Source: Leucobacter musarum subsp. musarum
GTDB taxonomy: Bacteria; Actinomycetota; Actinomycetes; Actinomycetales; Microbacteriaceae
Assembly (NCBI RefSeq): GCF_001273845.1
Contig: NZ_JHBW01000087.1
Location: 1 to 64,000, forward strand
Direction: 5' to 3'
DNA: 64,000 bases
Below, piece by piece: positions 1-64,000 of the stretch. Position 1 is the stretch's first letter. Each line of letters starts with the position of its first letter. Position numbers and translations under genes: made by a program. The notes under the pieces are model-generated. The model was not told the DNA's origin. It did no database searches and saw only the letters and a program-made list of their open reading frames with translations.

Positions 1-205
1 CGTGCGACCCTTTCGCTTTTTCTGGGACGAGTTTGCGGCCGCGAACAGTGCCGCGAGATCTGATTCGCGCCACACGTGCGTTCGCCGTTGCGATCAGGGA
101 GTTCGCCAGCGGCGCACCGCGAAGTTTTGGAGACTTGGTTCCGGTAGACTGTACTGAGATCCAAACGACGACCGAACCGGAAGTGGGCCGCCTATGGGAG
201 CGATG
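1..205. other. 5' edge, non-coding before mrpA
   Basis: No convincing gene is seen before the antiporter operon. A TAGACT hexamer at 145-150 resembles the -10 boxes seen elsewhere in this window and could serve the mrp operon, but I see no good -35 partner at normal spacing. The window begins here, so any upstream neighbour is out of view. Confidence 0.4.
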
Positions 206-3097
206 ATGAGTGTCTTGCTCATCCTTGCTCTGGTTTCGATTGTCGCCCACCCCGCAGCCCGACTCTTGGGGCGTCGGGTGTTTGGGGTTTTCGCCATCGT
301 GATGGCCGCGATCTTCGTCGTTCTCCTGTCGCTGGCGCCAGGCGTGTACGGCGGCAACACGATTGTCGAGTCATTCGTGTGGGTGCCGCAGATCGATCTC
401 ACACTGACCTTCAGGCTTGATCCGGTCGCGCTCTTGTTCGCACTGCTCGTGACTGGAGCGGGTGCGTTGGTGCTGTTGTACTGCACCCGCTACTTTGAGC
501 CCCGAGAACCCGGACTCGAGCGCTTCGCCGCTGTCTTCATGGGGTTCGCGACGTCAATGCTCGGGCTTGTGCTTGCCGACGATGTCTATTTGCTCTTCGT
601 GTTCTGGGAAGGCACGACGATCTTCTCGTTCCTGCTCATCGGGCACCTCACGCGACTGCGGACATCGACGGCTGCCGCTCTGCAAGCGTTGATGGTGACG
701 ACGTTCGGTGGGCTCGCGATGCTCGTCGGCCTGGTGCTCCTTGCCCACCAGGCCGACAGTTCTTTGCTTTCAGAGATTGTTTCCACTCGACCCGAAGGTG
801 CTGTGGGCACCACCGCGGTATTCCTGGTGCTTGCGGGAGCACTCTCGAAGTCGGCGATCTTCCCCTTCCATTTCTGGCTCCCGGGTGCCATGGCAGCACC
901 GACGCCGGTGAGCGCCTATCTGCACGCAGCGGCGATGGTCAAGGCCGGCATCTATTTGATCGCACGCATCACGCCCGCCTTCGCAGACGTACCGGGATTC
1001 CGCGAAACACTCGTGGTACTCGGTGCCGTGACGATGCTCAACGGCGGTATTCGTGCTCTGCGCCAGTTTGATATCAAACTGATCGTCGCGCACGGCACAG
1101 TGAGTCAACTGGGCTTGCTCGTGATGGTGTTCGGCGTGGGTGATCCGCGTGCAAGCTTCGCCGGCTTTGCGTTGCTGTTCGCGCATGCCGTCGCAAAAGC
1201 TCCATTGTTCTTGTCAGTGGGCATTATCGACCACGCAACCGGCACCCGTGATCTGCGCAAGCTCAGTGGGTTGGGGCGTCGGATGCCCGTGCTCGCGGTC
1301 ATTACTGTGCTCGCGGCAGCGTCAATGGCCGGGGCTCCGCCGTTCTTCGGTTTCGTTGCAAAGGAATCCGCGTTCACAGAATTGTTGGCGGTAGCTGGAG
1401 ACGAGCCGATTGCCTGGGTCGCGTTTGTCGTTGCAGTCGTCGGAAGCCTGCTAACTGTCGCCTACATGGGACGCTTCTTGTGGGGAGCCTTCGGGCGTAA
1501 GACGGGCGTCGCGTCTTGTCGCGTCGCCCGTGACCCCGGTCGATTCATCCTGGTTGCTCCGGCACTCTTCTCTGCTACGGCGCTCCTTCTCGGGATCGTT
1601 TCCAGCAGCGTCGACCACGTACTGCAACCACTCGTGCCTGAGGCTCGTGAGCGGGGCATCGAGATCGAGCACCTCGCACTCTGGCACGGGTGGACTCCGG
1701 CGTTGCTGGCGTCGGTCGTTGTGTTGATCCTTGGCATACTTCTCGCGCTCCGGTTGAGCCGCACACGCACATTCGCACCACCACCCGTTGAACGTTGGTC
1801 CGCCTCGCACGCGTACTGGGTTGTCACTCATTTCGTCGATGTGCTTGCCGTGCGGGTGACCGCAATCACGCAGCGCGGCTCTTTGCCGTTCTACTTGGCC
1901 GTCATCCTCATCGTGCTGGTCGCGGCGCTTGGCGGCACGGTGCTGTTCACTGGCGAGTGGCCCAGCGAAGTGGTGTTCGCGACCTCACCGGTGCAGATTC
2001 CCATCGCCATCGTGATGATCATCGCCGCGTTGTTCTCGCTGCGTGCACGTACGCGCTTCCAATCAGTGGTGCTGGTCGGGGTCACTGGGTACGGCATGGC
2101 CGCAATCTTCGCCATGCACGGAGCTCCCGACCTGGCTCTGACACAGGCCCTGGTTGAAACGGTCACGCTGATCGCGTTCGTTCTTGTCATTCGTCGACTC
2201 CCACAGCGGATCGGCAGCCGCGCAACGCGCCCGAAGCGCTGGGCGCGCGGAGCAATTGGTCTGGGAGTTGGACTCGTCTTCGGCGCTCTTGCCGTAATTG
2301 CTCTGGGATCCCGAATCGCCGAGCCGATTTCCCTACAACTTCCCGAGCTTGCCTACGCCGGCGGCCACGGGAGCAACGTCGTGAACGTGATGCTGGTCGA
2401 CATTCGCGGTTGGGACACGATGGGTGAACTCTCGGTGATCCTGGCCGCGGCGACGGGCGTCGCATCCCTCGTGTTCGTGAGTACTCGCGTCGACACCCGA
2501 CCGAAGATCAGTCGCCGTGCGGCGCGTTCGGCAGCGCAGGAGCATCTCATGCGCGTAGCGGATCCGCAGGACCCGGCGCGGCGCATGTCGTGGGTGCTTG
2601 CCGGGCGACACCTTGACCCTGCGCGACGTTCGATCCTGCTCGAGGTCGTGGTGCGGCTGATCTTCCACGGGCTGATCATCTTGTCGATCTACCTGTTGCT
2701 GACGGGGCACAATACCCCTGGTGGCGGTTTCGCCGGGGGATTGGTGGCCGGTCTCGCGCTCGTCGCTCGCTATCTGGCTGGAGGGCGGCATGAGCTCGGC
2801 GCGACCGTACCCCTCGATGCCGGGCGCATTCTGGGGACCGGACTTGCGATCGCAGTGTCGATGGCATTCCTTCCCATGCTCTTTGGACAATCCGCGCTCG
2901 CGTCAGCCTGGGTCGATGTCGATCTCGGCGTCTTCGGTACGCTGCCGCTCGTCACGTCCACACTGTTCGATGTGGGCGTGTACCTCGTAGTCTTCGGCCT
3001 GATTCTCGATGTATTGCGCAGCCTCGGAGCCGAGATCGACGAACACGAAGAAGCCGATATTGCAGCATTCGAGGAAGAGGAGGTGAGCGCACGATGA
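206..3097 (+). CDS. mrpA: Mrp-type Na+/H+ antiporter subunit A with fused MnhB domain
   Basis: Large polytopic membrane subunit of the multisubunit Na+(K+)/H+ antiporter, related to NuoL of complex I. The N-terminal two thirds carry the proton-channel core with the family signature APTPVSAYLHAAAMVKAG. The C-terminal part holds an MnhB-type domain with NTPGGGFAGG, so subunit B is fused to A, a known arrangement for long MrpA proteins. The start at 206 has GGGAG five bases upstream; ATG 194 is an in-frame alternative adding four residues (967 aa). The stop overlaps mrpC by 4 bp, indicating translational coupling in an operon mrpA-C-D-E-F-G. The complex supports pH and sodium homeostasis at the cytoplasmic membrane. 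Confidence 0.95.
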   Translation: MSVLLILALVSIVAHPAARLLGRRVFGVFAIVMAAIFVVLLSLAPGVYGGNTIVESFVWVPQIDLTLTFRLDPVALLFALLVTGAGALVLLYCTRYFEPREPGLERFAAVFMGFATSMLGLVLADDVYLLFVFWEGTTIFSFLLIGHLTRLRTSTAAALQALMVTTFGGLAMLVGLVLLAHQADSSLLSEIVSTRPEGAVGTTAVFLVLAGALSKSAIFPFHFWLPGAMAAPTPVSAYLHAAAMVKAGIYLIARITPAFADVPGFRETLVVLGAVTMLNGGIRALRQFDIKLIVAHGTVSQLGLLVMVFGVGDPRASFAGFALLFAHAVAKAPLFLSVGIIDHATGTRDLRKLSGLGRRMPVLAVITVLAAASMAGAPPFFGFVAKESAFTELLAVAGDEPIAWVAFVVAVVGSLLTVAYMGRFLWGAFGRKTGVASCRVARDPGRFILVAPALFSATALLLGIVSSSVDHVLQPLVPEARERGIEIEHLALWHGWTPALLASVVVLILGILLALRLSRTRTFAPPPVERWSASHAYWVVTHFVDVLAVRVTAITQRGSLPFYLAVILIVLVAALGGTVLFTGEWPSEVVFATSPVQIPIAIVMIIAALFSLRARTRFQSVVLVGVTGYGMAAIFAMHGAPDLALTQALVETVTLIAFVLVIRRLPQRIGSRATRPKRWARGAIGLGVGLVFGALAVIALGSRIAEPISLQLPELAYAGGHGSNVVNVMLVDIRGWDTMGELSVILAAATGVASLVFVSTRVDTRPKISRRAARSAAQEHLMRVADPQDPARRMSWVLAGRHLDPARRSILLEVVVRLIFHGLIILSIYLLLTGHNTPGGGFAGGLVAGLALVARYLAGGRHELGATVPLDAGRILGTGLAIAVSMAFLPMLFGQSALASAWVDVDLGVFGTLPLVTSTLFDVGVYLVVFGLILDVLRSLGAEIDEHEEADIAAFEEEEVSAR

Positions 3098-3603
3098 CCA
3101 TGCCACTCGTTCTGGTCGCAGTAATGGTGGTGCTCTACACCTGCGGTGTCTACCTCATGCTCGACCGATCGCTGACGCGACTGCTGCTGGGCTTCCTTCT
3201 GGTCGGCAACGCAACGAACATTCTGATCTTTCTGATGTCGGGTTCATTCGGTGCTGCACCGATTTCGGGGGAGACCGCCGCCGAAGAGATGAGCGATCCG
3301 CTGCCGCAGGCGTTCATTCTGACGGCAATCGTCATCACGTTCGGCGTCAGCGCGTTCCTGCTCGCGTTGATCTATCGTTCGTGGCGGCTTGCGCACGAGG
3401 ACGATGATCGCGTGCAAGATGACGAGGCCGATCTCGAGATTGCCACTGCTGAAGCGCTCGCGGCGACCGAGGTCACCGATGAAGACCTCGCTGAAACCCA
3501 GGAGTACGACGCCGAGGACTTCCCGGACGAAGTTTCGGATGCTGATCCCGTCGAGACTTCGACCAGCAGTGCCGCTCCCTCCGCGGGGGAGGACGCCCGA
3601 TGA
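3094..3603 (+). CDS. mrpC: Mrp antiporter subunit C
   Basis: Small membrane subunit (169 aa) homologous to NuoK. Three hydrophobic helices are seen in the first about 95 residues, including LLLGFLLVGNATNILIFLMS, followed by DPLPQAFILTAIVITFGVSA, which is the MnhC/NuoK signature. The C-terminal 60 or so residues are an acidic, Glu/Asp-rich and probably disordered tail, longer than in typical MrpC proteins of about 115 aa. It overlaps mrpA by 4 bp (ATGA) and mrpD by 4 bp, so the genes are likely co-translated. Confidence 0.94.
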   Translation: MTMPLVLVAVMVVLYTCGVYLMLDRSLTRLLLGFLLVGNATNILIFLMSGSFGAAPISGETAAEEMSDPLPQAFILTAIVITFGVSAFLLALIYRSWRLAHEDDDRVQDDEADLEIATAEALAATEVTDEDLAETQEYDAEDFPDEVSDADPVETSTSSAAPSAGEDAR

Positions 3604-5270
3604 TTCCACTCGTACCACTTGCGGTTCTGATCCCGCTCGCCGGCGCTGCGCTCGCACTCGCGGTGCCCGGGCATCGCAAACTGCAGCAGGGCATCACGCT
3701 GGTCGCGTTGAGTTCCGTCGTGGTGCTCAGCGGCGCGCTCATGTATCTCGTCGACGCGCACGGCACCCTGGTGATGGAAGTAGGCGGCTGGGCTGCGCCC
3801 TTCGGCATCGCCCTCGTCGTCGATCGCGTTTCCGCACTGATGCTTACGGTGTCATCAGTGGTGTTGCTCGGGGTTTTCCTGTTCTCGATCGGTCAGGGTC
3901 TCGCCGACGGCGACGATGATACGCCCGTCTCGATCTACTACCCCACCTACCTCGTGCTCGGCGCGGGGGTGTTCAACGCATTCATTGCGGGCGATCTGTT
4001 CAATCTGTACGTCGGTTTCGAGATTCTCCTGGTCGCGAGCTACGTCTTGATCACACTCGGCGGCACCGCCCAGCGGATCCGCGCCGGCGTCACCTACGTC
4101 ATCGTCTCGCTGGTTTCCTCAGTGCTGTTCCTCGCGGCGATCGGTTTGATCTACGGCGCGACAGGCACCGTGAACATGGCCCAGCTCACGGTGCGGATCG
4201 CTGAGCTCCCCAGCGAGGTGCAGTTGCTCCTCAACCTCACCCTGCTCATCGCGTTCGGTATCAAGGCCGCGGTGTTCCCGCTCGCGTTCTGGCTTCCGGA
4301 TTCGTACCCGACGGCGCCGGCGCCGGTGACTGCCGTATTCGCCGGACTGCTGACGAAGGTTGGCGTCTACGCCATCATCCGCACACAGACACAATTGTTT
4401 CCGAACTCAAGCGTTGATCGATTGCTCCTGATCATCGCGGGGCTGACGTTGTTCGTCGGCATCTTGGGCGCGGTCTCGCAACTCGACATCAAGCGCTTGT
4501 TGTCGTTCACGCTCATCAGCCACATTGGCTACATGATTTTCGGCATCGGCATGGCGAATTCCGCGGGGTTCGCTGCCACGATCTACTACATCGCTCACCA
4601 CATCATCGTGCAGACCACCCTGTTCCTCGCGGTTGGTCTCATCGAACGTCAGGGCGGCACCACATCGATCTCGGGCCTGGGCGGACTGATGCGGAGCGCG
4701 CCGTTCATCGCGGTGCTGTTCTTCATCCCCATGCTCAACCTCGGCGGAATCCCACCATTCTCGGGGTTCATTGGAAAGCTCGGGCTGTTCACGGTCGCCG
4801 CCGACCTTGGAACGCCCGAGGCCTACTGGCTGATCGGTATCGGCGCGTTGGTGTCCCTGCTGACGCTGTACGCGTTGGCTCGCTCCTGGGTGCTCGCGTT
4901 CTGGCGTTCGCCATCGAAGGCCGAGGCCAAGGCGGCGAAGCCAGCGACCACCGAAGCACTCGTGCTGCGCGAGCGCGAGCGTGCGCTTTTCGAGCGTCTG
5001 CAAGACGCGCCCGATGCGCAGCCGCAAGCCGAGCAGAAAGAGATTCCCCGTCTCATGTTCGCCGCGACGACGGGCATGGTCGTGGTGAGCGTCGCGCTCA
5101 CCGTCTTCGCCGGCCCGTTGTACGCATATGCAACGCGCGCCGGAGAAGATCTCGCACACCCGGGAGCTGTGGTCGACCAGGTGCTCGGCGACGGTTCGGG
5201 TGCGGGCAGTGGCGGGCCGGGCGGCGGCAGCGGAACGACGACGCTCGAGAACGGGGGCGAGCATGAGTGA
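3600..5270 (+). CDS. mrpD: Mrp antiporter subunit D
   Basis: Polytopic proton-channel subunit (556 aa) related to NuoM/NuoN. It shows FNLYVGFEILLVASYVLITL, the APAPVTAVFAGLLTKVG signature and a lysine-bearing helix around DIKRLLSFTLISHIGYMIFG. The C-terminus is unusual: after the last membrane helix (about residues 480-505) it ends in a Gly/Ser-rich, low-complexity tail. The start overlaps mrpC, and the stop lies just inside the mrpE start (ATG 5263). With MrpA it forms the two NuoL/M/N-like subunits of the complex. Confidence 0.95.
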   Translation: MIPLVPLAVLIPLAGAALALAVPGHRKLQQGITLVALSSVVVLSGALMYLVDAHGTLVMEVGGWAAPFGIALVVDRVSALMLTVSSVVLLGVFLFSIGQGLADGDDDTPVSIYYPTYLVLGAGVFNAFIAGDLFNLYVGFEILLVASYVLITLGGTAQRIRAGVTYVIVSLVSSVLFLAAIGLIYGATGTVNMAQLTVRIAELPSEVQLLLNLTLLIAFGIKAAVFPLAFWLPDSYPTAPAPVTAVFAGLLTKVGVYAIIRTQTQLFPNSSVDRLLLIIAGLTLFVGILGAVSQLDIKRLLSFTLISHIGYMIFGIGMANSAGFAATIYYIAHHIIVQTTLFLAVGLIERQGGTTSISGLGGLMRSAPFIAVLFFIPMLNLGGIPPFSGFIGKLGLFTVAADLGTPEAYWLIGIGALVSLLTLYALARSWVLAFWRSPSKAEAKAAKPATTEALVLRERERALFERLQDAPDAQPQAEQKEIPRLMFAATTGMVVVSVALTVFAGPLYAYATRAGEDLAHPGAVVDQVLGDGSGAGSGGPGGGSGTTTLENGGEHE

Positions 5271-5829
5271 GTCGAATGCCGGATCACCCCGCGCTGCCCG
5301 TCGAATGGAGTGGGGAGTGCGACTGCATGAGCTCCCACTCGTCATCGGACTCGTGCTCTTGTGGATGATGCTCTGGCAAGAGGTATCTCTGCTCTCTGTG
5401 GTGAGCGGGCTCGTGGTTGCCATCGTCGTCATGCGATTGTTCTACTTGCCACCGGTCGAACTCGCCGGTCGGTTCAACGTGTGGTTCGCGGCGCAGTACC
5501 TGGGGTATTTCATCTGGCACCTGGGGCGCGCCTCATGGGAGGTCGCGTGGCTCGCGGTGAGGCCTGGGCCACCGCCCAAGACGTCGATCATCGCCGTCAA
5601 GCTCAACACGCGCTCCGACTTCATCATGACCATGGTTGGCCTGACGAACTCGCTCATCCCTGGCTCGCTCGTTGCCGAGATCGATCGGTTCGAATCGACC
5701 CTGTACTTGCACGTACTCAATACGCCGACGCAGCGCGAGCTCACCAAGATGCGGCGTGACGTGCGCACCATCGAACGTCTGCTGGTGTGCGCGGTTGGCT
5801 CCAAAGAAGAGATGAGGGCGCTCAAATGA
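5263..5829 (+). CDS. mrpE: Mrp antiporter subunit E
   Basis: 188-aa MnhE-family membrane subunit. Two hydrophobic helices (LPLVIGLVLLWMMLW and LLSVVSGLVVAIVVM) are followed by a cytoplasmic domain with TRSDFIMTMVGLTNSLIPGS and LYLHVLN, typical of MnhE. The start ATG 5263 overlaps the mrpD stop by 8 bp; an open frame continues further upstream, but that stretch is coding for mrpD in another frame. The end overlaps mrpF by 4 bp. Confidence 0.93.
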   Translation: MSESNAGSPRAARRMEWGVRLHELPLVIGLVLLWMMLWQEVSLLSVVSGLVVAIVVMRLFYLPPVELAGRFNVWFAAQYLGYFIWHLGRASWEVAWLAVRPGPPPKTSIIAVKLNTRSDFIMTMVGLTNSLIPGSLVAEIDRFESTLYLHVLNTPTQRELTKMRRDVRTIERLLVCAVGSKEEMRALK

Positions 5830-6137
5830 CCGTGGTCAATGCCGCACTGCTCATCGCTGCCGGCGCCGGTCTCACGGTGACCGCGCTTGCCGCCATCATT
5901 CGGATCGTGCGCGGGCCAACGATTCTCGATCGCATGGTCGCATCCGATGTGCTCCTCACGACGCTGATGCTCGCCGTCGGCGCAGATATGGTCGCTCGCG
6001 GGCACACCGACACCATTCCGCTCATGACCGTGATCGCCGCGACAGCGACACTCGCCACCATCGTCGTGGCACGATTCGTCAAGCGTCGTGCAGAGCAACC
6101 GGCACCGCCGCAACCATCGGAGGTGGGCCATGTCTGA
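5826..6137 (+). CDS. mrpF: Mrp antiporter subunit F
   Basis: 103-aa MnhF-family subunit with three predicted membrane helices and the signature IVRGPTILDRMVASDVL followed by a short soluble tail. The start ATG at 5826 overlaps the mrpE stop (ATGA), and the end overlaps mrpG by 8 bp. Size and order match standard Mrp operons. Confidence 0.93.
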   Translation: MTVVNAALLIAAGAGLTVTALAAIIRIVRGPTILDRMVASDVLLTTLMLAVGADMVARGHTDTIPLMTVIAATATLATIVVARFVKRRAEQPAPPQPSEVGHV

Positions 6138-6549
6138 CATCATTCTCGACACGGCGGCGGTGATCTGCGTGTTTCTGGCCGCAGTATTGTCGGTCGCCGC
6201 AGGCATCGGGATCCTTCGGTTCCCCGATGCGTTGAGCCGGTTGCATGCCGCGACCAAGCCTCAGATTTTCGGACTCTTGCTGGTCATCGCCGCGATCGCG
6301 CTCGATCAACGTTCCTTCGCGACACTGCTCGCGCTCATCCCGGTGTTCGTCTTCCAATCGCTCACCGCTCCGGTGGCTGCGCACATGGTGGGTCGCGCCG
6401 CGTATCGCACCGGGCAGCTCGATACTGCCACGCTCGTCGTTGATGAGCTGGGCCCCGCGATCGAGCGAAGCGACCTGTACGGGCCTCGCCTCCCTAACCG
6501 TGTCGATCCTGCGGATCGGGGTGTCGGCGACTCCGACGCTTCGCAATAA
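6130..6549 (+). CDS. mrpG: Mrp antiporter subunit G
   Basis: 139-aa MnhG/PhaG-family subunit, last gene of the operon. Three hydrophobic helices are visible; the signature GILRFPDALSRLHAATKPQ lies in the first half. The ATG at 6130 is preceded by GGAGGTGGG, which also lies in the mrpF 3' end. No obvious strong terminator follows; the next gene starts about 105 bp downstream and is an unrelated regulator. Confidence 0.93.
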   Translation: MSDIILDTAAVICVFLAAVLSVAAGIGILRFPDALSRLHAATKPQIFGLLLVIAAIALDQRSFATLLALIPVFVFQSLTAPVAAHMVGRAAYRTGQLDTATLVVDELGPAIERSDLYGPRLPNRVDPADRGVGDSDASQ

Positions 6550-6610
6550 TTTCCGCGGAATCGCCCCACACCGCGCGCATTGCCGAGGTTTGGGGTGCGA
6601 AGAAGTCTGA

Positions 6611-6634
6611 AAGTTCCGCTTGTCGGAAGTTCCG
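6611..6634. promoter_or_regulatory. TTCCG/CGGAA repeat upstream of ramB-like regulator
   Basis: In the 105-bp gap before the regulator there is TTCCG (6614-6618), 5-nt spacer, CGGAA (6624-6628), then a further GTTCCG (6629-6634). The alternation of a half-site and its inverse just upstream of a regulator gene suggests an operator, possibly autoregulatory. It does not resemble the TTTGC-type RamB consensus, so this is a weak inference. Confidence 0.3.
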
Positions 6635-6654
6635 GGCTCTGACATGATGTCGTC

Positions 6655-8139
6655 ATGACACTGCAGTCAGCACCCACCGCCCACGCCGCCGAGTTCGACC
6701 CGGCCGAGGAGAGCAGCGACGCCCTGACATTGGGTCGGCGCGTTCGTGCACTCCGCGCGCAACGCGGTTTGACGCTCGAGCAACTCGCCCAGGCCGTCGA
6801 CCGCGCCCCATCGCAACTCTCAGCGATCGAGAACGGCAGGCGTGAGCCACGCTTGCCCATGCTTCGCTCGCTCGCGGCGGCGCTCGCAGTGAGCGTCGAC
6901 GATCTGCTGCGCGATGAGGCTCCCTCGGAACGCGCGGGACTCGAGATCGCGGTCGAACGAGCACAGCGCGGCGCCGTGTTCCAATCGCTCGGGTTGCAGC
7001 CGATTCGGGTGTCGAAGACGACGAGTGATGAGACGCTGCGCGCGCTGCTGGGCCTGCATCGCGAAGTCGAGCGGTTGCACCGCGAACGTGCGGCTACGCC
7101 GGAGGAGGCGCGACGCGCGAACACCGAACTGCGAGCGGAAATGCGTGTGGCAGGCAACTATTTCGCGGACCTTGAGCGTGAAGCGGCCGCGATGCTCGAG
7201 CGGGTGGGATATTCGGGAGGTCCGGTCTCGCAACAGCTGGTGTCGAACATCGCGGAGAAGCTGGGTTTCAGCCTGCATTATGTTGCCGATATGCCGCACT
7301 CGACACGGTCGGTGATCGACCGTCGCAACGGTCGTGTGTATCTCGGGAGTGGAACTCCGTCGCGCGACGCTCGTGCGCCGATTCTGCGGGCGCTCGCGAG
7401 CGTGGTCCGCGGTCATGAAGAGCCGACCAGTTACGGCGACTTCCTGCGCCAGCGCATCGAGGCGAACTATCTTGCCGGCGCCGTGCTGCTTCCCGAGCCG
7501 GCGACCGTCTCACTGCTCGCCGAAGCAAAACGGCAGCGGCAGATTTCCATGGAGGATCTGCGCGACGCGTTTGCAGTCTCCTACGAGATGGCAGCCCATC
7601 GATTCACAAATCTCGCAACGGAGCGTCTAGGGCTCGATGTGCACTTCATGAAGGCGCATGAGTCGGGCACCCTGATCAAAGCGTATGAGAACGACGGAGT
7701 GCGGTTCCCGTCAGACGCACTCGGCAACGTTGAGGGTGCGATGGTCTGTCGCAATTGGACCGCACGCACGGTGTTCGGGCAGCCTGACCACTTCAACCCG
7801 TGGTACCAGTACACCGACATGGCGTCGGGCGGCACGTACTGGTGCACCTCGCGAGTCGAACGCGCGAAAGAGGGGCTCTATTCGGTCAGTGTCGGGGTGC
7901 AGTTCTCTGACGTCAAGTGGTTCCGCGGGCGCGAGACGCCGCACCGATCACAGTCGTTCTGCCCCGATGATCGGTGCTGCCGGAGCGCCTCGACGGAGAT
8001 GACGACGAAATGGGCGCCGGCGGCGTGGCCAGAAGCAGCGACACCGACGAGTCTGCTGGCGGCGCTGCCGACTGGCACTTTTCCGGGAGTGGACGCGCAC
8101 GAAGTCTACGCATTCCTCGAATCACACGAAACGCGGTGA
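6655..8139 (+). CDS. XRE-family short-chain acyl metabolism regulator (RamB/PrpR type)
   Basis: 494-aa transcription factor. Residues about 22-82 form a Cro/CI helix-turn-helix (VRALRAQRGLTLEQLAQAVD). The middle matches the ImmA/IrrE-like region with FLRQRIEANYLAGAVLLPEP, but the HExxH metalloprotease motif is not seen. The C-terminal third is the DUF2083-type domain with conserved Cys and Trp residues (MVCRNWTARTVFG, YWCTSRVERA, SFCPDDRCC). This architecture is that of RamB and PrpR of corynebacteria and mycobacteria, which control acetate, glyoxylate-shunt or propionate genes. Which subtype this is cannot be decided from sequence alone. The nearby pyc gene (11.4 kb) is a conceivable but unproven target. 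Confidence 0.85.
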   Translation: MTLQSAPTAHAAEFDPAEESSDALTLGRRVRALRAQRGLTLEQLAQAVDRAPSQLSAIENGRREPRLPMLRSLAAALAVSVDDLLRDEAPSERAGLEIAVERAQRGAVFQSLGLQPIRVSKTTSDETLRALLGLHREVERLHRERAATPEEARRANTELRAEMRVAGNYFADLEREAAAMLERVGYSGGPVSQQLVSNIAEKLGFSLHYVADMPHSTRSVIDRRNGRVYLGSGTPSRDARAPILRALASVVRGHEEPTSYGDFLRQRIEANYLAGAVLLPEPATVSLLAEAKRQRQISMEDLRDAFAVSYEMAAHRFTNLATERLGLDVHFMKAHESGTLIKAYENDGVRFPSDALGNVEGAMVCRNWTARTVFGQPDHFNPWYQYTDMASGGTYWCTSRVERAKEGLYSVSVGVQFSDVKWFRGRETPHRSQSFCPDDRCCRSASTEMTTKWAPAAWPEAATPTSLLAALPTGTFPGVDAHEVYAFLESHETR

Positions 8140-8260
8140 ATCTGCTGGACGCCACGCCGCGATGCGGCACAAAACCTCATGCCGAGGTGCGCCGTTGGCC
8201 TGGGCTGCGCTAGCGTAGAAGTACCGAGTCGACCGGCTCGCATTGGCTCCGGGAGTAGGA

Positions 8261-8737
8261 ATGGGTGAGGACATGACCAGTGAAAATCATGCCCGTCGCG
8301 ACGACAGCACAGAAGTGCGATCGACTCAGCAGTTCCGTGAAGATCTCGGAGCCCTCATTCGCACCCGAGCCACCGATCTGACGATCGATGAGCGCGAAGC
8401 GGTCGAGGCACTCCCGTCGGGCGCTGCCCTGCTGGTCGTGCGCCGTGGTCCCGATCAGGGTGCGCGGTTCCTCCTCGATCAAGACGTGACTGTCGCCGGC
8501 CGACACCCGGCTGTCGATATCTTCCTCGATGACGTGACCGTGTCCCGACGTCACGCGGAGTTCCGGCGGTCAGGTACGGAGTTCACCGTGGCCGACCTCG
8601 GGTCATTGAACGGGACGTTCAGCGATGGCACGCGCATCGAGGGTGCGGTCAAGATTGCTGACGGCTCAGAGGTGCAGGTCGGCAAGTTCCGTTTCACGTT
8701 CTTCGCCTCGCGATTCGATCTCGCCGAGGAGAACTAG
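8261..8737 (+). CDS. garA: GarA/OdhI-like FHA-domain protein
   Basis: About 158-aa FHA protein closely resembling GarA/OdhI, which inhibits 2-oxoglutarate dehydrogenase and affects glutamate metabolism depending on Thr phosphorylation. The FHA domain covers about residues 55-145 with LLDQDVTVAGRHP, IFLDDVTVSRRHAEF and DLGSLNGTF. The N-terminal phospho-switch reads VRSTQQFRED: the Thr three residues before Phe, equivalent to the PknB-type site, is present, whereas the preceding residue is Ser rather than Thr. ATG 8261 and ATG 8273 are both plausible; the latter has GGTGAGG just upstream. It is followed after one base by a MerR regulator, the conserved garA-ftsR order. Confidence 0.92.
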   Translation: MGEDMTSENHARRDDSTEVRSTQQFREDLGALIRTRATDLTIDEREAVEALPSGAALLVVRRGPDQGARFLLDQDVTVAGRHPAVDIFLDDVTVSRRHAEFRRSGTEFTVADLGSLNGTFSDGTRIEGAVKIADGSEVQVGKFRFTFFASRFDLAEEN

Positions 8738-8738
8738 G

Positions 8739-9416
8739 GTGGTGGCGGCACAGGCCCGCCCGTATTCCTCTGGACTCCTGAGCATCGGTCAGGTCCTCGC
8801 GCGTCTCCAAGACGACTTCGGCGATCTCACACCGTCGAAGCTCCGCTTCCTTGAGGAGCAGCGGCTCATCACTCCTGAACGCACGGCATCGGGGTACCGT
8901 AAGTTTTCGCAGGAGCATATCGAGCGGCTGCGTCTCATCCTCACCCTGCAGCGTGACCACTATTTGCCGTTGAAGGTCATCGCGGAGGTGCTCGACGAGA
9001 TTGATCAGGGACGAGATCCCATCATTCCCGGCGCCGCGTCGCGCAGCGCGTCGAGCATCCTTACCCCGAAGCGGGTACTGAGCAGTGAGGAGCTCCGGCG
9101 TCTGACCGGGGCGAGCGCGCGGTTCCTGGGTGAAGCGATTGCGGCGGGCCTCTTGCCGGCCGCAGAGGTGTTTCCGCATGACGCAGTGGCGCAAGTAACG
9201 TCGCTGTTGAAGCTTGCCGAGCAGGGCATTACTCCGCGACACCTCCGACCGCTCCGCGTTGCGGCTGAGCGTGATGCCGAGCTGATCGCGCACGCCGTTT
9301 CGACCCGTGGAGTCAAGCCGGCGTCACCCGCGGCCACCGAGGGAGCGCTTGAACTCGCTGAGCACCTGGACACGGTTCGCTCCGGCGTGTTGCGGCGGCG
9401 ATTCGGAACGGCCTGA
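8739..9416 (+). CDS. ftsR: MerR-family regulator FtsR
   Basis: 225-aa MerR-type regulator. The N-terminal winged helix (residues about 12-80) shows LSIGQVLARL, SKLRFLEEQRLITPER and GYRKFSQEHIERLRLI. The C-terminal effector region has no cysteine cluster. By family and by its position directly after the garA-like gene it matches Rv1828/FtsR, reported in Corynebacterium as an activator of ftsZ. The start is GTG 8739, one base after the garA stop; the open frame extends upstream inside garA, but the MerR fold begins only after this start. ftsZ lies about 30 kb downstream in the same window, so its upstream region is a natural target to test. Confidence 0.88.
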   Translation: MVAAQARPYSSGLLSIGQVLARLQDDFGDLTPSKLRFLEEQRLITPERTASGYRKFSQEHIERLRLILTLQRDHYLPLKVIAEVLDEIDQGRDPIIPGAASRSASSILTPKRVLSSEELRRLTGASARFLGEAIAAGLLPAAEVFPHDAVAQVTSLLKLAEQGITPRHLRPLRVAAERDAELIAHAVSTRGVKPASPAATEGALELAEHLDTVRSGVLRRRFGTA

Positions 9417-9572
9417 TCGACCTGTATTTGGCGTGTTTTCAACCTTCAAGTTCCACTTGAAGTCGACACGATCAAATTGAGACTCGACGGTCGTTGCACG
9501 GGGGTCGAGCGCTCGGTAGCGTTGGGGGAGTTCGGCGCCGCTCTCACGGTGCGCCGATGAGAAAGGAACACG

Positions 9573-10223
9573 ATGGAGCACACTCGGCAGCCTGACGGCG
9601 ATGCGACGACTCCATCGGTGGAGGCGGAGCCAAACGCTGTGTCCGCCGGGGCGCACTCTGACGCGCCCACTGAAACGCTTCAGTCGTATGCGATCGATGC
9701 CGATGTGCTGTTCGATGATGGTCTTCCGCGCCCCAACCAAGATGGCGGTTTCAAGGGTGCGACCGCGGCGCGTGCCGCGGGAATCAGCTACCGCCAGCTC
9801 GACTACTGGGCCCGCACGGGTCTCGTCGAGCCCACGGTGCGCAGCGCACAGGGCTCGGGGTCGCAACGCCTCTACGGATTCCGAGACATTCTGGTGCTGA
9901 AGCTCGTCAAGCGCCTGCTCGACACGGGCATTTCGCTGCAGCAGATTCGCACGGCTGTGTCGCAGCTGCACGAGGCCGGTGTGCATGACCTGTCGCAGAC
10001 GACGCTCATGAGCGATGGGGCGAGTGTGTATCTCTGCACCTCGAATGACGAAGTGATCGACCTGGTCAGTCGCGGCCAGGGTGTCTTCGGCATTGCCGTG
10101 GGTAAGGTGCTGCGCGAGGTGGAGACGTCGCTCGTCGACATGGACGAGCATCGCGAGGAAGCATCGCAAGATCGTGCGGTCGATGAGCTCGCTGCTCGCC
10201 GGAAGACCCGGAAGATCTCCTGA
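9573..10223 (+). CDS. MerR-family transcriptional regulator (Rv1830-like)
   Basis: 216-aa protein with a MerR helix-turn-helix starting at about residue 58 (GATAARAAGISYRQLDYWAR, then RLYGFRDILVLKLVKRLL). The first 55 residues are low complexity and acidic. It fits the second MerR gene of the mycobacterial cluster Rv1827-Rv1828-Rv1829-Rv1830. The gene normally between the two MerR genes (DUF151 bifunctional nuclease) is absent; only a 156-bp gap remains. ATG 9573 has GAGAAAGGAA upstream. A long perfect hairpin follows the stop. Confidence 0.85.
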   Translation: MEHTRQPDGDATTPSVEAEPNAVSAGAHSDAPTETLQSYAIDADVLFDDGLPRPNQDGGFKGATAARAAGISYRQLDYWARTGLVEPTVRSAQGSGSQRLYGFRDILVLKLVKRLLDTGISLQQIRTAVSQLHEAGVHDLSQTTLMSDGASVYLCTSNDEVIDLVSRGQGVFGIAVGKVLREVETSLVDMDEHREEASQDRAVDELAARRKTRKIS

Positions 10224-10232
10224 TTCGGTTCT

Positions 10233-10284
10233 GAAATGACGAAGGGGCTGACCGCATATTCGCGGTCAGCCCCTTCGTCATTTC
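10233..10284. terminator. bidirectional terminator, 23-bp perfect stem
   Basis: Arms 10233-10255 and 10262-10284 are perfect inverted repeats with a 6-nt loop (ATATTC). The sequence sits between the merR stop and the 3' end of the convergent parA gene. It starts with GAAATGACGAAG and ends with CTTCGTCATTTC, giving short T-rich ends in both directions, as expected for a shared bidirectional terminator. Confidence 0.9.
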
Positions 10285-10302
10285 ACGGGACGCGGTTCGT
10301 CG

Positions 10303-11148
10303 TCAGTCTTCGGTGACCACGGTCGCCGTCGGAGCTCCCGATTCAGAAGCTCGTGCGGCGTCGATGCCGGCGGAACGCAGAATGCGATCGAGGACGAGAT
10401 CGAAATTCGCTGCCATCTCCTGAGACGCCTCGCCTGGCCACATGTGCACCGGCTTCGCGGCGCCCTGCGCCTGCTGCAGGGAGAGGCGCTCGGGAAGCTG
10501 CGGGTTGAGCACGAGCGGGCCGAACATCTCGCGGAGTTCTCGAATACGGAACTGGTGCTCCATCGACTGCGGCTGCGTGCGATTGATCAGGATGCCGAGC
10601 GGCTGCAGGCGGGGGCTGACGCCACGACGAATTTCCTCGATTGCGCGAAGTGCACGGTCGGTCGCTGCCACAGCGAACAGGCTCGGTTCGGCGACGACCA
10701 GCACGCGGTCGCTGGCTGCCCAGGCGGTGCGCGTCAACGCGTTCAACGATGGGGCGCAATCGATCAGCACGAGATCGTATTCGGATTCGACGATCGCGAG
10801 GGCTTCCTCGAGCTTCCAAATGTCGCGTGTCGAGGGGTGTGGCCCATCGAAGTTGATTGCTGAGGGGCTGCCGACCAGCAGGTCGATGGTGCCGCCTTCG
10901 TGGTAATCATTCCACCCGCTGTGCGCGATCGCACTGCGCACCGTCTTCTCTTTCGGGCTCTCAAGAACGTTGGCGATATTGGCGTACCCCTCGGGGTTGA
11001 CGGCGAGCCCGGTAGACACGTCGGACTGCGGATCGAAGTCCACGACGAGGGTCCGCAGACCCCGTGAAAACGCGGCCGATGCGAGGCCGAGCGTCACGGT
11101 CGTCTTGCCGACGCCGCCCTTGAGGGAACTCACACTCAATACATGCAC
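10303..11148 (-). CDS. ParA/MinD-family ATPase (orphan ParA)
   Basis: 281-aa P-loop ATPase with deviant Walker A LKGGVGKTT (residues 8-16), Walker A' LVVDFDPQSDVSTGL, and LVLIDCAPSLNALT as Walker B. No parB gene is adjacent, so it is an orphan ParA rather than the chromosomal segregation pair; in Corynebacterium a comparable orphan (PldP) influences division. The start is GTG 11148, preceded by TAAACT with exactly six bases between, which suggests a leaderless transcript. Its partner or cargo cannot be deduced here. It converges on the MerR gene and diverges from pyc. Confidence 0.82.
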   Translation of the reverse strand: MHVLSVSSLKGGVGKTTVTLGLASAAFSRGLRTLVVDFDPQSDVSTGLAVNPEGYANIANVLESPKEKTVRSAIAHSGWNDYHEGGTIDLLVGSPSAINFDGPHPSTRDIWKLEEALAIVESEYDLVLIDCAPSLNALTRTAWAASDRVLVVAEPSLFAVAATDRALRAIEEIRRGVSPRLQPLGILINRTQPQSMEHQFRIRELREMFGPLVLNPQLPERLSLQQAQGAAKPVHMWPGEASQEMAANFDLVLDRILRSAGIDAARASESGAPTATVVTED

Positions 11149-11294
11149 ACGGCAAGTTTAGTGGATTTGACGTGCGGATCGCCTGACTTCGTTCTCGGCG
11201 AAGTCGGATCGCAACGGATTCAGTCGCAAATTTCGCGGTGCGGGCGGGTGCCGGTGCGGCTCAATGCCGAAACCGGTAACCGTGACCATGTATC

Positions 11295-11304
11295 TTGATA
11301 TCAA
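11295..11304. promoter_or_regulatory. TTGATATCAA palindrome in pyc upstream region
   Basis: A perfect 10-bp palindrome lies about 55 bp before the pyc start in the parA-pyc divergent gap (11149-11357). It is A/T-rich in a GC-rich region and overlaps TATCTTGATAT, which could be a -10 element. It may be an operator for pyc; the cognate regulator is unknown. Confidence 0.3.
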
Positions 11305-11357
11305 ACCAGTTCGACGGTGTGGGCACCCGGCGATAAGCGCAGTAGCAAGGAGGCGGA

Positions 11358-14300
11358 GTGTTCCAGAAGATCTTGGTGGCGAATCGTGGTGAGATCGCGA
11401 TTCGCGCGTTTCGGGCGGCGCATGAGCTGGGTGCTCAGACGGTGGCGGTGTTTCCGTATGAAGACCGCAACTCGTTGCATCGGTTGAAAGCGGACGAGGC
11501 GTATCTGATTGGTACGGTCGGGCATCCGGTGCGCGCGTACCTGGATGTGGCGGAGATTGTTCGGGTCGCTGTTGAGTCGGGTGCTGACGCGATCTACCCC
11601 GGGTACGGGTTCTTGTCCGAGAACCCGGAGCTGGCTGCCGCCGCAGAGGCCGCGGGGATTCGGTTTATTGGGCCGGGGAAGAACGCGCTCGAGATGGCGG
11701 GCAACAAGGTTGCCGCGAAAGAGCACGCGATCGCTGCCGGGGTGCCGGTGCTGCGTTCGACGCCGCCGACGACCGACGTGGATGCGTTGATTGCGGGGGC
11801 GTCTCAGATCGGGTTCCCGGTGTTCGCGAAAGCGGTCGCGGGTGGCGGCGGTCGTGGCATGCGGCGTGTGGAACGGGTTGAGGATCTGCGGGACGCGTTG
11901 GAGTCCGCGATGCGTGAGGCGGAGTCCGCGTTTGGTGATCCGACGATGTTTATCGAGCAGGCGGTGCTGCGTCCGCGCCATATTGAGGTGCAGGTGCTTG
12001 CGGATTCGTCGGGTGCGACGGTGCATTTGTTTGAGCGGGATTGTTCGGTGCAGCGCCGGCATCAGAAGGTCGTCGAGATCGCGCCGGCCCCGAATTTGTC
12101 GCAGGAGAAGCGTGACGAGTTGACGCGGGATGCGATCGCGTTCGCGAAATCGATCGGGTACGAGAACGCGGGCACGGTCGAGTTTTTGCTGGACACGGCG
12201 GGGGAGCGTCAGGGTGAGCACGTGTTCATCGAGATGAACCCGCGCATTCAGGTGGAGCACACGGTCACTGAGGAGGTCACGGATGTCGACCTCGTGCGTG
12301 CGCAGATGCGGATCGCGGCCGGGGCGACGCTCGAAGAGCTCGAGTTGACGCAGGATCGCATTCAGTTGCGTGGTGCAGCGCTGCAGTGCCGCATTACGAC
12401 GGAGGATCCCGCGAACGGGTTCCGACCCGACCTCGGCCGCATCACGGCGTATCGCTCGCCGGGTGGTGGCGGGGTGCGCCTGGATGGGGGCACGATCGAT
12501 GTAGGGGCGCAGATCAGCCCGCACTTCGACTCGATGCTCGCGAAGCTCACGTGCCGGGCGAGGTCGTTCCCTGAAGCGGTGAATCGTGCTGAGCGTGCAC
12601 TCGCCGAGTTCCGTATCCGTGGGGTGTCGACGAATATTCCGTTCTTGCAGTCGGTGCTTGCGGATGATGCGTTCCGAGCTGGTGACGTTTCGACGCAGTT
12701 CATTGAAGAGCGGCCTGAGCTGTTGCAGATGAACAAGCCGAAGGATCGTGCGACGAGGCTTCTGCAGCATGTCGCGAACGTGACGGTGAATCAACCCAAC
12801 GGCGCCCGACCCGGGCATATCGATCCTGCGCAGAAGGTGCCCGCGATCGACCTTGCGGCGCCGGCCCCCGCGGGCAATCGCCAGCTGCTGCTCGAGGTGG
12901 GCCCTGAGGCGTACGCGAAGCAGTTGCGCGCGCAGACCGCACTCGCGGTCACCGAGACCACGTTCCGGGATGCGCACCAGTCGCTGCTTGCGACCCGGGT
13001 GCGTACGAAGGATCTCGCCCGCATCGCGCCCTATGTGGCGCGGATGACGCCCGAGTTGTGGTCGGTTGAGGCGTGGGGTGGGGCGACGTACGATGTCGCC
13101 CTGCGGTTCCTGGGTGAAGACCCGTGGGAGCGGCTCGCGGTGCTCCGTGAGGCGTTGCCGAACGTGCCGATCCAGATGCTGCTGCGTGGCCAGAACACGG
13201 TCGGGTACACCCCGTACCCGAAACAAGTCGCCCAAGCATTTGTGGCCGAGGCTGCTGCGACGGGCGTCGACGTCTTCCGCATCTTCGATGCGCTGAACGA
13301 TGTGAACCAGATGCGGGTCGCAATTGACGCGGTCCGGGAAACCGGAACGGCCGTCGCCGAGGTCGCGATGTCGTACACGGGGAACCTGCTGAACCCGACC
13401 GAAGACAAGTACACCCTCGACTACTACCTGCGTCTCGCGGAACAGATCGTCGACGCGGGCGCGCACGTGCTCGCGATCAAAGACATGGCAGGGCTCCTGC
13501 GCCCGGCCGCGGCCGCGAAGCTCGTGACCGCGCTTCGGGAACGCTTCGCTCTGCCCGTGCACCTGCACACGCATGACACTCCGGGTGGGCAGCTCGCGAC
13601 GCTGCTCGCGGCAAGCGCTGCGGGCGTGGACGCGGTCGATGCGGCATCCGCACCGATGTCGGGCACCACGTCGCAGCCGTCGCTGTCGGCACTGGTGGCG
13701 TCGCTCGCGGACACGGACCGCGACACGGGCCTTGATCAGGACGCGGTGTATGCGTTGGAACCGTACTGGGATGCCGTGCGTGCCGTGTACAAGCCGTTCG
13801 AGTCAGGGCTGCCGTCGCCAACGGGTCGCGTGTACACGCACGAGATCCCGGGTGGGCAGTTGTCGAATCTGCGCCAGCAGGCGATCGCGCTGGGGCTTGC
13901 CGACAACTTCGAGAAGATCGAAGACCTGTACGCCGCAGCCGACCGGATCCTCGGGCGCATCCCGAAAGTGACGCCGTCGTCAAAGGTGGTGGGTGATCTT
14001 GCGCTGCATTTGTCGGCGGTGGATGCCGACCCCGCTGATTTCGAGGCGAACCCGGAGAAGTATGACATTCCGGATTCCGTGGTCGGGTTCCTCGCGGGTG
14101 AACTCGGCGAGATCCCGGGCGGATGGCCGGAGCCCTTCCGCTCGAAGGTGCTCGCCGGGCGCAGCGTTGATATCGCGGTCACGCCGGTGTCTGACGCCGA
14201 TCAGGCGCTGCTCGATGGTACGAGCGCCGAGCGGCGCGACACACTGAATCGACTGCTGTTCCCGCAGCCGACGCGTCAGTTCCTGGATGCGCGCGAGCAG

Positions 14301-14759
14301 TTCGGTGACGTGTCAGTGCTCGACACTCCGGACTACCTCTACGGTCTGTCGGCCGGTGAGGAGCACGCGATCGATCTCGCCAAGGGTGTGCGGTTGTACG
14401 TGGGCCTCGAAGCGATCGGTGAGGCGGACCCGAAGGGTGTGCGGACTGTGATGGTGCGCGTGAACGGGCAGTTGCGTCAGGTGTACGTAAAAGACGCATC
14501 GGTCAAGGTTGAGGCCGTGATCGCGGAGAAAGCGGATCGTACGGTTCCGGGGCATGTCGCGGCTCCGTTCTCGGGCACGGTGACCGTGAAGGTCGCGGTC
14601 GGTGACGTCGTGGAAGCGGGTCAGCCGGTCGCGTCGATCGAGGCGATGAAGATGGAGGCCGCGATCACAGCGCCCGTTTCGGGTCGTGTGGAGCGGGTCG
14701 TGTTCACCGGGACGCGGGCGACCGAGTCGGGCGATTTGATCGCCACCATCACCGAGTAG
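11358..14759 (+). CDS. pyc: pyruvate carboxylase
   Basis: 1133-aa single-chain biotin enzyme converting pyruvate, bicarbonate and ATP to oxaloacetate (anaplerosis). The domains are: biotin carboxylase at about residues 1-450 (VAGGGGRGMR, FIEMNPRIQVEHTVTEEV); carboxyltransferase at about 530-800 (TTFRDAHQSLLATRVRT, VHLHTHDTPGGQLA); and a biotin carrier at the end with the EAMKM motif, biotinyl Lys about 1098. The length is normal for the family. The start is GTG 11358 with AAGGAGGCGG upstream. Codon choice looks different from flanking genes (very frequent GCG, GGG, TTG). It may be expressed alone, since neighbours are divergent or unrelated. Confidence 0.97.
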   Translation: MFQKILVANRGEIAIRAFRAAHELGAQTVAVFPYEDRNSLHRLKADEAYLIGTVGHPVRAYLDVAEIVRVAVESGADAIYPGYGFLSENPELAAAAEAAGIRFIGPGKNALEMAGNKVAAKEHAIAAGVPVLRSTPPTTDVDALIAGASQIGFPVFAKAVAGGGGRGMRRVERVEDLRDALESAMREAESAFGDPTMFIEQAVLRPRHIEVQVLADSSGATVHLFERDCSVQRRHQKVVEIAPAPNLSQEKRDELTRDAIAFAKSIGYENAGTVEFLLDTAGERQGEHVFIEMNPRIQVEHTVTEEVTDVDLVRAQMRIAAGATLEELELTQDRIQLRGAALQCRITTEDPANGFRPDLGRITAYRSPGGGGVRLDGGTIDVGAQISPHFDSMLAKLTCRARSFPEAVNRAERALAEFRIRGVSTNIPFLQSVLADDAFRAGDVSTQFIEERPELLQMNKPKDRATRLLQHVANVTVNQPNGARPGHIDPAQKVPAIDLAAPAPAGNRQLLLEVGPEAYAKQLRAQTALAVTETTFRDAHQSLLATRVRTKDLARIAPYVARMTPELWSVEAWGGATYDVALRFLGEDPWERLAVLREALPNVPIQMLLRGQNTVGYTPYPKQVAQAFVAEAAATGVDVFRIFDALNDVNQMRVAIDAVRETGTAVAEVAMSYTGNLLNPTEDKYTLDYYLRLAEQIVDAGAHVLAIKDMAGLLRPAAAAKLVTALRERFALPVHLHTHDTPGGQLATLLAASAAGVDAVDAASAPMSGTTSQPSLSALVASLADTDRDTGLDQDAVYALEPYWDAVRAVYKPFESGLPSPTGRVYTHEIPGGQLSNLRQQAIALGLADNFEKIEDLYAAADRILGRIPKVTPSSKVVGDLALHLSAVDADPADFEANPEKYDIPDSVVGFLAGELGEIPGGWPEPFRSKVLAGRSVDIAVTPVSDADQALLDGTSAERRDTLNRLLFPQPTRQFLDAREQFGDVSVLDTPDYLYGLSAGEEHAIDLAKGVRLYVGLEAIGEADPKGVRTVMVRVNGQLRQVYVKDASVKVEAVIAEKADRTVPGHVAAPFSGTVTVKVAVGDVVEAGQPVASIEAMKMEAAITAPVSGRVERVVFTGTRATESGDLIATITE

Positions 14760-14800
14760 CGTTTTCGGGCTGACGGCCCGTGCCGGTAGGCTCGGATGTC

Positions 14801-15292
14801 ATGGCGATTCGTGACATCCGAGTCTTTGGCGATCCCGTGCTGCGCACGGTCTGCGATCCCATTGTCGACATTGACGACGGCGTACGAGCGTTGGTGCAAG
14901 ACCTCATTGATACGGTCGACATGGAGGGCCGTGCCGGGCTCGCTGCGACGCAGATCGGTCACACCCTGCGAGCGTTCAGCCTGCATATCGACGGAGAGAT
15001 CAGCTACGTACTGAACCCGGAGATCGTGGCGCTCGAGGGCGAACCGGAGCTGACCGGGGAAGGCTGTCTTTCCGTGCCTGACCTCTGGTTCGACGTGCTG
15101 CGCTATCCGCGTGCGACGGTTCGAGGAATCGATCTCGACGGCAACCCGATCGAGATCACGGGCGAGGGCTTGATGGCGCAAGCGCTGCAGCACGAGTGCG
15201 ACCATCTCGATGGCAAGCTGTACCTCTCGCGTCTCGACCGCGAATCACGCGGCGAGGCAATGCGTCAGATTCGCACCTCTGCCTGGTTCTGA
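14801..15292 (+). CDS. def: peptide deformylase
   Basis: 163-aa metallohydrolase that removes the N-formyl group from nascent proteins. Motif 1 reads AGLAATQIG (usual GxGxAAxQ); motif 2 EGCLS contains metal ligand Cys89; motif 3 HECDH gives His131, Glu132 and His135. ATG 14801 is chosen because PDF proteins start close to an (I)RxxGDPVL segment. TAGGCT lies eight bases upstream, so the mRNA may be nearly leaderless. A strong terminator lies between it and the convergent acyl-CoA ligase. Confidence 0.93.
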   Translation: MAIRDIRVFGDPVLRTVCDPIVDIDDGVRALVQDLIDTVDMEGRAGLAATQIGHTLRAFSLHIDGEISYVLNPEIVALEGEPELTGEGCLSVPDLWFDVLRYPRATVRGIDLDGNPIEITGEGLMAQALQHECDHLDGKLYLSRLDRESRGEAMRQIRTSAWF

Positions 15293-15313
15293 GCGGCGCG
15301 ACGTCACGCATAT

Positions 15314-15347
15314 AGCCCGGGCCGCCACAAATGTGGTGGCCCGGGCT
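15314..15347. terminator. shared terminator between def and acyl-CoA ligase
   Basis: Hairpin with arms 15314-15328 and 15333-15347 (15 bp with one G-T wobble) and loop AAAT. It lies 22 bp after the def stop and 18 bp beyond the end of the convergent ligase gene, so it can serve both directions. Confidence 0.8.
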
Positions 15348-15365
15348 GTACTGTCGGAGGAAGAG

Positions 15366-17195
15366 CTACCGCGCGACGTTGACGGCCTCGGTCTGCGGGT
15401 TCTCGCCGTAGATCCCCGCAATCTCACCCGCGAAGTCGCGGAGAATGTTGTCGCGACGAATGCTCATCTTCGGGGTGAGGTGGCCATTCGCCTCGATAAA
15501 CTCCGTCGGAAGAATGACGAACTTGCGGATCGATTCGGCACGCGACACGTACTCGTTTCCGGCGTCGACGGCGCTCTGCACTTCAGCGAGCACTTTCGGG
15601 TGCACCGCAGCCTCCTCGAGCGTCATGTTCGGGTCTTCGCCATTGTTCTTGAGCCAGCTCGGGAGCATTTCAGGATCGAGCGTGACGAGCGCCGATATGA
15701 ACGGCTTCTGATCGCCGACTACGACGACCTGCCCAATGATGGTGTTCGAACGGATCGGGTCTTCGAGGGCCGCTGGCGCGACGTTCTTGCCGCCCGCGGT
15801 CACGATGATTTCCTTCTTACGGCCGGTGATCGACAGGTACCCGTCGTTATCCAGTGAACCGATGTCACCGGTGCGGAAGAACCCGTCGGCGGTGAACGCA
15901 GCCGCCGTGGCCTCAGGATTGTTCCAGTACTCCCTGAAGACGTCGATTCCCTTGATCTCGATTTCGCCGTCTTCGGCGATGCGGATCGTGTGCCCCGGAA
16001 GCGCCGGGCCGACGGTGCCGATCTTAAACTTGTGCGGAAGGTTCACCGTTGCGGGCGCTGTAGTTTCCGTGAGCCCGTAGCCCTCGAGAATTTTGACACC
16101 GAGGCTGCGGTAGAAGTGACCGAGGTAGTGGCTGAGCGGAGCTGAGCCCGAAACGGCAAACCGCACGTTGCCGCCCAGACGCTCGCGCAGCTTGCCGTAG
16201 ACGAGCTTGTCGAAGAGCTTGAACTTGAGGCCCAGCACGAACGGCACCTTACCGGCGTCGAGCGCTTCGGAGTGCGCGACCGCAACCTTCGCCGCTGCGC
16301 GGAAAATCTTGCCCTTGCCCTCGGACTCAGTCTTCTGCTCGGCCGAGTTGTAGACCTTCTCGAACACGCGTGGCACCGCGAGCAAGAACGTCGGTTTGAA
16401 CGTGCTGAGTGCGGGCAGTAGCTGCGAGGTGTCGGCCTGGTGCCCGACGCGAACGCCCCCGTGCACGGAGAGCACCGAGATGAACCGTGCGAAGACGTGC
16501 GCGAGCGTAACGAAGAGCAACGTGGAAGCGCCCGGCTGGTGCACCAGCTCGGTAAGGGCGGGAGCCGTGTTGCGCGACAGGTCGACAAAGTTGGCGTGCG
16601 TGAGCACACAACCCTTCGGGCGCCCGGTGGAGCCGGACGTATAAATCAGCGTCGCGACATCGCTTCCGACGGCGATGGAGCGGCGACGCTCGATCTCGGC
16701 ATCGTCGATGGCTGCACCCTGCGCTCGGAGATCGTCGAGCGCGCCCTGGTCGAGGCGCCACGACAGCGACACCGCAGGGAGGTCGTCGCGAATCTCCAAG
16801 AACCGTTCTGCGTGATCCTCAGTCTCCGTGAGGATCGCTCGCGCACCCGAATCTTCCAACACCCAGTGCACCTGCAGCGGGGATGACGTCTCATAGATCG
16901 GCACCATGACGGCACCGGTGTAGTGGATAGCGAAGTCGACCAGGGTCCACTGGTAGCTCGTCTTGCACATGAACGCGATGCGGTCGCCCGGCTCGATGCC
17001 GGCGGCGGCGAACCCTTTCGCCAGTGAAATCACATCGGCGCGGAACTCGGCCGCGCTGATGTCGCGCCAGCCCTCGCCTTCGGGGACAGCGAAGAGTGCG
17101 CGATCCGGCGTCTCCTGAACTCGCTGCTCGAGGAGATCCGTGATGTTGTCCTCCGGCACCGGCGGAACGAGGATCGGGGTTTCGGACTGATTCAC
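15366..17195 (-). CDS. long-chain acyl-CoA synthetase / AMP-binding protein (FadD15-like)
   Basis: 609-aa member of the ANL adenylating family, which activates fatty acids to acyl-CoA through acyl-AMP. Visible motifs are the P-loop YTSGSTGRPKGCVLTH, the A5 motif GYGLTETTAP, and FFRTGDIGSLDNDGYLSITG followed by the hinge GRKKEIIV. GTG 17195 has AAGGAG five bases upstream; ATG 17216 is an in-frame alternative adding seven residues (616 aa). The divergent partner is a PlsC acyltransferase, so the pair could link acyl activation to phospholipid synthesis. The exact chain-length preference is unknown. Confidence 0.9.
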   Translation of the reverse strand: MNQSETPILVPPVPEDNITDLLEQRVQETPDRALFAVPEGEGWRDISAAEFRADVISLAKGFAAAGIEPGDRIAFMCKTSYQWTLVDFAIHYTGAVMVPIYETSSPLQVHWVLEDSGARAILTETEDHAERFLEIRDDLPAVSLSWRLDQGALDDLRAQGAAIDDAEIERRRSIAVGSDVATLIYTSGSTGRPKGCVLTHANFVDLSRNTAPALTELVHQPGASTLLFVTLAHVFARFISVLSVHGGVRVGHQADTSQLLPALSTFKPTFLLAVPRVFEKVYNSAEQKTESEGKGKIFRAAAKVAVAHSEALDAGKVPFVLGLKFKLFDKLVYGKLRERLGGNVRFAVSGSAPLSHYLGHFYRSLGVKILEGYGLTETTAPATVNLPHKFKIGTVGPALPGHTIRIAEDGEIEIKGIDVFREYWNNPEATAAAFTADGFFRTGDIGSLDNDGYLSITGRKKEIIVTAGGKNVAPAALEDPIRSNTIIGQVVVVGDQKPFISALVTLDPEMLPSWLKNNGEDPNMTLEEAAVHPKVLAEVQSAVDAGNEYVSRAESIRKFVILPTEFIEANGHLTPKMSIRRDNILRDFAGEIAGIYGENPQTEAVNVAR

Positions 17196-17335
17196 GGCAG
17201 CTCCTTCGATACTCATGTATCCGTCATCCGCGACGCGGCGTCTCGCGTCGCACCTTGTTCTGCCACCCTATATGCATACCCCCGTGTCCACCCGGGCTCA
17301 GGTATGGTGTTCTCAGTCGAGAGGAATCGTGGGCT

Positions 17336-18007
17336 GTGCTCTACTGGATTTTTAAACACCTGATCATCGGGCCGTTGCTGAAAACGATCTACCGCCCGTG
17401 GCTGGAGGGTGCCGAGAACATTCCCGCGACCGGGCCGGTGATTCTTGTAGGAAACCACTTGTCGGTGATCGACTCCTTCTTCATGCCCGCAATGATCGAG
17501 CGGCGGGTCTACTTCCTGGCGAAGAGCGATTACTTCACCGGGAAAGGACTCAAGGGCTGGCTGGTGAAGTCGTTCATGCTGGCCGTGGGCCAGCTGCCCA
17601 TCGACCGCTCCGGCGGCAAAGCGTCCGAAGCGTCATTGAACACGGGTCTCGCGGTGTTGGATCGCGGTGACGTGCTGGGCATCTACCCCGAGGGCACGCG
17701 CAGCCCCGATGCCCGTTTGTATCGCGGGCGTACGGGCGTCGCGCGTCTGATCGTGGAGTCGGGCGCCACGGTCGTGCCCATCGTCATGATCGATACGGAG
17801 AAGGCCATGCCTATCGGGGCAAAGGTGCCGAAGATCCGTCGCATCGGAACCGTCGTCGGCAAGCCTTTGGATTTCACTCGTTTCGCTGGGATGAGCGCCG
17901 ATCGGTTCGTGCTGCGCAGCGTCACCGACGAAATCATGCTCGAGATCCAGAAACTGAGCGGCCAGAGCTACGTCGACGTGTACGCATCGAGCGTGCGCAA
18001 CCGCTGA
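17336..18007 (+). CDS. plsC: 1-acylglycerol-3-phosphate O-acyltransferase family (PlsC)
   Basis: 223-aa glycerolipid acyltransferase. The HX4D catalytic motif is present as NHLSVID (His41, Asp46), with IYPEGTRSP at residues 117-124 and a hydrophobic N-terminus (IFKHLIIGPLL) for membrane association. GTG 17336 is chosen because family proteins begin about 35 residues before the HX4D box; an open frame extends upstream without homology-like features. Converts lysophosphatidate to phosphatidate in membrane lipid synthesis, although substrate specificity is not determined. Divergent from the acyl-CoA ligase. Confidence 0.88.
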   Translation: MLYWIFKHLIIGPLLKTIYRPWLEGAENIPATGPVILVGNHLSVIDSFFMPAMIERRVYFLAKSDYFTGKGLKGWLVKSFMLAVGQLPIDRSGGKASEASLNTGLAVLDRGDVLGIYPEGTRSPDARLYRGRTGVARLIVESGATVVPIVMIDTEKAMPIGAKVPKIRRIGTVVGKPLDFTRFAGMSADRFVLRSVTDEIMLEIQKLSGQSYVDVYASSVRNR

Positions 18008-18171
18008 TCGCCTCCGTCGAGAGCGGCAGCATGCGCCGCGAAGGTGCACGTTCGCTTCGAGCGTCTCACTCAGTCGTCCCCGCGTCGTCGCGGGCCCGCC
18101 TGAGGCAGTAGGCTGACAGGGTTGCGGCGATCCGCCGCGACGATTTCACGTACCTACTGTGAGGGATCGCA

Positions 18172-19539
18172 ATGACTACCCAGATTCACGAGACTGCTGC
18201 CGAACGAGCGTTCGCGGAGCTCGACGCCTATCAGGCGCTCGAGGCCAAGCAGCAGCCGGTCTGGCCCGATCCCGATGCCGTCGCCTATGCGTCGCGTGAA
18301 CTGTCTGCACAGCCTCCGCTGGTCTTTGCCGGCGAAGCTGATCAGCTGCGCGAGCGCCTCGCCGCTGCGGCGCGCGGTGAAGCCTTCCTCTTGCAGGGTG
18401 GCGACTGCGCCGAAACGTTCGCCGCGGCGACGGCCGACAAGATCCGTGACCGCGTGAAGACGCTGCTGCAGATGGCGGTCGTGCTCACCTATGGCGCCTC
18501 GATGCCGGTGATCAAGGTCGGCCGCATGGCCGGTCAGTTCGCGAAGCCGCGATCGAGCAACGAGGAGACCCGTGAGGGTGTCACGCTTCCGGCCTACCGC
18601 GGCGATCTCGTGAACGGCTACGACTTCACGACTGACTCGCGCACTGCGGACCCGCAGCGACTGGTGCAGGGGTACCACGTCTCCGCGTCGACGCTGAACC
18701 TCATTCGCGCGTTCACGCAGGGGGGCTTCGCAGACCTGCGTCAGGTGCACGCCTGGAATCAGGGCTTCGTCTCGAACCCGGCGAACCAGCGCTACGAGTC
18801 CCTGGCCGCAGAGATCGACCGCGCACTCAAGTTCATGGCCGCGTGCGGTGTTGACAACGCAGCACTGACGCAGACCGAGTTCTATGTCAGCCACGAAGCG
18901 CTGCTGCTCGACTACGAGCGACCGCTGACGCGCGTCGACTCGCGCACGGGCAACCTCTACGACACCTCGGGGCACATGCTCTGGATCGGTGAGCGCACTC
19001 GTGACCTCGACGGCGCGCACGTCGAGTTCCTCTCGCACGTGCGCAACCCGATCGGTGTGAAGCTCGGCCCGACGGCGTCGGTTGACGATGCGTTGCGTCT
19101 CATCGACAAGCTCGATCCTGAGCGCGAGCCCGGCCGACTGACGTTCATCACGCGCATGGGCGCGGGCAAGATCCGCGACGTCCTTCCGGGTCTCCTGGCG
19201 GGCGTGCGTGACGCCGGTGCGACTCCGCTGTGGGTCACCGATCCGATGCACGGCAACGGCATGACGACGGCTACGGGCTACAAGACGCGCCGATTCGACG
19301 ACGTCATGGACGAGCTGCGTGGCTTCTTCGAGGCGCACCGCGAGGTCGGTACGTTCCCCGGCGGCATCCACATCGAGCTCACCGGTGACGATGTCACCGA
19401 GTGCCTCGGAGGTTCGGAGAACATCGACGAAGACACGCTTGCGACGCGGTACGAGTCGCTCTGCGACCCGCGCCTCAATCACATGCAGTCGCTCGAGCTC
19501 GCGTTCCAGGTGGCTGAGGAGCTCAAGAAGATCTCCTGA
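18172..19539 (+). CDS. aroG: class II 3-deoxy-7-phosphoheptulonate (DAHP) synthase
   Basis: 455-aa plant/mycobacterial-type DAHP synthase, the first enzyme of the shikimate pathway, condensing PEP and erythrose-4-phosphate. Diagnostic segments are LLQGGDCAETFA, GRMAGQFAKPRSS and LWVTDPMHGNGM, with Cys, His, Glu and Asp metal ligands spread along the barrel. ATG 18172 has GAGGGA upstream. The 164-bp gap before it contains TAGGCT near 18109 as a possible -10. No aromatic-rich leader peptide was found there, in contrast to trpB in this window. A hairpin terminator follows. Confidence 0.95.
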   Translation: MTTQIHETAAERAFAELDAYQALEAKQQPVWPDPDAVAYASRELSAQPPLVFAGEADQLRERLAAAARGEAFLLQGGDCAETFAAATADKIRDRVKTLLQMAVVLTYGASMPVIKVGRMAGQFAKPRSSNEETREGVTLPAYRGDLVNGYDFTTDSRTADPQRLVQGYHVSASTLNLIRAFTQGGFADLRQVHAWNQGFVSNPANQRYESLAAEIDRALKFMAACGVDNAALTQTEFYVSHEALLLDYERPLTRVDSRTGNLYDTSGHMLWIGERTRDLDGAHVEFLSHVRNPIGVKLGPTASVDDALRLIDKLDPEREPGRLTFITRMGAGKIRDVLPGLLAGVRDAGATPLWVTDPMHGNGMTTATGYKTRRFDDVMDELRGFFEAHREVGTFPGGIHIELTGDDVTECLGGSENIDEDTLATRYESLCDPRLNHMQSLELAFQVAEELKKIS

Positions 19540-19550
19540 TTCGCTCGCGA

Positions 19551-19589
19551 CGAACGCCCCGTGCACCGCCGAGGTGTGCGGGGCGTTCG
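19551..19589. terminator. terminator between aroG and pknL
   Basis: Arms 19551-19567 and 19573-19589 form a 17-bp stem with two G-T wobbles, starting CGAACGCCCC and ending GGGGCGTTCG. It lies 11 bp after the DAHP synthase stop, between convergent genes. A second short perfect hairpin follows at 19594-19612 (TTGAGTCT, CAG, AGACTCAA), closer to the kinase 3' end. Confidence 0.8.
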
Positions 19590-19619
19590 TGCGTTGAGTC
19601 TCAGAGACTCAAGCTGGAC

Positions 19620-21578
19620 CTACAGTGAGATCGTGCTGCGCACGCGAATCTCAGTGCCTGCCGCGACTTCGGTGCCGGCCGCCGGGTCGGTGCTGATGGC
19701 CTTGGCGAAGCTGCGCAGCGCATCAGGAACCAAGGTGCTCGGGGCGAAGCCCGCGTTGGTGAGTGCGTCCATCGCCTCTTGCAAGCCCATGCCTGACACG
19801 TCGGGAACGGGGAAGAGTTCGGGGCCGAGCGACACCTGCAATCCGACGGGATCGCCTGGGCGCACGGGGTCGGTCTGCGGAAGCAGGGCGATTACGGATC
19901 CCTTTTCAACGCTGTCGCTGTAAGCATCCTGCTGCAGGGACGCGTCGACTGTCAGCTTGCGGTCGGCGAGCGTCGCCGTTGCATCGGCGACGGACGCGCC
20001 AGAAACGTCGGGCAGGGTGCCCGCTGAGGTGATGAGGTCGACCACGCCCTGTTCGGGGTAGGTGTCGCCGAGAGCGTCGCCGTCGCTGCCGAGCGCAGCG
20101 AGCACCGTACCGGCTTCAGCGTCCGAGAAGCGCTGTTCCACGACGGAGCCAAAGGCGAACTGCGCCTGAGCGATCGCCGACTCGGCGTCGCTTTGGGGGA
20201 GCCCCACGAGTGTCGGTACCGGCAGCATTTGCGGCCCCGTCGACTGGCAGAGCTGCACCGCGGTGCCTCGATCGACGCGTGCGCCGGCCTGCGGATCGCT
20301 GCCTGCCGCACTGCCTGCCGGCACCTCGAGGCTCGGGCACTCGACGAGCGACACCACGAGATCGTGCTGTTCCAGTGCGGTTTGCGCGGCCGCGATCTCT
20401 TGCCCGGAGACATCGGGTACAGACACTTGTGATCCGGGACCCTGCCCGAACCACCATCCGATGCCTCCGGCAGCGACGACAAGCACTGCGGCGAGCAGCG
20501 CGATCCAACGGCCTCGGCGGCTGCGCGATCGGGCGTACCCAGCGGCACGATCAATGGAGGTGGCAGCTGCGGTGGTATTCGCCGGCGACTCTGTCGCGTC
20601 GATCTGCGGGGCGACCGTGGTGGCACCGGCGCCCGACGCCACCGCCCACTGCTGCTGAGGGTCGAGCACCGAGGTGGACGGCGTTGGGATTCCCTCGTCG
20701 GCCGCTCTGGGCAGTACCCGCGTCGATCCCAGGGGTGCGTCACGTACCTCACCATCGCGCAGGGCGGCGAGGGCGATGCCGGCGTTATCGGGTCGCGCGT
20801 CGGGCTCGCGCTGCGTCATCCAACGTACGAGGTCGTCCAGTTCCTCGGGAATCTCGGGGGTGACGAGCGACGGCAGGGGAACCTCGGAGTGCGCGTGCTG
20901 ATACGCGATCTGCATCGGCTGCTCGCCCGTGAACGGCTGAGCCCCGGTGAGCATTTCGTACAGCATGATGCCAAAGGCGTAGAGATCACTACGCGCGTCG
21001 GCGATCCCGCGCGTGACCAGTTCGGGGGAGAGATAGGCGATCGTGCCGAGGAGTGCCTGGCCGGTGGTCGTGTTGGCTGACACGGCGCGAGCGAGACCGA
21101 AATCACCGAGTTTGATCCGGCCGTCGTCAGCCAGCATGACATTCTCGGGCTTCAGATCGCGGTGCACAATGCCCGCTGCATGCGCCGCAGCGAGGCCCGA
21201 GAGCACCGCATCGCTGATCTCAATCGTCTGCTCGGTGGTGAGGCGGTGCTGCTGTTTGAGGAGGTCTCGGAGCGTAATGCTCGGTAGGTACTCCATCACG
21301 AGATAGGTGCGGCCGAGGTCGTGTCCCTGGTCAAAAACGTTGACCAGATTGGGGTGCGACAGGCGTGCGGCACTCCGTGCCTCCTGCTCAAAGCGACGCG
21401 TGAAATTGTCATCTTCGGCGAGATGCTCGTGCATGACTTTGACCGCGACGCGCCGCTCCAAACGGAGGTCGGTCGCCAGATACACCATGGCCATACCGCC
21501 CCGCGCAATGCGCGAGCGGATCGCATACCGATCGTCGAGCGTCTGCCCGATCAACGGGTCGGTGGGCACGGTAGTCAC
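19620..21578 (-). CDS. pknL: PknL-like Ser/Thr protein kinase with four PASTA domains
   Basis: 652-aa transmembrane Hanks-type kinase. The G-loop is ARGGMAMVY, the catalytic Lys is 47, HRDLKPEN lies at 139-146 and DFG at 159-161, followed by an activation segment with several Thr (ANTTTGQALLGT). A juxtamembrane linker runs to about 357, one helix spans about 358-377, and about four extracellular PASTA repeats of roughly 65 residues fill the C-terminus. Assignment to the PknL group rests on the divergent Rv2175c-like gene next door, as in Mycobacterium. The start GTG 21578 has TAGACT exactly six bases upstream, suggesting a leaderless mRNA. PASTA domains probably sense cell wall material. Confidence 0.9.
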   Translation of the reverse strand: MTTVPTDPLIGQTLDDRYAIRSRIARGGMAMVYLATDLRLERRVAVKVMHEHLAEDDNFTRRFEQEARSAARLSHPNLVNVFDQGHDLGRTYLVMEYLPSITLRDLLKQQHRLTTEQTIEISDAVLSGLAAAHAAGIVHRDLKPENVMLADDGRIKLGDFGLARAVSANTTTGQALLGTIAYLSPELVTRGIADARSDLYAFGIMLYEMLTGAQPFTGEQPMQIAYQHAHSEVPLPSLVTPEIPEELDDLVRWMTQREPDARPDNAGIALAALRDGEVRDAPLGSTRVLPRAADEGIPTPSTSVLDPQQQWAVASGAGATTVAPQIDATESPANTTAAATSIDRAAGYARSRSRRGRWIALLAAVLVVAAGGIGWWFGQGPGSQVSVPDVSGQEIAAAQTALEQHDLVVSLVECPSLEVPAGSAAGSDPQAGARVDRGTAVQLCQSTGPQMLPVPTLVGLPQSDAESAIAQAQFAFGSVVEQRFSDAEAGTVLAALGSDGDALGDTYPEQGVVDLITSAGTLPDVSGASVADATATLADRKLTVDASLQQDAYSDSVEKGSVIALLPQTDPVRPGDPVGLQVSLGPELFPVPDVSGMGLQEAMDALTNAGFAPSTLVPDALRSFAKAISTDPAAGTEVAAGTEIRVRSTISL

Positions 21579-21672
21579 CCGTCGAGTCTACGGAAGTCTG
21601 ATGCGACGAATCATGACGCGCGCCGGAGTCGCGCGGATTGCGCGAGATGCGAGGCGCTGGCACAGTAGAACC

Positions 21673-22038
21673 GTGGTAGACAACACCTCTTCTGATCGCA
21701 GCCCGCTGACGACCGCGCCCATGCTCGGCATCGCCGACCTGGTCGACCGTCTCGGCGTCACGCCGGGTCGACTCCATCGCCTGATCGAGGAGCACTACCT
21801 CGCGTCCGTGCGCATCGACGGGGTCATGCGCGTACCCGCAGAATTTCTGCAGGGCGACGAACCGCTGCCGCCGCTGCGCGGCACGCTGCTCGTGCTACAC
21901 GACGCGGGCTTCTCGGAAGAAGAAGCGGTGATCTGGCTGCTCGCGGAGAATGCGGAGTTGGGCGAGCGTCCGGTCGATTCGCTGCAGGCGGGGCGTAAGA
22001 GCGCCGTGCGGCGCGCCACGCAGTCGCTCGCGTTCTAA
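21673..22038 (+). CDS. Rv2175c-like DNA-binding protein (PknL substrate family)
   Basis: 121-aa protein with a predicted winged helix at about residues 18-55 (GIADLVDRLGVTPGRLHRLI) and a conserved C-terminal helical part ending SLQAGRKSAVRRATQSLAF. It resembles mycobacterial Rv2175c, a DNA-binding protein encoded beside pknL and phosphorylated by it on an N-terminal Thr. The N-terminus here (VDNTSSDRSPLTTAP) is rich in Thr/Ser and could be the phosphorylated part. GTG 21673 is chosen because upstream open frame lies antisense to pknL. Target genes are unknown. Confidence 0.82.
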   Translation: MVDNTSSDRSPLTTAPMLGIADLVDRLGVTPGRLHRLIEEHYLASVRIDGVMRVPAEFLQGDEPLPPLRGTLLVLHDAGFSEEEAVIWLLAENAELGERPVDSLQAGRKSAVRRATQSLAF

Positions 22039-22066
22039 CGCGACGACCTGACGTCGGTCGCCCGCC

Positions 22067-23167
22067 TCAGAACTCGCGTCGGGCGGCGCGATCCGCGAGG
22101 CGCGCGAGTGCATCGCTTGCATCCCGACGCACAGGAGCACCGGCGAGTGAGCCGAGCGCGCGCTCGACATTTCGACTGATCATCTCTTCGACGCGATCGA
22201 CCGCACCGCTTTCGCGAATCGTGCGCTGCAGGATCGCGACCTGCTCCGCATCGAGATCGTTGCCGAGCAGATCATCGAAAATGCGGCGCTGCGTCGTCGG
22301 CAGGTGGTGCCGGGCCAACGTCACCAGAACCGTGCGTTTGCCTTCGATCAGGTCGTCGCCGGTGGGCTTGCCGGTGACCGCGGCATCACCGAACACCCCG
22401 AGCAGATCATCACGCAGTTGAAACGCGACGCCGATCGGAAGCCCGAAGTCTCGCATCGCCTGTTCATGCGATTCGTCGGCGCCAGCGAGTGAGGCTCCGA
22501 TCAGCAGCGGCGCCTCGACGCTGTACTTTGCCGACTTGTAGACGAGCACCCGGGTTGACCGCTCCAATTGCAGGTCGTGCTCGGCGAACTCGGGCTGCTG
22601 CTCTTCGAGTAAATCGAGATACTGGCCGATCGCGACCTCGCTGCGCATCCGATTGAAGTGCTCGCGTGCGCGAATCGCGGCCGCTGCAGTCGCTGCATGA
22701 GTGCAGGCTGAGTGCATCAGCTCGTCGGCCCACGACTGGAGGAGGTCGCCGAGCAGAATCGCCCCGGCGATACCGAAATGCTCGGAGGCGCCCGACCAGT
22801 TCGCGGCGGCGTGCCGCTCGGCGAACGCGCGATGCACCGCGGGGCGCCCGCGTCGCGTATCGGAGCGATCGATGATGTCATCGTGAATCAGCGCAGCCGC
22901 ATGGAAGAGTTCGAGCGCGCACGCGGCGTCGAGTACGCCGGAGAACGCACCATCGACATCGCCGGAGATGTCGAGTTCGCGCACGGAGCGGTAACCGAGC
23001 GCAGCGAATTGCGCACGAAATCGCTTGCCGCCGCTCAGGAAGCGTTCCGCCGAGTCGAGGAGCGGGCTTGCATCGTCACCGAGCGGCGCCAGATCTTCGC
23101 GATGCCGAGCCAGAAAGTCAGTGATGCGCTCCTGGACGAGGGCTGCGAGTCGGGTCGTTTCTTCCAC
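22067..23167 (-). CDS. polyprenyl diphosphate synthase (IdsA-like)
   Basis: 366-aa trans-prenyltransferase that chains isopentenyl units. The first Asp-rich motif is DDIID (residues 96-100) and the second region is QLRDDLLGVFGD (about 250-261). Residues 91 and 92 just before the first motif are both Ala, rather than the bulky aromatic residues that stop at C15, which suggests a C20 or longer product such as geranylgeranyl diphosphate. The start GTG 23167 is preceded by TAGGCT at exactly six bases. The pknL, Rv2175c and idsA neighbourhood is also found in mycobacteria. It converges on the Rv2175c-like gene. Confidence 0.9.
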   Translation of the reverse strand: MEETTRLAALVQERITDFLARHREDLAPLGDDASPLLDSAERFLSGGKRFRAQFAALGYRSVRELDISGDVDGAFSGVLDAACALELFHAAALIHDDIIDRSDTRRGRPAVHRAFAERHAAANWSGASEHFGIAGAILLGDLLQSWADELMHSACTHAATAAAAIRAREHFNRMRSEVAIGQYLDLLEEQQPEFAEHDLQLERSTRVLVYKSAKYSVEAPLLIGASLAGADESHEQAMRDFGLPIGVAFQLRDDLLGVFGDAAVTGKPTGDDLIEGKRTVLVTLARHHLPTTQRRIFDDLLGNDLDAEQVAILQRTIRESGAVDRVEEMISRNVERALGSLAGAPVRRDASDALARLADRAARREF

Positions 23168-23240
23168 GCGCCTAGCCTACTCACGGCTGGGAGTCGTAGA
23201 CTGACGGGTACCAAGTTTTCACCGAGCCGGGAGGGTCGTC

Positions 23241-23627
23241 ATGGCGCTGTCAGAACACGAACAGCGGTTGCTTGACGAGATGGAGCGCGGCTTCTATCAG
23301 AGCGAAGCCGACGTCATGCAGGCGGGATCATCAGAGCATCGCCGGTTGAACTACCGCTCGCTCGTGCTCGGCATCGTCGTGGTGATCATCGGTATCGGCG
23401 TACTCATCGGAGGCGTCGCAGTGCAGCAGTTGTGGCTGGGTCTCATCGGTTTCGCTGTCATGCTGGGCGGCGTCATGCTCATGTTGTCGCGACGGTCCAC
23501 GGACACGCTGACCGTCGAAGACATCACGTCGACCCCGTCCGGCGGCGGTTCGAGCAAGGCTGCGCGTGAGTCTTTCAGCGAGCGCATGGAGCGCCGCTGG
23601 GACCAGCGCATGGAGGGCGAACGCTGA
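23241..23627 (+). CDS. DUF3040 small membrane protein
   Basis: 128-aa protein of the actinobacterial DUF3040 family. The N-terminus MALSEHEQRLLDEMERGFYQ is typical; two adjacent hydrophobic helices follow (LVLGIVVVIIGIGVLIGG and LWLGLIGFAVMLGGVMLML), then a basic, Arg-rich cytoplasmic tail. Such genes commonly sit just upstream of mraZ, as here. Function is unknown. The last codons and stop fall within the first copy of an 83-bp tandem repeat. TAGACT near 23202 may be its -10 element. Confidence 0.88.
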   Translation: MALSEHEQRLLDEMERGFYQSEADVMQAGSSEHRRLNYRSLVLGIVVVIIGIGVLIGGVAVQQLWLGLIGFAVMLGGVMLMLSRRSTDTLTVEDITSTPSGGGSSKAARESFSERMERRWDQRMEGER

Positions 23628-23795
23628 TCAGAAACGCATCGCGTTTCTGAACCGCGTTCGGCGGCGCTACAGCGCCGGCCCACGGAGTGGAGCGCGGGGT
23701 GGAACGCTGATCAGAAACGCATCGCGTTTCTGGACCGCGTTCGGCGGCGCTATAGCGCCGGCCCACGGAGCGCAGCGCGGGGTGGAACGCTGATC
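23619..23795. repeat. 83-bp tandem repeat, two full copies plus 11 bp
   Basis: Copy 1 is 23619-23701, copy 2 is 23702-23784, and an 11-bp partial third (GAACGCTGATC) follows at 23785-23795. The copies differ at only a few positions. Each carries two palindromes: CAGAAACGC, ATC, GCGTTTCTG, and GGCGCT with AGCGCC. Copy 1 begins inside the 3' end of the DUF3040 gene and includes its stop codon. This looks like a duplicated palindromic intergenic element rather than a coding region. Confidence 0.9.
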
Positions 23796-23828
23796 GATGC
23801 GCCGTAGGCGCGCGTGATTGCACCGTGA

Positions 23829-23861
23829 ACGGGTGTCGGACTGAGTCCGGCGCCCGTTTTG
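23829..23861 (+). terminator. terminator downstream of the DUF3040 gene and repeats
   Basis: Arms 23829-23840 and 23846-23857 form a 12-bp stem with two G-T wobbles, loop CTGAG, followed by TTTT. It would end transcripts from the DUF3040 gene before the division cluster. Confidence 0.7.
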
Positions 23862-24175
23862 TGTTTCCGGGGTGACCACTCGCGCACACTCGCACTCCCT
23901 CGGCCTGAGTGCAGGCATCTCACTGCCATCGGGTGCGTGCAGTCGTGCCCCCGGTGGCTGGGATGCGCCGTCTGAGGCTGGGGTACACCGTCTGATTCTG
24001 CATCGGCGGCGGAACTCCCTCCACTTTGCTCCCCAGCGTCGCTCGGCGGTGCGATCTTCGGAGATATGACGCGGAGTCTCGGCGATATTTGGCGACTGCG
24101 CGGGCAGTTGCGGGCCCGGTCGCGCGCGTCTTTCAGGGGCATGCATCGGCGAATTTTCGCGAATTCGGGAATAAA
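23862..24175. other. non-coding stretch before mraZ operator
   Basis: Over 300 bp with no convincing gene on either strand. Open frames here are short or antisense and lack a plausible start or family features. The region probably holds distal promoter elements for the division cluster; nothing specific was recognised until the GTGGAG boxes begin at 24176. Confidence 0.6.
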
Positions 24176-24242
24176 GTGGAGCCAATCTCGCAACTGGTGG
24201 AGGAAAGTGGAGTAAACTGGGAACTAGAACGAGACGGTGGAG
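24176..24242 (+). promoter_or_regulatory. MraZ-type operator: period-10 GTGGAG repeats
   Basis: GTGGAG occurs at 24176, 24197, 24207 and 24237, with the related CTGGGA at 24217. The core 24196-24225 reads as three consecutive decamers, and the last box falls 30 bp on. This matches the direct-repeat operator that MraZ binds upstream of its own gene in other bacteria. TAAACT at 24213-24218, inside the array, is a candidate -10, so MraZ binding would block initiation of the whole division cluster. Confidence 0.8.
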
Positions 24243-24251
24243 GGAGGGCCC

Positions 24252-24683
24252 ATGCTTCTGGGAACCTTCACGCCGCGCCTGGACGATAAAGGCCGGTTGA
24301 TCCTGCCGGCGAAGTTTCGGGATGAATTCGCGGATGGGCTCGTCATTACTCGCGGTCAAGAGCGCAGCCTCTATGTGTTCAGCGAAACCGAGTTCCAGGT
24401 GCTGCACGATCAGGTCCGCTCGGCTCCGCTCGCCTCCAAACAGGCACGCGACTACCTGCGCGTGTTTCTCTCGGGGGCGCACCCCGAGACGCCGGATAAG
24501 CAGAGCCGCGTCACGATCCCGCAGAATCTGCGCACCTACGCCGGGCTCGACCGTGACGTCGCGGTCATCGGTGCCGGCACGCGCGCTGAGATCTGGGATC
24601 TCGACGCCTGGCAGACCTACTTGGCGGCGCAGGAAGCGTCGTTCTCCGAAATTGAGGAGGAGGTGATCCCGGGGCTGTTCTAG
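24252..24683 (+). CDS. mraZ: transcriptional regulator MraZ
   Basis: 143-aa AbrB-like protein with two swapped-hairpin repeats: [17 protein letters not shown] near residue 10 and [17 protein letters not shown] near residue 85. It represses its own division/cell wall operon. ATG 24252 is chosen with GGAGGGAGG directly upstream; a GTG 15 bp further upstream lies within the operator array. It is the first gene of the dcw cluster and is followed 11 bp later by rsmH. Confidence 0.95.
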
Positions 24684-24694
24684 CCCGGAATCCC

Positions 24695-25678
24695 ATGACG
24701 CACGACATCTCACGCGATCCGAGCGAGCTGCACACGCCAGTGCTCCTCGACCGCTGCATCGAACTCCTCGCTCCGGTCGCAACGACTGCCGGGAGTGCCG
24801 ACGGGCCGGTTATCGTCGACGCAACGCTCGGCATGGGCGGGCACACGGAAGCTCTGCTCGAGCGCTTTTCGAACCTCACGGTGATCGGCCTCGACCGTGA
24901 CACCGAAGCGCTCGCGCTGGCCGGAAAACGACTGGAGCGCTTCGGTGCCCGCGCAATCCGCGTGCACGCCGTATACGACGACATCGCGCGGGCGGTACAC
25001 GACAGCGGCTTCGACCGGATCGACGGCGTGCTGTTCGATCTCGGCGTGTCGTCGCTGCAGCTCGATGAGGCCGATCGCGGTTTTGCCTATGCGCAGGACG
25101 CGCCGCTCGACATGCGCATGGACCAGAGCCGTGGCGAGACCGCCGCCGATGTCCTCGCACAAGCGCCTGAGGGGCGACTCCGCGCGATCTTCGAACGCTA
25201 CGGCGAGGAGCCGCTGGCGGGGCGGTACGCGCGAGCCATTGTCGCTGCCCGCGCACTCGCGCCGATCACGCGCAGCGGGGAGCTCGTCGACGTGCTGCAG
25301 GAGGCCACCCCCGCAGCCGTGCGCGACCAGCGGCATCCCGCCAAGCGCGTGTTCCAGGCGCTGCGCATCGAGGTCAACGCAGAGCTGGCCGTGCTGGAGC
25401 GCGCGATACCCGCAGCACTGAACCTCCTGGCCGTCGACGGTCGTGCCGTCATCATGTCGTACCAATCGCTCGAAGACCGGTTCGTCAAGCGCGAGCTGTC
25501 GCGCCGGTCGACGTCGACCGCTCCCGCCGGGCTTCCGGTGGAACTGCCCGAGCACCGCCCCGAGTTCCGTCTGCTCACTCGAGGCGCGGAACTTGCAGAC
25601 GATGCAGAACGGGCCCGCAATCCGCGGGCCATCCCGGTCCGGCTTCGCGCCGCCGAACGAGTGAGGGACGTGCGATGA
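24695..25678 (+). CDS. rsmH: 16S rRNA (cytosine-1402 N4) methyltransferase RsmH
   Basis: 327-aa SAM-dependent methyltransferase modifying 16S rRNA C1402. Signatures are HTPVLLDRCIELLAP, IVDATLGMGGHTEALL (SAM site), FDLGVSSLQLDEADRGF and HPAKRVFQALRIEVN. It lies in the standard position after mraZ. The stop overlaps ftsL by 4 bp. The N-terminal segment contains a short extra insertion (VATTAGSADGP) relative to compact homologues. Confidence 0.95.
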   Translation: MTHDISRDPSELHTPVLLDRCIELLAPVATTAGSADGPVIVDATLGMGGHTEALLERFSNLTVIGLDRDTEALALAGKRLERFGARAIRVHAVYDDIARAVHDSGFDRIDGVLFDLGVSSLQLDEADRGFAYAQDAPLDMRMDQSRGETAADVLAQAPEGRLRAIFERYGEEPLAGRYARAIVAARALAPITRSGELVDVLQEATPAAVRDQRHPAKRVFQALRIEVNAELAVLERAIPAALNLLAVDGRAVIMSYQSLEDRFVKRELSRRSTSTAPAGLPVELPEHRPEFRLLTRGAELADDAERARNPRAIPVRLRAAERVRDVR

Positions 25679-26271
25679 GCGCAACGCTTCCGGTCAACTT
25701 TGACTCCGCCGCGCTGCGGCTCGGTGCGCCGGCTCAGGCGCCGACGACAACGCCGGGGGAGCGCCATCTGCGGCCGGTCTCGGTGCCGTCAGCGGTACCC
25801 CGCCCGCGCCGCAGTCCGCTTGCCATCGCGCTCGCGGGAGTCGGCATCATCCTCGCCATCTTCGCCACGCAGCTCGGCCTCAGCATCGCGATTTCACAGG
25901 GCGCCTACGAGACGCGCGCGCTCGAAACCGAGCAGCGCGACCTGGGCCGCGTGGAGCGTGTGCTGTCACAGAACGTCGACAAGCTGGCCTCCCCGCAGAA
26001 CCTCGCGGAGAACGCTGCCGCCCTCGGAATGGTGCAGAACACGCGCCCCGCAACGCTGCGTCTGAGCGACGGCGCGGTGCTGGGTGCGCTTGATTCCGAG
26101 ACGACCGAAGCCAGTGGCAACCTGATTCCGAACTCGACACTCGAGAACATGCCGGTCGTCGACGCTGCGGGATTGCTGGTGCCTCGCGGACAGGCCGCGG
26201 GCGCTCAGTCGGAAACCATGGATCCGCCGGTACGGTTGTCGGGAAAGCTTCCGGCTCCCGACACCCACTAG
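25675..26271 (+). CDS. ftsL: FtsL-like cell division protein
   Basis: 198-aa bitopic protein between rsmH and ftsI, the usual place of ftsL. A disordered Pro-rich cytoplasmic part runs to about residue 42; one membrane helix follows (LAIALAGVGIILAIFATQLG), then a short coiled coil (residues about 75-105, TRALETEQRDLGRVERVL) and a LASPQNLAENAAALGMV segment typical of FtsL. Sequence conservation is weak in this family, so the assignment leans on position and topology. It overlaps rsmH by 4 bp and is 36 bp from ftsI. Confidence 0.85.
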   Translation: MSATLPVNFDSAALRLGAPAQAPTTTPGERHLRPVSVPSAVPRPRRSPLAIALAGVGIILAIFATQLGLSIAISQGAYETRALETEQRDLGRVERVLSQNVDKLASPQNLAENAAALGMVQNTRPATLRLSDGAVLGALDSETTEASGNLIPNSTLENMPVVDAAGLLVPRGQAAGAQSETMDPPVRLSGKLPAPDTH

Positions 26272-26307
26272 CGCGTCCCGTCGGCGGCCGAGAGGGAGAG
26301 GTACGGC

Positions 26308-28107
26308 ATGCTGAGAATGCGCGGTTCGTCGCTGCGCCGAGCCATTGCGCTTGGCATCATCGTCGTCGCCTCACTCGTCTTTCTCGTGCGACTCGTCGAT
26401 GTGCAGGTGGTCTCAGCCGCGGCGCTGAACGAGGACGCGAAAGACAAACGTGCGGTGCCCGTAGCGATTCCGAGTGTGCGCGGCGACATCGTCGATCGCA
26501 ACGGCGAGGTGTTCGCGACGACCGATGAACGCTACGACGTGCAACTCTCCCCGAAGAACACGAAGCTCAACAAGGGCGTGTTCTACCGTGCCGACACCGA
26601 GCGCGGCGTCGGCACGGTCGAAGTGACCGCCGCGCAGGCCTTTGCTGAGATCGGCAAGATCACCGGTCAGAGTGCGGACGACATTCAGCAGATCGTCGAT
26701 GACGCGCTGAAAGACAACCCGAAGTCTGACTTCGCCTACGTGAAGCGATCCATCGATCTCACCCAGCTCAACGCACTCAAGGCGCTCGACATCCCATGGC
26801 TCACGTTCGAGAGCCAGCATCAGCGCACCTATCCGAACGGCGCGGTCGGGGGCAACATTGTCGGGTTCTTCGGCGCGGACGACGAGCCGCTGGCGGGCAT
26901 TGAACTTTCGCAGAACGCGTGCCTGACCGGCGTGGACGGCACCGAGACCTACGAGCGGAGCGAGGACAATGTCGCGCTCCCGGGCAGCGTCGTGGTGACG
27001 CGCAAGGTCCAAGACGGCGGAACGGTGGAGCTCACGCTCGATCGCGACCTGCAGTGGGAGGCGCAGCAGGCCATCAACCAGCAGGTGCAGAATGTCGCGG
27101 CCGAGTGGGGCCTGCTCGTCATTATGAACGTGAAAACCGGTGAGCTCGTCGCAGTGGCCGAGGACGGCTCGGTCGACCCGAACGATGTCGACGCGGGCGA
27201 CCCCGGAAAGCGCGAGGCGCGATCCTTCACGAGCCCGTACGAGCCCGGCTCGACATTTAAAGCGATTACCGCTGCGGCACTCATCGACCAGGGCGTCTCG
27301 ACGCCGCTGTCGCAGAATCTGACGCCTGACTATCTCACGCCCGAACCCGACGTGCGCTTCGGTGATGCGTTCTCCCACCCGGAGATGCCGTGGACGTTGA
27401 CTGGGATTCTGACCCAGTCGTCAAACGTCGGCACCTCGATGCTCGGCAATCAGTTGAGCCCCGAAGTGCGCTACGACTACCTCCGTAAATTCGGGATCGG
27501 CGAGTCCACGGAAGCGGGTATGCCGCTCGAGGACTCCGGTCAACTCGCGAATTACACGGGTTGGGATCGCCAGACTTCCTACAACACGATGTTCGGCCAG
27601 GGGCTCTCGTCGACGATCGTGCAGACTGCAGGTGTCTATCAGACCATCGCGAACGGCGGAGTGCGGGTGCCGCCCGCGCTGGTCGCGGACTGCGTCGCGG
27701 CGGACGGTACGAAGACCGCCATGGATCACGGGGACGATGTGACTGCGATTCAGCAGAGCACGGCGGCCGACATGATGGCCATGCTCGAGACCGTGACCAC
27801 CGAGGCCTGGTTCAAAGACATCCTGGCGATTCCGGGGTATCGGATCGCCGGCAAGACCGGTACCGCCGAGCAGGTCGATCCGGCGACGGGACTGTATCGC
27901 GATACCTACGTGAACTCCTTCGCCGGTATCTTCCCGGCCGACGACCCGCAATATGTCGCGGTAGCATCAGTGGCGTTCCCATCAAATGGCGGCGACGGCG
28001 GCGTCGCCGCGATCACGGCGTTCCGTGACGCGGCTGAAGCGACGATTCGCACCTTCCACATCCCGCCGTCGACGGGCGAGTTCACCCCGCTCCCGACCGA
28101 ATATTGA
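26308..28107 (+). CDS. ftsI: penicillin-binding protein FtsI (PBP3)
   Basis: 599-aa class B transpeptidase for septal peptidoglycan. A short cytoplasmic end and one membrane helix (LGIIVVASLVFLVRLVDVQV) precede the PBP dimer domain, which contains RGDIVDRNGEVFA. The transpeptidase domain has STFK at 315-318 (catalytic Ser315), SSN at 371-373 and KTG at 516-518. Works with FtsW, encoded 5.6 kb downstream in the same cluster. AGGGAGAGG precedes ATG 26308. Confidence 0.96.
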   Translation: MLRMRGSSLRRAIALGIIVVASLVFLVRLVDVQVVSAAALNEDAKDKRAVPVAIPSVRGDIVDRNGEVFATTDERYDVQLSPKNTKLNKGVFYRADTERGVGTVEVTAAQAFAEIGKITGQSADDIQQIVDDALKDNPKSDFAYVKRSIDLTQLNALKALDIPWLTFESQHQRTYPNGAVGGNIVGFFGADDEPLAGIELSQNACLTGVDGTETYERSEDNVALPGSVVVTRKVQDGGTVELTLDRDLQWEAQQAINQQVQNVAAEWGLLVIMNVKTGELVAVAEDGSVDPNDVDAGDPGKREARSFTSPYEPGSTFKAITAAALIDQGVSTPLSQNLTPDYLTPEPDVRFGDAFSHPEMPWTLTGILTQSSNVGTSMLGNQLSPEVRYDYLRKFGIGESTEAGMPLEDSGQLANYTGWDRQTSYNTMFGQGLSSTIVQTAGVYQTIANGGVRVPPALVADCVAADGTKTAMDHGDDVTAIQQSTAADMMAMLETVTTEAWFKDILAIPGYRIAGKTGTAEQVDPATGLYRDTYVNSFAGIFPADDPQYVAVASVAFPSNGGDGGVAAITAFRDAAEATIRTFHIPPSTGEFTPLPTEY

Positions 28108-28132
28108 CACACGCCCCAGGAGGCACACACCC

Positions 28133-29689
28133 GTGAGTACCGGAGATGCCTTGAGCATTCGCCCGCAGAGCCCCAATCCCGCTTCGCTCGAGGCGGTGGT
28201 CGGCGACTTCGGATTCACGGTCGATGGATCCGTCGCAGGACTCGCCGCGACCGGGGTCTCGCTGGACTCGCGCGACGTGCGCCCCGGGGATCTCTACGTC
28301 GGGATGCCGGGTGCGCACCGGCACGGTGCCGATTTTGCGGCGCAAGCCGTGCAGTCAGGCGCCGTCGCCATCCTCACGGACGCGGCCGGTGTGCACCGGG
28401 TGCGCGAAGCGGGCCTCGATGTGCCCGTGCTTGTTTCGGAGTCGCACCCGCGCACGGTGCTCGGCGAGGTGTCGGCGCGGGTCTATGGCACGGCGGCATT
28501 GTCGGCCCGCACCTTCGGAGTGACCGGAACGAACGGCAAGACCAGCGTCGTGTACCTCATCGCCGAACTGCTGCGCGCCGCGGGCATCACCGCCGGATTG
28601 AGCTCGACCGCTGAGCGCCGCATCGGCGACGAGGTCATCGTGAGCAACCTGACGAGCCCCGAAGCCTCCGAATTGCATGGACTGCTCGCCCGCATGGTCG
28701 AGGTCGGAGTGTCGGGCGTCGCGCTCGAGGTTTCAGCGCAGGCGGTCGTGCGTCACCGACTCGACGGCGTGCATTTCGACGTGGTCGCGTTCAACAATTT
28801 CTCGCAGGATCACCTCGACGAATTCGGTGATCTCGAAACCTATTTCGCGGCCAAGCTGGCGTTGTTTGCTCCGGAGCACGCCGCGCGCGGGGTCGTCGTC
28901 GTCGACACTCCGTGGGGGCAGCGCGTTGCGCGCGAGTCGAAGATCCCCGTCACCAGGCTGGCCACCGAGTACGGCCAGGACGCCGATTGGCATCTGGCGG
29001 TCACCCGGCAAAACCTCGACGGCGTATCGTTCGTTCTGCAGGGGCCGGAGGGCGCGCACTTCCGGGGCAGCGTGCCGGTGTTCGGCCGGTTCATGGCCGA
29101 AAACGCGGCGTTGGCGCTCATCATGCTGCACGAGGCAGGCATCCCGCTCGCCCAGGTCGAGGCGGGTCTCGAACGGGGGCGCATTCCGGTGTTCATTCCG
29201 GGGCGGCTCGAGCAGATGACGCTGCCCGGAAGCGACGGGCCCCGCTTCTACGTCGATTACGGACACACCCCGGGTGCATTCGAAGCGATGCTCGATGCAC
29301 TCGGCGAAGTCGCTCCGGGAAAGGTGATCTTCTTGTTCGGAGCCGACGGGGATCGCGACACCACGAAGCGCGAGGAGATGGGTCGTATCGCCGCAGCTGG
29401 GGCTGACACCGTGATCGTCTGCGATTATCACCCCCGCTCCGAGCCGCCGGAGGTGATTCGCGCGCAGCTGCTCGCCGGAGCCCGTTCCGCACACCACGCG
29501 ACGGTCATTGAAGAGGGTGACCCGCGCACCGCCGTGCGGCTCGCCATTTCGCTTGCCGAACCCGGGGATGTTATTTTGTATGCCGGTCCAGGACACGAGG
29601 ACCACCAAGAAGTCGCCGGGAAATTCCTTCCGTACTCGGCGCGTGACGAAGTTCGCGGCGCGCTCCGCGAGGCAGGATTGCTCCCGTGA
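28133..29689 (+). CDS. murE: UDP-MurNAc-tripeptide ligase MurE, divergent
   Basis: 518-aa Mur ligase adding the third residue of the peptidoglycan stem peptide. The P-loop TGTNGKT is at 131-137 and the carbamylated-Lys region TYFAAKLAL at about 237-244 (Lys241). Several family motifs are altered: MEVSSHAL reads LEVSAQAV, DYAHTP reads DYGHTP, and the DNPR specificity motif is replaced by YHPR (432-435). This argues against ordinary meso-DAP recognition and for a different diamino acid, as found in Microbacteriaceae walls; the actual substrate is not determined. GTG 28133 has CAGGAGGC upstream. It overlaps murF by 4 bp. Confidence 0.9.
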   Translation: MSTGDALSIRPQSPNPASLEAVVGDFGFTVDGSVAGLAATGVSLDSRDVRPGDLYVGMPGAHRHGADFAAQAVQSGAVAILTDAAGVHRVREAGLDVPVLVSESHPRTVLGEVSARVYGTAALSARTFGVTGTNGKTSVVYLIAELLRAAGITAGLSSTAERRIGDEVIVSNLTSPEASELHGLLARMVEVGVSGVALEVSAQAVVRHRLDGVHFDVVAFNNFSQDHLDEFGDLETYFAAKLALFAPEHAARGVVVVDTPWGQRVARESKIPVTRLATEYGQDADWHLAVTRQNLDGVSFVLQGPEGAHFRGSVPVFGRFMAENAALALIMLHEAGIPLAQVEAGLERGRIPVFIPGRLEQMTLPGSDGPRFYVDYGHTPGAFEAMLDALGEVAPGKVIFLFGADGDRDTTKREEMGRIAAAGADTVIVCDYHPRSEPPEVIRAQLLAGARSAHHATVIEEGDPRTAVRLAISLAEPGDVILYAGPGHEDHQEVAGKFLPYSARDEVRGALREAGLLP

Positions 29690-31095
29690 TTGAACTGACA
29701 CTCGCCGAGATTGCGACCGCCGTCGGCGGACGCCTCGTTCCGGGAGCGACCGGCGTGCCCGACACGACGATCGTCTCCGGTGAATCCCAGACGGACTCGC
29801 GCGAGGTCGGCCCCGGGCATATCTTCTTTGCCCGCCGCGGCGAAGAAACCGATGGGCACCGCTTCGCCGATCGTGCCATCGACGCGGGCGCGTCGTTGCT
29901 CGTCGTCGAACACGAAGTCGACGACCGAGTTCCGCAGATCGTGGTCGCCGACAGTACGATCGCGCTCGGCGATCTCGCGACCGAGGTCGTGAGTCGAGTG
30001 CGTGCGGCAGGGAATCTGACCATTGTCGGGATCACCGGCTCGAACGGCAAGACCACGACCAAGAACCTCGTGCAATCCATGGCCGAGCGCACCGGAGCCA
30101 CGGTGGCCTCAGCGAAATCGTTCAACAACGAGGTCGGCGGGCCGTTGACGATGCTGCGCGTTGCCGCAGACACTCGCACGCTGGTCGCCGAGATGGGCGC
30201 GAGCGGCGAGGGCGAAATCGCCCGGTTGACCGCCATGGCGCCTCCGCACATCGGAGTCGTGCTCACCGTGGGGCTTGCCCACGCCGGCGAGTTCGGTGGC
30301 ATCGAAACCACCTTCCGTACCAAGAGCGAGATGGTGCGCGACCTTCCCGAGTCCGCCGTCGCCGTGCTCAACCGCGATGATCCGCGCGTTGCACAAATGG
30401 CCGACTTGACGCGCGCGCGCGTGCGCTGGTTCGGTCTGGGCGCGGACGCGGACGTGCGTGGTGCCGACATCGAATCATCGGCCGAGGGCACGCGGTTCAC
30501 GATCCGCGCCGACGGTGCAGAAGCTCCCGTGCACTTCCGGGTGCTGGGGGAGCACCATGTGATGAACGCACTCGCGGCGGCAACGGTCGGCCTCGAACTC
30601 GGCCTGGGACTCAGCGACGTCGTCGCCGAGCTCGAAGCGGCGACACTCGCCGCACCGGGGCGCATGGAGGTGCTCGGTGGCCGTGACGGCATCACGATCA
30701 TCAACGACGCTTACAACGCGAGCCCCGACTCAATGAGCGCGGCGCTCCGCACGCTGGCGCAGATTCGCAAGCCAGACGGGCGATCCGTCGCCGTGCTGGG
30801 TGCGATGAGCGAGCTCGGCGAGTACTCGATCGAAGAGCACATCCGGGTCGCTTTGCAGGCTGTGCGCCTGCGCATCTCAGAGCTCGTCGTCGTCGGCGCC
30901 GCAGCTCGCCAGCTGCACATCAGCGCGATCAACGAGGGATCGTGGGACGGCGAGAGCGTGTTCTTCGAAACTCAGGACGAGGCATTCGCCTACCTCTCCG
31001 ACACACTCCGCCCGAATGACACGGTCATCGTGAAGTCCTCGAACGCCGCAGGGCTGCAGCAACTCGGCGACCGACTCGGGGAGGCGCACGCATGA
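29686..31095 (+). CDS. murF: UDP-MurNAc-tripeptide:D-Ala-D-Ala ligase MurF
   Basis: 469-aa cytoplasmic ATP-dependent ligase that completes the UDP-MurNAc-pentapeptide. The P-loop [13 protein letters not shown] is at about residues 111-123; [10 protein letters not shown] and [12 protein letters not shown] are MurF signatures. The start is GTG 29686, overlapping the murE stop, and the end overlaps mraY by 4 bp. Confidence 0.96.
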
Positions 31096-32180
31096 TCGCG
31101 CTGCTGATCGCGGGCGGGTTCTCGCTGCTCTATTCGCTGCTGCTGACACCGCTGTTCGTGCGAATATTCAATCGCCTGCGCTGGGGCCAGCCGATCCGTG
31201 TCGACGGACCGAAAGAGCACGAGGTCAAGCGCGGCACCCCCACCATGGGTGGCATCATCTTCCTCTCGGGGTCGGTGATTGCGTACTTCGTGGGCAAACT
31301 CATCATGGGAGAGCAGCCGTCGCCTTCGGCGTTGCTGGTCATTCTCATGGCGGTCGGGGCCGGGCTCGTCGGGTTCATCGACGATTTTATGAAGACGCGT
31401 CAGCAGCAGTCCGCCGGGCTCGGCGGCTGGGCGAAGATCGCCGGTCAGGTCATCATCGCCGTCTCATTCGCAGTGCTCGGACTGCAGTTCGCGAATGAGG
31501 CCGGGATTACACCGGTCTCCACCCACATCTCGGTGTTCAGGGACCTGCCGTTCGACTTCATGACCTTCGGAGCGATCGCGGGCGTCGGCCTGGTCGTGAT
31601 CTGGGTGATGGTCATCGTGACGGCAACGACGAATGCCGTGAATGTGACTGACGGCCTTGACGGACTCGCCGCGGGGTCGGCCATCTTTGCCTTCGGTGCC
31701 TACCTGCTGATCGGGTTCTGGCAGTCGGCGCAGAGCTGCATTAGCACGGGATCCGAACCCGGCTGCTATGACGTGCGCGATCCCATGGATCTCGCGGTCA
31801 TCGCCGCGGCATTCCTCGGCGGCGTCGCCGGCTTCCTGTGGTGGAACACGAATCCCGCACACATTTTCATGGGCGACACCGGCTCCATGGGCATCGGCGG
31901 CGCCATCGCGGCCCTCGCGATCCTGACCCACACCGAGGTGCTGCTGCTGCTCATCGGCGGGCTCTTCATCATCGAGACCGGTTCGGTCATCGTGCAGCGC
32001 ATCTACTTCAAGGTGACCCACGGCAAACGTATCTTCTTGATGAGCCCGATCCACCATCACTTCGAGCTCAAGGGATGGGCGGAAGTCACGGTCGTGGTTC
32101 GATTCTGGATCGTCGCGGCACTGTTCGTCATCGCTGGGGTCGGTGCCTTCTACGGCGAATGGCTGCTGCAGCAGCCGTGA
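31092..32180 (+). CDS. mraY: phospho-MurNAc-pentapeptide transferase MraY
   Basis: 362-aa polytopic enzyme making lipid I at the inner membrane. Typical stretches are [40 protein letters not shown] with catalytic-site Asp residues, [10 protein letters not shown], and [12 protein letters not shown] near the C-terminus. About ten membrane helices. The ATG overlaps the murF stop; murD begins 14 bp after the stop. Confidence 0.97.
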
Positions 32181-32194
32181 AAGGACACGACGCG

Positions 32195-33730
32195 ATGAGC
32201 ATGGGCGACACGAACGCGGAGGCGCAGGAACCCGGGGGGTCGGCGGCAATCTACGCACGACTGGTGGCCGACCGGGTCTCGGCGCTCTCCAGCTGGCACC
32301 ACGACTGGAGCGGATTGCGTGTGGCCGTGCTCGGCCTCGGCGTGACCGGGTTCTCGGTCGCCGACACGCTGGTCGAACTCGGCGCGAGGGTGCGGGTGAT
32401 CTTCGGAGCGCCCGATGCGGAGCGCGAACGACTGCTCGACGTCATCGGTGCGGAACGATTCGTGGATGACGATGACACGGCGCAGCTCGCGGATCTCACG
32501 GACTTCGATCCCGAACTCATCGTGGTGTCGCCGGGCTATCGACCCGATCACCCGCTGACGACGTGGGCGACTGAGCGCGGCGTGACCGTGTGGGGCGATA
32601 TCGAGCTCGGATGGCGCCTGCGAGATAAGACCGATCGCGTCGCCGATTGGATCTGCATCACCGGCACCAACGGGAAGACCACGACCACCCAGCTCACCGC
32701 GCACATGCTCGCGGCGGGGGGACTTCGCGTTACGCCGGCCGGGAATATCGGGACGCCGATTCTTGACGCACTCCGTGATCCGCAGGGCTACGACGTCATC
32801 GTCGTCGAACTGTCGAGCTTTCAGCTCGAGCGCCTCGGCCAGATCTCGCCGTACGCGAGTGCGTGCCTGAACTTCGCTGACGACCATCTCGATTGGCACG
32901 GGAGCCCCGCGGCCTACTGGGCCGCGAAGGCAAAGGTGTACGAGCGCACGCAAGCCGCCTGTGTCTACAACCGTGCGGACGCCGAGACGGAACGCATGGT
33001 CGAAGCAGCCGATGTGATCGAGGGTGCTCGCGCGATCAGCTTCGGTCTCGATACCCCGCCCTCGAGCGGATTCGGGGTCGTCGAGGGAATTCTCGTCGAT
33101 CGCGGGTTCCATGCGGGTCGGCGATCCGAAGCCTATGAGCTGGTGACCGTCGACGAGCTCGCCGAGCACGATCTCGGTGCGCCCCACATGGTGCAGAACA
33201 TTCTCGCGGCCAGCGCACTCGCACGCTCGCGCGGAGTCGAACCCGGCGAAATCGCGAGTGCGATCCTGAGTTTCACGCCGGACCCCCACCGTGCGCAGCA
33301 CCTCGGCGAAATCCGCGATCTGCGTTGGATCGATGATTCGAAGGCGACGAACGCGCACGCTGCCGACGCCTCCTTGCGCGCGTTGACGGATGTCGTCTGG
33401 GTGCTGGGCGGGCTCCTCAAGGGCGTCGATATCGACGCGCTCGTGAGTGCCCACGCGCATCGACTGCGCGGGGCCATTGTCATCGGTCGGGATCGAGCTC
33501 CCGTGCTCGAGGCGCTGCGGCGGCACCTCGGCGAACGACCGGTGATCGACATCATCGACGCCGACCTGGACGCGGACGGGATCATGCGCGCGGTCGTGAC
33601 GGAAGCGCTCGGGATCGGCCAACCCGGAGACATCGTGCTGCTCTCGCCGGCGGCGGCCTCGATGGACCAGTTCGAGAGCTACTCCGATCGCGGCCGTCGG
33701 TTCCAGGCGGCTGTGCGAGAGCTGGAGTGA
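32195..33730 (+). CDS. murD: UDP-MurNAc-L-alanine:D-glutamate ligase MurD
   Basis: 511-aa Mur ligase adding D-Glu. It has a Rossmann-like start (VAVLGLGVTGFSVADTL, about residues 45-60), P-loop ITGTNGKTTTTQ, VELSSFQLE, and WIDDSKATNAHA. ATG 32195 has AAGGA nine bases upstream. It is longer than the typical 450 aa, mainly because of an N-terminal extension of about 40 residues. An open frame continues upstream in another frame of mraY but is not coding. The stop TGA is shared with the ftsW start. Confidence 0.95.
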   Translation: MSMGDTNAEAQEPGGSAAIYARLVADRVSALSSWHHDWSGLRVAVLGLGVTGFSVADTLVELGARVRVIFGAPDAERERLLDVIGAERFVDDDDTAQLADLTDFDPELIVVSPGYRPDHPLTTWATERGVTVWGDIELGWRLRDKTDRVADWICITGTNGKTTTTQLTAHMLAAGGLRVTPAGNIGTPILDALRDPQGYDVIVVELSSFQLERLGQISPYASACLNFADDHLDWHGSPAAYWAAKAKVYERTQAACVYNRADAETERMVEAADVIEGARAISFGLDTPPSSGFGVVEGILVDRGFHAGRRSEAYELVTVDELAEHDLGAPHMVQNILAASALARSRGVEPGEIASAILSFTPDPHRAQHLGEIRDLRWIDDSKATNAHAADASLRALTDVVWVLGGLLKGVDIDALVSAHAHRLRGAIVIGRDRAPVLEALRRHLGERPVIDIIDADLDADGIMRAVVTEALGIGQPGDIVLLSPAAASMDQFESYSDRGRRFQAAVRELE

Positions 33731-34929
33731 TGTCAGCGGGTGCGGGGCCGAGCGACGGCACGGGCAGAGCTCCGATTCAGGCGATCATCCGTCTGGGCGG
33801 GGTGCTGCGCACCGGGTCGGATCGCACCGTTGTCGCGCTCTACACCATCACCTTCCTCTTGGTGGGGTTTGGCCTCATCATGGTGCTGTCGTCATCTTCG
33901 ATTACCTCCTATCTTGCGGACCAGGGCTTCTTCGGCGGCTTTTGGCGGCAGGTGATCTTCGCGGTGATCGGCATCCCACTGATGCTCGTTGCCGCAGCGA
34001 TGCCGATGCAGTTCTGGAAGCGGTACGCGTGGCTGTTCCTCGGTATCGGCATCGTGCTGCAGCTGCTCGTGTTCACGCCACTCGGCGTCGAGGTCTACGG
34101 CAACCGCAACTGGATTCAAATCGGCGGGTTCACCGCTCAGCCCTCTGAAGCGCTGAAGCTCGCCCTCGTGGTCTGGGTCGGTGCCGTCTTGCAGCGCAAG
34201 GAGCCGCTCCTCGGGCAGATGCGACACGAGCTCATTCCGGTGGTGCTGCCGGGCGCCGTCATTGCGCTCGGCGTGGTGCTGCTCGGCCGAGATCTCGGCA
34301 CGGTACTCATCATGGCGGCCATCGTGTTCGGTGCGATGTACTTCGGCGGCATCAGCTGGAAGACACTCGGGGTGACCGCACTGGGCGGAGCCCTGGCGGT
34401 GGCTTTCTTCGTGCTATCCAGTCCGAACCGCATGCAGCGGCTCCTCAGCCATGCAGGCGGCACTGACGACTACAGTGGCATCGACTGGCAGGCGACGCAC
34501 GGGCTCTGGGCGCTCGCTGGCGGCGGGTTCTTCGGGGTCGGACTGGGCAATTCGAAGGCGAAGTGGTCGTGGCTCCCCGCAGCCGACAACGACTACATCT
34601 TCGCCATCATCGGCGAGGAGCTCGGCTTCATCGGCGCACTGCTGGTCATCGCGCTATTCGTCGTACTCACGGTGGTTATGCTGCGCCTCATCACACGTAC
34701 GCGCGACCGCTTCGGCCGCACGGTCGTCGGGGGCATTCTCGTGTGGATCGTGGGCCAGGCATTCGTGAACATCGGCGTCGTGATCGGCATCCTCCCCGTG
34801 CTCGGGGTGCCGCTCCCGCTCATCAGTTCGGGAGGCACCGCACTCATCGCGTGTCTCATCGCCATCGGCGTGGTGATTTCGATCGCGCGCGATACCGCAC
34901 AGCACTCAGAGGAGATCTCACCGCAATGA
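33730..34929 (+). CDS. ftsW: SEDS peptidoglycan glycosyltransferase FtsW
   Basis: 399-aa SEDS protein, the septal glycan polymerase paired with FtsI. About ten helices; signatures include NRNWIQIGGFTAQPSEALKL, GRDLGTVLIM, NDYIFAIIGEELGFIGALL and GVPLPLISSGGTALI near the C-terminus. ATG 33730 shares its A with the murD stop; GTG 33727 directly before is an alternative start. The stop overlaps murG by 4 bp. Confidence 0.95.
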   Translation: MSAGAGPSDGTGRAPIQAIIRLGGVLRTGSDRTVVALYTITFLLVGFGLIMVLSSSSITSYLADQGFFGGFWRQVIFAVIGIPLMLVAAAMPMQFWKRYAWLFLGIGIVLQLLVFTPLGVEVYGNRNWIQIGGFTAQPSEALKLALVVWVGAVLQRKEPLLGQMRHELIPVVLPGAVIALGVVLLGRDLGTVLIMAAIVFGAMYFGGISWKTLGVTALGGALAVAFFVLSSPNRMQRLLSHAGGTDDYSGIDWQATHGLWALAGGGFFGVGLGNSKAKWSWLPAADNDYIFAIIGEELGFIGALLVIALFVVLTVVMLRLITRTRDRFGRTVVGGILVWIVGQAFVNIGVVIGILPVLGVPLPLISSGGTALIACLIAIGVVISIARDTAQHSEEISPQ

Positions 34930-36011
34930 CCCACTATCTGCTCGCCGGCGGCGGCACCGCCGGGCACGTGAACCCGCTGCTCGCCCTCGCCGATCTGATC
35001 CGCGCCGAGGAGCCGGACGCGGTGATCGTGGTGCTCGGCACCCGAGAAGGGCTGGAAGCGCGACTGGTTCCGGAACGCGGATATGAGCTCGTGCACATCG
35101 AACGGCTTCCGTTTCCGCGTCGACCGAACCTCGCCGCGTTCCGTTTTCCCTGGCGATTCGCTCGGGCGGTCTCGCAGGTGCGCGCCCTGATTCGTGAGCG
35201 CAACATCGATGTGGTCATCGGATTCGGCGGATACGCGGCGGCTCCGGCCTATCGTGCCGGCGCGCGCGAGCGTATTCCGGTGGTGATTCACGAGGCGAAT
35301 GCGAAGCCTGGAATGGCGAACAAGCTCGGCGCACGGAGCACGCCGTACGTCGGGGTGACGTTTGCGGGCACCCCGATCACGGGCGCCCGTGTGACCGGAA
35401 TGCCGCTGCGGCCGGAGATTGCGGGGCTCGATCGGCAGGCGCTTCGTGCCGAGGCCCGTGCCCACTTCGGGCTCGCTCCCGACCACCGCACATTGCTCGT
35501 CACTGGCGGGTCGCTCGGCGCGCGGGCGTTGAACCAGGGAATTTCTGGTTCGGCCCGCGAACTGGTGTCGGCCGGAGTGCAGGTGCTGCACGTCTGGGGC
35601 GGACTCACTGAGCTCGCCGACCCGGGGGTGCCGGGCTACTCGGTGGTGCCGTATTGCGATCGCATGGATCTGGCCTTTGCGGCCTGCGATCTTGCGGTGT
35701 CGCGCGCGGGATCGACCACCGTGAGCGAGCTTGCCGGACTGGGAGTCCCGTCAGTGCTCGTGCCCTATTCGGTCGGCAACGGCGAGCAGCGTTTCAACGC
35801 GGCGGGCGTCGTCGAAGCGGGCGGTGCTCTGCTGGTGGAAGACGGCGAGCTCGGCGCCGAATGGGTGCGGCACACCCTGATCCCGCTGATCGTCGATGAT
35901 GCGCGACTCGCCGACATGTCGGAGCGCGCGCGCCGCGCAGGCTCGCTCGATGGAACGGCGCGACTGCTGAGCCTCGTGCGCGAAGCGTTAAGCGCGACGC
36001 GCAGCGCGTGA
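34926..36011 (+). CDS. murG: UDP-GlcNAc transferase MurG
   Basis: 361-aa GT28 glycosyltransferase converting lipid I to lipid II. The N-terminal glycine-rich loop is LLAGGGTAGHVNPLLALAD; GFGGYAAAPAY and HEANAKPGMANKLG follow. The C-terminal domain has VTGGSLGARALNQG and the donor-site SRAGSTTVSELAGLGVPS. Start ATGA overlap with ftsW. The open frame extends upstream inside ftsW but has no MurG features there. Confidence 0.96.
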   Translation: MTHYLLAGGGTAGHVNPLLALADLIRAEEPDAVIVVLGTREGLEARLVPERGYELVHIERLPFPRRPNLAAFRFPWRFARAVSQVRALIRERNIDVVIGFGGYAAAPAYRAGARERIPVVIHEANAKPGMANKLGARSTPYVGVTFAGTPITGARVTGMPLRPEIAGLDRQALRAEARAHFGLAPDHRTLLVTGGSLGARALNQGISGSARELVSAGVQVLHVWGGLTELADPGVPGYSVVPYCDRMDLAFAACDLAVSRAGSTTVSELAGLGVPSVLVPYSVGNGEQRFNAAGVVEAGGALLVEDGELGAEWVRHTLIPLIVDDARLADMSERARRAGSLDGTARLLSLVREALSATRSA

Positions 36012-36070
36012 ACTCGTCGCGCGGGCGTCGCGCGATACTCTTGATTGTCGGTTCGTGCTGAGGAGGCGCC

Positions 36071-37492
36071 ATGATCTATCCCGATCTCGAGCTGGAGATC
36101 CCTGAAGATCTCGGCAACGTCCATTTCGTCGGTATCGGCGGGTCGGGCATGAGCGGAATCGCCCGCATGTTGCATGAGGCGGGGGTGCGCGTCACTGGTT
36201 CTGACCGGAGCGCGAACTACTCAACCGCGGCGCTCGAGGCCCTCGGCATTCACGTGAGCATCGGTCACGATGCGGCGAACGTCGGCGACGCGGACACCCT
36301 CGTCGTGACGGGTGCACTCTGGACGGACAACCCCGAGTACCAGCGCGCACTGGAGGCCGGCATTCCGGTGCTGCACCGATCACAGGCGCTCGCCTGGCTC
36401 GCGCGTTCCGGGCGACTGGTCGCGGTGGCCGGCGCGCACGGAAAGACGACCTCGACGGGCATGCTGGTGACCGGGTTGCTCGGACTCGGTGCTGATCCGT
36501 CGTTCGTCAACGGCGGCATTATTGAGTCGTTGGGAACGAGCTCTGGAACCGGAGCAGACGACCTCTTCGTGATCGAGGCGGATGAATCCGACAAGTCCTT
36601 CCTGCTCTACGACACTGCTGTCGCGCTGATCACCAACGTCGATCCCGAGCACCTCGACTTCTACGGCTCGCGCGAGGCGTTCATGCAGGCATTCGTCGAT
36701 TTCGCCCGCGGGGCGAGCGAGCAGATCGTCATCTCTGCGGACGACCCGGGAGCGCGCGAAGTGCTCGAGGCTGTGCGTGCGCAGGGGAGTGCTGCCGCGA
36801 TTCGCACCTTCGGTCGAGACGAGAGCGCCGACGTGCGCATCGTCGAGGTCGATGACTCGGGGCCCGTTCGCTTCACCGTCGAAATCGCAGGCGAGCGCTA
36901 CAGTGCGCAGCTTTCCGTGTTCGGCACGCATAACGCGGTGAATGCGGTCGGAGCGCTCGCGGTTCTGACCGGGCTCGGCTGGGCGCCCGATGCGGCACTC
37001 ACCGCCATCGCCGAGTTCGGGGGTACGAAGCGACGGTTCGAGTTCCACGCAGAGGTGGGCGGGGTGCGTGTGTACGACGACTACGCGCACCACCCGACCG
37101 AGGTTGCTGCTCTGCTGGATTCCGCGCGCGCGGTGGTCGGGGACGGGCGGCTCATCGCGATCCACCAACCGCACCTCTACAGCCGAACGCGCCTGTTCCA
37201 CCGCGAATTTGCCGAGGTGCTCGAGCAGGGCGCTGATCACACCGTGGTGCTCGCTGTTGACGGCGCACGCGAAGATCCGGCGCCCGAGGTGACCGGCGCG
37301 CTCGTGTCTGACGACTTCGTCGATGCTGAGCGAGTGACCTATCTGCCCGAGTGGGGCGACGCCGCGGCGTACCTCGCCGAGATCGCACGGCCCGGCGACG
37401 TCATGGTCACGATGAGCTGCGGCACGGTGTATCGCATCATTCCTCAGGTCGTCGAGGCGCTGCGCGACCGGTTCGAGCCCGAGGCGCGGTGA
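36071..37492 (+). CDS. murC: UDP-MurNAc:L-alanine ligase MurC
   Basis: 473-aa Mur ligase adding the first L-Ala. It has [18 protein letters not shown] at the N-terminus, P-loop [22 protein letters not shown], and [16 protein letters not shown] precedes ATG 36071 after a 59-bp gap from murG, the largest gap since murE, so a secondary promoter there is possible. The end overlaps ftsQ by 4 bp (GTGA). Confidence 0.96.
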
Positions 37493-38649
37493 AGCGGCCG
37501 AGCGGGTTCGATCGCTCGCCAGAGCCAGAGCCCGAAGCATCGCGGCCCGCTTCCGCGGAGCCGCGCACGCCGGAGCGGGCGCGCGGTGCAACGCCGTTCG
37601 ACGCGAGCGCGGCGGAGCGCGGCGACGCGCCATCGATCGTGGATCGGCTCCGAGGGCGCCGCGCCGGGATGAGCAAGCACCAGAACGCCTCCGCGCCCGA
37701 CACTGGGCTTGAGGCCGTGCCTGAGGCGGGTTCCCCCGCGTCGCCGGTTGATGACGCCGAATCGTCGAGCCGCGAGGCAGCGGTGGCACCGACGGTCGAT
37801 CTCAGCGATGTGCGCGCAATTCGCGCGGGTGCAGAGACGTCGCTGGAGCGCCGGCGCGAGCGGGGCGAGCCCGACAGCGTGCGTGCCGCAGAACGTCGAC
37901 TGAAAGCTGCCGCGAAGCAGCGGCGCGCGCGCTTCCGTCTGGAACGGAAGCGTTTCTCTGCTGCCTCGAGAGGGCGACGGCGATTCTGGATCATTGCTGG
38001 AAGCGTCGGCGCGGCCCTCGCCCTCTTCGTTGCGGCAGGGGTGTTCACACCACTCATGGCCGTACGCGACGTCCGCGTCGAAGGCGCGGCGACGGTCAAC
38101 GAAGCAGACATCTCGGCGGCGCTGCAGCGCTTCACCGGCGTGCCTCTTGCTCTCGTCGACGATGCCGAGGTGCATCGCGCGCTCGAACCTTTCCCGGTTA
38201 TTCAACGCTATGCCGTTGAGCGCGTGCCGCCCCACACTCTCATTGTGCGGATCCAAGAACGCGTGCCCGTCCTCTCGGTCGCCGGTGACGCGGGGTTCTC
38301 GATCTACGATGCCGCTGGAGTGCTGCTCGGTACCGCAGAGGCGGCCCCGGCCGGAGTGCCGGTTGCCGGTGGCGCACTCGCCAACCTCGATTCTGACGCG
38401 TTTCACTCGGCCGCTCGGTCGTTGCGCGACATGCCCGACGAGCTTCGGGCTCAGATCGTGGGCGCGACGGCGACGAGCGCGCAGGACGTGACGTTGACGC
38501 TCGCCTCGGGAGTTGAAGTGCTCTGGGGCGATGCGACGGATACGCGTCGCAAGGCAGTGGTGCTGCAAACGATGCTCACTGCACTCGCCGATCAGTCGGT
38601 GAGCCGAATCGATGTCTCGTCGTCCGAGGCTCCCGTATTCGTGCAATAA
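37489..38649 (+). CDS. ftsQ: cell division protein FtsQ
   Basis: 386-aa bitopic divisome protein. The first about 160 residues are disordered, rich in Pro, Ala, Arg and Glu, which is long for FtsQ. A membrane helix at about 166-188 ([19 protein letters not shown]) leads to the POTRA domain ([19 protein letters not shown]) and a beta domain. The start is GTG 37489 overlapping the murC stop. It is the last gene of the first transcription block; ftsA is absent, as usual in actinobacteria, and ftsZ follows after 170 bp. Confidence 0.92.
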
Positions 38650-38777
38650 CGGCGTGGCGGCATGCGCACGGACGCGTTCGGACGAAGTTTCGTACCGGTC
38701 GCGGCGTGTCTGCCTCTGGTGGCGGGGCACTCCCCATACGGTGGTGCGCAGGAAATGTATACGGCGATACTAACACT

Positions 38778-38803
38778 TAACCTTAAGTAGAGGTTGAAGG
38801 TTA
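38778..38803. promoter_or_regulatory. TAACCTT/AAGGTTA inverted repeat upstream of ftsZ
   Basis: TAACCTT (38778-38784) and AAGGTTA (38797-38803) form a 7-bp inverted repeat with a 12-nt spacer that contains another AGGTT. It lies 17 bp before the ftsZ GTG, immediately upstream of the ribosome binding site (GGCGGAGGAA). The low GC content relative to its surroundings and its position suggest an operator or an mRNA hairpin controlling ftsZ. FtsR or MraZ are possible binders, but neither motif is shown here. Confidence 0.5.
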
Positions 38804-38819
38804 GGGGCGGAGGAACCAC

Positions 38820-40055
38820 GTGTCAGCGAACCAGAACTACCTTGCGGTGATCAAGGTCGTCGGCGTCGGCGGCGGCGGCGTGAACGCCGTCAACCGCATG
38901 ATCGAACTCGGACTCCGCGGAGTCGAGTTCATCGCTGTCAACACCGATGCCCAGGCGCTGCTGCTCAGCGATGCCGACGTCAAGCTCGATGTGGGGCGCG
39001 AGCTGACCCGTGGTCTCGGCGCCGGCGCCGACCCCGAGGTCGGGCGACGTGCGGCTGAGGATCACGCCGAGGAGATCGAGGAGGCTCTGTCGGGGGCTGA
39101 CATGGTCTTTGTCACCGCGGGGGAGGGCGGCGGTACCGGAACGGGCGCCGCTCCCGTGGTCGCGCGTATCGCGAAGTCGATCGGCGCACTCACCATCGGC
39201 GTCGTCACTCGACCGTTCAGCTTCGAGGGGAAGCGCCGCGCTGCACAGGCCGATTCCGGGGTGCACACGCTTCGCGAGGCCGTGGATACGCTCATCGTTG
39301 TACCGAACGATCGCCTGCTCGACATCAGCGAGCCGGGCATCAGCATGATCGAAGCATTCGCCGCCGCGGACCAGGTGCTGCTCGCCGGAGTCTCGGGGAT
39401 CACCGACCTCATCACGACACCGGGTCTCATCAACCTCGACTTCGCCGACGTCAAGTCGGTCATGCAGGGCGCGGGTGCGGCACTCATGGGCATCGGTTCC
39501 GCACGGGGAGCCGACCGCGCGATTAAGGCCGCTGAGCTCGCCGTCGCATCTCCGCTGCTCGAGGCATCGGTCGAAGGCGCGCACGGCGTGCTGCTGTCGA
39601 TTCAGGGGTCATCCAACCTCGCGCTCAGCGAGATCTACGAGGCCTCCACGCTGGTGCAAGACGTGGTGCACCCTGAAGCCAACATCATTTTCGGTACCGT
39701 CATCGATGACACGCTCGGCGATGAGGTGCGCGTCACGGTGATCGCTGCCGGCTTCGACGAGGAGCCGAGCCCCCAGGTCACCGGCCCCGAGCGTGGACGT
39801 CGCGGCAGTCATGTCGAGAGCCTGGAAGACGTCGCCGCGCCGGCACCGCGCGCCGCGGGTGCGACCGCGGAGGCTACGGGCCTGGGCTACCCGGGATTCA
39901 ATGCATCGCAGGATCGCGAGGCCGCTACGCAGAATCCGCCGACCGGGCAGTTCGGCGAGGTGCTCTCCAACCCTCCGGTCGAGGCGCAACTGTCGGATCC
40001 GGCATTCGACGGAGATGACGACGACGATCTCGACATTCCCGAGTTCCTCCGGTAG
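38820..40055 (+). CDS. ftsZ: cell division GTPase FtsZ
   Basis: 411-aa tubulin homologue forming the Z-ring. The nucleotide motif [10 protein letters not shown] is at about residues 103-112; [12 protein letters not shown] lies near the start and [16 protein letters not shown] in the T7-loop region. A variable linker ends in the conserved C-terminal peptide [12 protein letters not shown], which binds SepF and other partners. The start is GTG 38820 with GGCGGAGG upstream. It heads the block ftsZ-yggS-sepF-yggT-divIVA. Confidence 0.97.
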
Positions 40056-40073
40056 CGGCGACGGGTCGCGCAC

Positions 40074-40769
40074 ATGGCAGACGATGCAACGCTCGCATAC
40101 CCGGGGCTCGGGGATCGCCTCGCCTCGGTGCGCGCCGAGATCGCTGACGCTGCCCGGGCCGTGGGGCGGCAGCCCGACGATCTGACGCTGATCGTGGTGA
40201 CCAAGTTTCACCCGGCTGCTCTGGTCACGGAGCTCGCGGCGCACGGCGTTCGCGATGTGGGTGAAAACCGGCACCAGGAAGCCCAGGAAAAGGCGGAAGC
40301 GGTAGCTGATCCCGCGCTGTCCTGGCACTTCATCGGACAGTTGCAGACGAAGAAGGCACGCCAAGCCGCCCGCTATGCCCGTGCGATTCATTCCATTGAT
40401 CGCGAGCGTCTCGTTGATGCCCTGGACGGTGTCGGTACGCCGCTCGACGTGTTCCTGCAGATCAACCTCACGGATGATCCGGGGCGCGGGGGAGTTGCAC
40501 CTGCAGGCCTCGAAGCACTCGCCGAGCGCACATTGCGCGCCGAAGATCTTCGCCTGCGTGGCGTCATGGCAGTTGCCCCGCTCGAAGAGCCGCCGGCCGC
40601 GGCATTCGAGCGACTCGCCCAGTATTCCGAGCGCGTGCGCGCGCTCGCACCCGAGGCGACCGCCATTTCTGCGGGCATGACGCACGACTTCCGGGAGGCC
40701 ATTGCCGCTGGCGCGACACACCTGCGGATCGGCAGTGCAATCACGGGGAAACGCCCGGACCCCCGGTAG
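40074..40769 (+). CDS. YggS-family pyridoxal phosphate homeostasis protein
   Basis: 231-aa PLP-binding protein (PLPBP) with an alanine-racemase-like fold. The PLP-binding Lys lies in LIVVTKFHPAALV; GENRHQEAQEKAE, WHFIGQLQTKKA and SAGMTHDFREAIAAGATHLRIG are family signatures. It has no known catalytic activity and is thought to buffer PLP and amino acid pools. Its position between ftsZ and sepF is conserved in Gram-positives. It starts 18 bp after ftsZ. Confidence 0.93.
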   Translation: MADDATLAYPGLGDRLASVRAEIADAARAVGRQPDDLTLIVVTKFHPAALVTELAAHGVRDVGENRHQEAQEKAEAVADPALSWHFIGQLQTKKARQAARYARAIHSIDRERLVDALDGVGTPLDVFLQINLTDDPGRGGVAPAGLEALAERTLRAEDLRLRGVMAVAPLEEPPAAAFERLAQYSERVRALAPEATAISAGMTHDFREAIAAGATHLRIGSAITGKRPDPR

Positions 40770-40799
40770 TCTCGAAGCACCGCACCGTTGGGAGAAACA

Positions 40800-41300
40800 A
40801 TGAGCAACCCGCTGAAGAAGACCATGGTGTTCCTGGGCCTCGCCGAGGAAGACCTCGACGCGCAGAGCACCGAGTCGCCGCAGCCGGCGGCCCCCCGCGC
40901 TGCCCAGCCAGCGGCGACTGCGCCGAAGGCCGACACGCCGCGCCAGGCGCCCCAGCGCGCCTCCGTCACCCCGCTGCGTCGCGTGACGCCGACACGCCAG
41001 GCGGCGCCCCAGGCGTTGAACGAGATCCTCACGGTGCACCCGACGGCGTACGGCGATGCCACGGTCATTGCGGAGAGCTTCCGTGACGGTGTTCCCGTCA
41101 TCGTCAATGTGTCGCGCATGAACGACGGTGACGCCAAGCGCTTGATCGACTTCGCGAGCGGACTGACGATGGGCCTGCACGGGCGCATCGAACGTGTGAC
41201 GAGCAAGGTCTTCCTGCTCTCGCCCGAGCACATCGAGACCGCTGGTGATGATTCTCAGAAGAGCGACAGTGGTTCGTTCTTCGTCGCGCCCTCGGCCTGA
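40800..41300 (+). CDS. sepF: cell division protein SepF
   Basis: 166-aa FtsZ membrane anchor of actinobacteria and other Gram-positives, replacing FtsA. The N-terminal amphipathic segment ([15 protein letters not shown]) is the likely membrane-targeting helix; an Ala/Pro-rich linker runs to about residue 70, followed by the SepF core with [20 protein letters not shown] and [21 protein letters not shown] 40800 is preceded by GGGAGAAACA; a TTG 12 bp upstream is less likely. Confidence 0.95.
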
Positions 41301-41302
41301 GC

Positions 41303-41596
41303 GTGCAGATCGTTGGGGCGATCGCCTTCATTCTGATCCTTGCGCTGCGCGTGTACACCTTCGTGCTGTGGGCGAGATTCGTCCTTGACTGGGTCACGGT
41401 ACTCAATCGCAATTTCCGGCCACGCGGATTTTGGGTCGTTCTGGTCGAGCTCGTGTACTCGGTGACCGACCCGCCGATCAAGCTGTTCCGTAAGGTGTTT
41501 CCGCCGATTCGACTGGGTCAGGTGGCGCTTGATCTGGGGTGGATGCTCACGATGATTGCCTGCTGGATCCTGATCGCGATCCTCTCCGCCCTGTAG
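41303..41596 (+). CDS. YggT-family membrane protein
   Basis: 97-aa protein with two membrane helices (IVGAIAFILILALRVYTFVL and VALDLGWMLTMIACWILIAI) flanking the family motif YSVTDPPIKLFRKVFPPI. GTG 41303 follows the sepF stop by two bases. The function is not firmly known; its place between sepF and divIVA is conserved and suggests a link to division or membrane organisation. Confidence 0.92.
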   Translation: MQIVGAIAFILILALRVYTFVLWARFVLDWVTVLNRNFRPRGFWVVLVELVYSVTDPPIKLFRKVFPPIRLGQVALDLGWMLTMIACWILIAILSAL

Positions 41597-41648
41597 TCAG
41601 CTGCGCTTCGCCTGCGCGAACCCGACTTTATTTGCTAGCGTTGTTCTA

Positions 41649-41664
41649 GACCACGTCAGTGGTC
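41649..41664. promoter_or_regulatory. GACCAC/GTGGTC inverted repeat upstream of divIVA
   Basis: A perfect 6-bp inverted repeat with a 4-nt spacer lies 22 bp before the divIVA start, in a 90-bp gap. The T-rich stretch just upstream (TTTATTTGCTAGCGTTGTTCTAGA) looks like a promoter region, so the repeat may lie near the transcription start. Binding factor unknown. Confidence 0.3.
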
Positions 41665-41686
41665 CCGAAGCGAAAGAGACGTAACG

Positions 41687-42379
41687 ATGGCCTTGACTCC
41701 CGAAGATGTCGTGAACCAGAAGTTCACGATCACCAAGTTCCGCGATGGCTACGATCTCGACCAGGTCGATGATTTTCTCGACACCATCGTCGAGGAGCTG
41801 CGCCAGCACGAGCAGGAGAAAGCCGAACTGCGCTCGCAGATCGACGATCTGACCGCGCAGCTCGCGGCCGCCGGGTCGAGCACTGCTGCTGCGGAGAGCG
41901 CTGATGCCTCCGACGGTGCAGCATCTGAGCAGACCATCGTGGTCGAGGCGCCGGCACCGCAGCCGGTGGCAGCGCCCGTGGTTTCGGCACCGGCCGCCTC
42001 GACCGATACGGCGCTTCCGCAGCCCGATGCAGTCAAGTCGAGCGCCATGCTGCAGCTCGCGCTCGAGCTGCACGACAAGCACGTGCACGAGGGCGAAGCG
42101 ACCCGCGACAAGCTCATCTCGGACGCTGAGGCGAAGCGCGATCAGATGATCCAGGACGCCGAGCGCACCGCCAAGCAGCTCGTCGACGAGGCCCAGAAGC
42201 AGCGCGCTGAAGAACTGCGTCAGCTCGGCGAGGAGCGCAGCGACCTGCAGTTCAAGATCAAGGATCTGCGTCAGTTCGAGAGCGAGTACCGCTCAACGCT
42301 TCGCTCCTACATTCAGTCGCAGTTGCGCGGACTCGACGGCTCTCCTGAGCCGGCCGGCGCGCCTGACGGCCTGCAGTAG
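41687..42379 (+). CDS. divIVA: DivIVA/Wag31 polar growth protein
   Basis: 230-aa coiled-coil scaffold that marks poles and septa. The N-terminal membrane-binding DivIVA domain reads LTPEDVVNQKFTITKFRDGY and VDDFLDTIVEEL; an Ala/Pro-rich linker (about 70-115) and a second long coiled coil (about 115-215) follow. Actinobacterial DivIVA directs apical wall synthesis and is essential in relatives. ATG 41687 with AAAGAGACG upstream. Confidence 0.95.
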   Translation: MALTPEDVVNQKFTITKFRDGYDLDQVDDFLDTIVEELRQHEQEKAELRSQIDDLTAQLAAAGSSTAAAESADASDGAASEQTIVVEAPAPQPVAAPVVSAPAASTDTALPQPDAVKSSAMLQLALELHDKHVHEGEATRDKLISDAEAKRDQMIQDAERTAKQLVDEAQKQRAEELRQLGEERSDLQFKIKDLRQFESEYRSTLRSYIQSQLRGLDGSPEPAGAPDGLQ

Positions 42380-42390
42380 TAGTCGCGAAC

Positions 42391-43035
42391 GTGAACGACG
42401 GTTCCGAGGCGGTGGGCATCCCCACCGCCTCGCGACGGCGTGCGCTTGTGCCGCTGCTCCTCCTCGGAGTGGCGGCTGTGGTGTTCTCTGTCGATCAACT
42501 CGTGAAGAACTGGGTCGTCGACCATCTGGTCGAGGGCCAAACGGTGCCCGTGTGGGGCGAGCTGCTGCGGTGGCACTTCGTGCGCAATCCGGGAGCTGCG
42601 TTCTCATTCGCAACCGGTTCGACCTGGATCTTCACCATTCTGGCGGTCGCTGTCGTGGTGGTCGTTCTCTGGCAGATTCGACGACTGCGCTCAGTTGCGT
42701 GGGCGCTTTTCCTCGGGTTGCTCCTGGGCGGCGTGCTCGGCAATCTGACGGATCGTCTGACACGTGAGCCGGGTTTTCCGCAGGGCCACGTAATTGACTT
42801 CATCTCGACGCCCTGGTTGTGGCTCGGCTTCAATGAAGCGATCTACAACATTGCCGACATCGCCATCGTCTCCGGGATGATCCTATTCATCCTGATCACG
42901 CTTCTCGGTGTCTCGATCGATGCCCGACCTCGCAGGGATCGCGATTCGACGTCCGATGCCGATGCTACCGATCCTGCAGGGGAGCCACGCGACGACGCAC
43001 ACGGTGCAGAAGACCAGGCACATGGAACACCGTAG
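42391..43035 (+). CDS. lspA: lipoprotein signal peptidase LspA
   Basis: 214-aa aspartic membrane protease that cleaves prolipoprotein signal peptides. Four helices; the catalytic Asp residues lie in [10 protein letters not shown] and [27 protein letters not shown] is a family signature. A hydrophilic C-terminal tail of about 40 residues follows the last helix. GTG 42391 begins 11 bp after divIVA; the end overlaps rluD by 14 bp. The lipoprotein at 52.6 kb would be one of its substrates. Confidence 0.95.
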
Positions 43036-43939
43036 TTTTCCGGTCCCCGACGGTCTCGCGGGCGAGCGCATCGACGCCGCACTCGCCAAAATGCTCGGAT
43101 TCTCGCGCAGCTTCGCCGCGGAAATCGCGAGCTCTGGCGATGTCGTGATGGACGGTCGGACGCTGGGCAAGTCGGATCGTTTGACGGCAGGCGGCTGGCT
43201 CGAAGTGTCGTGGCAGGAGAAGCGCGGCCCCGAGATCGTTCCGGTCGACCTCCCGGAGCTCGGAATCGTGCACGATGACGACGAGATCGTCGTGATCGAC
43301 AAACCCGCGGGCGTTGCTGCGCACCCATCATTGGGCTGGCAGGGCCCCACAGTGCTGGGCGCACTGGCGGGAGCCGGGTACCGGATCGCCACCTCAGGCC
43401 CGCCCGAGCGGCAGGGCATCGTGCATCGCCTCGACGCGGGCACCAGCGGACTCATGGTGGTGGCCAAGAGTGAGCGTGCGTACAGCGACCTCAAGCGCGC
43501 GTTCAAGGAGCGCGAGGTGGAGAAGATCTATCACGCCGTCGTGCAAGGTCATCCGGATCCGTTCGCGGGGACCATCGACGGGCCGATCGGTCGCCATCCC
43601 GGTCATGAGTGGAAGTTTGCCGTTACGCGCGACGGCAAACCCTCGGTGACGCACTACGAGACGCTCGAAGCTTTCCCCTACGCCACGCTGCTCGAGATCC
43701 AGTTGGAGACCGGTCGCACACACCAGATTCGTGTACACATGGCTGCCCAACGGCATCCGTGCGTGGGCGATGGCATGTACGGCGCCGACCCGACGCTCTC
43801 GGCCCGACTCGGGCTCACGCGGCAGTGGCTGCATGCGATGCGACTCGGCTTCCGTCACCCTGGGTCGGGAGAACGGGTGACGTACTCGAGTCGATACCCT
43901 GCAGACCTGCAGCACGCGCTCGACGTGCTCGACGCCTAG
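43022..43939 (+). CDS. rluD: RluD-family 23S rRNA pseudouridine synthase
   Basis: 305-aa enzyme with an N-terminal S4 RNA-binding domain ([19 protein letters not shown]) and a catalytic domain with [15 protein letters not shown], active-site Asp138, plus [10 protein letters not shown]. It isomerises uridines in large-subunit rRNA; the exact position is not inferable. ATG 43022 lies within the lspA 3' end. Its TAG stop overlaps the stop of the convergent glycosyltransferase gene through a shared CTAG. Confidence 0.93.
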
Positions 43940-45471
43940 TCGCTCGAGCTGCGGCGGGCGCCGCGACCGTGGAGGCTGAGGTTACCGCGATCAGTCGTGT
44001 ACAGCCGCACACCGGCAACCTCGCGACCGGGCCGGCGATCCGCCGTCACGCGAATGCGGTCCCCACTGAGCCGGCGCCCCGAACGGGCGACCGTCCAGAG
44101 GTCGACGCGATCCGCACCGTATCGACGCAGGAGCGAGTTCGGCACGACGAATCGGTAGCTGGGGCCGCCGGTGTCGCCAGATGAAGATGCGTCAGCGCGA
44201 TAGGCGAGTCGGCCGGGAATGGCCGCCGCGCGCGCGACCTTGCGTCCGGCAAGAAGCAGCGTCGCCCCCGCAGCATCACCGGTGAGCAGTCGCGCGATCC
44301 ATCGTGAGCCTCCGCGGACGACGCGGCGGTCGAGGTACGGGCGCGAGGCACGGTACACGCGGTCCGCGAGTCGCGCTCGAATTCCGGTTCCGGCACTCCG
44401 CAGCGGTGAATCGTTCGATGTCGGCGACATCGAGATGGTCAATTCGAGCCCGCCGGGAACGGCGCGAGCTCCGAGCGCTCGAGGGAGATGTTCGAGTTCA
44501 GGCGCCGACGCGATGAGGCGTTCCAGGCCTGACACGTCTCCGGCCCGAATGAGTTCGAGCTTCAACCGGTCCGTCGGATGCGCGATCCGCGCGTCGCTCG
44601 ACTCGGCAAGGAAGTCGTTCAGAAAGGCGCGGTGCAGATCGACCCATTCGTGTCGACGTTCAGAATCCATGAGCATCCAGCGCTTCGGTGCATAGAACCG
44701 CAAGCCCTTGCGCGTGAAGAACTGACGGATGAGGGTGCTGCTGCGTGTCTCATCTGGAACACCGGCACGCAGCGTCTCGGCAATCGTGCGACATGACGAC
44801 ACGTAGTTCTGCGGGTCGATCGCCTGGCTCGAAATGTTTCCGCCGTCGTCGCGCAACGCGATGAGGTACAACGGGCCGGATCCCGAGAACAGGATGCGGC
44901 GAGCGAGCACGTAGGCGCGCGTCACGAAGATTCCGTCTTCCAAGCGCACTTTGCCCTCGGGGAATCGGAACCCCTCCGTCTCCAGCATGTCGCGCCGGAA
45001 GAGCTTCTGCGGTGACAGGCTTTCCATGGCGCGCTCGAGCGAGATCGGGCCCTCCGGGTGACGCTCGAACAACGCCTGCACGTGGCGACCCCCGGTTCCG
45101 GCGAATCGAGGGATCACGACGTCGGCCTCCGCCTCGTCGGCCTGATCCGCCATCACGCGGAGCGCATGCGGCACCATGGTGTCATCCGCGTCCATGAACA
45201 GGACGTAGCGTCCTTGCGCGCGTTCGAGCCCCCGGTTGCGTGGCATCCCGGGCCACCCGCTGTTCTCCTGATGCACCACGGTGATTCGGTGATCGAGTGC
45301 GGCGAAGCGGTCGAGCTCCGCGCCCGATCCATCTGTCGAACCGTCGTTGATGGCGATGATCTCGATGTTGCGCAGATCTTGAGCGATCAACGACTCGAGC
45401 GTTCCGGTGAGGTAGGGCATCGAATTGTAGACAGGAATCACGACGCTCACGCGCGGGATGCGTTCGTTCAC
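43936..45471 (-). CDS. family 2 glycosyltransferase, TarS/TarP-like architecture
   Basis: 511-aa GT-A protein. It begins with [20 protein letters not shown] and has [11 protein letters not shown] and the metal-binding LFMDADDTM, then [18 protein letters not shown] and VRLEDGIFV, which resemble wall-teichoic-acid GlcNAc transferases. A C-terminal region of about 170 residues is beta-rich looking. GTG 45471 is chosen with AGGAG upstream and because GT2 folds start at once. It probably glycosylates an envelope polymer; donor and acceptor unknown. Divergent from an acyltransferase gene, and both sit between rluD and dnaE. Confidence 0.78.
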
Positions 45472-45683
45472 TGGGCAACTCCTCGATGTATCGCTGGCGG
45501 CGGCGGCCCATGTCGATGGAACCTCGTCGCAGGAACGTGGTCTTGGAGAACGCGTTCGTACCCGCCGTCCGTTCACCCTACTCCCGACGAGGTTTTGAAC
45601 GGCTGTGACCAACCGGTGTGGCGACCCCCCTGTGGCGGCCCGCTGTGAGCCTCCCTGCACAGAGCTTGATACGCTTCCGAGGC

Positions 45684-46757
45684 ATGGATACTCAGGCAGC
45701 GACGACCACTCCCGTGCAGGAGGACCCGAAGCGCATCGAGTATTTTGAGGTGTTGCGCGTCGTTGCGACGATCGCGGTGATCGGGATCCACGCCGCGATT
45801 ACCGAATGGCATGCGATTCCGATCAGCGAGACTAGATGGGTCGAGTTGACGTGGATCAACGGCGCACTCCGGTTCTGTGTACCGATCTTCTTCATGATCT
45901 CGGGAGCGCTCTTCCTCGACCCCCAGCGCACGCTTCGGGCCCGTTCCTTGCGACGACGAATTGCACGTCTCACCGTCGGATATGCCGTGTGGTCGCTGCT
46001 GTACGCCGCGCTCACGGTGTATGGCCCCGGTGGGAGCCGGGATCTGTGGGAGTTCATCTCCGAATTCGTGACCGGTCACTTCCACTTGTGGTTCCTGATC
46101 GCACTGATCGGGTTGAACCTGGCGACGCCGATCCTGCGCCGGATCACGACCGACCGTCGCATCTCGTGGTACTTCGTCGCACTCGCGGTTCCGTTCGCGG
46201 CGGTGTTCCCGCTGCTCGAACCCATTCCGGGTGCCGGCGACCTGCTGCGGTCGGTGCTCGGCACGATGCGCTTCGACCTCGTGCTCGGGTACTCCGGCTA
46301 CTTCGTGCTCGGCTATCTGCTGCACACGGCGCGCGGCACGACACGAGCACGCGTGGGGTGGATCATCTGCGCGGCTGCGGGCATCGCGGCGACGGTATGG
46401 GGCACGATCGAAGCTTCGCGTGCAGCCGGAGAGACTGACGAGCGGTACTTCGACTTCGTGTCGATCACCGTGGCCGTCGTCGCTGTTGCCGTCTTCGTCT
46501 GCGCGCGCGATTGGAACCTGTCGCATCGTCTGAGCGCCGGGTGGACTCGCGCGGTGGCCCTGTTCGCGGGGGCATCATTCGGAATCTATCTCGTGCATCC
46601 CTTCTTCCTGTGGTGCCTGCGGCAGATCGGAATGACGACGGAGATCGCCAGCCCGTGGATCTCGGTACCCGTGCTCACCGTCGCTGTCGCTGCACTGAGT
46701 CTGGGGGCCTCACTGCTCTTGCGCTGCATCCCGTGGGTGCGCGGGGTTCTCGCTTGA
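45684..46757 (+). CDS. acyltransferase family 3 membrane protein
   Basis: 357-aa integral membrane acyltransferase (OafA/WecH-type) with about ten helices. It starts IEYFEVLRVVATIAVIGIHA, where the His corresponds to the family's conserved catalytic residue, and includes FCVPIFFMISGALF and FGIYLVHPFFLWCL. Such proteins O-acetylate or O-succinylate cell surface glycans. Because its neighbour is a GT2 enzyme, it may decorate the same polymer. ATG 45684 has TACGCT eight bases upstream. Substrate not determined. Confidence 0.85.
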   Translation: MDTQAATTTPVQEDPKRIEYFEVLRVVATIAVIGIHAAITEWHAIPISETRWVELTWINGALRFCVPIFFMISGALFLDPQRTLRARSLRRRIARLTVGYAVWSLLYAALTVYGPGGSRDLWEFISEFVTGHFHLWFLIALIGLNLATPILRRITTDRRISWYFVALAVPFAAVFPLLEPIPGAGDLLRSVLGTMRFDLVLGYSGYFVLGYLLHTARGTTRARVGWIICAAAGIAATVWGTIEASRAAGETDERYFDFVSITVAVVAVAVFVCARDWNLSHRLSAGWTRAVALFAGASFGIYLVHPFFLWCLRQIGMTTEIASPWISVPVLTVAVAALSLGASLLLRCIPWVRGVLA

Positions 46758-46858
46758 TCGCCTGATCACGCCGCGCCGCGCCGCGCGCTGTCTCGCGAAG
46801 TGTCGAATGTCAGAGGCGCGCAGTACCCTGGTGATGGTCCGCGAGAGGGGTTTCACCG

Positions 46859-49800
46859 GTGTCAGATTCAGACGGGTTCGTGCATCTGCACGTGCACAGC
46901 GAGTACTCGATGCTCGACGGGGCGGCGCGTGTCGGGCCACTCATGGAGGCCGCTGCTGCGCAGGGAATGCCGGCGATCGCCGTCACTGACCACGGCAACA
47001 CGTTCGGTGCCTTCGACTTCTGGCGACAGGCCAAAGACCACGGGCTCAACCCCATCATCGGCATCGAGGCGTACCTGACGCCGGGCACGCACCGCACAGA
47101 CAAGACACGTGTGCGCTGGGGCGACGGCGGTGGCGACGATGTTTCGGGCTCGGGCGCCTATACGCACATGACCATGCTGTCTGAGTCGACGGAGGGCATG
47201 CACAACCTCTTCCGGCTCTCGAGCTACGCGTCGATGCAGGGGTACTACTTCAAGCCGCGTATGGATCGCGAGCTCCTCCAGACCTACGGAAAAGGGCTGA
47301 TCACCACGACCGGTTGCCCGTCGGGTGAAATCCAGACCCGACTGCGCCTCGGGCAGTACCAGGAGGCGCGTCAGGCAGCCGCAGAATTCCAGGACATCTT
47401 CGGGCGCGAGAATTTCTTCTGCGAGTTGATGGATCACGGACTCGAGATCGAGCGCCGTGTGCAGAGCGATCTCGTGAAGATCGCCCGCGATCTCTCGATT
47501 CCCCTGGTCGCGACAAATGACCTCCACTACGTGCACGAGGCCGATGCCGAGGCGCACTCGGCGCTCCTGTGCGTGCAGTCGGGGTCGCGCCTAGACGATC
47601 CGAACCGCTTCCAATTCAACGGGTCGGGGTACTACTTGAAGACGGCCGCTGAGATGAGGCACATCTTCCGCGACTTCCCGGAGGCGTGCGACAACACCCT
47701 CCTTATCGCCGAGCGCTGCAACGTCGAATTCAACACCTCGGCGAACTATATGCCGCGATACCCGGTGCCCGCAGGGGAATCCGAAGATAGCTGGTTCATT
47801 AAAGAGGTCGAGCTGGGCCTGCAGTACCGGTACCCGAACGGCATTCCCGATGATGTGCGCAAGCAGGCCGAGTACGAGATCGGCGTCATCACGCAGATGG
47901 GGTTCCCCGGCTACTTCCTCGTCGTCGCCGACTTCATCAATTGGTCGAAGAACAACGGTATCCGCGTCGGCCCCGGCCGCGGTTCGGGTGCCGGTTCGAT
48001 GGTGGCGTACGCGATGCGCATCACCGATCTCGATCCGCTGCAGCACGGGCTGATCTTCGAGCGCTTCCTGAATCCCGACCGTGTTTCCATGCCCGACTTC
48101 GACGTCGACTTCGATGATCGCCGTCGCGGCGAGGTCATCAAGTACGTGACGGAGAAGTACGGCGACGAACGTGTCGCTCAGATCGTCACCTACGGCACGA
48201 TCAAATCGAAGCAGGCGCTGAAAGACTCGTCGCGCGTACTCGGGTTCCCCTTCGGCATGGGCGAGAAGCTGACCAAGGCGATGCCGCCCGCCGTCATGGC
48301 GAAAGACATCCCCCTCTCGGGTATCACCGACAGCAAGCACCCGAGGTACAAAGAGGCAGCCGAGTTCCGCGCGGTACTGCAAGAAGACCCCGAGGCGAAG
48401 ACGGTCTACGACACCGCACTCGGGCTCGAAGGCCTGAAGCGGCAATGGGGTGTGCACGCCGCCGGCGTGATCATGTCGAGCGATCCGCTCATCGACATCA
48501 TCCCGCTGCAGAAGCGTGAACAAGACGGGCAGATCGTCACCCAATTCGATTACCCGACCTGCGAAGGCCTCGGGCTGATCAAGATGGACTTTCTGGGGTT
48601 GCGCAACCTCACGATCATCTCGGATGCCCTGGAGAACATCCGCCTGAACCGCGGCGAGGAACTTGATCTCGAGCGCCTCGAGCTCGACGATGCACCGTCG
48701 TACGAGTTGCTCGCGCGCGGCGACACACTCGGGGTGTTTCAGCTCGACGGCGGGCCGATGCGCGGCCTGCTGCGCCTTATGAAGCCCGACAACTTCGAAG
48801 ACATCTCCGCGGTGCTCGCGCTGTACCGCCCGGGCCCCATGGGTGCCGATTCCCACACGAACTACGCGCTCCGTAAGAACGGCCTGCAAGAGATCACGCC
48901 GATTCACCCCGAGCTGGCCGAGCCGCTGAAAGACATCCTCGAGACGACCTACGGCCTCATCATCTACCAAGAGCAGGTGATGTCAATCGCGCAGCGGGTC
49001 GCGGGCTTCTCGCTCGGCCAGGCCGATATTCTGCGACGCGCCATGGGCAAGAAGAAGAAGTCTGAGCTCGACAAACAGTACGAAGGCTTTGCCGGCGGCA
49101 TGAAAGAGCGCGGGTATTCTGAGGCCGCTGTCAAAGCCCTCTGGGACATTCTGCTGCCCTTCTCGGACTACGCATTCAACAAGGCGCACTCTGCGGCGTA
49201 CGGCGTGGTGAGTTACTGGACCGCCTATCTCAAAGAGCACTATCCCGCCGAGTACATGGCGGCGCTGTTGACGAGTGTCGGCGACTCCAAAGACAAACTC
49301 GCGATCTATCTCAACGAGTGCCGCCGCATGGGCATCAAGGTGCTGCCGCCGGCGGTGAATGAATCGTTCGCAAACTTCTCTGCAGTCGGTTCCGATATTC
49401 GATTCGGCCTCGGCGCGATTCGCAACGTCGGTACGAACGTTGTCGAGGCGGTGCGGGAGGCGCGCGAGACCAAGGGCAACTTCGAGACCTTCCACGACTA
49501 TCTCAAGAAGGTATCGCTGGTCGCGCTGAACAAGCGCACGATCGAATCACTCATCAAAGCGGGTGCCTTCGACGGGCTCGGGGGTACGCGACGGGCGCTG
49601 GTCGAAATCCACGAATCTGCGATCGAAAGTTCGGTCAAGGAGAAGCGTGACGCCGAGAACGGCAATGTCGGTTTCGATTTCGACAGCCTGTTCGCTGAAG
49701 TCGCTGAGTCCGACGGCGCCGGTGATTCGGTGTCGCAGGTTCCCGATCGCCCGGAGTGGACGAAGAAAGACAAGCTCGCGTTCGAACGAGAGATGCTCGG

Positions 49801-50413
49801 CTTGTACGTCTCGGATCACCCGCTTCGCGGACTCGACGCCGCCCTTGCGAAAGAAGCGAGTGCCACCGTGCAGCAGGTGACCAACCCCGAAGCGAGCCCG
49901 AGTTTTGACGGCGAGATTGTCACGGTCGCCGGGCTCCTCACGAGTGTGCAGCACCGCACGGCGAAGTCCGGCAACCTGTACGGCATGGTCACGATCGAGG
50001 ACTTCACCGGCGAGGTGCAGGCGCTGTTCATGGGGAAGTCGTATCAGGAGTTCGGCAGCCTATTGCAGCCAGACAGCGTGGTGGCGCTCCGAGGGAAGAT
50101 GAATGCGCGTGACGACGGCATGTCCATGCACGCCTACGGGGTCAAGCCGATCGATGTATCTGCGCAAGACGACGCGTCGATGCTGATGATCTCCCTTGCG
50201 GACTCCCGAGCGACCGAGAAGGTGATGGGGGAGTTGAAAGACACACTGGCGCGTCACCGGGGCGACAGCGAGGTGCGTTTGAACCTAATGACGTCAACTG
50301 CGATCCGCGTCTTCGAACTTCCGCAGCAGGTGCGCATTACGGCTGATCTCTTTGGCGAGCTGAAGGGCCTCCTCGGTCCCCGGTGTTTGCTGCCCGTAGA
50401 AGATCTGCTGTAA
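46859..50413 (+). CDS. dnaE: DNA polymerase III subunit alpha
   Basis: 1184-aa replicative polymerase of the DnaE1 type. It contains the PHP domain (FVHLHVHSEYSMLDG at the start), the polymerase palm with Asp residues in MPDFDVDFDD (about 413-417), VGPGRGSGAGSMVAYA, helix-hairpin-helix DNA binding, and a C-terminal OB domain (VTVAGLLTSVQHR, YGMVTIEDFTGEVQALFMG). Normal length. The start is GTG 46859; the PHP motif begins eight residues later, supporting this choice. Confidence 0.97.
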   Translation: MSDSDGFVHLHVHSEYSMLDGAARVGPLMEAAAAQGMPAIAVTDHGNTFGAFDFWRQAKDHGLNPIIGIEAYLTPGTHRTDKTRVRWGDGGGDDVSGSGAYTHMTMLSESTEGMHNLFRLSSYASMQGYYFKPRMDRELLQTYGKGLITTTGCPSGEIQTRLRLGQYQEARQAAAEFQDIFGRENFFCELMDHGLEIERRVQSDLVKIARDLSIPLVATNDLHYVHEADAEAHSALLCVQSGSRLDDPNRFQFNGSGYYLKTAAEMRHIFRDFPEACDNTLLIAERCNVEFNTSANYMPRYPVPAGESEDSWFIKEVELGLQYRYPNGIPDDVRKQAEYEIGVITQMGFPGYFLVVADFINWSKNNGIRVGPGRGSGAGSMVAYAMRITDLDPLQHGLIFERFLNPDRVSMPDFDVDFDDRRRGEVIKYVTEKYGDERVAQIVTYGTIKSKQALKDSSRVLGFPFGMGEKLTKAMPPAVMAKDIPLSGITDSKHPRYKEAAEFRAVLQEDPEAKTVYDTALGLEGLKRQWGVHAAGVIMSSDPLIDIIPLQKREQDGQIVTQFDYPTCEGLGLIKMDFLGLRNLTIISDALENIRLNRGEELDLERLELDDAPSYELLARGDTLGVFQLDGGPMRGLLRLMKPDNFEDISAVLALYRPGPMGADSHTNYALRKNGLQEITPIHPELAEPLKDILETTYGLIIYQEQVMSIAQRVAGFSLGQADILRRAMGKKKKSELDKQYEGFAGGMKERGYSEAAVKALWDILLPFSDYAFNKAHSAAYGVVSYWTAYLKEHYPAEYMAALLTSVGDSKDKLAIYLNECRRMGIKVLPPAVNESFANFSAVGSDIRFGLGAIRNVGTNVVEAVREARETKGNFETFHDYLKKVSLVALNKRTIESLIKAGAFDGLGGTRRALVEIHESAIESSVKEKRDAENGNVGFDFDSLFAEVAESDGAGDSVSQVPDRPEWTKKDKLAFEREMLGLYVSDHPLRGLDAALAKEASATVQQVTNPEASPSFDGEIVTVAGLLTSVQHRTAKSGNLYGMVTIEDFTGEVQALFMGKSYQEFGSLLQPDSVVALRGKMNARDDGMSMHAYGVKPIDVSAQDDASMLMISLADSRATEKVMGELKDTLARHRGDSEVRLNLMTSTAIRVFELPQQVRITADLFGELKGLLGPRCLLPVEDLL

Positions 50414-50447
50414 CCATGCGGCAATCCGGCCGGAGTAGGGTGTGCGT

Positions 50448-51290
50448 ATGAGCGAGTCACAGCAGCAGATCATCGACGCCCTGGGCGTGCAACCCGAGAT
50501 CGACCCGCAGGCGGAGATCGAACGTCGCGTCGCTTTTCTCGCCGCATACGCCGTTGCTATTCCGGGGGTGCGCGGCTTTGTGCTCGGAATTTCCGGCGGC
50601 CAAGATTCGTCGCTGGCGGGTCGGCTGGTGCAGCTCGCGGTCGAACGCTTGCGTGCCGCGGGTCGCGAGGCGGAGTTCGTCGCCGTCCGACTGCCGCACG
50701 GCGTGCAACAGGATGAAGATGATGCGCAACTCGCACTCCAGTTCATCGCGCCCGATCAAACGCTGACCGTGGATATCAAGCCCGCGACAGCCGCGCTCGA
50801 TGCGGCCGTGTCGGATGCCCTCGGCTCACCGGTCACCGATTTCAATCGTGGCAACATCAAAGCGCGTATGCGCATGGTCGCGCAGTACGCTATCGCGGGC
50901 GACCGAGGACTCCTCGTGGTCGGCACGGATCACGCTGCGGAAGCGGTGACCGGCTTCTTCACCAAGTTTGGCGACGGGGCGGCCGACGTCGTGCCGCTCG
51001 ATGGATTGACCAAGGGGCAGGGCGCCTCGCTGCTCCGGGCACTCGATGCCCCGGAGCGGCTCTGGAAGAAGGCGCCGACCGCAGACCTGCTCGACGACCA
51101 GCCGGGGCAGACCGATGAATCGAGCCTCGGAGTCAGCTATTCCGAGATTGACGCGTTCCTCACCGGGAACACGGTCGACCCGTCGAGCGTTGAGAACCTC
51201 GAGCGCCGGTACCGCGCGACGGAGCACAAGCGCCGTCTGCCGGTCTCGCCCAGCGATGACTGGTGGATGCCGGCTGAAGGAGAGAAATGA
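50448..51290 (+). CDS. nadE: NH3-dependent NAD+ synthetase
   Basis: 280-aa amidating enzyme of NAD synthesis. The PP-loop SGGQDSS is at residues 49-55; [21 protein letters not shown] and [15 protein letters not shown] are NadE signatures. There is no glutaminase domain, so ammonia is the nitrogen donor, as in E. coli. ATG 50448 is preceded by TAGGGT at exactly six bases and is probably leaderless. It overlaps msrA by 4 bp. Confidence 0.95.
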
Positions 51291-51814
51291 CGAACACGAC
51301 CTACGTTCTGGCCGGGGGCTGCTTCTGGTGCCTGGATGCCGCGTATCGAGCACTCCGGGGCGTCACTGATGTGGTGTCGGCATACACGGGTGGCGAGAAC
51401 GACCATCCCACGTATGAGCAGGTGTGCACGGGAACAACGGGGCATGCGGAAGCCGTGGCAGTGACGTTCGACCCGGAGGTCATTCCTTCTTCGGTGATTC
51501 TGGATGCGTTCTTCACGATGCACGACCCGACCCAACTCAATCGGCAGGGCAACGACGTGGGAACGCAATACCGATCCGCGATGTTCCCGGCAGACAACGC
51601 GCAACGGGCCGAGTTCGAGTCCGCCCGCGAGCGGGCGGGCGGACTCTGGCCTCGTCCGGTCGTTACGACGATCGAACCACTCGGCGCGCTGTACCCGGCT
51701 GAGGAGTACCACCAGGATTTCTTCGCGAAGAATCCGACCCAGGGATATTGCCTCGCGGTCGCCGTGCCGAAGGTGAACAAGGTTCGGGCGTCGTTCGCCG
51801 AGTATCTGCGCTAG
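51287..51814 (+). CDS. msrA: peptide methionine-S-sulfoxide reductase MsrA
   Basis: 175-aa repair enzyme for oxidised methionine. The active site GCFWC (Cys12 catalytic) is near the N-terminus, followed by [24 protein letters not shown] and [11 protein letters not shown]. It is translationally coupled to nadE (ATGA). Its TAG stop overlaps the stop of the convergent ssb gene in a shared CTAG, leaving no space for an intergenic terminator. Confidence 0.95.
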
Positions 51815-52353
51815 GCAGCATTCAGCAGCGCATCCGCCTCGGCGACGTCGCCTTCGCCGAACGGCGCACTCTCGGCAGCGTCAGAAGGTGCCGGGGTCAC
51901 CGACCATCCCGAATCCGACGGGGTGAGTGCGTCGTCGGCGAAGGCTCCGGGACTCGCCGGCGTCGCCGACGCGTCAGATTCGATCGGTGGGGGTGTGGCG
52001 TTCTGCTTCGCGAAGGTGCTTGTGCCCCAGCGAAGGTCATGGCCGATGGCATCGGCTTCGACTTCGACGGAGGTGCCCGACTTCTCCTCGGTCTCCCACG
52101 CGCGAACGCGTAACCGCCCATTCACGATGACGCGGTCGCCGGTGGAAAACGAGGCGGCTGAGTGGTCGGCGAGGCCTCGGAAGGTGTTGACCGTCATCCA
52201 GTTGGTCTCGCCATCGACCCACTGCGAACGCTCACGATCGTATTTCCGCTCGGTCGCGGCGATGCGGAACGTGCAGAGCGTTACTTTGCCCGGTGTCGAA
52301 ATCAGTTTGGGGGTCGTCGCAACCGTGCCGACGACGCAGACAGTGGTGGTCAT
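51811..52353 (-). CDS. single-stranded DNA-binding protein paralogue
   Basis: 180-aa protein with an N-terminal SSB-type OB fold (residues about 1-110): VCVVGTVATTPKLI, CTFRIAATERKYDRE and GDRVIVNGRLRVRAWETEE. The C-terminal part is Pro/Ser/Ala-rich and ends EADALLNAA. The acidic DDDIPF-like tip that recruits partner proteins to replicative SSB is missing. This suggests a secondary SSB, used for example in recombination or DNA uptake, rather than the main one, which would usually lie near rpsF/rplI. ATG 52353; a further upstream frame extension has no SSB features. Confidence 0.85.
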   Translation of the reverse strand: MTTTVCVVGTVATTPKLISTPGKVTLCTFRIAATERKYDRERSQWVDGETNWMTVNTFRGLADHSAASFSTGDRVIVNGRLRVRAWETEEKSGTSVEVEADAIGHDLRWGTSTFAKQNATPPPIESDASATPASPGAFADDALTPSDSGWSVTPAPSDAAESAPFGEGDVAEADALLNAA

Positions 52354-52618
52354 GCTTCGCTCCTTCGTTGATGCCGTGAACGGCGGGGAATGTGATGAGC
52401 GGGCGGCGCGTGCCGTGCGGAGTCCGTGCCGCCCGCTCACCCATAGCCTGCGCGATCCACGCGGCTCCCACCGGCGGGTGCGCGCGAATTGTGGATGACG
52501 CGGGGGTAGACCGGGAGAATACCCAACAGTGAGCGGATCATTGTGCCTGAGCGTGGGAGGGGATCCTGTTCCAGCGCATCACCAGCCAGGTCGCGCACCC
52601 GCTTTGTACACTGTGCGT
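52354..52618. other. intergenic region, ssb paralogue / lipoprotein
   Basis: 265-bp divergent gap. At its right end TACACT (52607-52612) lies six bases before the lipoprotein start, a probable -10. Nothing else specific was recognised. Confidence 0.5.
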
Positions 52619-53107
52619 GTGCCTACTGATCCGCATCCCTCCCGCCGATCTGCGTTTGCCGCTGTCGCAGCGCTCGCGCTGAGTGCACTGCTGCTCGGCG
52701 GGTGCGCAATACTCGAGGGCCCCACACCCGAGACACCGAAACGGGAGACGCAGGCTCCGCCGGAGACCACCCCCGAGTTGGTGCCCGGGGGGTCCGCCGC
52801 CGAGAATCTGCCGTATTTCACGGAAGTGCTGCGGGCGTTCAGCGCCGGCACGGGGGCCGTGCAGGGCGCACCGATCGTGCAGGCCGTTGCCGAAGCCGGT
52901 TTCGACAAGACCGCGATGCAGGTGAGTTTCGACGCGAGCAAGACCAATCTGCCCGCCGACAACATCTTTGTGTCGGTGCGCATCGGTACGGACTGCCTGA
53001 TCGGTCAGGTCGTTGCGGCTGATCGGAGCTTCGTCGCTCAGAACGAACCCGCAGTCGGGCCGAACCAGGATTTGTGCCTGATCGGGGAGACCGCGCCCAT
53101 CAGCTGA
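52619..53107 (+). CDS. putative lipoprotein, unknown function
   Basis: 162-aa secreted lipoprotein. The signal peptide has a basic start, a hydrophobic core (FAAVAALALSALLLGGC) and a lipobox LGGC with Cys near residue 28. A Pro/Glu/Thr-rich spacer follows, then a conserved-looking domain with two cysteines (DCLIGQV and LCLIGE) that may form a disulfide. It looks like an actinobacterial protein of unknown function. GTG 52619 fits the leaderless spacing after TACACT; GTG 52613 is an alternative two codons earlier. Confidence 0.75.
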   Translation: MPTDPHPSRRSAFAAVAALALSALLLGGCAILEGPTPETPKRETQAPPETTPELVPGGSAAENLPYFTEVLRAFSAGTGAVQGAPIVQAVAEAGFDKTAMQVSFDASKTNLPADNIFVSVRIGTDCLIGQVVAADRSFVAQNEPAVGPNQDLCLIGETAPIS

Positions 53108-53195
53108 GCAACGCTCCGCGCGGTAGAGTGGTGGCGATCCGCATCCATTCCTGCCCACAAAGGAGTTCGGGGCGCCTCCGCGCCCGAAAGTGTCT

Positions 53196-54878
53196 ATGGC
53201 TGAGTACATTTACCAGATGGTTCGCGCGCGCAAGGCGCACGGCGACAAGGTGATCCTCGATGACGTGACCATGGCGTTCCTGCCGGGCGCGAAGATCGGC
53301 GTGGTCGGCCCGAACGGCGCCGGTAAGTCCACGATTCTGAAGATCATGGCGGGGCTCGATACCCCGTCGAACGGTGACGCGATCCTCACCCCCGGATACT
53401 CCGTCGGCATCCTGATGCAGGAGCCGGAGCTCGACGAGCACCTGACGGTTCTCGAGAACGTGCAGCAGGGCGTCGCCGAGATCAAGGGCAAGCTCGATCG
53501 CTTCAACGAGATCTCAGCGGAGATGGCGAATCCCGACGCCGACTACGACACGCTTCTCCCCGAGATGGGCGAGCTCCAGGAAGCGATCGACGCGGTTGAC
53601 GGCTGGGACCTCGACAATCAGCTCGATCAGGCGATGGATGCACTCCGCTGCCCGCCGGCCGACGCCATCATCTCGAACCTCTCGGGCGGTGAGAAGCGCC
53701 GCGTCGCGCTGTGCAAGCTGCTGCTCGAGAAGCCTGATCTGCTGCTCCTCGATGAGCCGACGAACCACCTCGACGCCGAAAGCGTGCTCTGGCTTGAGCA
53801 GCACCTTGCGAAGTACCCGGGTGCGGTCATGGCCGTGACCCACGACCGGTACTTCCTGGATCACGTCGCCACGTGGATCTGCGAGGTCGACCGCGGTCGC
53901 CTGTACCCGTACGAGGGCAACTACTCCACGTACCTGGAGCAGAAGGCCGCGCGTCTCGAGGTCCAGGGCAAGAAGGACCAGAAGCTGCAGAAGCGCCTCA
54001 AAGAAGAACTCGAGTGGGTGCGCTCGAACACGAAGGGGCGTCAGGCGAAGTCGAAGGCCCGTCTGGCCCGCTACGAGGAGATGGCGACGGAGGCAGAGCG
54101 CACGCGCAAGCTCGACTTCGAAGAGATCCAGATTCCCGCGGGCCCGCGTCTCGGAAATGTCGTGCTCGAGGCGAAGACGCTGAACAAGGGGTTCGACGGG
54201 CGCACGCTCATCGATGGCCTGTCGTTCTCGCTGCCGCGCAACGGCATCGTGGGCATCATCGGCCCGAACGGTGTGGGCAAGACGACGCTCTTCAAGACGA
54301 TCGTCGGCATCGAACCGCTCGACGGCGGCGAGCTCAAGATCGGCGAAACGGTCAAGCTGAGTTACGTCGACCAGACGCGAGGCGGCATCGACCCGAAGAA
54401 GACCGTGTGGGAGGTGGTCTCGGAGGGCCTCGACTACATGAAGGTCGGCAACGTCGAGATCCCGTCGCGCGCCTATGTCTCGACCTTCGGGTTCAAGGGG
54501 CCGGATCAGCAGAAGCCGGCCGGCGTGCTCTCCGGTGGCGAGCGCAACCGACTGAACCTGGCGTTGACGCTCAAGCAGGGCGGCAATCTACTGCTCCTCG
54601 ATGAGCCGACTAACGACCTCGACGTCGAGACGCTCACGAGCCTCGAGAACGCGCTGCTCGAGTTCCCGGGTTGCGCCGTCGTCATCACGCACGACCGGTG
54701 GTTCCTGGATCGCATCGCGACGCACATCCTCGCCTACGAGGGCACCGAGGAGAACCCTGCGAACTGGTACTGGTTCGAGGGCAACTTCGAGGCCTACGAA
54801 GCGAACAAGATCGAGCGGCTCGGTGCCGACGCGGCGAAGCCGTCGCGGGTCACCTACCGCAAGCTCACGCGCGACTAA
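53196..54878 (+). CDS. ettA: energy-dependent translational throttle protein EttA (ABC-F)
   Basis: 560-aa soluble ABC-F ATPase that binds the ribosomal E site and couples translation to the ATP/ADP state. Two nucleotide domains are visible: Walker A GPNGAGKST with signature LSGGEKRR, and GPNGVGKTT with LSGGERNR. The linker between them is basic and helical (KKDQKLQKRLKEELEWVRSN). The N-terminus MAEYIYQMVRARKAHG matches EttA, so ATG 53196 is preferred over GTG 53190. A strong terminator follows. Confidence 0.95.
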   Translation: MAEYIYQMVRARKAHGDKVILDDVTMAFLPGAKIGVVGPNGAGKSTILKIMAGLDTPSNGDAILTPGYSVGILMQEPELDEHLTVLENVQQGVAEIKGKLDRFNEISAEMANPDADYDTLLPEMGELQEAIDAVDGWDLDNQLDQAMDALRCPPADAIISNLSGGEKRRVALCKLLLEKPDLLLLDEPTNHLDAESVLWLEQHLAKYPGAVMAVTHDRYFLDHVATWICEVDRGRLYPYEGNYSTYLEQKAARLEVQGKKDQKLQKRLKEELEWVRSNTKGRQAKSKARLARYEEMATEAERTRKLDFEEIQIPAGPRLGNVVLEAKTLNKGFDGRTLIDGLSFSLPRNGIVGIIGPNGVGKTTLFKTIVGIEPLDGGELKIGETVKLSYVDQTRGGIDPKKTVWEVVSEGLDYMKVGNVEIPSRAYVSTFGFKGPDQQKPAGVLSGGERNRLNLALTLKQGGNLLLLDEPTNDLDVETLTSLENALLEFPGCAVVITHDRWFLDRIATHILAYEGTEENPANWYWFEGNFEAYEANKIERLGADAAKPSRVTYRKLTRD

Positions 54879-54884
54879 ACCGCG

Positions 54885-54920
54885 GCGAGGCGCGGCTCCC
54901 GTATGGGGGCCGCGCCTCGC
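54885..54920 (+). terminator. terminator after ettA
   Basis: Arms 54885-54896 and 54909-54920 are perfect 12-bp complements, extendable inward to 16 bp with a GTAT loop. It starts 6 bp after the ettA stop, with a short T-containing end (TTGCT). Confidence 0.85.
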
Positions 54921-54984
54921 TTGCTGGGGGCGCACATCGATCGCCTCGTGGGCGGGAGCGCGGCGAGGTGAGAGGGGATCACTC

Positions 54985-55452
54985 ATGGCACGGACGCGCG
55001 TCGATATGGAACTGCGCTGGGGGGATCAGGACGCCTACGGGCATGTGAACAACGTCGCGTTCGCGCGATTTCTTGAGGAGGCGCGCGTGCGCACCTTCTG
55101 GCTGGGGTCGGGGCGGGAGCGCACCGGAATGGAGCGACATTTCCGGGGCGACGATCCGAACGGCCCGAAGATGCTCGTGGCGAGCCAACAGATCGAGTAC
55201 ACCCGCGTGCTCGAGTATTCGGAGCGTCCGATCACTGTCGAATTGTGGATCGGCAAGCTCGGGGGTTCGAGCCTTGAAGTCCACTATGAGATCGTCGATG
55301 GCGCGGCTGCCGAACGCTCGGTCGTCGCAAAGGCGATCTCCCACATCGTCATCGTCGACGGATCGACGCTGCGTCCGGTGCGTCTCTCTGAGGTCGGTCG
55401 AGCTTCCGTCGAGCCCTGGATAGACGAGCCGCTGCGCATGCGGCGCGGCTGA
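54985..55452 (+). CDS. hotdog-fold acyl-CoA thioesterase
   Basis: 155-aa single hotdog domain. The segment LRWGDQDAYGHVNNVAFARF contains the catalytic-type Asp and the helix start typical of 4-hydroxybenzoyl-CoA/YbgC thioesterases; ISHIVIVDG is the end strand. It hydrolyses an acyl-CoA; the substrate is unknown. AGAGGGGATC precedes ATG 54985. It is convergent with a TesB-type thioesterase only 15 bp away, so two thioesterases of different types are neighbours. Confidence 0.88.
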   Translation: MARTRVDMELRWGDQDAYGHVNNVAFARFLEEARVRTFWLGSGRERTGMERHFRGDDPNGPKMLVASQQIEYTRVLEYSERPITVELWIGKLGGSSLEVHYEIVDGAAAERSVVAKAISHIVIVDGSTLRPVRLSEVGRASVEPWIDEPLRMRRG

Positions 55453-55467
55453 GCGCGGTCTTTCGGC

Positions 55468-56337
55468 TTACTCCTGGCCGGGCAGCCGGATCATGCTCTC
55501 CTGCGCCACACTTGCGACCAGGTTGCCGTCACGGTCGAAGAAGCGGCCGTGCGCCAGCCCCCGACCGCCCTGCGACGTCGGCGAATCGAGCTCGTAGAGC
55601 AACCACTCGTCGACTCGGAACGGGCGGTGGAACCACATGGCATGGTCGAGACTCGCCGCCCGCATCCCCGGCGTGGCCCAGGGAATCCCGTGCTGGCGCG
55701 CCACCGGTTCGAGCAGCAGGTAGTCGCTGCCAAAAGCGAGCGCTGCAGCGTTGAGGAGTGGTGAGGCGTCGAATGCTTCGCGGCTGCGCATCCAGACGCG
55801 TTGCGTCGAGGTGCGCTCGGCAACGCGCAGGATGATGTCTGACTCGGCGTAGCGAAAGTCGAACGGTCGATTGAGCACCCACGAGGCACGTCCATCGCCA
55901 CCGAGGTGGCCGTACTTCTCCCAGACAGTCGGCAACGTGTTCGGGTCGGGGACAGTGGTGAGGTCGATCGTCTGTTGGTGCTCCACACCCGCATCCGGGG
56001 TCTGGAACGACGAGATCATCGACATGCGCGCCTCGCCGTGCTGATAGGCCTGCACGCGTCGGGTCGAGAATGAGCGCCCGTCGTGGAGGCGGTCGACTTC
56101 GAAAGTCATCCGTTCGTCGCTATCGCCCGGGCGCAGGAAATAGCCGTGCATCGAGTGAATCTGCCGATCGTCGGGGACCGTCGTGCCGGCAGCGGCGATC
56201 GCCTGACCGAGCACCTGTCCGCCGAAAGATCGCCCGTGCGGGGTGGGCAGCGGCGGGCCGGTCAGGATGTTCTCACGGGTGCGTGCGCCCGAATCGAGCA
56301 CGGTGAGCATCTCGAGCAGGTTCGGTGATGCGATCAT
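55468..56337 (-). CDS. tesB: acyl-CoA thioesterase II (TesB family)
   Basis: 289-aa double-hotdog thioesterase. Signatures are PTPHGRSFGGQVLGQAIAAA, IHSMHGYFLRPGD, RRVQAYQHGEARMSMISSFQ and SLDHAMWFHRPFRVDEWLLY. It cleaves medium to long acyl-CoA in the cytosol. Normal length for TesB. ATG 56337; it is divergent from the next gene over a 93-bp gap. Confidence 0.94.
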   Translation of the reverse strand: MIASPNLLEMLTVLDSGARTRENILTGPPLPTPHGRSFGGQVLGQAIAAAGTTVPDDRQIHSMHGYFLRPGDSDERMTFEVDRLHDGRSFSTRRVQAYQHGEARMSMISSFQTPDAGVEHQQTIDLTTVPDPNTLPTVWEKYGHLGGDGRASWVLNRPFDFRYAESDIILRVAERTSTQRVWMRSREAFDASPLLNAAALAFGSDYLLLEPVARQHGIPWATPGMRAASLDHAMWFHRPFRVDEWLLYELDSPTSQGGRGLAHGRFFDRDGNLVASVAQESMIRLPGQE

Positions 56338-56430
56338 GAAAGCCTCCGTCGTGTGCGCGCGGACTGGAATGGCCCCAGTCTAGGGCTGCGGCCGGGGTGC
56401 TCTGGCCTGCGCGGACTAGACTCGGCAGCG

Positions 56431-57078
56431 ATGCCTGCGATCCTTTCGCTCGCCGATGCGGCGACACGCGACGACCTGAAGATCTTCCTCGAACGACTCC
56501 TGCGCGCGGGTCAACCCGAGGTGCGGATCGTGTCGCGGGGGACTGCGCTCGCGGTGTTCGGGTGCACGCAGGCGCCGCGCGGGATCACCGATCCGGTGCC
56601 AGTGGTGCTCGTCATGCGTGCGTTCGCTCTGGCAACGTCGACGGAGCCTGACGTCGACACTACGGTCGAGGCGCGCGCGCTGCTCGACCGCATTGCCCGA
56701 CTCGGGTTCATCGGCCGTGAGTTGGAACTGCCGGTTCCCAGCCCGATGGCGGCATGGGCCGGCGTACTGCCACCCACCTCGGGCTGGATCCCTGCAGGTT
56801 CGCTGGACGCGGCTTCGGTGCGCGGGGTTGCACTCGAGGGAATCGACCGCGTGGCCGCGGCGCTGCCCGCCGATCCCGGCGAAGCCGTGGTGCACCGCGT
56901 TCGAGCAACGGTGTGGGGGTTGGAGATGGCGCCCGGTGTGCCGGCAGCGGCCGCATTCGCCGCCGAGACGCTGGGGTTTCTCGGTGATGACGCGCCGGTC
57001 CACATCGCGCGTTCGCTGACGTGGACGCGTCTCACTGCGGTGCGCGGGCATGTGCTGGTGCGCTCGCTTCTGGGGTAG
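56431..57078 (+). CDS. conserved hypothetical protein
   Basis: 215-aa protein I do not recognise. The start MPAILSLADAATRDDLKIFL is followed by an alpha/beta pattern; a Pro-rich centre (PSPMAAWAGVLPPTSGWIP) and a helical Ala-rich C-terminus follow. There are no signal peptide, membrane helix or catalytic motifs. TAGACT lies eight bases before ATG 56431, supporting a short or no leader. Such a protein next to tesB looks like an actinobacterial conserved hypothetical. Confidence 0.7.
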   Translation: MPAILSLADAATRDDLKIFLERLLRAGQPEVRIVSRGTALAVFGCTQAPRGITDPVPVVLVMRAFALATSTEPDVDTTVEARALLDRIARLGFIGRELELPVPSPMAAWAGVLPPTSGWIPAGSLDAASVRGVALEGIDRVAAALPADPGEAVVHRVRATVWGLEMAPGVPAAAAFAAETLGFLGDDAPVHIARSLTWTRLTAVRGHVLVRSLLG

Positions 57079-57147
57079 TCGAGTTGCGCGTCCAGCGAAT
57101 CCCTCGTTCCTCGGGTAGGATATGACGGTCAACAAGAGGAGTGTGTA

Positions 57148-57429
57148 ATGGCCAACCCCAACGGCATCATCGACCCGCCCATCGACGATCTGCTCGAGAA
57201 GGTCGATTCGAAGTACGCCCTGGTGGTCTTCGCTTCGCAGCGTGCCCGTCAGATCAACGACTACTACACCGATCTGCACGACGGCAATCTTTTCGATAAC
57301 GTCGGCCCGCTGGTCGATTCATCGGTCGACGACAAGCCGCTCTCGATCGCCCTGCACGAGATCGTCGAGGGCAAGCTCACGATGACCCGGCGCGCTGAGG
57401 CCACGCCAGAGCTCGACGAAGAGGCGTAA
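57148..57429 (+). CDS. rpoZ: RNA polymerase omega subunit
   Basis: 93-aa subunit stabilising the beta-prime chain. The family core is [26 protein letters not shown], with [14 protein letters not shown] near the end. AAGAGGAGTG precedes ATG 57148. In actinobacteria it usually follows gmk and precedes coaBC and metK; neither gmk nor coaBC is adjacent here. A U-rich terminator lies downstream. Confidence 0.94.
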
Positions 57430-57494
57430 GTCGCGATTGCAGCCGCAATCTTTCGCTGTGCTCTGCAATCTTGAGTGATGCGGCTCAGCAATGT

Positions 57495-57541
57495 CGGTGG
57501 CGTCGGATACCCTGAAAAGGTCCGACGCCACCGGCGTTTTT
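57495..57541 (+). terminator. intrinsic terminator between rpoZ and metK
   Basis: Arms CGGTGGCGTCGGA (57495-57507) and TCCGACGCCACCG (57521-57533) form a perfect 13-bp stem with a 13-nt loop, followed by GCGTTTTTTC. It is the clearest U-tract terminator on the + strand in this window. It most simply ends rpoZ mRNA, but since metK starts 50 bp later it could also act as an attenuator in a metK leader. Confidence 0.88.
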
Positions 57542-57590
57542 TCATCTGGTGGATGTACTTCCGCCCCGTCATCGCAGTTCTAGGAGACCC

Positions 57591-58784
57591 GTGTCGTTGC
57601 GTCAGTTCACCTCAGAGTCCGTTACCGAGGGGCACCCCGACAAGATCTGCGATCGCATCTCGGATACGATCCTCGACGCGATGCTCGCGCAGGACCCGGG
57701 CGCTCGCGTCGCCGTCGAAACGCTCGTGACCACGGGCTTGGTGCACGTTGCCGGTGAGGTTTCCACGACGGGGTACGTCGAGATCCCGCAGCTCGTGCGC
57801 AACGCCGTGCGTGAGATCGGTTACACCAGCTCCGAAATGGGATTCGACGCGTCCTCCTGCGGTGTGTCTGTGTCGATTGGTCAGCAATCGCCCGATATCG
57901 CCGGCGGTGTCGACACGTCGCTCGAGGTCCGTAGCGGTTCGGGTGACGACGACGCGCTGAGTCGTCAGGGCGCGGGTGACCAGGGCATCATGTTCGGGTT
58001 TGCCACCGACGAGACGCCAGAACTCCACCCGCTTCCCAGCTGGATCGCGCATCGTCTGGCCGAGCGCCTCACCGAAGCGCGCAAGAGCGGTGAGCTGCCC
58101 GAACTGCGCCCCGACGGCAAGACGCAGGTGACGATCGGGTACGACGGAGATCGTGCCGCGAGTGTCGAAGCCGTCGTGGTGTCGACGCAGCACCACGCCG
58201 ATCTGACGCAGCCCGCGCTCCGTGACGCGATCGAGCGCCTCGTCATTCGTCCAGTGCTCGAGCGCGTCGAGCTCTCGAGTGCAGACGCCGACCTCTTCAT
58301 CAACCCGGCCGGCCCGTTCGTCGTCGGCGGCCCGATGGGCGACGCCGGGCTCACCGGCCGCAAGATCATCATCGACACCTACGGCGGCGCGAGCCGACAC
58401 GGCGGTGGCGCCTTCAGTGGTAAGGACCCGTCGAAGGTCGACCGTTCTGCCGCGTATGCGATGCGCTGGGTCGCGAAGCACGTAGTGCGCGCCGGGTTGG
58501 CCTCGCGCGCGGAACTGCAGGTGGCGTACGCGATTGGTCGTGCCCACCCGGTCGGCCTCTACGTCGAGACCTTCGGCACGGAGACGGTGCCGCTCGACCG
58601 CATCGAGCGCGCCGTGCGAGAGACGTTCGACCTGCGACCCCTCGCCATCATCCGTGATCTCGAACTGCTGCGCCCGATCTACGCGAAGACGAGCGCGTAC
58701 GGGCACTTCGGCCGCGAACTGCCCGAGTTCACCTGGGAGGCTACCCCGCGCGTCGCAGAGCTGCGGGCCGCCGCCGGACTCTAG
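57591..58784 (+). CDS. metK: S-adenosylmethionine synthetase
   Basis: 397-aa enzyme making SAM from methionine and ATP. It begins [32 protein letters not shown] and [19 protein letters not shown] are signatures. GTG 57591 follows TAGGAGACCC. An in-frame ATG at 57549 adds residues that lie in the leader and are unlike the family. priA starts 8 bp after the stop. Confidence 0.97.
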
Positions 58785-58792
58785 GCACGCGT

Positions 58793-60949
58793 ATGGCGTC
58801 AAGCGCGTCACCGGTCTCCGCACGCGGATGGTCGGGGTATGAACGGGCTGAAGGGGCACAGGGCCGACCCATCGCGCAGATCCTGCTCGACTCCGCTCTT
58901 CCACAACTCGATCACCTCTTCGACTATGCGGTGCCGCCCGAGCTTGCCGACGAGATTCGCGTGGGGCAACGCGTACGTGTGCCGTTCCGCTCGCGAGAAC
59001 GCAAGACATTCGGGTTCGTCGTCGGATTCTCCGAGCGCAGCGACTTCGGCGGCGAGCTGTCGCCCGTCGCCGATCTCGTCACCCCCGTACCCCAGCTGAC
59101 CCCGGAAGTCTGGCGCCTGGCTCGTGCGGTCGCCGATCGCGCGGGAGGCTCGGCGGGTGACATTTTGAGGCTCGCCATTCCCACGCGCCAAGTGCGCGTC
59201 GAGAAACAGCACTTGGCGGCGGCGTTGGCCCCGGAAACGAAGAGTGCGGGCGCAGCGGGTTCGACGGTCGCGGAATCCAGGGAAGCCCCTGAGGTTTTGG
59301 AGAGCCCGGAGGTCGATGGCGTCGATCCGGCCGAGGCGGAAGCGATCACGGCGACCGCGATCGCCGACGACGTCGCGCTGTCGGCGGAACACACCATCGC
59401 CGAACAGCTCACCGCCGGAGCACGTCTTGCGCTGACCGCGTCGCACGGTCCTGAGCGGCTGCACACGGGGGAGTGGGTCGGCGGGTGGGCCGGGCAGCTG
59501 GCACGCATTGCACTCGCGGTGTACGAGTCACGGCGCAGCGTGATCATCATTGCGCCTGACTATCGCGACCTCGACCAACTGCGCGATGCACTCGCCGCAT
59601 TCGGGCACGAGCACGTGGTCCGGGTCGATTCGCGTCAGTCGAATGGCGAGCGCTACGCGGGGTTCCTCCGCGCGCTCGACGCCGAACCCCGCATCATTCT
59701 CGGCAACCGCTCTGCCGGATACGCGCCAGCCCACGAACTCGGGGCGATCCTCATCTGGGACGACGGCGACCCCGTGCTCGCCGAACCCTTGACCCCCTAC
59801 GTGCATGCGCGAGACGCCGCCCTCGTGCGTGCCGAGCAGACCGGTGCCGGGCTGTTCTTCGCCGGGCACACCCGCAGCGCCGAGGTGCAACGACTCGTCG
59901 ACCTGGGCTACGTGCGAGCGCAGCGCAACCCGCCGCGGCGCGCCCGCATCCAACATGCCGACGCGTCGTTGGCGCCCGACGCGTTTGCGGGCCGCGTGCC
60001 CGAGTTCGCCGCGCGCACGATCCGTGAAGGGCTGCGGAGCGGACCGGTGCTCGTGCAGGTCGCCACGCCGGGCTACGCCCCGGTCGCGGTGTGCGCCGAG
60101 TGCGGTGACCTGGCTCGATGCCAGGTCTGTGCGGGACCGATCGGCTTCCGAGCGATCGGTCGAGCATCGTGCCGCTGGTGCGGGGAGCACCCGGCTCGCT
60201 GGCAGTGCCGCACCTGCGACGGGCGCACGCTCGTTGAGCGCGGTATGGGGTCCGGGCGCACCGTCGAACAGTTCGAACGGCAGTTCGCCGGCGCGCGCGT
60301 GCTGCTCAGCGACGGAGACCATCCGCGGGAACGCGTCGACGCTCGACCCGCCATCGTCGTCGCAACGCGCGGCGCCGAGCCGCTGGCCGCGGGTGGCTAC
60401 CGCGCAGTCGTGCTGCTCGATGCCGAGCGCCTGCTCAGCATCGAAACCCTCCGCGCGGGTGAAGACTGTCTGCGCTGGTGGGAGAACGCTGCAGCCCTCA
60501 CCGCAGCAGACGGCGTGTGCCTCATGGCTTCGGGTGGGGGCCCGGTGGTGCGTGCCTTTGTGACCGGTCGCACAGAAGAGTGGTTGCACGGCGAGCTGCG
60601 GGACCGCCACGCGTTGCGGTATCCGCCGGCGGTGCGCGTGGCGAGCGTCAGTGGCGGGCCCGACGAGGTCGAGCGCGCGCTGCTGCAACTCGCGGAGGTT
60701 CCGGGAACCGATCATCTCGGGCCGACGCAGGTGCCCGCGGGTGGCCTTGCGAAGACGCCAGCGGGCCTGGTGCGCGCCATCGTTCGGTTCGACTATGGTC
60801 ACGGTGCAGAGGTCGCAAGCCGCCTGCGCGGCGCACTCGTCGCCGATGCCGCCGGCTCGGCCTCGCGCACGCGCGGCAGCGCTCCAGGGCGGGCACGCCC
60901 CGAAGCGCTCCGGCTGCGGTTCGACGATCGCGGCGTCTTCGACGGCTAG
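58793..60949 (+). CDS. priA: PriA-like primosome protein, helicase-inactive type
   Basis: 718-aa actinobacterial PriA homologue. The N-terminal DNA-binding domain (ILLDSALPQLDHLFDYAVP) and the zinc-binding cluster (CAECGDLARCQVC, CRWCGEHPARWQCRTC, eight Cys) are kept. The Walker A GxGKT and DEAH motifs of helicase PriA are not found: the corresponding places read LHTGEWVGGW and ILIWDDGDPV. It may therefore act as a replication-restart scaffold without unwinding. A low-complexity insert at about residues 145-190 separates the domains. It is 8 bp from metK. Confidence 0.92.
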   Translation: MASSASPVSARGWSGYERAEGAQGRPIAQILLDSALPQLDHLFDYAVPPELADEIRVGQRVRVPFRSRERKTFGFVVGFSERSDFGGELSPVADLVTPVPQLTPEVWRLARAVADRAGGSAGDILRLAIPTRQVRVEKQHLAAALAPETKSAGAAGSTVAESREAPEVLESPEVDGVDPAEAEAITATAIADDVALSAEHTIAEQLTAGARLALTASHGPERLHTGEWVGGWAGQLARIALAVYESRRSVIIIAPDYRDLDQLRDALAAFGHEHVVRVDSRQSNGERYAGFLRALDAEPRIILGNRSAGYAPAHELGAILIWDDGDPVLAEPLTPYVHARDAALVRAEQTGAGLFFAGHTRSAEVQRLVDLGYVRAQRNPPRRARIQHADASLAPDAFAGRVPEFAARTIREGLRSGPVLVQVATPGYAPVAVCAECGDLARCQVCAGPIGFRAIGRASCRWCGEHPARWQCRTCDGRTLVERGMGSGRTVEQFERQFAGARVLLSDGDHPRERVDARPAIVVATRGAEPLAAGGYRAVVLLDAERLLSIETLRAGEDCLRWWENAAALTAADGVCLMASGGGPVVRAFVTGRTEEWLHGELRDRHALRYPPAVRVASVSGGPDEVERALLQLAEVPGTDHLGPTQVPAGGLAKTPAGLVRAIVRFDYGHGAEVASRLRGALVADAAGSASRTRGSAPGRARPEALRLRFDDRGVFDG

Positions 60950-60968
60950 GTCGTCCGCGTCGTGCGGC

Positions 60969-62180
60969 TCAGACCGCTGCGGCGTCGCGCAGGCGCTCCG
61001 CGACGAAGTCCACGTCTTTGTCGCCGCGCCCCGACAGGTTCGCGACGATGACCGCGTCCGCGGGCAGCGTCGGAGCGAGCTTGATGACCTGCGCGAGTGC
61101 GTGCGAGGACTCGAGCGCCGGAATGATGCCCTCGACTTTCGAGAGCGTCTGGAACGCGGCGAGCGTCTCCGCATCGGTCACCGACACGTACTCAACGCGC
61201 CCGAGCTGCTCAAGGTGGGCGTGCTGCGGTCCGACTCCCGGGTAATCGAGCCCCGAAGCGATCGAGTGGACGGGCGATGGTTCTCCCGATTCGGTTTGCA
61301 GCACCTTGGTGCGCATGCCGTGCAGCGTGCCCGGCGTGCCGAGCGTCATCGTCGCGGCGTGACGGTCGCCCTCGAGCCCCTCACCGGCGGGCTCGACGCC
61401 CTGAATGCGTACCGACTCATCTTCGAGGAACGCGTCGAACAGGCCCAGCGCATTCGAGCCACCTCCCACCGCGGCCACCAGCACATTGGGCAGCTTGCCC
61501 TCGGCCTCAAGAATCTGTGCGCGGGCTTCGCGGCCCACGACCGATTGGAAGTCGCGCACCATCGAGGGGTAGGGATGCGGCCCAACCACGGAGCCGATGG
61601 CGAAGAAGTACTCGTCGGGAGACGCCGCGTAGACGCCGAATGCCGAGTCGACGGCCTCCTTCAATGAACGACCGCCTGCTTCGACGGCAACGACCTTCGC
61701 GCCGAGCAGTTCCATGCGTACGACGTTCGGGTGCTGCTTCTCAACGTCGATCGCACCCATGTGGATTTCGCAGTCGAGCCCAACGAGCGCGGCCGCGGTT
61801 GCAAGCGCGACGCCGTGCTGACCGGCACCCGTTTCGGCGATGACCTTCGTCTTGCCCATTCGCTGGGCGAGCAGTGCCTCGCCGAGGCAGTGATTGATCT
61901 TGTGGGCCCCGGTGTGGTTCAGGTCTTCGCGCTTGAGGTAGATCTTCGCGCCGCCGAGCCTGCGGGTGAGGTTTTCGGCGAAGTAGAGCAGCGAGGGGCG
62001 ACCGACGTAGGTGCGCAGAAGCGCCTGCAGCTGATCCTGGAAATCCGGATCCTGCATCGCCTCGGCGTAGGCCGTGGCGACCTCGGCGATCGGGCCGGCG
62101 AGGAACGGCGGCAGCTCTGCGCCGCCGAACTCGCCGAAATTACCTTCGGCGTCGGCACGGTAGGGGGAAGTCTGAGTCAT
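60969..62180 (-). CDS. trpB: tryptophan synthase beta chain
   Basis: 403-aa PLP enzyme joining indole and serine to tryptophan. PLP Lys94 lies in [16 protein letters not shown] and NLSGRGDKD bind the cofactor phosphate and end the protein core. It is of the standard TrpB1 type. No trpA or trpC is adjacent: trpB stands alone, on the strand opposite to priA and fmt. AAAGGA precedes ATG 62180. Its leader has a WW peptide and an attenuator, so it is regulated by tryptophan supply. Confidence 0.96.
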
Positions 62181-62216
62181 GGGTGGTCCTTTGCTTCATT
62201 GCGCCACTCGGAGACG

Positions 62217-62244
62217 AAAAAACACCGCCCTCGAGAGGCGGTGT
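62217..62244 (-). terminator. trp attenuator terminator
   Basis: On the reverse strand, ACACCGCC (62244-62237) and GGCGGTGT (62229-62222) form an 8-bp stem followed by TTTTTT down to 62217. It lies between the leader peptide and trpB, 37 bp before the trpB start. The 5' arm can instead pair with GGCGGT at the leader peptide stop region, giving an antiterminator. Confidence 0.88.
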
Positions 62245-62268
62245 CGGTGTGCATGCGCACGAGAGGGA

Positions 62269-62284
62269 GACCGCCTAGGCGGTC
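62269..62284 (-). promoter_or_regulatory. trp leader palindrome (regions 1:2 of attenuator)
   Basis: GACCGCCTAGGCGGTC is a perfect 16-bp palindrome covering the last codons and stop of the leader peptide. Its first half (region 1) pairs with the second half (region 2). When a ribosome stalls at the Trp codons just upstream, region 1 is covered and region 2 (GGCGGT) is free to pair with ACCGCC of the terminator stem, preventing termination. Confidence 0.8.
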
Positions 62285-62307
62285 CACCACTGCTGCACGG
62301 TACGCAT
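62275..62307 (-). CDS. trpL: trp leader peptide, 10 aa with tandem Trp
   Basis: A 10-codon reverse-strand reading frame, MRTVQQWWTA, with two adjacent Trp codons three codons before the end, then TAG. It is directly upstream of a terminator hairpin before trpB, the classical attenuation layout. No Shine-Dalgarno is seen; TATGCT (62319-62314) lies exactly six bases before the ATG, so the leader peptide mRNA is probably leaderless. It is too short for ordinary gene finding. Confidence 0.88.
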   Translation of the reverse strand: MRTVQQWWTA

Positions 62308-62370
62308 ACGAGGAGCATAGCAGGATCGCAGCGGGCCGCACGAGCCCGAGTCAAGTGGGAGAATGGTCGA

Positions 62371-63285
62371 ATGCGTATCGTCTTCGCGGGCACTCCCGAG
62401 TTCGCCGTTCCGAGTCTGCAGGCGCTCGTCGCCGCCGGTCATGACGTGGTCGGGGTCATCACCCGCGCCGACGCACCTCTGGGGCGCAAACGCGTGCTCA
62501 CGCCGTCACCCGTGGCGGCGGCGGCCGATGCGCTCGGCATTCCTGTGCTGAAGGCGAATCGATTGGATGCCGCGGCGACCGAGTGGGCGGCGGGCCTCAC
62601 GCCCGAACTCGGTGTGATTGTGGCCTACGGCGGGCTCGTGCGCACCCTGCTGCTCGAGACCCCCGTTCACGGCTGGATCAACCTGCACTTTTCCGCGCTG
62701 CCGCAGTGGCGCGGCGCAGCTCCCGTGCAGCGCGCGCTCGCGGCGGGCGAGCAGCGGCTCGGCGTCACCGTGTTCCGTCTCGTGGAGGCGCTGGATGCCG
62801 GGGACGTGCTCACGCGCGATGCTCGCGAGGTGCCCGAGGGCACGACCGCCGGTGCGGCGCTCACCGATCTCGCGTCGTTCGGCACGGCGGCATTGGTCGA
62901 TGCGGTGGCGCTGCTCGCAGAGAACGCCGAAGCCGGGGAACCGCAGGAGGGCGAGGCGAGCTACGCGCACAAACTGTTGCGAGATGACGGCCGTCTTGAC
63001 CTCTCACGGCCGACCGTCGAAGTGCTGGCGACGTGGGCCGGCATGACGCCCGAACCCGGAGCGTTCGTGCTCCATGACGAGGCACCGTTGAAGCTGCACG
63101 CGGTGCGTCGTGCTGAGGCTCTGCCCGGCGCGGTGGCGGGCCAGGTGGTGCTCGCGGACGGCGAGGCCGTGCTGCAGCTGGTCGACGGCGCGCTTGGACT
63201 CGAACGTGTGCAGCCGGCCGGCAAGCCCGCGATGGATGGCGCCGCCTGGCTGCGCGGCCGCGACGGAGAGGCGGTGGTGTCATGA
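62371..63285 (+). CDS. fmt: methionyl-tRNA formyltransferase
   Basis: 304-aa enzyme that formylates initiator Met-tRNA. It starts RIVFAGTPEFAVPSLQAL; NLHFSALPQWRGAAPVQRAL contains catalytic His and the family motif. It works upstream of peptide deformylase (def at 14.8 kb). ATG 62371 is chosen because the fold begins at once; the upstream open frame crosses the trp leader region. It overlaps rsmB by 4 bp. Confidence 0.96.
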   Translation: MRIVFAGTPEFAVPSLQALVAAGHDVVGVITRADAPLGRKRVLTPSPVAAAADALGIPVLKANRLDAAATEWAAGLTPELGVIVAYGGLVRTLLLETPVHGWINLHFSALPQWRGAAPVQRALAAGEQRLGVTVFRLVEALDAGDVLTRDAREVPEGTTAGAALTDLASFGTAALVDAVALLAENAEAGEPQEGEASYAHKLLRDDGRLDLSRPTVEVLATWAGMTPEPGAFVLHDEAPLKLHAVRRAEALPGAVAGQVVLADGEAVLQLVDGALGLERVQPAGKPAMDGAAWLRGRDGEAVVS

Positions 63286-64000
63286 GTGCGATTTCGAAGC
63301 CGAGACTCGTGGCCTATGATGTGCTGCGCGATGTAGAGGATCGCGATGCGTATGCGAACCTGGCGTTGCCTGCGCGCATCCGCGAAGCCGGGCTCGACGC
63401 GCGCGATGCGGGTCTCGCCACCGAGCTGGCGGCGGGTGTCTTGCGCTGGCGCGGCCGCTACGACCGCATCATCGAGCTCGCCGCTCGGCGCGAGATCGAG
63501 CGGATCGATAGTCGTACGCGCAATGTGCTTCGACTCGGCGCTCATCAGCTGCTCGGCATGCGCACCGCCGCCCACGCTGCGGTGAACGAGAGCGTCGAGC
63601 TGCAGCGGCGCGTCGGCAACCGTGCCGCTGCGGGATTCGTGAACGGAGTATTGCGCACGATCGGACGCACCGAGTCTGCCGAGTGGGATACGCGCATCGC
63701 TGAGAACGCGCGGAACGCCGACGACGCACTCGCCGCTCAGTCCTCGCACCCCGCGTGGGTGATCCGTGCCGTGCGCGATGCGCTGCACGCCGAAGGGCGG
63801 CGGAATGAGCTCGAGGAGCTGCTCGCCGCAGACAACGTCGCGCCGCGGGTGAGCCTGGCGGTGCTGCCGGGCGCCGGTGTCGCGCCGGAAGACATCGCCG
63901 ACCGCGACAATCGGGTGGAACTCACGCTCACCGGCCCCTCGCCGCTCGGACTCGAAGTCGGCGGCGGCGATCCGGCACGCGCGATCGAGGAGACCGGAGC
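63282..64000 (+). CDS. rsmB: 16S rRNA (cytosine-967 C5) methyltransferase RsmB, 5' part
   Basis: At least 239 codons, continuing past the window end. The N-terminal NusB-like RNA-binding domain is visible: RLVAYDVLRDVEDRDAYANL, ATELAAGVLRW and RNVLRLGAHQLLGM. This part is followed by AAAGFVNGVLRTIGR and SSHPAWVIRAV, as in RsmB/Sun. The methyltransferase catalytic Cys region lies beyond the window. ATG 63282 overlaps the fmt stop (ATGA), so fmt and rsmB are co-translated. Confidence 0.9.
   Translation, partial: MSAISKPRLVAYDVLRDVEDRDAYANLALPARIREAGLDARDAGLATELAAGVLRWRGRYDRIIELAARREIERIDSRTRNVLRLGAHQLLGMRTAAHAAVNESVELQRRVGNRAAAGFVNGVLRTIGRTESAEWDTRIAENARNADDALAAQSSHPAWVIRAVRDALHAEGRRNELEELLAADNVAPRVSLAVLPGAGVAPEDIADRDNRVELTLTGPSPLGLEVGGGDPARAIEETG

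Follow-up and report, generated by a model that had tools for sequence, protein, structure and literature searches.

How is a trpB gene controlled when it stands alone in a genome that carries other copies of trpB, and what does a ten-codon frame with two adjacent tryptophan codons do in front of it? The question is raised by a stretch of 64,000 nucleotides from Leucobacter musarum subsp. musarum, referred to here as the window, on the minus strand of which the features described below lie. The stand-alone gene (60969..62180) encodes a TrpB of 403 amino acids that scores 557.5 bits against TIGR00263 (cut-off 392.45) and falls below the curated cut-off of the TrpB-like family TIGR01415 (162 against 518.85); its Shine–Dalgarno sequence, AAAGGA, can be read from the sequence at 62187..62192. 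Upstream is a divergent gene that we take to be fmt-like, and a gene that is presumably priA-like converges on trpB from downstream, both being named from their translations; given these neighbours, the window trpB is alone on its strand, and it is monocistronic. Among the 36 genus loci fetched, some of which are short, an fmt match was found in 24 and a priA match in 21.

Three trpB genes in this genome exceed the TIGR00263 cut-off: the window copy, a copy in the order trpC-trpB-trpA (the main trpB) and a copy on contig C92. The main trpB is part of a stretch (62300-76900) that we take to be hisG-hisF-hisI-trpE-..-trpC-trpB-trpA. The third copy (G000:C92:140985-142127, L002) groups with the main TrpB in a tree, and its neighbours are presumably purine-nucleoside-phosphorylase-like and amino-acid-permease-like genes, to judge from their translations. 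Both copies were considered as further carriers of the leader described below and were rejected, as neither has such a leader: in a search of the genome with R1, a model made from leaders of the genus, the window leader was the only strong match (E 3.2e-18; next E 6.2). In this genome the proposed attenuator is therefore tied to the extra trpB only.

Six residues (Res6) tied to stand-alone activity of the kind seen in LBCA TrpB are listed in the accessible part of PMC11917138. When the window protein is aligned to LBCA TrpB, taking the paper's number as the chain number plus 2 (an inferred offset that fits all six), it has D46, Q52, S63, S197, M289 and R290 at these positions, where E, E, T, S, A and M are expected, a match at 1/6. 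Since the residues for stand-alone activity are mostly absent, the window TrpB may require TrpA. The accessory TrpB presumably helps at tryptophan shortage, for example through the use of free indole or by providing more β subunit.

The leader frame and its conservation

The leader frame, MRTVQQWWTA-stop, occupies 62275..62307 with its ATG at 62307, and its tandem Trp codons TGG TGG (62284..62289), the putative sensor, do not vary among the 28 leaders in alignment A1. The initial annotation had described this frame together with a 16-bp palindrome at its stop codon, and both are confirmed on the minus strand. It had also placed TATGCT six bases before the ATG; the motif is found at 62319-62314 with exactly this spacing, as part of an extended -10 element, TGC-TATGCT (62314..62322). 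Among 32 ten-codon leaders, a TANNNT ends 6 nt before the ATG in 28 and 7 nt before it in four, while no TANNNT occurs in them at any further offset 0-30 nt before the ATG; TGn precedes the TANNNT in 29, and a Shine–Dalgarno-like word 5-16 nt before the ATG is present in one and missing from 31. Because TANNNT ends 6-7 nt before the ATG in 32/32, the frame is, from sequence comparison, very probably leaderless, as had been suggested, and transcription would start at its ATG (62307) or right beside it. The ATG lies exactly 18 nt before the WW codons in 32/35 frames of the genus; the remaining three frames are of 13, 13 and 15 codons, with WW in phase with a start that was chosen by the usual promoter spacing.

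Loss of the WW frame among relatives had been named beforehand as grounds for giving up the idea; this was tested across the genus and did not occur. A window-type TrpB is present in 35 of the 54 genomes searched (in 34 of them at 77-88% identity to that of the window, which is the 35th), and a leader with a WW frame accompanies it in all 35, one copy being split by an insertion. The main TrpB is also present in 34 of these 35 genomes (the exception is G016). Matches to R1 at E <= 5.5e-4 occur in exactly the same 35 genomes; a single weak match (E 0.057) is found among the 19 genomes that lack this trpB, and two of the 35 have one further weak match each (E 0.013 and 0.033). The WW codons stand directly ahead of segment 1, the first of the pairing segments of the leader, in 34/35 leaders read; in genome G003 (L023/L181) the WW frame lies beyond an insertion of approximately 1.1 kb that separates segment 1 of the leader from segment 2.

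The G003 insertion (L181, approximately 1594-2671, reverse strand) contains an open stretch of 332 residues that is transposase-like, and is probably IS481-like. Both halves of the leader remain, with segments 2-4 and trpB behind the insertion, so that G003 represents a natural attenuator mutant. A separate anomaly concerns the trpB at G019:C11:69085-70271, which is matched in two overlapping pieces (77-78% identity) and is perhaps frameshifted; its leader, L180, is intact.

Hairpins of the leader and the proposed attenuation

Segment 1 (62279..62285) pairs with segment 2 (62268..62274) to form hairpin 1:2, which coincides with the 16-nt perfect palindrome GACCGCCTAGGCGGTC (62284-62269) that contains the stop codon of the leader frame. 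Segment 3 (62236..62244), the loop CTCGA (62231..62235) and segment 4 (62230-62222) form hairpin 3:4, a terminator of the form ACACCGCCT/CTCGA/GGGCGGTGT that spans 62244-62222 and is followed by a U-tract of six T (62222-62217; segment 4 and U-tract together, 62217..62230). The terminator and its six U had been recognized at the outset; its stem, given then as 8 bp, is 9 bp by folding, with an energy of -15.1 kcal/mol that 0/200 shuffles equalled. The leader RNA (62306-62215) folds at -46.3 kcal/mol (z -3.74), with 1/200 shuffles as good.

Covariation of hairpins 1:2 and 3:4 was assessed in two alignments. A1 comprises 28 of 30 fetched genus leaders (L023, which is split by the insertion, and L014, a near copy, were left out; L010 is cut at its 5′ end) and gives 27 distinct rows for this purpose. 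In A1, 96.3% of cells are paired, against 92.7 in shuffles, and two-sided changes occur at 6/16 pairs, with 12 such cells against 1.6 shuffled. In A4 (44 leaders, without the near copies L014, L032 and L034 and without L023 and L135), 97.4% are paired and two-sided changes are seen at 9/16 pairs, in 41 cells against 8.8 shuffled; A4 was fitted to the model's own structure, and kinship of the sequences inflates these shuffle contrasts. One pair of 1:2 is unformed in 11/44 A4 leaders. Across these alignments, helices 1:2 and 3:4 covary.

The complementarity of GGCGGT in segment 2 to ACCGCC in segment 3, on which mutually exclusive structures had been proposed, is real, and the pairing potential of the antiterminator 2:3 exists because segments 1 and 3 share ACCGCC. 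It pairs 87.0% of cells against 87.4 in shuffles (500/500 shuffles as high), a slide by +3 still pairs 85.0% of cells, and two-sided change was found in 0/6 pairs, so that 2:3 has no covariation of its own. When 12 or 15 nt were masked, beginning with the first Trp codon, in 34 leaders of the genus and in L123 (35 in all), the stretch up to segment 3 folded at a mean of -14.6 or -13.2 kcal/mol, respectively. In the three leaders where the structure was inspected, that of the window included, masked folds contained 2:3 and unmasked folds 1:2.

A further helix involves the start codon. Its 5′ arm lies within 62290..62307 and its 3′ arm, with approximate ends, at 62249..62260 in the spacer between segments 2 and 3. 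In 33 leaders, 31 of them distinct (L010, L023, L178, L179, L134 and family f12 were left out), pairing of the 5′-terminal 18 nt with their own spacer gives -12.6, compared with -9.49 when spacers are swapped between genomes (sd 0.40; 0/50000) and -6.3 when shuffled. No swap out of 100000 was as good among 19 leaders less than 85% identical, 117 were among eight leaders less than 75% identical, and 4154 among four leaders less than 70% identical. The start-codon helix thus covaries by this swap test, and it would hide the leaderless start codon in untranslated or released RNA.

We put the probability at roughly 0.87 that this leader attenuates transcription of an accessory, monocistronic trpB in response to tryptophan, by way of a ribosome translating a leaderless frame. 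The reading draws, by comparison of sequences, on anatomy, conservation, promoter spacing and covariation, both of the two hairpins and of the start-codon helix; the start site, the stalling and the response to tryptophan are inferred. It is favoured because WW is conserved, both hairpins covary, the spacing of the -10 element is fixed and 31/32 leaders have no Shine–Dalgarno-like word, which supports the interpretation given in the initial annotation. The leaders of other length that keep WW in phase, the 2:3 pairing in the masked folds inspected and the recurrence of the element before Trp genes of other genera and families, described below, also speak for it. Against it stand the lack of covariation in 2:3, the 1:2 pair left unformed in 11/44 leaders and the outcome of the Rfam comparison given below. 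Transcription would begin from or next to the ATG, and MRTVQQWWTA would be translated from the very 5′ end. When Trp-tRNA is plentiful, the ribosome would reach the stop codon within the 1:2 palindrome, 3:4 would form, and the polymerase would stop at the U-tract. When Trp-tRNA is scarce, the ribosome would stall on the first Trp codon and cover segment 1, allowing segment 2 to pair with segment 3 before segment 4 is made, and transcription would enter trpB. A leader that is not translated would adopt the start-codon helix, 1:2 and 3:4, leading to termination.

Complementarity behind the terminator

Directly after the U-tract lies segment 5 (62202..62216), which is complementary to the apex of the terminator (approximately 62226-62240), that is, to the end of segment 3, the loop and the start of segment 4. 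Identical hairpins were collapsed, reducing 41 trpB leaders to 30 (no terminator was found in L185 and L129); the set counts L199 with trpB, its contig ending before the gene can be identified, and the result stands without it. Across these 30 distinct leaders the energy of apex:5 is -22.3 for own pairs, -18.27 for swapped pairs (sd 0.55; 0/50000) and -15.7 for shuffled ones (sd 0.63). Within the genus alone (24 distinct leaders), 0/100000 swaps were as good, and after thinning to leaders less than 85, 75 and 70% identical (23, 10 and 7 leaders) the counts were 0, 12 and 149 of 100000; the signal is gone among four leaders less than 65% identical, where 8242/100000 swaps were as good. It is also lost when the partner window is slid upstream of the apex, in a test made with windows of segment 3 plus loop. 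On these comparisons, the apex:5 helix covaries.

Segment 5 was considered as a participant in the decision to terminate and rejected: it lies behind the U-tract and would not yet be made when RNA polymerase stops, so no effect on termination is expected. Its pairing, taken alone, is predicted to be more stable than 3:4 alone in 24/29 leaders (means -19.7 against -16.1), and when the sequence up to 34 nt past the terminator is free to fold, the minimum-energy fold contains apex:5 in 16/29 leaders and 3:4 in 13/29. For the window the values are -20.6 for apex:5 and -15.1 for 3:4, yet 3:4 is retained when the entire leader is folded together with the beginning of trpB. It is possible, and we suggest it with reserve, that segment 5 is functional, either refolding the metastable terminator of readthrough mRNA into a longer hairpin immediately upstream of the trpB ribosome-binding site or serving as the site where released leader RNA silences residual trpB mRNA. 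If true, attenuation would be followed, after the termination step, by another level of control that affects mRNA stability or translation and is common to several lineages of Actinobacteria; a conserved pairing behind the terminator is absent from the textbook model of attenuation.

Inverted repeats can arise when the template is switched at a hairpin, and segment 5 may perhaps be a functionless mutational by-product of this process, a tentative explanation that competes with a functional segment 5 and leaves the attenuator itself untouched. A by-product would fit the finding that own pairing tops its row in just 6/23 thinned leaders, as well as the retention of 3:4 by 13/29 leaders in the free folds. 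It would also fit the failure of the test confined to segment 3 and loop in the leaders before TrpEG-like genes described below (p 0.26 to 0.56), although in these leaders the test on the whole hairpin gives z -4.6 (31 distinct). Against it, own pairs beat swapped ones even in the 10 leaders less than 75% identical, and other hairpins lack the trend: 55 hairpins that resemble terminators, taken from 464 kb of the same genome and many of them perhaps not real terminators, have a mean z of -0.15 with 7% below -1.5, compared with -1.92 and 70% for the 30 leaders L005-L034. Scores below that of the window leader were obtained for two of the 55. In leaders L178 and L179 the terminator loop is of 17 nt, and the complementarity of the downstream segment has grown too (-26.2 and -33.5 kcal/mol).

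The same apex bears on a reading in which the leader is a Trp attenuator but works mainly through its product, the terminated RNA or the peptide, in trans, in the manner of rnTrpL and peTrpL of Sinorhizobium meliloti, with segment 5 of the trpB mRNA as a possible target. No Rfam trp leader family matched the window leader at E <= 10, and 62218-62301 matches RcsR1 (RF02552) over the full length of the model at 24.1 bits (E 0.0078). This match and the complementarity of the apex to segment 5 speak for action in trans; the match is, however, far under the gathering threshold of 60 bits, and probably reflects shared architecture rather than descent, while every readthrough mRNA carries the same apex in cis, which should win. 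We therefore regard a main role in trans as unlikely and retain attenuation of trpB in cis as the preferred reading.

Known systems, spread and target genes

Several systems resemble this leader. In Streptomyces lividans TK24, the accessible part of PMC8079986 reports that TrpL1, before a monocistronic trpE, is transcribed leaderless, and that TrpL2 precedes trpS. Like the window leader, trpL1-trpE has a leaderless short peptide with adjacent Trp codons (MFAHSTRNWWWTAHPAAH), hairpins, a U-stretch and a monocistronic Trp gene; it differs in its target, trpE, and in having three Trp codons, and no pairing behind its terminator is described in that part of the report. S. venezuelae is placed with it by reference (Lin et al. 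1998, cited in PMC4833913). Seliverstov 2005 predicted trp attenuators in Corynebacterium and Streptomyces, including those of C. diphtheriae trpB1EDGC and trpB2A (PMC1262725, in the sections available). These are of the classical Trp type in Actinobacteria and two have trpB as first gene, but there trpB heads a multigene operon; the window trpB is alone and belongs to another clade than the main TrpB of its genome, in a tree that does not include the C. diphtheriae genes.

In Sinorhizobium meliloti, the 5′ end of rnTrpL is the ATG of trpL (PMC7298713, accessible part), and trpL/rnTrpL (RcsR1, RF02552) shares with the window leader both Trp attenuation and a 5′ end at the leader ATG (PMC7298713 and PMC7143759, accessible parts). 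It differs, on the same sources, in controlling trpE(G) and in acting in trans, and the window leader reaches only the 24.1 of 60 bits given above. The ilvBNC leader of C. glutamicum is likewise actinobacterial, with terminator, antiterminator and anti-antiterminator, but serves a branched-chain amino acid operon, and the accessible part of PMC11857589 mentions no hairpin behind the terminator. The initial annotation had called attenuation of an isolated trpB with a leaderless frame less usual, which is too strong for the leaderless part in view of S. lividans TrpL1 and S. meliloti rnTrpL, as far as the available portions of PMC8079986 and PMC7298713 go. Among the papers listed by literature searches that left most subscription papers outside, neither an attenuator on a lone trpB nor a segment of the segment 5 kind behind a terminator was found. 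As S. lividans trpE already offers a single gene behind a leaderless trp leader, the kind of attenuator is known and its lone trpB target is new; the start-codon helix and segment 5 are extra, conserved pairings.

Outside the genus, R2 matches at E <= 0.05 were obtained in 82/398 family genomes and 63/396 order genomes, two samples that overlap; weaker matches are probably due to chance. Among the loci read, the downstream gene encodes a window-type TrpB in g1, g20, g73 and family f12, and a TrpEG-like protein in most, as in L168; neither follows in four loci of family f14 and in L199, where the contig ends. Chorismate-binding and GATase domains are present in both of the TrpEG-like proteins that were tested over their full length, and both remain under every NCBIfam cut-off listed. 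The f14 gene of L206 is trpS (260 bits, cut-off 176.75), and the other three f14 genes start with the same residues when read from the DNA. Family f14 (L206, L209, L210 and L217) thus has the same leader type ahead of trpS; in the three of these leaders with a terminator found, its apex again has a complementary stretch, located 24-30 nt farther along.

The promoter spacing extends to these leaders. The 56 loci checked represent 53 places (L184/L127, L185/L129 and L187/L136 are repeats), and in 48 of these a start codon that is in frame with WW has a TANNNT 6-7 nt ahead of it, a figure that is softer than that for the genus because the start itself was chosen by that spacing. The five places without it are the four trpS leaders, none of which has a TANNNT 5-8 nt before the start codon, and L190, which has one Trp codon and was missed by the pattern.

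In a 109-row TrpB tree, made with a quick method and rooted at its midpoint, a single clade with support 99 unites the lone TrpBs of g1, g20, g73 and f12; it adjoins 13 TrpBs from Hyphomicrobiales, Comamonas, Campylobacterota, Bacteroidota and others and is apart from the main TrpB of the genus and the C92 copy. All six genomes with an attenuated trpB that were counted across genera have a second trpB (G000, G187, G260, G211, G485 and G786). Genomes with an attenuated TrpEG-like gene have an extra chorismate-binding match of more than 300 bits in four cases (G249, G276, G174 and G152; own trpE 294 bits), and in G311 and G157 no such match was found.

One leaderless Trp attenuator module thus appears to have been joined, lineage by lineage, to trpB, to fused trpEG-like genes or to trpS. 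That the leader is no more than a 5′ UTR in which WW codons occur by chance, its terminator merely limiting trpB transcription with no sensing of tryptophan, is very improbable given WW in 35/35 genomes, a fixed promoter spacing with the Shine–Dalgarno-like word missing in 31/32, covariation of both hairpins and recurrence of the element before three kinds of Trp genes. The proposed attenuator of the window, in a genome whose his-trp cluster is without the module, would offer a clean natural system for attenuation with leaderless initiation.

Two candidates were set aside. The second trpB of G502 is nearer to the main type than to the attenuated type (59.6 against 50.8% identity) and has no WW frame in the upstream stretch inspected, and L135 is a false positive of R1 with no Trp frame. 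A scan for Trp-rich frames in the 450 nt upstream of the 13 other TrpBs nearest in the tree gave no candidate in 11 loci and one each in two. At L072, in the Bacteroidota genome of Ancylomarina salipaludis, a WW frame of 22 codons lies 166 nt upstream of trpB, whose product belongs to the sister clade.
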